A DNA stretch of 31,031 nucleotides, from contig JANJUA010000072.1 in the NCBI GenBank assembly GCA_024710825.1, positions 1 through 31,031 of the forward strand, given 5' to 3'. Origin of the DNA: Solirubrobacteraceae bacterium (GTDB lineage: Bacteria > Actinomycetota > Thermoleophilia > Solirubrobacterales > Solirubrobacteraceae). A program made the translations under genes and the position numbers. Below, one piece after another: positions 1 through 31,031 of this stretch; positions within the stretch are counted from its first letter, which is position 1, and every line of letters starts with the position of its first letter. The notes beneath the pieces were generated by a model. The model saw nothing but the letters and a program-made list of their open reading frames with translations, made no database searches and was not told the DNA's origin.

Positions 1-28
1 TGCGGGTCGCTAGACTTGCCGGCCTCGC

Positions 29-102
<74 letters not shown>

Positions 103-167
103 CTCACGTGAGCACGGAGGCTCGCGGTAGGTGGGACCGCCGGATCCCGACCGCCCCGGCCTCCCGG

Positions 168-1250
168 CTACGTCGGGATCAGTCGCGTGTCGTCGGTGCG
201 CCACGCCACGATCGTGGGGAGGCCGGTCGCGTCGACGCCGTCGACCCCGCTCGGCGGCTGCTCGAGCCACAGGTCGGTGCCCAGCCGCGTGGAGAGCCGC
301 AGCCGCACGCGGTTGCCGGCGAACACGACCTCCTCGACCGTCGCATCCACCTCGTTCCAGCCCGGGCGGCTCGTGCGCCGGGGAACCATGTGCACACGCT
401 CGGGGCGGATCGAGAGCGCCACCCGCTCGACGTCGGTCGGCGGCGGCGGCCCCGTCGCCAGGAGCTCCTGATCGCCGACGAGGATCCGCGTGCCGGCCTC
501 GTCTCGAGCGGCGATCCGGCCCGCGAGCAGGTTCGACTCGCCGATGAAGGTGGAGACGAACCGGCTCGCCGGGTCGTCGTAGACCTCGCGGGGGGTTCCG
601 GTCTGCACGATCCGCGCCTGGTTCATGACCATGATGCGGTCGGAGAGGACGAGCGCCTCCTCCTGGTCGTGCGTGACGAAGACGAACGTGGTCCCCAGTC
701 GGCGCTGGAGGTGGCGCAGCTCGAGCTGCATCTCCTTGCGCAGCTGCAGGTCGAGCGCGGACAGCGGCTCGTCGAGCAGCAGGACGGCCGGCTCGGAGGC
801 CAGCGCACGGGCCAGGGCGACCCTCTGCGCCTGCCCGCCTGAGAGCTGGCTCGGCCGACGGTCGCCGAGGCCTTCCAGCCGGACGAGGGCCAGCATCTCC
901 TCCACCTTGGCCGCGGCCTCGCGCTTGGGCACGCGCTGACGCCGCAGCGCGTAGCCGACGTTCTCGGCCACGGTGCGATGCGGGAACAGGGCGCCACGCT
1001 GGAAGACGATGCCCACGGGACGGCGGTTCGGCGCCAGCCGCGTGATGTCCGTGCCGTCCACCAGCACGGTCCCCGCGTCGGGCTGCTCGAAGCCCGCGAC
1101 GATCCGCAGCAGCGTGGTCTTGCCGCAGCCGCTCGGCCCCAGCAGCGAGACGAACTCCCCGGGTGCGACGGTCAGCGCCACGTCGTCGACCACCAGCTGG
1201 CTGCCGAAGTGCTTGACGATGCCGTGCAGCTCGAGATGGGATTCGGTCAT
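168..1250 (-). CDS. ABC importer ATPase, PotA/polyamine-type
   Basis: This is the ATP-hydrolysing subunit of a PotABCD/spermidine-putrescine-type importer, acting on the cytoplasmic face of the membrane (360 aa). Visible motifs are Walker A GPSGCGKTT (residues 38-46), Q-loop near Q84, signature LSGGQ (136-140), Walker B LLLDEP (157-162) and H-loop THD near 194. A C-terminal TOBE-like domain follows (about 240-355), as in PotA, FbpC and related proteins. The ATG at 1250 overlaps the stop of the upstream permease gene (1247-1250), so it is translationally coupled and last in the minus-strand operon. The family also includes Fe(III), sulfate and thiamine importers; the PotB/PotC-like permeases and PotD-like binding protein favour a polyamine-like or other small organic solute. 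Substrate not determinable. Confidence 0.93.
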   Translation of the reverse strand: MTESHLELHGIVKHFGSQLVVDDVALTVAPGEFVSLLGPSGCGKTTLLRIVAGFEQPDAGTVLVDGTDITRLAPNRRPVGIVFQRGALFPHRTVAENVGYALRRQRVPKREAAAKVEEMLALVRLEGLGDRRPSQLSGGQAQRVALARALASEPAVLLLDEPLSALDLQLRKEMQLELRHLQRRLGTTFVFVTHDQEEALVLSDRIMVMNQARIVQTGTPREVYDDPASRFVSTFIGESNLLAGRIAARDEAGTRILVGDQELLATGPPPPTDVERVALSIRPERVHMVPRRTSRPGWNEVDATVEEVVFAGNRVRLRLSTRLGTDLWLEQPPSGVDGVDATGLPTIVAWRTDDTRLIPT

Positions 1251-2029
1251 AGGCGCACCTTGGTCAGACGGTTGGCGATGAGCGCGAGCGTGACCGTTCC
1301 CGCCAGGATCAGCGTCGCCAGCGCGTTGATGGTGGGATCGATGCCGCGGCGCAGGAGTCCCCAGATCAGAACCGGAAGCGTGTCGTCGCCGCCGCGCGTG
1401 AAGAAGGTCACGACGAACTCGTCGAGCGAGAGCGCCATCGACAGGAGCATCGCGCCGACGATCGACGGCCGGATGAGCGGCAGCACGACGTCGGCGAAGC
1501 CGCGCGCCGGGCCGGCGCCGAGGCTCCGCGCCGCCTCGACGATCGAGAAGTCGAAGCTGTCGAGCCGGGCGACCATGCTCAGGACGACGAACGGCAGCGC
1601 GATCAGCACGTGGCCGATGATCGCCGTCTCCAGCGACAGGCCCAGGCCGACCTCCTCGAGGAACACCGTCAGCGCGATCCCCAGCAGCAGGGCGGGCACG
1701 ATCGCCGGCAGCAGCAGGCCGCCGGCCACCAGCGGCCGGATCCGCGGCGCCAGCCCGCGAAGCGCGAACGACGCCGGCACCCCGATGAGGGCCGCGACCA
1801 GCGCGGTCACGACGGCCGCGACGACGCTGTTGCGCAGCGCGTCGCGGAACATCGGGTCGCGCAGACCGCGGTCGTACCAGTCGAGCGTGAGCCCTTCGAT
1901 GGGGAAGCTCAGCCGCGGCGACGCGTTGAACGAGAACACGACGGTGACGAGGATCGGCAGGGCGAGGAACCCGATGACGCACGCCACGAGCAGCCCGCCG
2001 ACGACCTGGCGAACCGTCGGGCGCCTCAT
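1247..2029 (-). CDS. ABC importer permease, PotC-type
   Basis: This is an inner-membrane permease of the binding-protein-dependent transport family (260 aa), with about six hydrophobic segments. The first is at residues 10-32. The cytoplasmic EAA coupling motif reads EAARSLGAGP, about two-thirds along, and docks on the ATPase. It forms the second half of a permease heterodimer with the upstream PotB-like protein. Its ATG overlaps the stop of that gene by 4 bases (2026-2029), and its own stop overlaps the ATPase start. Length and order match PotC in PotABCD-type systems; the transported solute is unknown. Confidence 0.92.
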   Translation of the reverse strand: MRRPTVRQVVGGLLVACVIGFLALPILVTVVFSFNASPRLSFPIEGLTLDWYDRGLRDPMFRDALRNSVVAAVVTALVAALIGVPASFALRGLAPRIRPLVAGGLLLPAIVPALLLGIALTVFLEEVGLGLSLETAIIGHVLIALPFVVLSMVARLDSFDFSIVEAARSLGAGPARGFADVVLPLIRPSIVGAMLLSMALSLDEFVVTFFTRGGDDTLPVLIWGLLRRGIDPTINALATLILAGTVTLALIANRLTKVRL

Positions 2030-2907
2030 CGCGCCACCACCGTCATCAGCCTGCTGACGACCGCGAAGACCACCAGCACGGCCACCATCGTCGTGATGGC
2101 GAGGGCCGCGCCGAGCGGCCAGTTGTAGGAGACGCCGAACTGGTCGGCGATGACGTTGCCGATCATGATCCCGTTCGTCCCGCCGACGAGCGTCGGCGTG
2201 ACGTAGTCCCCGCAGGTCAGCACGAACGCGAACGCGAACGCGGCCTTGGCGCCGGTCATCGTCATGGGGAAGGTGACGGTGCGGAACACCGCGAGGCCGC
2301 TTCCTCCGAGGCTGCGCGCCGCTTCGATCACCTCACGGGGCACGTTCTGCATCGCCGAGTACAGCGGCAGGATGGCGAACGGCAGCAGGATGTTGGTCAT
2401 CGTGATCACGACGGCCACCCGGCTGTAGATGAGGAAGCGCAGCGGCTCGTCGACGAGCCCGGTGGAGAGCAGCAGCGAGTTGACGATCCCCTGCTCTCCG
2501 AGGATCGTGCGCCATGCGTAGATGCGCACCAGGTAGCCGCTGAACAGGGCCACCATCACGAGGAAGAACAGCAGCTCGCGCCGGCGCGGGAAGACGAACG
2601 TGACCACGTACGAGAAGGCGTAGGCGAGCACGACCACGAGCGTGGCCGTCGCCAGCCCGATCACGATCGTGCGGACGATGATCTCGCGGTAGAGCCCGTT
2701 GGTCACCGCCTCCTGGTAGTTGGCCAGGTCGAACGCGGGCGTGATCGTGAGGAAGCCCGCCTCGAAGAAGCTGTAGCGGACGAGGATCGCCAGCGGGATG
2801 AGGAAGAAGGCCGTCCAGAACACGGCGGCCGGCGCGACCTGGAGCAGGGCAAGCCGCTTGACGGACCGCTGTGACCCCGTTAGGTTCATCGCGAAAGGAC
2901 CATACAT
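2026..2907 (-). CDS. ABC importer permease, PotB-type
   Basis: This is the first gene of the minus-strand importer operon, a six-helix permease of the PotB type (293 aa from 2907). Its EAA motif EAARSLGGSG is followed by the usual loop and F-P residues. Two ATG starts are possible: 2907 and 2889 (protein beginning MNLTG, 287 aa). Neither has a strong Shine-Dalgarno sequence. The 2907 start lies inside the spacer of an inverted repeat (2896-2922), so if that repeat is an operator the 2889 start with a short leader is attractive. The gene is transcribed divergently from the binding-protein gene and probably shares a control region with it. Confidence 0.9.
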   Translation of the reverse strand: MYGPFAMNLTGSQRSVKRLALLQVAPAAVFWTAFFLIPLAILVRYSFFEAGFLTITPAFDLANYQEAVTNGLYREIIVRTIVIGLATATLVVVLAYAFSYVVTFVFPRRRELLFFLVMVALFSGYLVRIYAWRTILGEQGIVNSLLLSTGLVDEPLRFLIYSRVAVVITMTNILLPFAILPLYSAMQNVPREVIEAARSLGGSGLAVFRTVTFPMTMTGAKAAFAFAFVLTCGDYVTPTLVGGTNGIMIGNVIADQFGVSYNWPLGAALAITTMVAVLVVFAVVSRLMTVVAR

Positions 2908-2922
2908 AGAACCTATGGTCCT
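2896..2922. promoter_or_regulatory. Candidate operator: 9-bp inverted repeat in the divergent importer promoter
   Basis: AGGACCATA (2896-2904) and TATGGTCCT (2914-2922) are perfect reverse complements separated by 9 nt. The repeat lies between the PotB-like gene (minus) and the binding-protein gene (plus). The TGGTC/GACCA half-site core resembles operators known for FadR-subfamily GntR proteins such as PdhR and LldR. A FadR-type GntR gene lies in the same locus at 6775. The assignment of regulator to site is inference. Confidence 0.5.
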
Positions 2923-2959
2923 AGCAACGTCGTGTCACGGACTGCCAGGGGGCGCCCAG

Positions 2960-4147
2960 ATGATCAGTCGGACCGCAGATATGACCCGCCTGCAACTCCT
3001 TCGACGCGCCGGCGTCGGCGCCGTCGCGTTCAGCGGCCTGGGCGCCGTGCTGAGCGCGTGCGGCAGCGGCTCCGACACCGCCACGACCGCCGCCGGCGCG
3101 ACCAGCGGCGGGGCCTCGACGACCGGCACGCTGAGCGGCACCATCAACTACGCGGGCTTCAGCGGGGAGGACGCGCCCGAGATCGCCAAGCCCTTCCTGG
3201 ACGAGCACGGCCTGAAGCTCAAGTCCACGTACGTCGCCGGCAACGACGACATGCTCACCAAGCTCCAGACCGGCGGCACGTCGTCGCTGGACGTGCTGAC
3301 GCTCAACAAGGACTACTCGGCGACCGAGATCGCCGCGGGATTCGTCCGTCCGCTCGACATGGAGCGCATCCCGGCGGCCGCGGACCTGTTCCCCGCCTTC
3401 CAGGACGCGCCGTGGACCCACGTGGACGGCAACGTCTACGGCGTCCCGCTGATCTGGGGCGACGAGCCGACGATCTACCAGCCGAAGGAGGTCAGCGGCC
3501 TGCCGCCCTCCTACACCGACTTCAGCGATCCCAAGTACAAGGGTCAGATCACGACGCTCGACGACGCCTACTCGAACATCTGGCTCTTCTCGAAGTCCCT
3601 CGGCAACGCCGACCCGGCGAACATCACCCAGGAGCAGCTCGACCAGGTCCTGGAGGCGCTGATCGCCGTCAAGGCCAACATCGTCTCCCTGGCCGCGTCC
3701 TTCGGAGACATGACGGACCTGCTCGTCCGCGGGGACGCGGCGATCGCCATCAACGGCTGGGCGGCGATGATCGGCATGGCCGAGGAGAAGGGGGTCAAGC
3801 TCGAGGCGGGCACGCCGTCCAAGGACGGGACGTACTACTGGTCCGACGCCTACTACATCACCAGCGACGCGCCGAACGTCGACGCCGCCTACGCGTACAT
3901 CGACTACATGACCGATCCCGAGCAGAACGCGAAGCTGGCCGGGGCGCTGCTGTCAGCCTGCACGAACGAGAAGGCGCTGCCCCTGATGTCGAAGGACGTC
4001 TCGTCGCTGTATGACTTCAGCGCCGTCGAGCAGTCCTCGGCCGGCGGCGCGCTGGCCCAGGGCATCCTGCCCCCGATCGAGCCCGAGGGCGACATCACCG
4101 GGGTGCAGGACTGGCAGGCCGCCTGGCAGAAGTTCAAGGTTGCCTGA
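2960..4147 (+). CDS. Extracellular solute-binding lipoprotein, PotD-like
   Basis: This is the substrate receptor of the neighbouring importer (395 aa). The N-terminus has the pattern RLQLLRRAGVG followed by a hydrophobic stretch and the lipobox LSAC. It is therefore an exported lipoprotein, and the paired arginines suggest the Tat route. A low-complexity Ser/Thr/Gly linker follows the cysteine, as usual for tethered binding proteins. The body has the spacing of the family-1/PotD-like fold, for example GVPLIWGDEP and a late NGWAAMIG. The ATG at 2960 is chosen because AGGGGG sits 7 nt upstream; ATG 2981 would also keep the signal. It heads a plus-strand operon with catabolic enzymes, so the imported solute is likely degraded by them. 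Confidence 0.9.
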   Translation: MISRTADMTRLQLLRRAGVGAVAFSGLGAVLSACGSGSDTATTAAGATSGGASTTGTLSGTINYAGFSGEDAPEIAKPFLDEHGLKLKSTYVAGNDDMLTKLQTGGTSSLDVLTLNKDYSATEIAAGFVRPLDMERIPAAADLFPAFQDAPWTHVDGNVYGVPLIWGDEPTIYQPKEVSGLPPSYTDFSDPKYKGQITTLDDAYSNIWLFSKSLGNADPANITQEQLDQVLEALIAVKANIVSLAASFGDMTDLLVRGDAAIAINGWAAMIGMAEEKGVKLEAGTPSKDGTYYWSDAYYITSDAPNVDAAYAYIDYMTDPEQNAKLAGALLSACTNEKALPLMSKDVSSLYDFSAVEQSSAGGALAQGILPPIEPEGDITGVQDWQAAWQKFKVA

Positions 4148-4160
4148 GCTCGAACGCCCG

Positions 4161-5351
4161 ATGCCGGACGTGGAGCGGCGACTGGGGGACGTGGTGGAGC
4201 TCACCCGGGCGCTCATCCGCGCCCCCAGCCCGTCCCCGCCGGGCGACGAGCGCGCGGTCGTCGAGGTCGTGCGCGACTACCTCGCGGACGTCCCCGGCGT
4301 CGAGCTGCGGATCCTCGCCGCCGACCCGCTGCGCCCCAACCTCGTCTGCACCGCGGGCAGCGGGCCGACCCTCGGCCTGTTCGCGCACACCGACACGGTG
4401 CCCGTCGGCGACGACGGCTGGAGCGTCGACCCGTTCGGGGGCGCGCTCCGCGACGGGCGCGTCTACGGCAGGGGAGCGACCGACAACAAGGGCGCGGTCG
4501 CCGCCATGGCGGTCGCCTTCCGCACCCTCGTCGAGAGCGATCAGCGGCCGGAGGGTCGGCTGCTGTTCTGTGCCAACGCCGACGAGGAGCAGGGCGGCCG
4601 GTACGGGATCGCTCACGTCGCGGAGGCCCTGGCGCACGAGCTCGACGCCGCCGTGGTCGCCGAGCCGAGCGGGATCGACGACAGCTTCGAGCGCCTGTGG
4701 GTCGCCAGTCGCGGGGTGTGCGCCTTTCGCATCCTGGTCGAGGGGACGCAGGGACACTCGAGCCTCGCCGACCATCACGACGCCCCCAACGCGGTTGGGC
4801 GCCTGTTCGAGCTCTGGCCGCACCTGCGCGAGCGCTTCCAGGAGCTCATTCCCGACGGCGTCGTGCTCAACCCGGTCCGTCTTCTCGGCGGGGTGGACTA
4901 CGGCATCGTCCCGGGACAGAGCGCCGTCTGGTGTGAGTGCCGCGTCGCGCCCGGGAACGAGCGCGAGCAGGTGCAGGCCCGGCTGGAGCGAGCCGCCGAC
5001 GAGGCGATCCGCGCGTCCGGCATCCCGGCGAAGCTCGTGTTCGAGCCCGCGCCCTACGGCTGGATCGCCCCGTCGAGCGTCGCCGTGGACCAGCCGATCG
5101 TCCGTGCGGCGCGCTCGGCCTGGGCGAGCACGCTCGGCGCAGAGCCGCGCCTCGGCACCTTCCCGGGCGGGACGGACGGCTGGGTGCTCGCGCAGCACGG
5201 CGTGCCCACCCTGCCCGGCGTCGGCCCCGGCGCGCTGATGCGCGCCCACGGCGCCGACGAGCACGTGACCGTCGCCGACCTCGAGACCGCCACCCGGCTG
5301 TACGTCGCCCTAGCCACCGCCTACTTCGCCGACCACGGAGAGCGCCCATGA
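4161..5351 (+). CDS. M20-family metallohydrolase (ArgE/DapE-like deacylase or peptidase)
   Basis: This is a zinc-dependent amidohydrolase of the M20 peptidase/deacylase family (396 aa, normal length). The metal and catalytic residues are in place: H76-T-D78, D108 in GATDNKG, the E142-E143 pair in NADEEQGG, and C-terminal H368 in GADEH. Family members hydrolyse N-acyl amino acids, N-succinyl or N-formyl groups, or dipeptides; the specificity cannot be read here. It starts 13 bases after the binding-protein stop (a TTG at 4140 would overlap that gene). It ends with a 4-base overlap with the amidohydrolase (5348-5351), so the two are cotranslated. It probably performs one hydrolytic step on the imported compound. 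Confidence 0.9.
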   Translation: MPDVERRLGDVVELTRALIRAPSPSPPGDERAVVEVVRDYLADVPGVELRILAADPLRPNLVCTAGSGPTLGLFAHTDTVPVGDDGWSVDPFGGALRDGRVYGRGATDNKGAVAAMAVAFRTLVESDQRPEGRLLFCANADEEQGGRYGIAHVAEALAHELDAAVVAEPSGIDDSFERLWVASRGVCAFRILVEGTQGHSSLADHHDAPNAVGRLFELWPHLRERFQELIPDGVVLNPVRLLGGVDYGIVPGQSAVWCECRVAPGNEREQVQARLERAADEAIRASGIPAKLVFEPAPYGWIAPSSVAVDQPIVRAARSAWASTLGAEPRLGTFPGGTDGWVLAQHGVPTLPGVGPGALMRAHGADEHVTVADLETATRLYVALATAYFADHGERP

Positions 5352-6754
5352 CCCCGACCGACGTCGACCTCCTCATCCGCAACGGCTACGTGATCACGAT
5401 GGATCCCGACCGCACCGTCTACGAGCGCGGCGCCGTCGCGGTGAAGGGCCGCGCGATCGTCGCGGTGGGACGCGATCACGAGGTCTCCTCCGAGGTGCGG
5501 GCGGGTCGCACGATCGATGCCGACGGCGCGCCGATCCACCCGGGCTTCGTCGAGTGCCACAACCACGTATCGCTGCACCTGGTTCGGGGCGCGTTCGGGG
5601 ACTCGATCTCCTGGCAGTCGGTCAACGACGAGTTCTACGTCCCGTACTGGAACACCGTGACCGACGAGGAGGAGCACGTCGCCAGCCTGCTGGCGTGCGT
5701 GGAGATGCTGCGCAACGGGACGACGTGCTTCATGGAGGCGGGCTCGGTCTTCGAGCCCGAGACGGCCGCGACGGCGGCGGAGGCGGCCGGGATCCGTGCC
5801 CTGGTCGCCGATCCGTTTCTCTGGGACGTCGGGGGCTACACGTCGGACGCGCCCGCCGTCAAGCGAGCGCCCGCGAGCACCGACCACTGCCTGGACATCC
5901 TCGGGACTCAGCTGCGGCGCAACGACGATCCCGACGCGCTCGTCCGCGGCCACGTCGCCATCGTCGGCATGGGCTCCGCCACCGACGAGCTCGAGCGGGC
6001 CGCCAAGGAGGTCGCCGACGCCGCAGGAGTGGTGCTCAACCAGCACCAGTCCTACTGCCTGGACGACGTCGCCGGCGACGACCTGCGCCACGGCCGGCAC
6101 CCGCTCGTGCACCTGGACGACATCGGGGTCCTGGGCGCGAACTGCACGTTCGCCCACATGAACCTGCTGCGCGACGACGAGGTCGCGGCCGTCGAGCAGA
6201 GCGGCATGTCGTTGGCCTGGGCACCCCAGTCATCGATGATCTGGGGCATCGGCGGGACCCAGCATGGCCACCACCTCGACTTCCACCGCGCGGGCGTCAA
6301 CGTCGCGCTCGGGTCGGACTCCTCGAACTGGTCCAACCGCTTCGACATCGGGCAGCAGGCGTTCCTGGCCGTGCTCAGCGCTCGCGAGAAGGAGCGCTCG
6401 CGGACCGCGCTGACGGCCGAGGACGCCCTGGAGATGGCGACGATCAACGGGGCTCGCGCCGTAGGGCTCGAGCACCTGATCGGGTCGCTCGAGGTCGGCA
6501 AGCGCGCCGACCTGGTCGTCCGCGGCAACGACGTGCCCGAGGCGCATCCGACCACCAGTCCGCTGATGCAGCTGGTCTACAGCGCGCGGGACGCCAGCGT
6601 CGACACCGTGGTGGTGGACGGTCGCGTCGTCCTCGAACGACGCCAGCCGGTCCTGCTCGACGCCGCCGACGTGTACCGCCGCGCCGACCGCGCCGCACGG
6701 GCCGTCCTCGACCGCATGGGCTATCACGTGCCCCGACGTTGGCCACACCGATGA
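5348..6754 (+). CDS. Metal-dependent amidohydrolase, ATZ/TRZ/guanine-deaminase-like
   Basis: This is an amidohydrolase-superfamily enzyme (468 aa) with the small N-terminal beta-sandwich (LIRNGYVITMD) and a TIM barrel. Metal ligands are visible: H71-N-H73, H233 in NQHQSY, H270 in FAHMNLL and D324 in LGSDSSN. The C-terminal GSLEVGKRADLVV signature is typical of the chlorohydrolase/deaminase branch. In that branch the barrel-strand-5 histidine is normally followed at +3 by a catalytic glutamate (H-x-x-E); here the +3 residue is Y236. The chemistry may therefore differ from classical deaminases. It is coupled to the M20 gene and followed by the regulator. The likely role is deamination or ring opening of a nitrogenous substrate taken up by the linked importer. 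Confidence 0.88.
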   Translation: MTPTDVDLLIRNGYVITMDPDRTVYERGAVAVKGRAIVAVGRDHEVSSEVRAGRTIDADGAPIHPGFVECHNHVSLHLVRGAFGDSISWQSVNDEFYVPYWNTVTDEEEHVASLLACVEMLRNGTTCFMEAGSVFEPETAATAAEAAGIRALVADPFLWDVGGYTSDAPAVKRAPASTDHCLDILGTQLRRNDDPDALVRGHVAIVGMGSATDELERAAKEVADAAGVVLNQHQSYCLDDVAGDDLRHGRHPLVHLDDIGVLGANCTFAHMNLLRDDEVAAVEQSGMSLAWAPQSSMIWGIGGTQHGHHLDFHRAGVNVALGSDSSNWSNRFDIGQQAFLAVLSAREKERSRTALTAEDALEMATINGARAVGLEHLIGSLEVGKRADLVVRGNDVPEAHPTTSPLMQLVYSARDASVDTVVVDGRVVLERRQPVLLDAADVYRRADRAARAVLDRMGYHVPRRWPHR

Positions 6755-6774
6755 CCACGAGGCACTGAGAGGCG

Positions 6775-7515
6775 ATGGACGAAGACGACCGAGGGCTGTC
6801 CCACTTCCGGCCGATCCGGCTGCGCAAGGCCGCGGACGAGGTGGTCGCGGCGATCGTGGACGGGATCCGCGCAGGGCTCTGGGAGCCGGGCGACCTGCTG
6901 CCGCGCGAGCGCGATCTGGCGGCGCGATTGGAGGTGAGCCGCACGACGGTTCGCGAGGCGACGGGCCTGCTCAGCCGCGCGGGCGTGCTCACCGTCCGGC
7001 GCGGCAACCGCGGCGGCGTGGAGATCGCCACCCGGATCGTGCCGGCGAGCATCATGACCGAGATCGAGGCGCTCGGCCCGTCGGAGACGAGATCGCTGCT
7101 CCAGGCCCGCCGTGCGATCGAGACGTCGTCCGCGGTGCTCAGCTCGCAGCGGGCGACCGCGGCCGACCTCGCCGACCTCGAGCGCCTGGTCGACGAGCTG
7201 CATCCCCTGATCGACGTGCCCGAGGAGTTCCTCGAGGTCGACTTCCAATTCCACCTGCGCGTCGCCGAGGCCTCCGGCAACGCGCTGATGGCCGAGTTCC
7301 TGCGGGAGATCCTGCGCCGCTACGCGGCCATCCGCTCCCAGTACCCGGTCGGCCACGTGGCCCTGGACCGGGGGATTGCCAACCAGCAGGCGACGCTCGA
7401 CGCGATCCGCTCGGGCGATCCGGAGCGCGTCGTCGCGGCCATGGACGAGCATCTCGGGTCCGTCGAGGAGCACTTCCTCGGCGAGCGACTGTCGACCTGG
7501 GGACTGCCCGGATGA
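6775..7515 (+). CDS. GntR-family transcriptional regulator (FadR/FCD subfamily)
   Basis: This is a DNA-binding regulator (246 aa). The N-terminal winged helix (about 20-85) has the GntR hallmark LLPRERDLAARLEVSRTTVR. The C-terminal all-helical FCD ligand domain (about 100-230) has D156-x-x-x-H160 in DFQFH, and MDEH near the end. FCD proteins usually bind a metal through Asp plus three His. The position of the middle His appears to be Q204 (in NQQATLDAI), so metal use may be altered. GAGAGG lies just upstream of the ATG. The gene sits inside the catabolic operon, and its stop overlaps the next start (7512-7515). It is probably the local, ligand-responsive repressor of the importer and enzyme genes, with the inverted repeat at 2896-2922 a candidate site. 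Confidence 0.92.
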   Translation: MDEDDRGLSHFRPIRLRKAADEVVAAIVDGIRAGLWEPGDLLPRERDLAARLEVSRTTVREATGLLSRAGVLTVRRGNRGGVEIATRIVPASIMTEIEALGPSETRSLLQARRAIETSSAVLSSQRATAADLADLERLVDELHPLIDVPEEFLEVDFQFHLRVAEASGNALMAEFLREILRRYAAIRSQYPVGHVALDRGIANQQATLDAIRSGDPERVVAAMDEHLGSVEEHFLGERLSTWGLPG

Positions 7516-8606
7516 CCCTGGCCGAGGCGCGCGCCCACGTCGCGGAGGCGTTCGACGGCCGTCCCAGCGGCGTCTTCATCGACTCGGCCAACTACGGGAT
7601 CCCGCCGACCGCCACCGTACGGGCGCTCGAGCGGGCGCTCGAGGGCTGGCAGGCGGGTGCCGCGGACTGGCTGGAGTGGGACACGGCGGGGGAGGCCTGT
7701 CGCGCGCATTTCGCGCGCCTGTGCCACGCGAGCCCCGAGACGGTCGCGCTCATGCCGGCGGTGTCGGTGGGGACGGGGCTAGTGGCGGCGAGCCTGCCCG
7801 AGGGCAGCACGGTCCTGACCGCGGAGGACGACTTCACCTCGGTGCTGTTCCCGTTCCTGGCCGCCGCGGAGCGGCGCAGCGTCAGCGTCCGCGAGGCGCC
7901 GCCCGGCCGCCTCGCCGACGCCGTGGACGGATCGACGACGCTGGTGGCGGCGAGCTGGGTGCACTCCGCGACGGGGGCGACGGTCGACGTCGGCGACCTC
8001 GTCGCCGCCTGCCGCGCGCAAGGCGCGCGGCTGCTGCTCGACGTGACGCAGGGCCTCGGCGTCGTCCCGTTCGACGTCGGGGACGTGGACTACGTCGTGT
8101 GCGCGGCGTACAAGTTCCTGCTCTGCCCGCGCGGCGTCGCGTTCCTGCGCGTCGCGCCCGATGCCGCCGCCTCGGTCGCTCCGCTGGTGAGCGGGTGGCG
8201 CAGCGCCGACGACCCGTACGGCCGCTTCTACGGCGGCCCGCTGACGCTGGCGCCGACCGCCGCCCGGCACGACGTGTCGCTCGCGTGGCACGCCTGGTAC
8301 GGGGCCGAGCGCTCGCTGGGGATGCTCGCCGGGCTGCCCGAGGACGTCCGCCAGGCGCTGGCCTGCGAGCCTGCCCGACGGCTCGCCGCGGCGCTGGAGC
8401 AGCCGCCGCCGACGGCGAGCATCGTCTCGCTGGCGGTGCGCGACTCCCCGGAGCTGCGCCGGGACCTCGCCCGTCACGACATCCGCCTCTCGATGCGCGG
8501 CGGGCGCGCCCGCGCCTCCTTCCACGTCTACAACCGAGACGCCGACGCCGACATCGCCGCCTCCGTGCTGCGGCCACATCTCGATCCCCGGGGTGGGGCG
8601 AGCTGA
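7512..8606 (+). CDS. Aminotransferase class V-fold PLP enzyme
   Basis: This is a PLP enzyme of the class V aminotransferase/cysteine-desulfurase fold (364 aa). The Schiff-base lysine is K201 in CAAYKFLLCPRG. The cofactor-ring Asp is in LLLDVTQGLG, followed by conserved small-domain segments. Family activities include cysteine desulfurase, kynureninase-like and isopenicillin-N-epimerase-like reactions, serine-glyoxylate aminotransferase and C-S lyases. Nothing in the sequence selects one. It is the last gene of the uptake/catabolic operon, coupled by ATGA to the GntR gene. It probably acts on an amino-acid intermediate released by the two hydrolases. Downstream it converges on the DUF3817 gene. 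Confidence 0.87.
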   Translation: MTLAEARAHVAEAFDGRPSGVFIDSANYGIPPTATVRALERALEGWQAGAADWLEWDTAGEACRAHFARLCHASPETVALMPAVSVGTGLVAASLPEGSTVLTAEDDFTSVLFPFLAAAERRSVSVREAPPGRLADAVDGSTTLVAASWVHSATGATVDVGDLVAACRAQGARLLLDVTQGLGVVPFDVGDVDYVVCAAYKFLLCPRGVAFLRVAPDAAASVAPLVSGWRSADDPYGRFYGGPLTLAPTAARHDVSLAWHAWYGAERSLGMLAGLPEDVRQALACEPARRLAAALEQPPPTASIVSLAVRDSPELRRDLARHDIRLSMRGGRARASFHVYNRDADADIAASVLRPHLDPRGGAS

Positions 8607-8607
8607 G

Positions 8608-8630
8608 GCCGGCTCGGAGCTCAGGCCGGC
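8608..8630. terminator. Weak candidate hairpin between convergent genes
   Basis: GCCGGC (8608-8613) can pair with GCCGGC (8625-8630) around an 11-nt loop. An alternative CTGAG/CTCAG stem overlaps it. It lies where the class V enzyme gene and the minus-strand DUF3817 gene converge, but has no T-run and is short. Confidence 0.25.
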
Positions 8631-8923
8631 GTCGCCTGTAGCTGGCGCCGGATCCGGATCTCGCCGTAGAGCGACCCCGGCGGGCCGAGCGTCACGATCG
8701 TCACGAGCAGGAACCACCAGCCCCAGCGCCGCTCCAGCGAGCCGATGCCGATCATCACGCACAGCCCCACGAAGCCGAAGCCGTGCAGCGGCCCGAGGAC
8801 GTCCACGACGCCCTCGGCGTCGGTGATGGCGGCGATCACGAGCGGCACGAGCAGCACCGCGTCGACGATGGCGACCCACTTGATCCAGTCGAGTCGGCGA
8901 AGCGTGGTCTGGCGGTCGTTCAT
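8621..8923 (-). CDS. DUF3817 integral membrane protein
   Basis: This is a small membrane protein (100 aa) with about three hydrophobic helices. It has the family pattern GPLHGFGFVGL in the middle helix and a final segment ending in GEIRIRRQL, typical of DUF3817 proteins of Actinobacteria. Function is unknown for the family. The ATG at 8923 is chosen because the N-terminus (MNDRQTTLRR) is compatible with a cytoplasmic start. A longer reading frame continues upstream but would run over the bifunctional-nuclease gene on the other strand. A TACGCT box 9 nt upstream (8933-8938, minus strand) could be its -10 element. Confidence 0.8.
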   Translation of the reverse strand: MNDRQTTLRRLDWIKWVAIVDAVLLVPLVIAAITDAEGVVDVLGPLHGFGFVGLCVMIGIGSLERRWGWWFLLVTIVTLGPPGSLYGEIRIRRQLQATPA

Positions 8924-8953
8924 GGCCCGGCCAGCGTAGTGGGTACCCGGCGC

Positions 8954-8959
8954 TATGCT
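8954..8959 (+). promoter_or_regulatory. Possible -10 element for the bifunctional nuclease gene
   Basis: TATGCT fits the actinobacterial -10 pattern TANNNT and lies 39 nt before the GTG start. A clear AGGAG ribosome-binding site follows at 8988-8992, 6 nt from the start. No convincing -35 is seen. Confidence 0.35.
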
Positions 8960-8998
8960 CGACCGTAAGTCCTCCGGAACCTCCCCCAGGAGACCGAC

Positions 8999-9490
8999 GT
9001 GCAGGAGATGGTGATCTACGGCGTGAGCTTCGACATGGTCGGCAAGCAGCCGATCGTGCTGCTGAAGGCCGTCGACTCGAACAAGTTCCTGCCCATCTGG
9101 ATCGGGCACCCCGAGGCCGCGGCGATCCTCATGAAGCTCCAGGGCGCCTCGACCCCCCGACCGATGACCCACGACCTCCTGTGCGACATGCTGGGCGAGC
9201 TCGAGGTCAAGTGCACGCAGGTGTCCGTCACCGAGCTGCGCGAGAACACGTTCTTCGCCTCGATCACGCTGACCGTCAACGGCCGCGAGCTGGAGATCGA
9301 CTCGCGCCCGTCCGACGCGCTCGCCCTCGCCGTCCGCTCCGGCGCGCCGATCTTCGCGGCCGAGGAGGTCATCGCGGAGTCCGCGATCGAGTTCGAGCAC
9401 GACGTCGAGGACACCGAGGAGGTCGTCGAGAAGTTCAAGGACTTCCTCGACCAGGTCACGCCGGAGGACTTCGCCGCCGGCGACCAGTAG
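8999..9490 (+). CDS. Bifunctional nuclease family protein (BFN/DUF151)
   Basis: This is a 163-aa protein of the bifunctional nuclease (BFN) family. Some members have been reported to degrade both RNA and DNA, but the cellular role in bacteria is poorly defined. Recognisable parts are the N-terminal MVIYGVSFDMVGKQPIVLL, the LPIWIGHPEAAAI core strand-helix, and the RPSDALALAVRSGAPIF signature. An acidic tail (EHDVEDTEEVVEKF) follows. The GTG start is supported by AGGAG 6 nt upstream. It is monocistronic and converges on ddl, with only 6 bases between the stops. Identification is firm; activity is not shown by sequence. Confidence 0.92.
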   Translation: MQEMVIYGVSFDMVGKQPIVLLKAVDSNKFLPIWIGHPEAAAILMKLQGASTPRPMTHDLLCDMLGELEVKCTQVSVTELRENTFFASITLTVNGRELEIDSRPSDALALAVRSGAPIFAAEEVIAESAIEFEHDVEDTEEVVEKFKDFLDQVTPEDFAAGDQ

Positions 9491-9496
9491 GGCGGC

Positions 9497-10432
9497 TCAG
9501 GCGGCCACGGCCGCCAGCTCGACGAGCCGCGCGATGAGCTCGTCGAACGGCATCCCGGCGGCGTCGGCCGCCTGCGGCAGCAGCGACGTGTCGGTCAGCC
9601 CCGGCACGGAGTTGACCTCCAGGACGCAGAGCTCGCCGGTCTCCCGGTCGCGCATGAGGTCGACGCGCGCGAAGCCGCGGCAGCCGAACAGCCGCCACAC
9701 CTCCAGCGCGAGCTCCTGCGCCCGCTCGGTCTCGCCGTCCGGCAGCTGGGCCGGGCAGACGAACCGCGTGCGCCCGATCTCGTAGCGGGCCTCGAAGTCG
9801 TAGAAGTCGTCCTCGACCGGCACCGCCTCCACGATCGGCAGCGCGACGCCGTCGACGACCGACACCGCCAGGTCGCTGCCCGCCACGTAGCGCTCGAGCA
9901 GCACCTTGCGGTCGTAGGAGAACGCGGCGACGAGCGCGCTCGGCATCGCCGCCGCGTCGGAGGCGAACTTGATCCCGATCGCGCTGCCGCCCCGCGCCGG
10001 CTTGACGACCACGGGGAACGCGAGCCGCCCCTCGATGACCGGGAGCGCGTCGGCGGCGCCCAGCTCCCGGAACGCGCCCTCGCTGAAGCCGTAGAAGTCG
10101 GGCGTCGGGATGCCGGCGTCGCGCATGAGGTGCTTCGCGAGCACCTTGTCCCAGCAGCGCGCGCACGACGACGGCCCCGGGCCGGTGTACGGCACGCCGA
10201 GGATCTCCAGCAGCTCCTGCACGGTGCCGTCCTCGCCCTCGCGCCCGTGGAGCGCCACGAACGCGACGTCGGGCTCCGTCTCGCGCAGCCGCCGCACGAG
10301 GTCGCTGCGGACGTCGATGCCGACCACGTCGTGGCCGAGGCGCTCCAGCGCGTCCTCGACCCGGGCGCCCGACCGTAGCGAGATCTGGCGCTCGAGCGAG
10401 CGCCCGCCCTTGAGGACCGCGATCCGGCTCAC
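9497..10432 (-). CDS. ddl: D-alanine--D-alanine ligase
   Basis: This is a cytoplasmic ATP-grasp ligase that makes the D-Ala-D-Ala dipeptide of peptidoglycan (311 aa, usual length). The N-terminal AVLKGGRSLERQISLRSG has the Ddl first motif. It is followed by VALHGREGEDGTVQ, the ATP-grasp loop GGSAIGIKF, and the Mg/nucleotide motif LEVNSVPGLTDTSL near the end. The GTG start at 10432 overlaps the stop of the upstream aminotransferase (GTGA, 10429-10432), so its translation depends on that gene. Chromosomal Ddl rather than a Van-type ligase is favoured by context, since no vanH/vanX homologues are present; substrate preference is not proven by sequence. Confidence 0.93.
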   Translation of the reverse strand: MSRIAVLKGGRSLERQISLRSGARVEDALERLGHDVVGIDVRSDLVRRLRETEPDVAFVALHGREGEDGTVQELLEILGVPYTGPGPSSCARCWDKVLAKHLMRDAGIPTPDFYGFSEGAFRELGAADALPVIEGRLAFPVVVKPARGGSAIGIKFASDAAAMPSALVAAFSYDRKVLLERYVAGSDLAVSVVDGVALPIVEAVPVEDDFYDFEARYEIGRTRFVCPAQLPDGETERAQELALEVWRLFGCRGFARVDLMRDRETGELCVLEVNSVPGLTDTSLLPQAADAAGMPFDELIARLVELAAVAA

Positions 10433-11811
10433 TCCGAACCCCGCGCTCGGCGCTCCTCGTCGCGACGCCGGGGCAGGTGCAGCACGTCCGCGAGGTCCTC
10501 CGGCGCCGCGGGCTCGTCGGCCGCCGCCGCCGTCGGCGTCGAGCCGGTCAGCGTGCCGTAGAGCGCCACCTGCTCCTGGACGATCCGGCCGATCCGTCGC
10601 ACGCCCTCGCGGATGTCGTCGTCGCCGACGTAGGAGAAGTTCAGCCGCATCGACGATCCGCCGCGTCCGTCGAGGTAGGCGCCGCGGCCGGGCACGAACG
10701 CCACGTTCTCCTCGAGCGCCCGCGCGAGCAGGTCGGTGGTGTCGATGAAGTCGGGCAGGGTGGCCCACAGGAACAGCCCGCCCTGCGGGCGCGTCCAGGT
10801 CGCGTCGGGACCGAAGAACTCGTCGAGCGACTCGAGCATGACGTCGCGCCGGCGGCGGTAGCGCTCCTTGAAGGCCGCCAGCAGCGACGGCCACTCGCCG
10901 GAGCGGAAGTACGCGGAGACGAAGAGCTGCGTCAGCGAAGAGGAGCACAGGTCGGCCGCCTGCTTGCCGATGTTGAGCTTCTGGTACACCGGCTGCGGCG
11001 CCACCGCCCAGCCGAGCCGCACGCCGGCGGAGAGGATCTTCGAGAAGGTGCCGAGGTAGACGACGAACTCGCCGCCGTCGAGCGAGTACAGCGTGGGCAG
11101 CGGGTCGCCCTCGTAGCGCAGCAGCCCGTACGGGTTGTCCTCGAGCACGAGCAGCTCGCGCTCGCGCGCCACCTCCACCAGCCGCTTGCGCCGCGGCAGC
11201 GACATCGTCACGCCGGCCGGGTTGTGGAAGGTCGGGACGGTGTAGATGAACTTCGGCCGCCTGCCCTCGCGGGCGAGCCGGTCCAGCGTCGCCTCGAGCT
11301 CGTCGACGCGCATGCCGTCGCCGTCCATCGCGATCTGCACGACGTCGGCCTCGTAGGAGCCGAAGCACGGCACCGCGCCCGGGTAGGTCGGCGCCTCGGC
11401 GATGACGACGTCGCCCGGGTCGACGAGCGTGCGGCAGAAGAGGTCGATGACCTGCTGCCCGCCGGTGGTGACGAGGATGTCCTGCGGGTCGACGCCGATC
11501 GTGCCCTCGGCGGCCATCACCTCGACGATCGCCTCCTTGACGTCCTCGAGGCCCTCCGTGGGCCCGTACTGCAGCGCCCGCGTGTGCGAGTCGGCGGCGA
11601 CGGTCGCCATCACCTTCGCCATCACCTCGGCGGGGAAGACCGTCATGTCCGGCGCTCCGCCGGCGAGCGAGATGATGTCCTCGCGGGCGATCACCGCCAT
11701 GAGGTCGCGCATCGCCGAGCTCTTCATCACGTTCGTGCGCGTGCTGAACAGGGCGGCGTAGCGCTCGAGGTCGCGGGCCGAGCGCGAGCCGGTGGGAGGA
11801 CGTGAGGTCAT
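10429..11811 (-). CDS. PLP-dependent aminotransferase (2-aminoadipate/MocR-like class I fold, no HTH)
   Basis: This is a class I/II aminotransferase (460 aa) resembling LysN/2-aminoadipate transaminases and the catalytic half of MocR regulators, but without a winged-helix domain. It has LAGGAPDMTVFP near the N-terminus, the TTGGQQVIDL cofactor-loop motif, NPAGVTMS, the Schiff-base lysine K258 in GTFSKILSAGVRLGW, and MRLNFSYV with the carboxylate-binding Arg. A charged, Ala/Pro-rich tail of about 45 residues is extra. It is directly coupled to ddl, suggesting a shared link to amino-acid supply for the wall, although such enzymes often act on aromatic, branched-chain or aminoadipate substrates. 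Divergent from the DUF4126 operon, with 39 bases between. Confidence 0.9.
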   Translation of the reverse strand: MTSRPPTGSRSARDLERYAALFSTRTNVMKSSAMRDLMAVIAREDIISLAGGAPDMTVFPAEVMAKVMATVAADSHTRALQYGPTEGLEDVKEAIVEVMAAEGTIGVDPQDILVTTGGQQVIDLFCRTLVDPGDVVIAEAPTYPGAVPCFGSYEADVVQIAMDGDGMRVDELEATLDRLAREGRRPKFIYTVPTFHNPAGVTMSLPRRKRLVEVARERELLVLEDNPYGLLRYEGDPLPTLYSLDGGEFVVYLGTFSKILSAGVRLGWAVAPQPVYQKLNIGKQAADLCSSSLTQLFVSAYFRSGEWPSLLAAFKERYRRRRDVMLESLDEFFGPDATWTRPQGGLFLWATLPDFIDTTDLLARALEENVAFVPGRGAYLDGRGGSSMRLNFSYVGDDDIREGVRRIGRIVQEQVALYGTLTGSTPTAAAADEPAAPEDLADVLHLPRRRDEERRARGSE

Positions 11812-11850
11812 GTCGTGGGCACCGCCGGGTAGTTTGACAGCCCCGGACCC

Positions 11851-12441
11851 ATGCGCCTCTTCCTCGACATCTGCACCGGCATCGGGCTTTCCGCCGCGGC
11901 CGGCCTACGCCCGTTCCTGCCCGCCCTGGTCGCGGGCGCGCTCGCGGGCGCCAACCTCGGCATCGACTTCGACGGCACGGACTTCGCGTTCCTCGAGTCC
12001 GGCGCCTTCCTGCTCGTCATGCTCGTGCTGCTCGTCGCGACGATCGTCGCGCAGCGCCGCTGGGGCATCGAGGCGGTCGAGTCAGGCCCGCTCGGAGCGG
12101 CCCTGGCCGGCATCTCGATCGCGCTCGGCGCCGTCCTCTTCGCCGCCACGCTCCAGGACCACGGCTACGCCTGGTGGCCCGGGATCATCGCGGGCGCGGC
12201 GATCGCCGCCGTCGCGCAGCTCGCGGTCCGCAGCCTGTTCGCCCGCATCCGCGCCCGCGCCGACCGGGGCGTCAGCGAGTCGCTGGTCGTCTTCCAGGAC
12301 CTGGGCGGGCTCGTCGCCGCGGCCGCCGCGATCCTCGTGCCGCCGATCTCGCTGCTGCTGGCCGGCTTCCTCGGCACGCTGTACGCCGGCGGCAGGCGGC
12401 GCGGCGAGAAGAAGTACGCGGGCCTCCGCATCCTCCGGTGA
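11851..12441 (+). CDS. DUF4126 membrane protein
   Basis: This is a 196-aa membrane protein with about five hydrophobic segments. The opening GIGLSAAAGLRPFLPALV and the closing LLLAGFLGTLYAGGRRRGEKKYAGLRILR region are characteristic of DUF4126 proteins. Function unknown; the family is widespread next to envelope genes. The start ATG has no clear ribosome-binding site. A TAGTTT box at 11830-11835 could serve as -10. It heads an operon with the phosphodiesterase-like enzyme, whose GTG overlaps its stop (12438-12441). Confidence 0.85.
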   Translation: MRLFLDICTGIGLSAAAGLRPFLPALVAGALAGANLGIDFDGTDFAFLESGAFLLVMLVLLVATIVAQRRWGIEAVESGPLGAALAGISIALGAVLFAATLQDHGYAWWPGIIAGAAIAAVAQLAVRSLFARIRARADRGVSESLVVFQDLGGLVAAAAAILVPPISLLLAGFLGTLYAGGRRRGEKKYAGLRILR

Positions 12442-13886
12442 AGCTCGTCCTCACGGTCATCGACGGCTGCAAGCCCTCGATGCTCGAGAGGGCGATCGCG
12501 ACGGGCCGCGCGCCCGCGCTCGCCGCGATCGTCGAGCGCGGCGCCTACGTCGACGACCTCGTCGCCGCGTTCCCGTCCGTCACGCCCGTGTGCGCGGCGT
12601 CGATCGCCACCGGGGTCGGGCCGGACCGCCATCACATCCCGTCGATGAACTGGTACTCGCGGGCCGAGGGCCGCTACGTCGAGTACGGCTCGAGCTTCGG
12701 CGCGTCGCGGCGCTTCGGCATCACCCGGCAGCTCACCGACACCGTCTACAACATGAACGGCCACCACCTGTCGCGCGACGTGCGCACGGTGTTCGAGCTG
12801 CTCGACGACGCGGACCTCCGCACGGCCGGCACCACGTACCTCATGTACCGCGGGCGCCACGAGCACCAGGTCGCCCGCGACACCGTGCTGGCCCGCGCGG
12901 CCGGCACGCTGCTGCGCCATCCGGTCATGGGCCCGCGGGAGCTCTTCTACGCCGACGTCTTCGCCAGCCGCCGCACGCCGTGCCGCTCGCAGCTCGGCCT
13001 GCCGGGCGTACGCGACAAGCACTCCGGCTGCGTCGCCGAGTACCTCGTGCGGGAGGATCTCTTCGACTTCCTGCTGCTGTCGCTGCCCGACAACGACACC
13101 CACTCGCACAGGCACGGCCCGCACGCGCAGGTCGAGTCGATCGCCGAGGCCGACCGCCAGATCGTGCGGATGATGGAGGCCGGCGGCGGCGTGGACGCGT
13201 TCCTCGACGAGCACGCGATGATCGTCATGGCCGACCACTCGCACACGTCCGTCGAGTCGGTGGTCCGGCTGCACGACGTCTTCGAGGACCGCGACGTCCT
13301 CGCGCCCACCACGCTGAACGCCGACGACGCCGAGATCGCGCTGTGCCCCGCCCAGCGCGCCGGCATGGTCTACGCCCTGCGCGAGGAGGGCCGCGGGGCG
13401 CTCGTCCCGAGGATCGTCAGGACGGCGCGGGCGGTGGACGGGATCGACCTCGTGATGTGGCGGACGTCCAGCGGCGAGGGCGCGATCGCGAGCGGCGATC
13501 GCGAGCTGCGCTTCGCGCCCGGCAGCGACGCGGTCGACCGCCGCGGCGAGCGCTGGAGCTTCGAGGGCGACCTCGACGTGCTCGGCGCGCGCCTCGAGGA
13601 CGGCCGCCTGCTGTCGCCCGCCTATCCGGACGCGCTCGGGCGCGTCTGGTCGGCTCTCACGACCCCCACCGCGGGCGACGTCCTGCTCAGCGCGGGCCCG
13701 GGCTACGAGTTCGCCGACTGGGGCGGGATGGCCCACGTCGGCGGCGGCAGCCACGGCTCCCTGCACGCCGGCGACTCCCTCGGCGTTCTCGCCTGGTGCG
13801 GGACGGGAGCCGCGACGCGCGACGCGCGCGAGGAGTGGGCGCTGCGCGACGTCCTGCCGATGGTCGCCGAGCACTTCGAGGTGTGA
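12438..13886 (+). CDS. Alkaline-phosphatase superfamily enzyme (NPP/type I phosphodiesterase-like)
   Basis: This is a 482-aa metalloenzyme of the alkaline-phosphatase superfamily. The two-metal site can be traced: D9 in VIDGCKP, nucleophile T49 in PSVTPVCAAS, D218 and H222 in PDNDTHSH, D266-H267 in MADHSH, and late H439/H443 in GGGSHGSLHAG. This pattern is that of nucleotide pyrophosphatase/phosphodiesterases, which cleave phosphodiesters or phosphoesters. No signal peptide is evident, so it may be cytoplasmic. It is flanked by two integral-membrane proteins and coupled to both by GTGA overlaps (12438-12441 and 13883-13886). A role in lipid-linked or envelope sugar-phosphate metabolism is an inference from context only. 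Confidence 0.87.
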   Translation: MKLVLTVIDGCKPSMLERAIATGRAPALAAIVERGAYVDDLVAAFPSVTPVCAASIATGVGPDRHHIPSMNWYSRAEGRYVEYGSSFGASRRFGITRQLTDTVYNMNGHHLSRDVRTVFELLDDADLRTAGTTYLMYRGRHEHQVARDTVLARAAGTLLRHPVMGPRELFYADVFASRRTPCRSQLGLPGVRDKHSGCVAEYLVREDLFDFLLLSLPDNDTHSHRHGPHAQVESIAEADRQIVRMMEAGGGVDAFLDEHAMIVMADHSHTSVESVVRLHDVFEDRDVLAPTTLNADDAEIALCPAQRAGMVYALREEGRGALVPRIVRTARAVDGIDLVMWRTSSGEGAIASGDRELRFAPGSDAVDRRGERWSFEGDLDVLGARLEDGRLLSPAYPDALGRVWSALTTPTAGDVLLSAGPGYEFADWGGMAHVGGGSHGSLHAGDSLGVLAWCGTGAATRDAREEWALRDVLPMVAEHFEV

Positions 13887-15598
13887 GCCCCGTGCGCCGG
13901 TGGGCCACGGCGGCCGCGCTGCTCGTGGCGCTCCTGCTGGCCGCGGCGCCGGCCGCGGTCGCGCAGTCGTCGGCTTCCGCATCGCAGTCGCCGGCCACCC
14001 GCACGGATCCCAACGCGCTCACCAGCCCGCCGTCGCTCACCGAGCGCCCGCCGCTGCGCAAGCGGACCGGCGAGGAGGTGCGCGCGACGGCGGAGGCGAT
14101 CCCGAAGATACGCGAGGCGCGCGCCGAGCACCCCCGCTCCACCAGCCGGGTGTTCCTCAAGGGGGTCGACCGCTGGCAGGTCTCCTTCTACGCCCGCGAC
14201 GGCGGCGAGATCGGCCAGGTGACCATCCAGGACGCGACCGGAGCCGTGCTGGAGGCCTGGACCGGCCCGCAGGTCGCGTGGACGATGGCCCGCGGCTACG
14301 AGGGGGCGTTCGGGCGCAAGGCGAACGCGCTCTACATATGGCTGCCGCTGCTCGTCGCCTTCGTGCTTCCGTTCGTCGACCCGCGGCGCCCGCTGCAGAT
14401 GCGCCACCTCGACCTGCTGATGCTGTGCTCGCTGTCGGTCTCGCTGGCGTTCTTCAACCACGGCGACATCGACGCCTCCGTGCCGCTGAGCTACCCGCCG
14501 CTGCTGTACCTACTGGGGCGGCTGCTGTGGATCGGCTACGCGCGCCCGCGCCGGCCGCCCGAGCCGCTGCGCCTCCTGGGGGGTGGGCGGGGCGTCTACT
14601 GGCTCGCCGTCGCCACGATCTTCCTGGTCGGCTTCCGCATCGGGCTGAACGTCACCGACTCCAACGTCATCGACGTCGGCTACTCCGGCGTGATCGGCGC
14701 CGACCGGCTGAGCAGCGGGGAGGACCTCTACGGCGGCTGGCCGCGCGACAACGAGCACGGCGATACCTACGGCCCGGTCAACTACCTCGTCTACGTCCCG
14801 TTCGAGCTGATCTGGCCGTGGTCGGGGACCTGGAACGACCTGCCGGCCGCCCACGGCGCCGCCGTGGTCTTCGACCTCCTCTGCTTCGCCGGCATGTTCC
14901 TGCTCGGGCGCCGGATCCGCGGCAACGCGCTGGGCGTGGTGCTCGCCTACGCCTGGGCGAGCTTCCCGTTCACGCTCTTCTCGTTGGCGACGAACTCCAA
15001 CGACGCCCTCGTCGCGGCGCTCCTCATCGGGACGCTGCTCGTCGCCGCCCGGCCGGCCGCGCGCGGCGCCGGTGCCGCGCTGGCCGGGCTGACGAAGATC
15101 GCCCCGCTGGCGCTCGTGCCGCTGCTCGCCGCGCACGGAGGCCTGCGGCCCGGGACGGTCGCCCGCTTCGCGCTGGGCTTCGCGGCGGTGGCCGCCGTGG
15201 CGATGCTGCCGATCTGGCTGCAGGGCGACCTCGGGCTGGTCTGGGAGCGCACCGTCGGCTTCCAGCTCGACCGCGGCGCGCCTTTCTCGATCTGGGGCCT
15301 CTACGGCGGCCTCGACGTGCCGCAGCGCATCGTCCAGGGGACCGCGGTCCTGTTCGCGGTGGCGGCCGCGTTCCTGCCGCGCCGCCGGGACCTGATCGGC
15401 CTGGCGGCCGTCGCCGGCGCAATCCTGCTCGCGCTCCAGCTCGGCACGACGTACTGGTTCTACCTGTACGTGGTCTGGGTGCTGCCGTTCGCGTTCGTCG
15501 CGCTGCTGGGCCGCGACGGGGAGCTCAGCCCCGCTCCAGCACCTGCTCGATCGCATCCGCCCGCAGAGGCTGCGAGCAGCTCACCAGCACCCCCATGA
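13883..15598 (+). CDS. Polytopic GT-C-like (GT87/DUF2029-like) membrane protein with N-terminal PepSY-like domain
   Basis: This 571-aa protein starts with a signal sequence (residues 4-29, ending AVAQS). An extracytoplasmic segment with a PepSY-like motif follows (QVTIQDATGAVLEAWTG, about 113-130), then about ten membrane helices. DSNVIDVGYSGVIGADRLSSG followed by a Y-G-P-V-N-Y segment and TNSNDALVA is reminiscent of polyprenol-phosphate-dependent mannosyltransferases of the GT87/DUF2029 type. It lacks an obvious loop-1 DD motif, so catalysis is uncertain. GTG 13883 overlaps the previous stop (GTG 13892 is an alternative). The last 74 bases overlap the convergent YmdB-type gene, and the Pro/Ala/Ser tail encoded there looks dispensable. 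Probably acts on envelope glycans together with its two coupled neighbours. Confidence 0.75.
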   Translation: MSPVRRWATAAALLVALLLAAAPAAVAQSSASASQSPATRTDPNALTSPPSLTERPPLRKRTGEEVRATAEAIPKIREARAEHPRSTSRVFLKGVDRWQVSFYARDGGEIGQVTIQDATGAVLEAWTGPQVAWTMARGYEGAFGRKANALYIWLPLLVAFVLPFVDPRRPLQMRHLDLLMLCSLSVSLAFFNHGDIDASVPLSYPPLLYLLGRLLWIGYARPRRPPEPLRLLGGGRGVYWLAVATIFLVGFRIGLNVTDSNVIDVGYSGVIGADRLSSGEDLYGGWPRDNEHGDTYGPVNYLVYVPFELIWPWSGTWNDLPAAHGAAVVFDLLCFAGMFLLGRRIRGNALGVVLAYAWASFPFTLFSLATNSNDALVAALLIGTLLVAARPAARGAGAALAGLTKIAPLALVPLLAAHGGLRPGTVARFALGFAAVAAVAMLPIWLQGDLGLVWERTVGFQLDRGAPFSIWGLYGGLDVPQRIVQGTAVLFAVAAAFLPRRRDLIGLAAVAGAILLALQLGTTYWFYLYVVWVLPFAFVALLGRDGELSPAPAPARSHPPAEAASSSPAPP

Positions 15599-16310
15599 GC
15601 CACGGGTCGTCCTCGGAGGTCTCGAAGCGCACCGGAAGCTGTGTCAGCATCGCCTCGATCGCCTGCTCCTTGCGGACGCCGATGACCCCGCCGCGCGGCC
15701 CGGTCATGCCGACGTCGGTGATGTAGGCGCTGCCGCCGGGCAGCACCCGCAGGTCCGCGGTCGGCACGTGCGTGTGCGTCCCCACCACGGCGGTGACGCG
15801 GCCGTCGAGGTGCCAGCCGAGCCCGATCTTCTCGCTCGTCGCCTCGGCGTGGACGTCGACGAGGATGTGGTCGACCTTCCCGCGCAGCTCGGCGACGGCG
15901 GCGTCCGCCTCGGGGAACAGCGGCCGGCCCGCCTGGAGGAAGAGGTTGCCGGAGAGGTTGACCACGCCGAGGCGCACGCCGTCGCGCTCGACGACCGTCA
16001 CGCCCCGCCCCGGGTGCGAGCGCAGGTAGTTCGCCGGCCGCACGATCCGCCGCTCCCGGTCGAGGTACGGGTAGATCTCGCGGCGCTTGTAGGCGTGGTT
16101 GCCGAGCGTCACCGCGTCGACGCCGTGGGCGAAGAGCTCGTCGGCGATCTTCGGCGTGATTCCGAGGCCGCCCGCCGAGTTCTCGCCGTTGACCACGACG
16201 AAGGTGGGGTCCAGGCGCTCGCGCAGCTCCGGCAGCAGCTTCAGCAGCGTGCGGCGGCCGAGGCCCCCGACCACGTCGCCTATGAAGAGGATGCGGACCT
16301 CTGACGGCAT
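15525..16310 (-). CDS. YmdB-type metallophosphoesterase (TIGR00282 family)
   Basis: This is a calcineurin-like phosphoesterase of the YmdB family (261 aa), whose Bacillus member hydrolyses 2',3'-cyclic nucleotides. Dinuclear-metal motifs are present: FIGDVVG at the N-terminus, NGENSAGGLG, the catalytic-histidine region TLGNHAYKR, VDVHAEATSEK and VGTHTHVPTAD. The run TDVGMTGPRGGVIG is a strong family signature. The ATG at 16310 gives the standard N-terminus. A TACTGT box 8 nt upstream (16319-16324, minus strand) may be the -10. It is divergent from the ABC exporter genes (33-base gap) and overlaps the 3' end of the GT-C-like gene by 74 bases. Confidence 0.93.
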   Translation of the reverse strand: MPSEVRILFIGDVVGGLGRRTLLKLLPELRERLDPTFVVVNGENSAGGLGITPKIADELFAHGVDAVTLGNHAYKRREIYPYLDRERRIVRPANYLRSHPGRGVTVVERDGVRLGVVNLSGNLFLQAGRPLFPEADAAVAELRGKVDHILVDVHAEATSEKIGLGWHLDGRVTAVVGTHTHVPTADLRVLPGGSAYITDVGMTGPRGGVIGVRKEQAIEAMLTQLPVRFETSEDDPWLMGVLVSCSQPLRADAIEQVLERG

Positions 16311-16330
16311 GGGACCGCACAGTACGGCAG

Positions 16331-16336
16331 TAGCCT
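16331..16336 (+). promoter_or_regulatory. -10 element for probable leaderless ABC ATPase transcript
   Basis: TAGCCT lies 7 nt before the GTG at 16344 in a 33-base divergent intergenic region. This spacing would put transcription initiation at the start codon. No -35 consensus is visible. Confidence 0.45.
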
Positions 16337-16343
16337 GCGCGCC

Positions 16344-17045
16344 GTGAGCACCGAGGCGCGGGGCGTGACGAAGCGATTCGGCGAGCGGATCGCCCTGCGC
16401 GACGTCTCGCTCTCCGTCGCCGAGGGCGAGCTGCTCGCCATCATCGGGCCCAACGGGGCGGGCAAGACCACGCTCCTGTCCATCCTCGCGGGGATCCTCG
16501 AGCCCGACGCCGGCGAGCTCAGCCGCCCGATGCGCGAGATCGGCTGGGTCCCGCAGCAGCCGGCGGTCTACGGCAAGCTCTCCGTGCGCGAGAACCTGCT
16601 GCTGTTCGCGCGCCTGGAGAGGGTGGCCGACCCCGCCGCGGTGGTCGAGCGGATGCTCGCCCAGACCGGCCTGGCCGACCGGGCCGACGACGAGCTGGGC
16701 ACGCTGTCGGGCGGCAACCGCCAGCGCGTGAACATCGCGGTCGGCCTGCTCGCCGACCCGCCGGTGCTGCTCCTCGACGAGCCGAGCTCGTCGCTCGACC
16801 CGCGCCAGCGCGAGCGCCTGTGGCGGTTCGTCGACGGCCTGGCTCGGGAGAACCGCACGGCGGTGGTCTTCACAACGCACAACGTCGCCGAGGCCGAGCG
16901 CTGGGCCGATCGGGTCCTGGTCCTCGCCGACGGCGAGGTGGTGTTCACCGGCACGCCCGCGGAGCTGCGCACGGCCGAGCACCACGAGGAGCGCACCGAC
17001 TTCGAGGGCGCGTTCGTGCGCTTCCTGCGGGAGCGGGGGCATTGA
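16344..17045 (+). CDS. ABC transporter ATP-binding protein (CcmA-type, ABC-2 system)
   Basis: This is the cytoplasmic ATPase of an export-type or drug/natamycin-like ABC-2 transporter (233 aa). Walker A is GPNGAGKTT (35-43), signature LSGGN (121-125), Walker B LLLDEPSSSLD (from 142), and H-loop THN near 178. The short length without a TOBE domain fits exporter ATPases. The GTG start has no leader room for a strong Shine-Dalgarno sequence; a TAGCCT box 7 nt upstream points to leaderless expression. The stop overlaps the permease TTG start (17042-17045). Substrate unknown. Confidence 0.93.
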   Translation: MSTEARGVTKRFGERIALRDVSLSVAEGELLAIIGPNGAGKTTLLSILAGILEPDAGELSRPMREIGWVPQQPAVYGKLSVRENLLLFARLERVADPAAVVERMLAQTGLADRADDELGTLSGGNRQRVNIAVGLLADPPVLLLDEPSSSLDPRQRERLWRFVDGLARENRTAVVFTTHNVAEAERWADRVLVLADGEVVFTGTPAELRTAEHHEERTDFEGAFVRFLRERGH

Positions 17046-18391
17046 CGTCGATGCGCTGGCTGCTGCTCAAGGACCTCCAGATCCTGCGGCGCTCGAAGCT
17101 GCTGGTCGGGCTGCTGGTCGTCTACCCGATCGCGATCGCGCTGCTGATCGGGCTGGCGCTGTCGCGCGGGCCCGACAAGCCCGCCGTGGCGTTCCTCAAC
17201 CAGGTGCCGCTCGGGCAGGCGGTGACGAACGTCGGCGGCGAGGAGATCGACTTCTCGCGGTATGCCGACGAGATCTTCGAGGCGGTCGACCCGGTGCGGG
17301 TGAAGACCCGCGCCGAGGCGATCGAGAAGGTCGAGTCGGGCGCCGCGCTCGCCGCGCTGATCATCCCGCCGGACGTGGTCGACCGCCTCAACGGCGGGCT
17401 CGGGCAGGCCGAGATCGAGGTGCTCTACAACGGCGACGCGCTGAAGCAGAGCTACGTGCAGGCGACGATCGACTCGCAGCTCGCCCGGGCCAACGCGGCG
17501 CTGTCGGCGAAGATCCGCGACGTGGCGGTCGAGGATCTCGCGGTTCTCACGGACGGCGGCGAGATCCACACCCCGATCGGCAGCCACGACCTGCTGGGCC
17601 TGCGCACGGCGAAGGAGATCCTCGCGGCGACGCTCGCGGAGCTGCCCGCCGACGCGCCGGTGCGCGCCGGGATCGAGCGCGTCGACGACTTCGCGGGCCA
17701 GGCCCTCATCGGGCTGGGGTTCGCGACCCCGGCGCTGCGGGCGGTCAGCGCGCCGATCCAGGTGGAGACCACGGTGCTCTCGGGGAGCCGCACGCCGCTC
17801 GACGCGTACGCGGTGGCGCTCGCGGTCGCCGTGTCGCTGCTGCTCGTCTCGGTGCTGCTGGCCGCCGGCGTGCTGGCGTTGGAGCGCGAGGAGCAGGCGT
17901 ACGGGCGGCTCGTGCGCGGGCTGGTGGCGAAGACGACCCTGCTGGCCGAGAAGATCGCGCTCGCGGCGGGATGCAGCGCGCTCGTCGGCCTGGCGATGCT
18001 GTGCGGGATCGGCGCGTTCACCGGGGTGGACTGGAGCCGCTTCGGCCTGTGGATCGCCGCGCTCGCGGCGGGCGCCCTCGGCTGCAGCGCGCTGGGCGTG
18101 GCGATCGGCGCGCTGGCCCGCGAGGTCCGCGCGGCGTCGCTGCTCGGGCTGCTCCTCGCGCTGCCGCTCGCCTTCCTCGCGCTCGTGCCGAGCGGCGCGG
18201 TGGCGGGCGGGCTCTACGACGTCGTGCGGGTGGTCAACGCGGCGTTCCCGTTCAAGCCGACGCTCCAGGCGCTCGACGCCGCGGTCAACGGCGCCGAACC
18301 CGGCCTGTGGGGCTCCGTGGCGCACCTCCTGGCGCTGACGGCCGCCTTCGCCGCGCTCGCCCGGCTCGCCCTGAGACGATTCACGGCATGA
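17042..18391 (+). CDS. ABC-2 family permease
   Basis: This is the membrane subunit paired with the preceding ATPase (449 aa). One helix lies near the N-terminus (about 20-38). A large extracytoplasmic region of about 220 residues follows, then five or six C-terminal helices, as in ABC2_membrane_3 (YhgE/Pip, LinearmycinR-like) exporters. The TTG at 17042 forms a TTGA overlap with the ATPase stop and has a GGGAG/GGGGG stretch upstream; ATG 17051 is the alternative. Likely exports or protects against a hydrophobic or peptide-like compound, but nothing fixes the substrate. The stop overlaps the GNAT gene start by 4 bases. Confidence 0.88.
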   Translation: MTSMRWLLLKDLQILRRSKLLVGLLVVYPIAIALLIGLALSRGPDKPAVAFLNQVPLGQAVTNVGGEEIDFSRYADEIFEAVDPVRVKTRAEAIEKVESGAALAALIIPPDVVDRLNGGLGQAEIEVLYNGDALKQSYVQATIDSQLARANAALSAKIRDVAVEDLAVLTDGGEIHTPIGSHDLLGLRTAKEILAATLAELPADAPVRAGIERVDDFAGQALIGLGFATPALRAVSAPIQVETTVLSGSRTPLDAYAVALAVAVSLLLVSVLLAAGVLALEREEQAYGRLVRGLVAKTTLLAEKIALAAGCSALVGLAMLCGIGAFTGVDWSRFGLWIAALAAGALGCSALGVAIGALAREVRAASLLGLLLALPLAFLALVPSGAVAGGLYDVVRVVNAAFPFKPTLQALDAAVNGAEPGLWGSVAHLLALTAAFAALARLALRRFTA

Positions 18392-18942
18392 GGCTCCCGG
18401 AGAGGGTCGAGGGCGACCAGGTCGCCATCCGCGCCTTCACGCTCGCCGACGTGGAGGAGCTCGTGGAGCTGCGCCGCCGCACCCGCCACTTCAACGCCCC
18501 GTTCGAGCCGCGCCGCTCCGAGGGCTTCTTCACGGCCGCCGGCCAGCGCGCCGAGATCCTGCGAGACCGCGACGAGTGGGTCGTCGACCGGATGTACGCC
18601 TTCGCGATCGTGGAGCGCGACGGGCGGATCCGGGGGCGCATAGGGCTGGCGAACATCGTGCGCGGAGCCTGGGACAACGCGACGCTCGGCTACTTCGTCG
18701 ACGAGGCGGTCAACGGGCGCGGCTACGCCACGGAGGCGGTCGCCCTGATCCTGCGCTTCGCGTTCGGTCCGTGTCGGCTGCATCGCGTGCAGGCCGCGGT
18801 CATGCCGCACAACGAGCGCTCCGCGCGGGTCCTGCGCAAGAACGGCCTGCGGCTCGAGGGCCACGCCCAGCGCTACCTGCGCCTCGACGGCCGCTGGCGC
18901 GACCACGACCTCTACGCGATCACCGCCGAGGAGCTCGGCTGA
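18388..18942 (+). CDS. GNAT N-acetyltransferase, RimJ/RimL-like
   Basis: This is an acetyl-CoA-dependent N-acetyltransferase (184 aa) of the RimJ/RimL/Acetyltransf_3 type. N-terminal VAIRAFTLADVEEL, IGLANIVRGAWDNATLGYFVDEA in the core, the acetyl-CoA loop NGRGYATEAV, and the C-terminal HNERSARVLRKNGLRLEGH are all standard. Members acetylate ribosomal-protein N-termini, amino acids or antibiotics. It is coupled by an ATGA overlap to the ABC-2 permease, so a link to the exported compound (modification plus efflux) is plausible but unproven. It is the last gene of normal base composition before the two-gene island. Confidence 0.92.
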   Translation: MRLPERVEGDQVAIRAFTLADVEELVELRRRTRHFNAPFEPRRSEGFFTAAGQRAEILRDRDEWVVDRMYAFAIVERDGRIRGRIGLANIVRGAWDNATLGYFVDEAVNGRGYATEAVALILRFAFGPCRLHRVQAAVMPHNERSARVLRKNGLRLEGHAQRYLRLDGRWRDHDLYAITAEELG

Positions 18943-19001
18943 GCGACGGGCCTCTGGTCTAGGTATCCCGAGGACTGACGCCAACAGGTCGAGCGCGGCC
19001 A

Positions 19002-19007
19002 TAGGCT
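19002..19007 (+). promoter_or_regulatory. -10 element of the two-gene island
   Basis: TAGGCT lies 6 nt before the GTG at 19014, again the spacing expected for a leaderless transcript. CTGACG at 18975-18980 resembles a -35 but is 21 nt away, longer than usual. The promoter would sit in the 71-base gap after the GNAT gene, so the cassette is probably transcribed by itself. Confidence 0.4.
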
Positions 19008-19013
19008 CTCGCC

Positions 19014-19955
19014 GTGGATCCCCGCCTGTTGCCACTCAACGCGGTTCTCGCGCTGGTGCATGCCGACGGCACGTGGTTTCACGACCTCGCTGAGCAGGGC
19101 TTTCGCCTGCACGCCATCGAGCTCAAGGTGCATAGCTCCGCGGGCATTGCGGTGACGGACGCCGTCGTTTACCGGCGGGAGCCCGACCTGGTGCTCCTCT
19201 GCGAGGGAAAATCGGGACGCAACGTCGAGGCGGCGCAAGCGCGGAAGTACGCCGCAGCCGATGCGGCGGCGCTGAGACGGAGCGGCGCGCTGCCCGTCGA
19301 GGTCGCGCAAGACGCGACGGTCTCGCCACTCTTCGTCGTACGGGACGAGGTTCGCGCCGATATCGAGGCGGGCCTGCGGGACTGCGGCGTTGCGGCGCTG
19401 GTGCTGTCCATCGGGCGTGGCGTCGCCCGGCTTGACGGTCCATGTCCTGCAGGCTTGGAAGCGTTCGATCGACGAGACGCGTCGAAGCGGTGGCCTCCAG
19501 GACGAGTGCGGGCCGATCATCAGAGCCCGATCGAGGAGCTTGCGGAGCTACTCGCGCAGCAGATCGGTGCGGCACAGGCGCGGCGCCTGTCCGTTCTGGA
19601 CCTCGAGGAGGCCGCGGCGCGGATCTACCGGCTGTGGCCGCAGTTGAGCCTGTCCGGTCGCCGCGACTTCGTGCGCCGGCTCAAGGACTGCGCGCGGCAT
19701 CTCGCCAACAACGCGCTCAAAGGGGCGATCCGCCTGGGGCCCGGGAGCAGCGACGTACCGGCCCGGATCCTAATCGAGCGCACTCCGGCCGATCGCGACG
19801 CGCGCGGCATGCCACAGGCGTGGCAGGCGCAGTCCCGGCATCTGGCTGCCGATCTCGGCAGGGGCGGCGAGCCCACCGTGGAAGAGGATCCGCAGCTTTC
19901 GCTCGACGACCTGGACCTCGGCGAGGCGGACGGGCCAGACCGTCGACCGGAGTAA
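19014..19955 (+). CDS. Probable PD-(D/E)XK nuclease-like protein, first gene of a two-gene cassette
   Basis: I do not recognise a named family. The first 90 residues of this 313-aa protein carry a plausible restriction-endonuclease-like core. It comprises E36 in HAIELK, D49 at the start of a strand (TDAVVYRREPD), then a strand ending CEGKSG with E64-x-K66. A helix with Q75 and Y79 in QARKY follows. D49...E64-x-K66 fits PD-(D/E)XK spacing and the Q-x-x-x-Y helix is common in such nucleases. The remaining two-thirds is helical and charged, ending in an acidic tail (SLDDLDLGEADG). It has a GTG start with no Shine-Dalgarno sequence and a TAA stop, rare in this window. G+C is lower than in neighbours. 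The second gene follows after 18 bases. A defence or DNA-processing role is inference. Confidence 0.6.
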   Translation: MDPRLLPLNAVLALVHADGTWFHDLAEQGFRLHAIELKVHSSAGIAVTDAVVYRREPDLVLLCEGKSGRNVEAAQARKYAAADAAALRRSGALPVEVAQDATVSPLFVVRDEVRADIEAGLRDCGVAALVLSIGRGVARLDGPCPAGLEAFDRRDASKRWPPGRVRADHQSPIEELAELLAQQIGAAQARRLSVLDLEEAAARIYRLWPQLSLSGRRDFVRRLKDCARHLANNALKGAIRLGPGSSDVPARILIERTPADRDARGMPQAWQAQSRHLAADLGRGGEPTVEEDPQLSLDDLDLGEADGPDRRPE

Positions 19956-19973
19956 CGTCACGTGTGAGACGCC

Positions 19974-21035
19974 ATGCTCGATCGCCAGGACTTCCTCAAC
20001 ACCATGACGAACGCCGTTGCCGCGCAGCCGGGGAGCCCGCTCGTCGACGGATACGTTGCGCCTGGGACGGTGAAGACGCGGCTGCTCGAGGCTCATCCGC
20101 CCGAGATGTCTCCGGACGGCGCCAAGTTCCTCCTGAACGAGATGTCGGACCACCTTGGGCTGGGGTGCAGTCGCCTCGGGGACGAGCTATGGGCGCTCGC
20201 GGTGGACGAGCATGCGATGTTCGTCGACACGCTCAATCCGCGGTTCTGGCAGCTGCATGCGACTGTGCCCGCCGACGATGTGGACCGTTTGGTTCGCAAG
20301 GCCGTGGGGACCGATGCCCGGCTCGACACAGGCTGGCTTCCCAAGTCGCTGCTCGGGCGACTCGACGGCCACCATCACCACCTGCGTCTCGCTTTCGACG
20401 CCGACGATCTCTTGGGCAGCACCGGTCCGGTCCGGCGGACACGGGTGCGCTTCGAAGGCGACGCTCCTGAGGGCTTGCTGGAGCTCCTATCTAGCGACGC
20501 TACCTACGCGAGCTCCACCAGCGTGACGGCGGTCGGCTCGCGCGTCGGCGATCCTGACGTCGGCATGGCCCAGGTGGTGGCTGACTACCGCGGTGCCTTC
20601 GTCACTGGAGCCGGCGACTTCGAGGTCGCCGCGAACGCGATATGGCGGCTCGTTGATGAGTACGAACGGTTCGTTCGTGGGCTCGAGTCCCGGTACCGCT
20701 CGGTCTTCGAGCCGGTCGCAGACGCAGGGCTCCGTGTGGACGGTGACGTTGCGCTCATCGACTTCGAGCGAGAGGTCGACGTCGATCGCCTCGTCGTGGG
20801 TCTGTTCACGGCGAAGGAGCCTTTCCGTCTATGGGCGGTTCCTCGCCAGGTCGGCGATGACGAATGGACGGCAGACGCGGTCGATCTCCATGTCGGCCAG
20901 CCGCTTCGTCTCGAGCTGTCGCCCCGACAGATGCGGGTGATCCTCGAACCGGAAACCTGCGGCAATACGCTCGCGCGGCTGCTGACGAACTTCCAGCAGC
21001 ATCTCGACGCTCGCACTCACTTGGCAGCTGCCTAG
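19974..21035 (+). CDS. Hypothetical protein, second gene of the two-gene cassette
   Basis: This is an unrecognised 353-aa soluble protein with no signal peptide or membrane helix. Visible features are a HHHH run near residue 135 and repeated acidic D-D pairs. A central helical stretch (ANAIWRLVDEYERFVRGLES) is followed by a beta-rich part containing DLHVGQPLRLELSPRQM, and a C-terminal helical LARLLTNFQQHLDART. No Walker, nuclease or zinc motif is convincing. The ATG at 19974 is 18 bases after the nuclease-like gene, in the same direction. The two share low G+C (37/60 at 20461-20520 and 36/60 at 20641-20700, against 48/60 at 23461-23520) and more A/T-ending codons, so they probably arrived together. 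It may be a partner, sensor or specificity subunit of the nuclease-like protein; this is a guess from adjacency. Confidence 0.65.
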   Translation: MLDRQDFLNTMTNAVAAQPGSPLVDGYVAPGTVKTRLLEAHPPEMSPDGAKFLLNEMSDHLGLGCSRLGDELWALAVDEHAMFVDTLNPRFWQLHATVPADDVDRLVRKAVGTDARLDTGWLPKSLLGRLDGHHHHLRLAFDADDLLGSTGPVRRTRVRFEGDAPEGLLELLSSDATYASSTSVTAVGSRVGDPDVGMAQVVADYRGAFVTGAGDFEVAANAIWRLVDEYERFVRGLESRYRSVFEPVADAGLRVDGDVALIDFEREVDVDRLVVGLFTAKEPFRLWAVPRQVGDDEWTADAVDLHVGQPLRLELSPRQMRVILEPETCGNTLARLLTNFQQHLDARTHLAAA

Positions 21036-21159
21036 CTCAAGGCGGACAACTTGACGCCCTTACCCGGACGGCCTCCTGGCTCGGCGAGCAACGTCCTGTA
21101 CTGCCACGACCGGCTTGGGTCGGACGGCGTCGGGCGGATGCACTACTAGGCTGGGATCA
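21036..21159 (+). promoter_or_regulatory. hemB: Intergenic region with hemB promoter candidate
   Basis: This 124-base gap is the longest in the window. TAGGCT at 21147-21152 lies 7 nt before the hemB ATG, again suggesting a leaderless start. TTGACG at 21051-21056 is a good -35 hexamer but has no -10 at the proper distance. No hairpin terminator for the upstream cassette is evident. Confidence 0.4.
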
Positions 21160-22124
21160 ATGGCCTTTCCGCAGACCCGCCTGCGCCGCCTGCGTCGCAC
21201 CGCGGTGCTCCGCGACCTCGTTCGGGAGACCGAGGTCCGCCCTCGTCAGCTCGTGCTGCCGCTGTTCGTCGAGGCGGGGCTGGAGGGCTCCCGCCCGATA
21301 GGCGCGCTGCCCGGGGTCTCGCGCCACGGCATCGACTCCGCCGTGGAGCAGGCGGGAGAGGCCGCCGCGCTCGGTCTCGGCGGCGTCCTGCTCTTCGGCA
21401 TTCCCGCCGCCAAGGACGAGACCGGCTCGGAGGCGTGGGACGACGAGGGCGCGGTGCAGCTCGCCACCCGGGCGATCAAGGCCGCCCACCCCACGTTCAC
21501 CGTCGCCACCGACGTGTGCCTGTGCGAGTACACCAGCCACGGCCACTGCGGGCTGGTGCGCGAGGACGGGTCGATCGACAACGACGCCTCGGTCGAGCTG
21601 CTGGCCCGGGTCGCCCTGTCGCACGCCGGCGCCGGCGCCGACCTGGTGGCCCCGAGCGACATGATGGACGGCCGCGTCGGGGCCATCCGCGCCGAGCTCG
21701 ACGGCGAGGGCTTCGCCGACACGGCGATCATGGCCTACAGCGCCAAGCACGCCTCGGCCCTCTACGCCCCGTTCCGCGACGCCGCCGACTCGACCCCCGC
21801 GTTCGGCACCGGCGCGGCTACCAGATGGACCCGGCCAACGGCGACGAGGCGGTCCGCGAGGCGCTCCTGGACGTCGAGGAGGGCGCCGACATGGTCATGG
21901 TCAAGCCGGCGCTCTCGGCGCTGGACCTCATCTGGCGCGTCAAGCAACAGACGCGCATGCCGGTCGCCGCCTACCAGGTCAGCGGCGAGTACGCCATGAT
22001 CAAGACATCGTCCATGGACGACCGAGCGCTGGCTCTGGAGACGCTGACGGCGATCCGCCGCGCCGGCGCCGACGTCGTCATCACCTACTTCGCGAAGGAC
22101 GTCGCCCGATGGCTGGCAACCTGA
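21160..22124 (+). pseudogene. hemB: hemB, porphobilinogen synthase (delta-aminolevulinate dehydratase), frame broken by one missing base
   Basis: HemB condenses two 5-aminolevulinate molecules to porphobilinogen, an early tetrapyrrole step. The N-terminal two-thirds reads from ATG 21160 and has the zinc-type triad C120, C122, C130 in [13 protein letters not shown] and K196 in AYSAKHAS. At about 21807 the frame is lost: the expected [11 protein letters not shown] reads TTCGGC then ACCGGC. Adding one G restores it. The rest then continues in the +1-shifted frame with [15 protein letters not shown], the Schiff-base lysine in [18 protein letters not shown] and a stop at 22124. Repaired, it is 321 aa, exactly family length, with all catalytic residues intact. 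A sequencing or assembly error in an otherwise functional gene is more likely than decay. It overlaps the next gene by 16 bases. Confidence 0.9.
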
Positions 22125-23185
22125 AGATCCGCTCTCGCAAGGACGGGGCCGCCGTCCCGCTCTCCGAGGGCGACAAGCGCCTGCTCAACGCGATGCAGGG
22201 CCGCTTCCCGCTGGACACGCGCCCCTATGCGCGCGTCGCCGCCGAGGTGGGCCTGGCGGAGGACGAGGCGATCGCCCGGGTCGCGGAGCTGATCGACGAG
22301 CGCATCATCCGCCAGGTCACGCCGATCTTCGACACGCGCGCGTTCGGCTACGGCTCGATGCTCGTCGCGGCCAAGGTGGACCCGGAGCACCCATGGGGCC
22401 CCGCGAAGATCGTCAACTCGCACCCGGGCGTGTCGCACAACTACCTGCGCAACCACGAGTTCAACATGTGGTTCACGATCGCCGTCGAGGAGGACTCGCG
22501 GCTCGGGCTGCAGGGCACGCTCGACCTGCTGCAGAGGCTCACGGGGGCCGAGTCGATCCGCCAGCTTCCGACGCTGACGCTGTTCAAGATCCGCATGGAC
22601 CTGGAGATGTCCGGGGACACGAAGGCGCTGGCGTCGCAGGGCGAGGCGGTCGCGCCGTCGCCCGGCCTGCGGGTTGCCTTCGACGAGCGCGACCGCCAGG
22701 TCGTCCGCGCGACGCAGGGCGACCTGCCCGTCGTTCGCGAGCCCTACGCGGCGGCCGCCGCCGAGCTCGGCATGAGCCAGCAGGAGCTGCTCGACCACCT
22801 CGCCGGCATGCAGGAGCGGGGCCTCCTCCGGCGCGTCGCCGCGATCCTCTTCCATCGCCGCGCCGGCTTCAGCGCCAACGGCATGGGCGTCTGGAAGGTG
22901 CCCGAGGAGCGCGTCGCGGAGATCGGTCCGCAGATGGCGGCGTTCCGCGGCATCTCGCACTGCTATCAGCGTCCGACGTACCCCGACTGGCCGTACGCGC
23001 TGTTCACGATGGCGCACGGGCGCTCGAAGCAGGAGTGCGACGCCATCCTCGACGCCATCGGCGACCAGGTCGACGGGATCGAGGACCGCGCGGTCCTCTA
23101 CTCGTCGACGGAGTTCAAGAAGATCCGGCTGCTCTACTTCACCGACGCGTTCAAGCGGTGGGAGCAGGAGCACGCCGGAGTCTGA
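22109..23185 (+). CDS. ahbAB: Fused AhbA/AhbB-like siroheme decarboxylase (Lrp/AsnC-like fold)
   Basis: This 358-aa protein has two homologous halves, each a winged helix plus an AsnC-like alpha/beta domain (about 18-180 and 190-350). Each half carries the decarboxylase-type signature: [18 protein letters not shown] around H110 and [19 protein letters not shown] around H284. These are typical of AhbA/AhbB and NirD/L/G/H, which remove two acetate carboxyl groups from siroheme to give 12,18-didecarboxysiroheme. In the alternative heme pathway or heme d1 synthesis the subunits are usually separate; here they are fused. The position between hemB and hemL supports a tetrapyrrole role over transcription regulation, although automated tools may call it Lrp/AsnC. 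Whether the organism also has AhbC/AhbD cannot be seen here. Confidence 0.82.
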
Positions 23186-23186
23186 C

Positions 23187-24476
23187 GTGGGCCCTCCGTC
23201 CCTCCGCGACACCCGCTCCGCCGAGCTGTACGCCCGGGCGCTCGACGTGCTGCCCGGCGGCGTGAGCTCGCCGGTCCGCGCGATGCGCGCGATCGGCCGC
23301 GACCCGCTGTTCGTAGTCCGCGGCGAGGGCGCCGAGCTCGTGGACGCCGACGGCAACCGCTACGTCGACTGGGTGCAGTCCTGGGGCCCTCTGATCCACG
23401 GCCACGCGCATCCCGCGATCGTGTCGGCCGTCACCGATGCGGCGGGTCGCGGGACGACGTTCGGGGCGCCCACGGTGGGGGAGGTCGAGCTCGCCGAGGA
23501 GGTCGCCCGGCGGATGCCCGCGGTCGAGATGCTGCGGATGACGTCGTCGGGCACCGAGGCCTCGATGAGCGCGATCCGGCTCGCCCGCGCGGCGACCGGG
23601 CGCGACAAGCTGCTGAAGTTCGCCGGCGCCTACCACGGCCACGTCGACGGCCTGCTGGCCGAGGCCGGCAGCGGGCTCGCCACCGCCGCCCTGCCCTCCA
23701 GCCCCGGGGTCCCGGCCGCGGTGACCGCAGACACGGTCATCGTGCCGTTCAACGACGCCGAGGCGGTCCGCGCGGCCTGTGCGGAGCACCGCTTCGCCGC
23801 CGTGCTCGCCGAGCCGCTGCCCGCCAACATGGGGCTCGTGCCGCCCGTCGACGGCTTCCTCGACTTCCTGCGCGCGCAGGCGACCGAGAACGGGGCGCTG
23901 CTCGTCTTCGACGAGGTGATCAGCGGCTTCCGGGTCGCCCGCGGCGGGGCCCAGGAGGCGACCGGCGTCCTCCCCGACCTGGTGGTGATGGGGAAGGTCC
24001 TCGGCGGCGGCCTGCCCGCGGCGGCGTACGGCGGCTCGCGGGCGCTCATGGAGCGCATGGCCCCCGCCGGCGACGTCTACCAGGCCGGCACGCTGTCGGG
24101 CAACCCGCTGGCGGTCGCGGCCGGCCTGGCGGCGCTCGAGCTGCTCGACGACGCCGCCTACCGGCGCCTGGGGCAGACCACCGAGGCGCTCGCCGCCGGG
24201 CTGCGCGAGGCGGCCGCCGACCGGCCCGTGCAGGTGCAGGCGACCTGCGGCCTGGTGACCACGTTCTTCTCCGAGACGCCCGTGTGCGACTACGAGGACG
24301 CCAAGGCCTGCGACACGGCCGCCTACGGCCGCTGGTGCCGGGCGCTGCTCGCTCGCGGCGTCTACCCGCCGCCGTCCCAGTTCGAGGCCTGGTTCCCCTC
24401 GCTGGCCCACACGGACGAGCACGTTCAGCGCACCGTGGCCGTCGCGGCCGCGGCCTTCGCGGAGGCCTGGGAATGA
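23187..24476 (+). CDS. hemL: Glutamate-1-semialdehyde 2,1-aminomutase
   Basis: This is a PLP enzyme converting glutamate-1-semialdehyde to 5-aminolevulinate in the C5 pathway, feeding HemB (429 aa, normal length). The family opening ALDVLPGGVSSPVRAM, WGPLIHGHAHP, the cofactor motif SSGTEASMSAIRLAR, FDEVISGFRVA and Schiff-base lysine K270 in MGKVLGGGLPAAAYGG are all present. The GTG start lies 1 base after the siroheme-decarboxylase stop. The stop overlaps the next small gene (ATGA, 24473-24476). It is part of one heme-biosynthesis operon. Confidence 0.96.
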   Translation: MGPPSLRDTRSAELYARALDVLPGGVSSPVRAMRAIGRDPLFVVRGEGAELVDADGNRYVDWVQSWGPLIHGHAHPAIVSAVTDAAGRGTTFGAPTVGEVELAEEVARRMPAVEMLRMTSSGTEASMSAIRLARAATGRDKLLKFAGAYHGHVDGLLAEAGSGLATAALPSSPGVPAAVTADTVIVPFNDAEAVRAACAEHRFAAVLAEPLPANMGLVPPVDGFLDFLRAQATENGALLVFDEVISGFRVARGGAQEATGVLPDLVVMGKVLGGGLPAAAYGGSRALMERMAPAGDVYQAGTLSGNPLAVAAGLAALELLDDAAYRRLGQTTEALAAGLREAAADRPVQVQATCGLVTTFFSETPVCDYEDAKACDTAAYGRWCRALLARGVYPPPSQFEAWFPSLAHTDEHVQRTVAVAAAAFAEAWE

Positions 24477-24913
24477 GCGCGCGCCTCGCGGAGGCGCTGC
24501 GCGCCGAGGGCGGGCTGCTGGCCGACGCTCTGCGCGCCGAAGTCGTCGCGGAGGACTCCGAGCCGGCCCGCCGGGCGGCCTCCGGGCCGCGCAGCGCCGG
24601 GCGCTCCGAGGAGGTCGCGCTGCTCGTCGAGGCGATCCACGAAGGGCACCTCCTGCACTACGCCGAGGGGGCGACGGTTTCCGGCTCCGACCTCGACCTC
24701 GCGCTGCTGGCGGGCGACCGCCTCTATGCTCTCGGCCTCGACCGCTTGGCTCGCCTCGGCGACGTCGATGCGGTCGGAGCCCTCGCCGAGACGATCGCGC
24801 GGTGTGCTCAGGCACATGCGGCGAACGATCGGGCGGGCGCAGCGGCCGCATGGGCCGCCGGAGCGCACGCCGTTGGCTGGGGACGGCAAGCAGGAGCCGG
24901 TGGACCCCCCTGA
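24473..24913 (+). CDS. Conserved-looking hypothetical helical protein between hemL and qcrA
   Basis: I do not recognise a family. This is a 146-aa, Ala-rich, probably all-helical soluble protein with no signal peptide. Segments VALLVEAIHEGHLLHYAEG and DLDLALLAGDRLYALGLDRLA look conserved rather than random, and GD-x-LYA recalls helical elements of polyprenyl synthetase-like proteins. That resemblance is faint and lacks DDxxD motifs. Codon use is like the neighbours. It is translationally coupled to hemL by ATGA, and its end abuts or overlaps the start of the Rieske gene. Its place between heme synthesis and the bc complex suggests a helper in cofactor or respiratory assembly (inference). Confidence 0.7.
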   Translation: MSARLAEALRAEGGLLADALRAEVVAEDSEPARRAASGPRSAGRSEEVALLVEAIHEGHLLHYAEGATVSGSDLDLALLAGDRLYALGLDRLARLGDVDAVGALAETIARCAQAHAANDRAGAAAAWAAGAHAVGWGRQAGAGGPP

Positions 24914-24935
24914 AGAAGTACGATCACGAGAAGCC

Positions 24936-25610
24936 GTGGCCAAGGACCGACGACAGACCAAGAGCAAGTACACCGCCGACCGGAACATTCCGGGGGCGTT
25001 CGAGGGCGAGACCGTCACGCGGCGTCGCTTCATGACCGGCACCACCCACGTGGCGGGCGCCGTCGCCGCCTCCGCCTTCGCGCTCCCCGCCCTGGGCTTC
25101 GCGCTCGGGCCGGTGTTCGAGAAGGTGGAGCGCCGCTGGGAGGCGGTCGGAGCGCCCGACGACTTCGCGGACGACACCTACATCCCGAAGGTCATCACCG
25201 AGACGCCGGGCATCGGCGAGGTCGGCAAGACGACCGTCTACGTACGCCGGCACAACGAGTCGATCGACGGGCCGCAGAAGGACGAGTACGACGGCTTCAT
25301 CGCGATCTCGACCCGCTGCATGCACCTCGGCTGCCCGGTGCGCTTCGTGCCCGCCTCCGAGCGCTTCATCTGCCCGTGCCACGGCGGCGTCTACGACTTC
25401 CAGGGCAAGGTGGACGGCGGCCCGCCGGTCCGCCCGCTCGATCGCTTCTACACCCGCATCCGCGACGGCCAGGTGGAGATCGGCCCGCGCTTCTCGGTGA
25501 ACTCCGAGCTGCGGCGCTTCTCTCCCCGTGATCCCGGTCAGGAACTCGACGGCATCGGCCAGTACGTCTATCCGTCGCGGCCCACCATCCGCAAGCTCCC
25601 CAACACATGA
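24936..25610 (+). CDS. qcrA: Rieske iron-sulfur subunit of menaquinol:cytochrome c reductase
   Basis: This protein carries the high-potential [2Fe-2S] cluster that accepts an electron from menaquinol in the bc complex. An N-terminal twin-arginine signal-anchor (TRRRFMTG plus a hydrophobic stretch) indicates Tat export. Cluster ligands are C128/H130 in CMHLGC and C146/H149 in CPCHGG, with disulfide cysteines C133 and C148; the spacing of 15 residues is standard. GTG 24936 gives 224 aa; GTG 24900 with AGGAG nearby is the alternative and overlaps the previous gene. The stop overlaps the cytochrome b gene (25607-25610). Confidence 0.93.
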   Translation: MAKDRRQTKSKYTADRNIPGAFEGETVTRRRFMTGTTHVAGAVAASAFALPALGFALGPVFEKVERRWEAVGAPDDFADDTYIPKVITETPGIGEVGKTTVYVRRHNESIDGPQKDEYDGFIAISTRCMHLGCPVRFVPASERFICPCHGGVYDFQGKVDGGPPVRPLDRFYTRIRDGQVEIGPRFSVNSELRRFSPRDPGQELDGIGQYVYPSRPTIRKLPNT

Positions 25611-26404
25611 AGCTCAAGCTCCCCGCCCCCCCGATCCCCGAGCAGCTGAAGCCGGCTCCTCGCCGCCCCGGCGAGCGCAAGCCGTCGGCTTCGGACACCC
25701 TCAAGGAGGGCGGTACCTCCGCGGTCGCCTGGGTCGACGAGCGCACGTCGCTGTCCGGCGGCGCGCGCTGGATGATGTTCCGCAAGGTCCCCAAGGGGAC
25801 CAACTGGTTCTACACGCTGGGCTCGGCGACGATGTTCGCCTTCCTGAACCAGGCGATGACGGGCGTCTTCCTGGCGATGTACTACGACCCGTCGCCGACC
25901 AACGCCTACGAGTCGACCCGCTTCATCACGAACGAGGCGTTCCTCGGCGAGTTCGTGCGCGGCATGCACAAGTGGGGCTCGACCGTGATGGTCATCCTCA
26001 TCTTCCTGCACATGGGGCGGACGTTCTTCTTCGGCGCGTACAAGTATCCGCGCGAGCTGAACTGGGTGGTCGGCGCGATCCTGCTGATCCTCACGATGGT
26101 CATGTCGTTCACGGGCTACCTGCTGCCCTTCGACCAGCGCTCCTACTGGGCGACGATCGTCGGCGTGAACATCAACGGCACGGGCCCGCTCGTCGGCCCG
26201 TACCTGTCGGACTTCCTGCGAGCGGGTCCCGACTTCGGGGCGACCACGCTCTCGCGCTTCTACGCCATCCACATGCTGCTGATACCTGGGTTGATAGCCG
26301 CGCTGATCGGCGCGCACCTCTACCTCGTGGCGAAGCTCGGCACCACGGCGCCCCCGTGGCTGAAGGCCGAGTCGGATCCTGAGCTCCGGAAGGAGTCCAA
26401 GTGA
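25607..26404 (+). CDS. qcrB: Cytochrome b6-like subunit of menaquinol:cytochrome c reductase
   Basis: This is the four-helix N-terminal cytochrome b (265 aa), holding hemes bL and bH in the membrane. The heme-ligating histidines are H121/H135 in MHKWGSTVMVILIFLH and H222/H237 in the fourth helix. There are 13 residues between the first pair and 14 between the second. The 14-residue gap is the b6-type hallmark, unlike the 13 of mitochondrial cytochrome b. The split from subunit IV is also b6/Bacillus-like. A basic, Pro-rich extension of about 45 residues precedes the first helix. It is coupled on both sides by 4-base overlaps. Confidence 0.94.
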   Translation: MKLKLPAPPIPEQLKPAPRRPGERKPSASDTLKEGGTSAVAWVDERTSLSGGARWMMFRKVPKGTNWFYTLGSATMFAFLNQAMTGVFLAMYYDPSPTNAYESTRFITNEAFLGEFVRGMHKWGSTVMVILIFLHMGRTFFFGAYKYPRELNWVVGAILLILTMVMSFTGYLLPFDQRSYWATIVGVNINGTGPLVGPYLSDFLRAGPDFGATTLSRFYAIHMLLIPGLIAALIGAHLYLVAKLGTTAPPWLKAESDPELRKESK

Positions 26405-27135
26405 ACCGCCAGGAGAAGGAGGAGTACCTCCGCGAGTACGCGCTGCTGAAGGCGCAGGGAAAGCCGTTCTTCCCCTACGCGGTCGCCAAGGACTCGATCA
26501 TGGCCGTCATCGTGATGGCCGTCATCATCACGATGTCGATCGTCCTCGGCGCCGAGCTGGGCCCCAAGGCCGACCCGACGACGACGACCTACGTTCCGCG
26601 CCCGGAGTGGTACTTCTTCTTCCTCTTCGAGCTGCTGCGGATCATCAAGCCGCCGGAGCTGGTGCCGCTGGCGACCATCGGCATCCCGACGATCTGCATG
26701 ATCCTGATGATCCTGGTGCCGTTCGTCGACCGCAGCCCCGAGCGGCGGCCCGAGCGGCGCCCGATCGCGACCACCTTCGGCATCTTCGTCATCGCGGCGA
26801 TGGCCTACCTGACCTACCTCGGCGCCAACGCCGGGTCGCCGAACGAGATCGAGCGGGAGCCCCCGGCGCAGATCGCGGCCGCGGGCGGCCAGGAGCTGGC
26901 GCACTGGGAGGCGGGCAAGCAGGTGACCGCGCAGTCGGGCTGCCTGGCGTGCCACAAGATCGGCGAGAACGGCAACGACGGCCCCGGGCCGCCGCTGACC
27001 GAGATCGGCGCGCGCCTGCCGAAGGAGGCGCTCGCGCGGACGCTCATCAACCCGACCGCGCCGATGCCGTCCTTCCAGGACCTGCCGCCGGAGAAGTTCG
27101 ACGCCCTCGTCGACTTCCTGGCCACGCTGAAGTAG
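26401..27135 (+). CDS. qcrC: Subunit IV fused to cytochrome c (QcrC-type)
   Basis: The N-terminal part (about 1-140) is the three-helix C-terminal cytochrome b domain, with the Qo-site motif P68-E-W-Y-F72. The C-terminal part (about 150-244) is a class I cytochrome c domain with heme-binding C181-L-A-C-H185 and probable axial methionine M222 in TAPMPSF. This subunit IV-cytochrome c fusion is the arrangement of Bacillus QcrC and passes electrons from the Rieske centre to the terminal oxidase. The GTG start overlaps the qcrB stop. There is no separate diheme cytochrome gene here, unlike mycobacterial qcrCAB. Confidence 0.94.
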   Translation: MNRQEKEEYLREYALLKAQGKPFFPYAVAKDSIMAVIVMAVIITMSIVLGAELGPKADPTTTTYVPRPEWYFFFLFELLRIIKPPELVPLATIGIPTICMILMILVPFVDRSPERRPERRPIATTFGIFVIAAMAYLTYLGANAGSPNEIEREPPAQIAAAGGQELAHWEAGKQVTAQSGCLACHKIGENGNDGPGPPLTEIGARLPKEALARTLINPTAPMPSFQDLPPEKFDALVDFLATLK

Positions 27136-27143
27136 GTGGGCTC

Positions 27144-27827
27144 GTGACGACCGGGACCCTCCCGGAGGGCCAGGTCCAGGCGATGTTCGACCGCATCGCC
27201 GGCGTGTACGACGCGATGAACTCCGTCATGACGGCGGGGCTGCACCATCGCTGGCGCCGGCGGGCGGTCGACCTCGCGCAGGTCGGCCCCGGGTCCCGGG
27301 TGCTGGACGTGGCGACGGGCACCGGCGACCTGGCGATCGAGGCCGCGTCGCGGGGGTGCCAGGTCGTCGGCAGCGACTTCTCCGAGGGGATGCTCGAGCG
27401 GGCGCGGGCGAAGGCGCCGCAGATCGAGTTCGAGCAGGGCGACGCGCAGGCGCTGCGCTACGCCGACGACTCGTTCGACGCGTGCACGGTGGGGTTCGGG
27501 GCGCGCAACTTCTCCGACCTCGAGCTCGGGCTGCGCGAGATGGCGCGTGTCGTGCGCCCCGGCGGCCGCGTCGTCGTCCTGGAGATCACCACCCCGCAGC
27601 GTCCGCCGCTGTCGACGTTCTTCTCGCTGTGGTTCGACCGGATCGTGCCCCTCGCCGGGCGGCTCGCGGGCGACCCTGATGCGTACGCCTACCTGCCGAG
27701 CTCGGTCAAGCGCTTCCCGAGCCCCGAGGACCTGGCCGCCGCGATGGAGCGCGCGGGCATGCGCGACCTGCGCTGGATCCTCACGGCCGGGGGGATAATC
27801 GCCATCCACGTCGGCATCGTCGCCTAG
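27144..27827 (+). CDS. menG: Demethylmenaquinone methyltransferase (MenG/UbiE family)
   Basis: This SAM-dependent methyltransferase performs the last step of menaquinone synthesis (227 aa). SAM motif I is VLDVATGTGDLAIE (from residue 53). The UbiE signatures VGFGARNFSDLELGLREM and YLPSSVKRFPSPEDLA are present. The GTG start is 8 bases after qcrC, with AGGTGGG upstream. It supplies the quinol substrate of the bc complex encoded just before it. It is followed after 7 bases by the polyprenyl synthase. Confidence 0.94.
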   Translation: MTTGTLPEGQVQAMFDRIAGVYDAMNSVMTAGLHHRWRRRAVDLAQVGPGSRVLDVATGTGDLAIEAASRGCQVVGSDFSEGMLERARAKAPQIEFEQGDAQALRYADDSFDACTVGFGARNFSDLELGLREMARVVRPGGRVVVLEITTPQRPPLSTFFSLWFDRIVPLAGRLAGDPDAYAYLPSSVKRFPSPEDLAAAMERAGMRDLRWILTAGGIIAIHVGIVA

Positions 27828-27834
27828 AGACGAG

Positions 27835-28815
27835 ATGGGCGACGAGGCGCGGAGGCCGATGCTCGGCGGCGAGGTCGACGCTGTCGTCGCCGCTCGCGGC
27901 GGAGGGCTGCGGGAGCGCCTGGCGCGGGTCGAGGAGCGCCTGCGGACGATCGCCGCGGAGGCGGCGCCGCCGCTCGACGGCCATGCCGGCGCGACGATCG
28001 CCGCCGGCGGCAAGCGGCTGCGGCCGCTGCTGGTGCTGCTCGCGGGCGGCGAGCCGGCCGTCGGGGTCGACGACGCGGGGCTCGTCCGGGCCGCGGTGGC
28101 GGTGGAGCTCATCCACTCGGCGACGCTCGTCCACGACGACGTGCTCGACGCCGCGCCGCTGCGGCGGGGCCGTCCGACGGTCTGGGCGACGCACGGGCGG
28201 GCGGCGGCGACCGCCACCGGCGACTACCTCTTCGCCCGGGCGTTCGGCGAGCTGGTCGACAACGGCCGGGCCGACGAGATCCGGATCCTGTCGGATGCGT
28301 CGTCGGCGCTGGCGGCCGGGGAGCTGCTCCAGCGCGAGGACGCGTTCCGGACCGACGTGACGCTCGAGCGCTACCTCCACCGCTGCGAGCTGAAGACGGC
28401 GCGGCTGTTCGAGGCGGCGTGCCGCCTCGGGGCGCTCGAGACGGGCGCCCCCGACGAGGACCTCGGGGCGTTCGGCCGCCGCATCGGCCTCGCCTTCCAG
28501 CTCTTGGACGACGTCCTCGACGTGAGCGGCCCGGTGGAGCGGACCGGCAAGCCGCGCGGAACCGACCTGCTGGACGGGACCGTCACGCTGCCGTTCATCC
28601 TCGCGCGCGAGCTCGACCCTTCGCTGCGCGACGCGGCCCGGCCTGAGACGCCGGACGAGGCGGAGGCGCTGTGCGACCGGATCGCCGCCTCGGGGGCGTT
28701 GGACGACGCGCGGGCGCGGGCGCTGGAGATCGTCGCCGAGGCCAAGCGAGAGATGCCGGCGCCGGACGCGGCGCTGCTGCTGGTCGCCGACAGCGTCGTC
28801 GAGCGCTACTCCTAG
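27835..28815 (+). CDS. Polyprenyl (probably hepta/octaprenyl) diphosphate synthase
   Basis: This is a trans-prenyltransferase building the isoprenoid side chain, most likely of menaquinone (326 aa). The GGKRLRPLLVLL motif is followed by the first Asp-rich motif D101-D-V-L-D105 after H100, and the second D225-D-V-L-D229 in FQLLDDVLD. Small residues upstream of the first motif would permit a long chain, but chain length cannot be read reliably. ATG 27835 is 7 bases after menG; ATG 27859 is an alternative. It ends the heme/respiratory gene run and is followed by a strong hairpin. Confidence 0.92.
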   Translation: MGDEARRPMLGGEVDAVVAARGGGLRERLARVEERLRTIAAEAAPPLDGHAGATIAAGGKRLRPLLVLLAGGEPAVGVDDAGLVRAAVAVELIHSATLVHDDVLDAAPLRRGRPTVWATHGRAAATATGDYLFARAFGELVDNGRADEIRILSDASSALAAGELLQREDAFRTDVTLERYLHRCELKTARLFEAACRLGALETGAPDEDLGAFGRRIGLAFQLLDDVLDVSGPVERTGKPRGTDLLDGTVTLPFILARELDPSLRDAARPETPDEAEALCDRIAASGALDDARARALEIVAEAKREMPAPDAALLLVADSVVERYS

Positions 28816-28819
28816 CAGC

Positions 28820-28844
28820 GGTCCGTCTCGCGGTGAGACGGACC
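28820..28844. terminator. Hairpin terminator between convergent genes
   Basis: GGTCCGTCTC (28820-28829) and GAGACGGACC (28835-28844) form a perfect 10-bp stem with a 5-nt loop. It is placed between the stops of the polyprenyl synthase (plus) and the zinc-ribbon gene (minus). No long T-run follows on either side, as is common in high-G+C actinobacteria. It probably acts in both directions. Confidence 0.75.
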
Positions 28845-28851
28845 ACGGCGC

Positions 28852-29253
28852 TCAGAAGTCGTCGGGGACGATGTGGTCGTCGCGCAGCGCTTGCGCGAAC
28901 CGCTCGACCTGCTCCTCCATGTTCGCCCGCACCAGCCGCTTGAGGTCGCGGACGAGGGCCGCCGTGCCGCGGTCGAGCTCCTGGTCGAAGCGCTCTACGT
29001 CGGGCTGCTCGAAGACGCCGGTTCCGGCCCACTCGCAGTTGGGGCAGCGCAGCGTCACCTGCCAGTGCACCGATCCGGCCTCCTGCCAGTCGAGCGGGTA
29101 GACGAGCTCGGAGCCGCACGAGCCGCATACGTGCAGCTCCGGCCGCGGCGCGGCGCACCCGGGGCGGCCGTCGTAGTACACGACGTCGATCGCCTTGCCG
29201 CTGGGGAGCACGACGCGCCGCACGTTCTGGCGGTGCTCGGGCTGGGCGCTCAT
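28852..29253 (-). CDS. Zinc-ribbon protein of unknown function
   Basis: This is a 133-aa cytoplasmic protein. A four-cysteine zinc ribbon is formed by C43-x-x-C46 in CGSCGS and C70-x-x-C73 in CPNCEW. A helical, charged C-terminal half follows (QELDRGTAALVRDLKRLVRANMEE is split over about residues 90-115). GGAGG lies 9 nt upstream of the ATG, one of the best ribosome-binding sites here. Codon use is normal. No function is assignable; the ribbon could bind nucleic acid or protein. Convergent with the respiratory operon and divergent from tatA. Confidence 0.82.
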   Translation of the reverse strand: MSAQPEHRQNVRRVVLPSGKAIDVVYYDGRPGCAAPRPELHVCGSCGSELVYPLDWQEAGSVHWQVTLRCPNCEWAGTGVFEQPDVERFDQELDRGTAALVRDLKRLVRANMEEQVERFAQALRDDHIVPDDF

Positions 29254-29343
29254 CGACGGGCCTCCGGCATACGTCCTCTACATCGGACGCCGGGCCCCAA
29301 GACTTGACCGCAACGATCTACGGCGATCTCGCCCGACGAGCGG

Positions 29344-29349
29344 TAACCT
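29344..29349 (+). promoter_or_regulatory. tatA: -10 element for tatA
   Basis: TAACCT lies 6 nt before the tatA ATG (29356) in a 102-base gap divergent from the zinc-ribbon gene. TTGACC at 29304-29309 is a good hexamer but 34 nt away, too far to be its -35. A GGGGG run between box and ATG could instead serve as a ribosome-binding site from an upstream start. Confidence 0.4.
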
Positions 29350-29355
29350 GGGGGC

Positions 29356-29625
29356 ATGTTCAATCAGATCGGGCCTCTGGAGATCGGCATCGTCCTGCTG
29401 ATCGTGCTGATCATCTTCGGGCCCAAGCGTCTTCCCGGCCTGGGCAAGCAGCTCGGCACGGGCATGCGCGAGTTCAAGGACTCGATCACCGGCAAGGACG
29501 TCGCGGACGGCGGTGACGAGGACGCTCCCACCGAGCGGGCGACGCTCGCGCGTGCCGAGGAGCCCTCGCAGGAGACCCGGACGGGAACCGGCGACACCGC
29601 CGGCGCGGCCGAGCCCCGCACCTGA
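29356..29625 (+). CDS. tatA: Twin-arginine translocase subunit TatA
   Basis: This is the pore-forming or membrane-thinning subunit of the Tat exporter of folded proteins (89 aa). It has an N-terminal membrane helix (LEIGIVLLIVLIIFG), the hinge FGPKRLPGLGKQLG, an amphipathic helix GTGMREFKDSI, and an acidic Thr/Glu-rich tail. It is seven bases upstream of tatC. Likely clients in this window are the Rieske protein and perhaps the solute-binding lipoprotein, both with paired arginines. Confidence 0.95.
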   Translation: MFNQIGPLEIGIVLLIVLIIFGPKRLPGLGKQLGTGMREFKDSITGKDVADGGDEDAPTERATLARAEEPSQETRTGTGDTAGAAEPRT

Positions 29626-29632
29626 CGGACCC

Positions 29633-30625
29633 GTGGCTGCGACGGCCCTGCGCCGACCCGTCGGTCATGAAGACCGGCTGAGCCTCGTCGATCACCTCGA
29701 CGAGCTGCGATCGCGCCTCATCGTCTGCGTGGTGGCGCTCGTGGTGCTGTTCGCCCTCTGCCTGTGGCAGAACAGCACGGTCCTCAGCGTCGTCAACCAC
29801 CCGCTCGACAAGGAGACGCAGAAGTCGATCAAGAAGGGCCAGGGGCCGCTCGGCGAGATCGCGGTGACCCAGAAGTCCCTGCAGCAGCTGGCCGAGGCCG
29901 ACCTCGCCCTGGCACAGGATCTGGCGCGGTCCGGCTCCGGACTGTCGGAGACCACGCGCGCCGCGATGCAGCGCCGGGTCGCCGACCTCCGGGCGACGAT
30001 CGAGGCCCTGCCGGACACGATCGAGGGCAACAAGCCGGTCACCCTGGGCGTCGGCGAGCCGTTCAACACCACGCTGATGGTGTCCTTCATGTTCGCGGCC
30101 CTGCTGGCGATGCCGTTGCTGCTCTACCAGATGTACGCGTTCATCATCCCGGCCTTCACGCCGCGGGAGCGGCGCGTCGCGACGCCGCTGCTGGCGATGA
30201 TCCCGTTCCTGTTCGCGTGCGGCGTCCTGTTCGGCTATTTCATGGTGCTGCCGGCGGCCGTGCGGTTCCTGCAGAACTTCAATGCCGACGAGTTCAACGT
30301 GCTCGTGCAGGCACGCGACTACTACCGGTTCACGGCGCTGACGCTCCTGGCCACGGGCGTGCTGTTCCAGATCCCGGTCGGGATCCTCGCGCTGACGCGG
30401 CTGGGCGTCATCAGCGTGGGGCAGCTGCGCAAGAACCGCCGCTACGCGCTGCTGGTGATCGCGGTCCTGGCGATGCTCCTGCCGGGGACCGATCCGATCA
30501 CCATGCTCATCCTCATGGTGCCGCTGCTCCTCCTGTTCGAGCTGAGTATCCTGCTCGCTTCGGTGTTCGCTCCCAAGGAGGGACCCGTGGACCTCCGAGA
30601 GGAAGCCGAAGAAGATGCTGTTTGA
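29633..30625 (+). CDS. tatC: Twin-arginine translocase subunit TatC, with enlarged first extracytoplasmic loop
   Basis: TatC recognises twin-arginine signals and recruits TatA. This one is 330 aa, against about 250 in most bacteria. The N-terminal LVDHLDELRSRL motif, the conserved FIIPAFTPRERR with its loop glutamate, and the last helices (LPGTDPITMLILMVP) are typical. The excess lies between helix 1 (ending about residue 45) and helix 2 (starting about 147). That roughly 100-residue loop is rich in Lys, Gln, Ala and Glu and looks helical. The GTG start follows tatA by 7 bases. The 3' end overlaps the next gene by 11 bases. Confidence 0.95.
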   Translation: MAATALRRPVGHEDRLSLVDHLDELRSRLIVCVVALVVLFALCLWQNSTVLSVVNHPLDKETQKSIKKGQGPLGEIAVTQKSLQQLAEADLALAQDLARSGSGLSETTRAAMQRRVADLRATIEALPDTIEGNKPVTLGVGEPFNTTLMVSFMFAALLAMPLLLYQMYAFIIPAFTPRERRVATPLLAMIPFLFACGVLFGYFMVLPAAVRFLQNFNADEFNVLVQARDYYRFTALTLLATGVLFQIPVGILALTRLGVISVGQLRKNRRYALLVIAVLAMLLPGTDPITMLILMVPLLLLFELSILLASVFAPKEGPVDLREEAEEDAV

Positions 30626-31031
30626 CCTCAGAGATCGGCGTCGGCGCCGCACGATCCAGGCGGTGTACCTGTCACTCGCCGTCCTGATGGGCGGCGGCCT
30701 GGTGCTGTTCGGGATCGGCGGCGAGGTGAGCGGCGGCCTGTTCGACGCGTTCTCGTCGAACAGCGGCACGAGCAGCGACGACACGTTCGAGAAGCGCGCC
30801 GAGGAGCTCCAGACGCAGGTCGAGGCCTCGCCGCAGGACGCCGCCGCATGGTCCGCGCTCGCGCGCGCTCGCTTCCAGGCGGCCGGCGTCGGCGAGAACT
30901 TCCAGGACAACCGGTTCACCGAGTCGGGGCTCGCGGAGCTGCGGCTCGCCGACCAGGCGTGGCAGCGCCACCTGCGACTCGCGGGCGACGCGCCGGACGC
31001 CGACGTCGCGGGCGTCATGGTCAACGTCTAC
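30615..31031 (+). CDS. Membrane-anchored protein, probably TPR-like (partial, runs off the window)
   Basis: An open frame from ATG 30615 continues without a stop to the last base (139 codons seen). A basic N-terminus (RDRRRRR) precedes one membrane helix (about 17-37: LSLAVLMGGGLVLFGIGG). A Ser/Asn/Asp-rich linker follows, then helical segments with ASPQDAAAWSALARARF, which fits a tetratricopeptide-type repeat. GGAAGCC and GAAGAAG upstream may act as ribosome-binding site. It overlaps the tatC end by 11 bases, so the two are likely cotranslated. An extracytoplasmic scaffold or assembly role is possible; no further function can be given. Confidence 0.75.
   Translation, partial: MLFDLRDRRRRRTIQAVYLSLAVLMGGGLVLFGIGGEVSGGLFDAFSSNSGTSSDDTFEKRAEELQTQVEASPQDAAAWSALARARFQAAGVGENFQDNRFTESGLAELRLADQAWQRHLRLAGDAPDADVAGVMVNVY

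Follow-up and report, generated by a model that had tools for sequence, protein, structure and literature searches.

A conserved pair of genes encoding a predicted PD-(D/E)XK nuclease and a putative DNA-binding partner as a candidate compact immune module

Background

The window analysed here, a stretch of 31,031 nucleotides from a Solirubrobacteraceae bacterium, carries two adjacent genes set between genes of housekeeping type, which raises the question of whether the two form a compact defence system or serve another purpose. An earlier note, made from the DNA sequence, had proposed that the first gene encodes a PD-(D/E)XK-like nuclease, that its partner is unrecognised and that the pair could be an undescribed anti-phage or DNA-processing system.

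Comparison of both proteins with PADLOC 2.0 and Pfam gave no family at E values up to 5, gene 2 again having no match in Pfam, and NCBIfam returned a single row for the two proteins together, blaBES at an E value of 0.064, which was regarded as noise. When homologues were scanned (12 of 12), there was no PADLOC match at an E value of 0.001, and the one Cas8f row, at 0.029, was at chance level. Both genes are catalogued as families, because the precomputed accession PF27326 was attached to many gene 1 homologues and PF25924 to the gene 2 homologues listed. As a defence system the pair is apparently undescribed in the literature searched, which excludes subscription papers and most preprints, and term searches of PMC12839542 and PMC10853773 did not find it.

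Results

Gene 1 (19014-19955, GTG start) encodes 313 amino acids and gene 2 (19974-21035, ATG start) encodes 353. Both are on the forward strand with an 18 bp gap, so that the ORF coordinates bear out the earlier description of two same-direction genes 18 bases apart. The claim that the cassette lies in housekeeping DNA also held: it was flanked on the forward strand by a GNAT acetyltransferase gene (18388-18942, Pfam PF13302) and by hemB, encoding ALAD (21160-21999, Pfam PF00490 over residues 6-234), and the segment from the GNAT stop to the hemB start, which spans 18943-21159 in the window, measured 62 and 64 bp in two of three congeners (G001 and G003). Of eight genomes examined, five (G001, G002, G003, G006 and G010) had a GNAT homologue close to hemB, and a homologue search with both genes did not find the pair in any of the five; in G251 the pair and hemB were on different contigs. 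The empty GNAT-hemB site in congeners therefore makes the cassette look like an insertion. Neither a target-site duplication nor a terminal repeat was apparent around it among the 20 largest direct repeat families and the 25 longest inverted pairs. The GC content in 1-kb windows was 66.5-69% within the cassette compared with mostly 70-75% nearby, two other parts of the window being equally low. Gene 1 was also present, at 99% identity, on a 28-kb contig of a separate assembly (P0003), which speaks against an assembly artefact.

At the same site congener G002 (L040) had approximately 976 bp of unrelated DNA with short tandem repeat units, and the site may be insertion-prone given this other DNA. 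The neighbours scanned elsewhere in the window included an ABC transporter, the GNAT gene, hemB and further haem-type genes. The 3' part of hemB apparently shifts frame, the remainder lying, as judged by eye, in an overlapping ORF (21435-22124); the frame change may reflect either an error in sequencing or a genuine break. Downstream of hemB, the interval 22109-24476 contained a siroheme-decarboxylase-like double AsnC gene and an Aminotran_3 gene that by eye is hemL-like, a haem cluster.

The earlier note had also credited the cassette with its own promoter-like box. The hexamer TAGGCT was present at 19002-19007 on the forward strand, 6 nt 5' of the gene 1 GTG, but a scan of 18850-21250 for sigma-70 promoters was empty. 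A second TAGGCT occurred at 21147-21152, 7 nt 5' of the hemB ATG. As read from the sequence, the box before gene 1 would fit a leaderless, -10-like start, a compatibility that is no proof of function.

The predicted structure of the gene 1 protein had an α-β-β-β-α-β core, with the nuclease core in residues 1-150 followed by a predicted winged-helix domain in residues 170-285 (19521-19868, forward strand). This model is consistent with the restriction-endonuclease-like core anticipated earlier: the best structural rows were largely restriction-like nucleases, headed by EndoMS/NucS, none being statistically decisive against solved nucleases. No match to PDB sequences was found at E values up to 1, and a weak DEK row obtained when the gene 1 profile was compared with solved structures (E 0.45) was taken as chance. 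The residues singled out in the earlier note were all correctly placed, namely D49, a predicted metal-binding Asp (codon 19158-19160), E64-G65-K66, the predicted E-x-K catalytic motif (19203-19211), and Q75-x-x-x-Y79 (19236-19250), which we take to be a RecB/Cas4-like Q motif; all three features are on the forward strand. Each of the five residues was at least 90% conserved in an alignment (A1) of 43 rows, made up of the window and 42 of the 44 gene 1 matches, from which the 99%-identical P0003 and the integrase-fused P0046 were excluded. A second alignment (A9) of gene 1 and 10 homologues at 15-46% identity retained K66 and Q75 in 11 of 11 rows, D49 and E64 in 10 of 11 each and Y79 in 8 of 11, and the exceptions at the first two acidic positions were themselves acidic, with E replacing D49 in Metabacillus and D replacing E64 in Halobacterium. 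Conservation of D49, E64 and K66 therefore extended down to 15% identity. Gene 1 is very probably a PD-(D/E)XK nuclease, as predicted from conservation and modelled structure.

The C-terminus of the gene 1 protein was a stretch of low prediction confidence, probably disordered, containing QLSLDDL (residues 294-300, 19893-19913, forward strand), which resembles a sliding-clamp motif. The tails of other nucleases of the family contained QLSLF (Lysinibacillus), QLDLL (Lentzea), QLSLDEF (G765), PPSLFDEF (G644), QPTLF (G966), QLTIDEF (Metabacillus) and a final QTTLD (M. jannaschii), and there was no such motif in the Halobacterium tail. The pattern [QP][LPTM][STD][LI][FDL], which was written post hoc after the tails had been seen, matched 9 of 12 tails compared with a shuffle mean of 0.09, and none of 2000 shuffles reached nine; the tails that it misses are those of Gaiella, G372 and Halobacterium. 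Four of the 12 tails, those from the class of the window, belong to close relatives. The consensus QL[SD]L[FL] for sliding-clamp binding was known beforehand, and it matched 2 of 12 tails against a shuffle mean of 0.0035. The simpler [STRD]LF matched 3 of 12 against 0.30. Actinobacterial NucS has the motif [E/K]-[L/Y]-[T/R]-L-F in its C-terminal region, according to PMC8228993, where the clamp is described as required for activity and the NucS C-terminus as binding it. Because of the tail-pattern counts and this NucS motif, we infer that the gene 1 tail may dock on the sliding clamp, a possibility to which slightly less than even odds are given; the argument is weakest for the window's own tail.

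The predicted fold of the gene 2 protein was TBP/KA1-like (RdgC/Iml3-like), and its structural rows included Iml3, CENP-L, CENP-N and RdgC. Near its C-terminus was the signature CGNT-x-ARL-x-TN-x-Q (C329-Q341, 20958-20996, forward strand), in which C329, N331, R335 and N339 were invariant in 26 divergent rows. Iml3/Chl4 and RdgC have been placed in one group with the phage-exclusion protein RexA (PMC11077077). An hhalign comparison of gene 2 with RexA (PF15969) gave a probability of 0.1, that is, no sequence homology, and RexA was not among the VIA rows, an absence that carries no weight. Three rows were obtained from a viral fold library at E values of 0.001 or less, all uncharacterised giant-virus proteins with TM scores of 0.17-0.18, and TBP rows lay below them. 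On its predicted fold, gene 2 is probably a DNA-binding sensor. Several other identities were considered and dropped: a sliding-clamp-like protein, which rested solely on a three-domain look; internal repeats, which were suggested by secondary structure but were not found by hhalign of three A5 segments; and a weak Rad50 row when the gene 2 profile was compared with solved structures (E 0.06), which was taken as chance.

The distribution of both genes was patchy. Each was present in only one of 61 relatives, the window's own genome, and absent from all three congeners. Profile searches detected gene 1 in 5 and gene 2 in 5 of 399 genomes of the class, gene 2 in 2 of 396 genomes of the phylum and gene 2 in 6 of 296 genomes of the class of G644, where the three sets of genomes are overlapping, even samples of larger groups. 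The two genes were both present, and adjacent, in four of the 399 (G000, G251, G131 and G372); G302 had a frame-broken gene 1 with no gene 2 detected, and G232 a fragment of gene 2 only. A pattern scan of contigs from 84,980 species, covering close patterns only, gave three loci. Among 72,556 plasmid records, relatives of gene 2 were found in Halobacterium hubeiense (90% of the query), Lysinibacillus irui (90%), Metabacillus (79%) and M. jannaschii DSM 2661 (42%, or 99% with a Thermococcus homologue as the query), and a fifth record, from Natronosalvus, contained a C-terminal piece of gene 2 alone. Further relatives of gene 2 were found in Thermococcus kodakarensis KOD1, Thermococcus guaymasensis and Methanotorris igneus. 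In these tblastn searches of plasmids gene 2 was detectable out to archaea, whereas gene 1 was not; on all four plasmids, the gene immediately after gene 2 had a PD-(D/E)XK-type motif. Neither gene occurred in 50,697 phage records, and scans of IMG/VR with near-family queries and one Thermococcus protein gave no confirmed relative.

Thirteen loci with an intact gene 2 were fetched, and an intact nuclease gene was directly adjacent in 12 of them, with intergenic gaps of +18 to -32 bp. The nuclease gene came first in six pairs (the window, G251, G131, G372, Lentzea and G765) and the partner gene in the other six (G644, G966, Halobacterium, Lysinibacillus, Metabacillus and M. jannaschii), so the pairing on which the earlier proposal depended proved to be conserved in both gene orders. 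Since the order was swapped and adjacency kept, this is strong evidence of a shared function. The carriers were actinobacteria, two Bacillaceae plasmids, a haloarchaeal plasmid and a plasmid of Methanocaldococcus jannaschii; the pairing is old, and the pair likely moves between genomes. Decay was also seen, and loci with a broken gene 2 again had the two genes together. In the thirteenth locus, G1021, gene 2 was intact and the adjoining nuclease was an internally deleted remnant; in G975, gene 2 was split over two frames and the adjoining nuclease was frame-changed up to the contig end; G903 had the remnant of a partner-nuclease fusion. Independently of these loci, and by eye, 15 of the 44 gene 1 matches were on contigs of exactly the size of gene 2 contigs, among the 120 of 165 listed.

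Two loci included integrase genes of the tyrosine type. In Gaiella (L004, 9747-13224), a tRNA-Sec gene, the pair and a tyrosine integrase gene stood in a row, with a gene beside them that by eye is selB-like, an arrangement that would be a small integrative element. In P0046, the N-terminus of a tyrosine integrase ran on into the C-terminal part of gene 1; the 11-kb contig that carries this fusion apparently also encodes gene 2 (P0061), and the fusion may be a deletion or an assembly join within a mobile element.

The earlier suggestion of a defence role gained support from the patchy, decaying distribution and from the neighbouring genes. Defence genes were beside the pair in 6 of 13 loci, a raw count, but the other seven, including the window, had no clear defence neighbour. 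Of the six, two had DISARM genes, and the others had, one each, a type I R-M locus, an OLD/AriA-like ATPase, a PADLOC candidate helicase and a group of Schlafen/SMC-like genes. In G644 the order was partner, nuclease, DrmD (E=0), DrmMI (E=0), DrmA (2e-282) and DrmB (1.6e-76). Partner, nuclease and DrmD overlap successively by 4 bp, and the pair opens a DISARM operon. DrmC was not among the four ORFs between DrmB and a nuoA-like gene, none of which matched PADLOC models. In G1021 the partner and the deleted nuclease were likewise followed by DrmD. A strong DrmD match (E<1e-250) was present in 6 of 296 genomes of the G644 class, and any match at 1e-60 in 29; the pair stood in front in two of the six, and G966 had both on different contigs. 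With respect to the G644 locus itself, the C-terminal part of DrmMI may lie in another frame, and directly after drmB (L027, 6278-7089) there were ORFs that by eye are ribbon-helix-helix-like and MazF/PemK-like, with no PADLOC match.

The type I R-M locus in G966 was divergent from the pair, as was the PDC-S28 helicase (PADLOC candidate) in Lysinibacillus (L020, 4049-13235), where two site-specific integrase genes lay downstream. On the M. jannaschii plasmid (L022, 1756-5353) the pair was preceded by an EVE-domain gene, the OLD/AriA-like ATPase and then an uncharacterised gene, and the locus also had VapC. Upstream of the pair in G765, on the same strand, were a Schlafen-domain gene (GmrSD_N below the Pfam cut-off), a metallophosphatase gene and an SMC/AAA-type gene, for which LmuB (1e-17) was the top PADLOC row. 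These genes and the pair formed a one-strand row beside an ISL3 transposase (L037, 10111-19900), possibly a larger composite defence system.

Discussion

The best reading is that the pair is a defence system of the nuclease-effector type built from unrecognised components, its activity being predicted. More specifically, the pair would be a mobile nuclease and sensor that act as a compact restriction-type immune module, with a probability of roughly 0.55. This reading is based on 1) the pairing, 2) the conserved catalytic residues, 3) the patchy distribution, 4) the empty site in congeners and 5) the defence neighbours in 6 of 13 loci. An anti-invader role of the pair is probable.

DNA repair, a toxin-antitoxin function and element maintenance are less probable and fit less well than the mobile restriction-type immune module. 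If the pair served repair, gene 1 would be a clamp-coupled nuclease similar to NucS/EndoMS and gene 2 its DNA-binding accessory in an optional genome-maintenance cassette. EndoMS/NucS provided the top structural rows for gene 1, NucS likewise binds the sliding clamp via its C-terminus (PMC8228993), gene 2 resembles the recombination protein RdgC, and the SMC/AAA-type and metallophosphatase genes upstream of the pair in G765 can be read as SbcCD-like. However, a repair gene would not be expected to be missing from three of three congeners and confined to 5 of 399 class genomes for each gene, nor do a plasmid location, decay in several genomes and a position at the head of the G644 DISARM operon suit it, and the domain order of gene 1 is unlike that of NucS, all of which makes a repair function unlikely.

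An addiction module with gene 1 as a DNase toxin and gene 2 as its antidote would explain two abutting or overlapping genes, plasmids included, and the G1021 locus, in which gene 2 is intact while the nuclease is internally deleted; VapC and MazF/PemK genes also lay near the pair in two plasmid loci. This possibility is nonetheless improbable, given that the order is swapped in half of the 12 pairs and that gene 2 is large and, in the tblastn searches of plasmids, can be followed to archaea where gene 1 cannot. Antitoxins usually diverge faster. The frame-broken gene 1 of G302, with no gene 2 detected, is neutral on this point. Still poorer prospects attach to maintenance or processing of a mobile element (replication, partition or excision) rather than host immunity. 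The pair was present in four plasmid records, stood between tRNA-Sec and a tyrosine integrase in Gaiella and was represented by the integrase fusion P0046, but the genes next to the window pair included no integrase or replication gene, the neighbours vary among loci, and the phage records and IMG/VR scans contributed no confirmed relative.

If the pair is an immune module, gene 2 may wrap around or bend its target, either foreign DNA or an abnormal replication structure, and would then license gene 1. The winged helix of gene 1 would bind DNA, and its tail would attach the enzyme to the sliding clamp of the replication machinery (DnaN or PCNA), so that invader DNA is cut as it replicates. The pair could also, in G644 and possibly in related genomes, be the nuclease arm of DISARM where DrmC was not found. 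PMC9142583 describes DrmC as dispensable and often missing, DNA degradation then being a mystery, and its authors suggest recruitment of a different PLD nuclease in such cases. The best reading of the G644 locus is that the pair, besides standing alone, can also plug into DISARM. The most far-reaching version, a clamp-guided nuclease common to Archaea and Bacteria that is licensed by an RdgC/RexA-like ring sensor and is the missing nuclease of DrmC-less DISARM, is doubtful. If the immune reading of the pair is right, it would add a defence module in which neither component had been recognised, in a pair that spans Methanocaldococcus jannaschii to actinobacteria, provide a candidate for DNA destruction by DISARM without DrmC, and couple immunity to the replication clamp, so that replicating invaders could be attacked without a recognition sequence.

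Comparison with known systems

Class 1 DISARM (drmD-drmMI-drmA-drmB-drmC) is linked to the pair by the G644 operon that the pair begins. However, Drm genes were beside the pair in only 2 of 13 loci (G644 and G1021), and the nuclease of the pair is PD-(D/E)XK with a partner, whereas DrmC is a PLD nuclease. A DISARM label was rejected for the window, where no DrmA, DrmB or other Drm gene was present among the scanned neighbours. EndoMS/NucS resembles gene 1 in the predicted RecB-like PD-(D/E)XK core and in a C-terminal tail that in gene 1 is putatively of clamp type, but NucS has an N-terminal DNA-binding dimer domain and a C-terminal nuclease, the reverse of the gene 1 model, and gene 1 differs also in its paired partner gene and patchy distribution.

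The predicted likeness of gene 2 to the RexA/RdgC/Iml3-Chl4 fold group lies in its structural rows Iml3, CENP-L, CENP-N and RdgC. Gene 2 has no sequence similarity to RexA, and it is paired with a predicted nuclease instead of RexB, which is a membrane protein. In the TOTE and TALON systems a TBP domain accompanies an effector, which in TALON includes a PD-(D/E)xK nuclease (PMC12458937), but they add TPR-CSD proteins, and TALON also the YprA helicase. Assignment of the window pair to this class was rejected, no TPR-CSD or helicase gene being present among the neighbours read or scanned. By the features tested, the pair is not a member of DISARM, NucS, RexA or TOTE/TALON; it would function in the manner of nuclease-effector defences, with a predicted activity of that kind.
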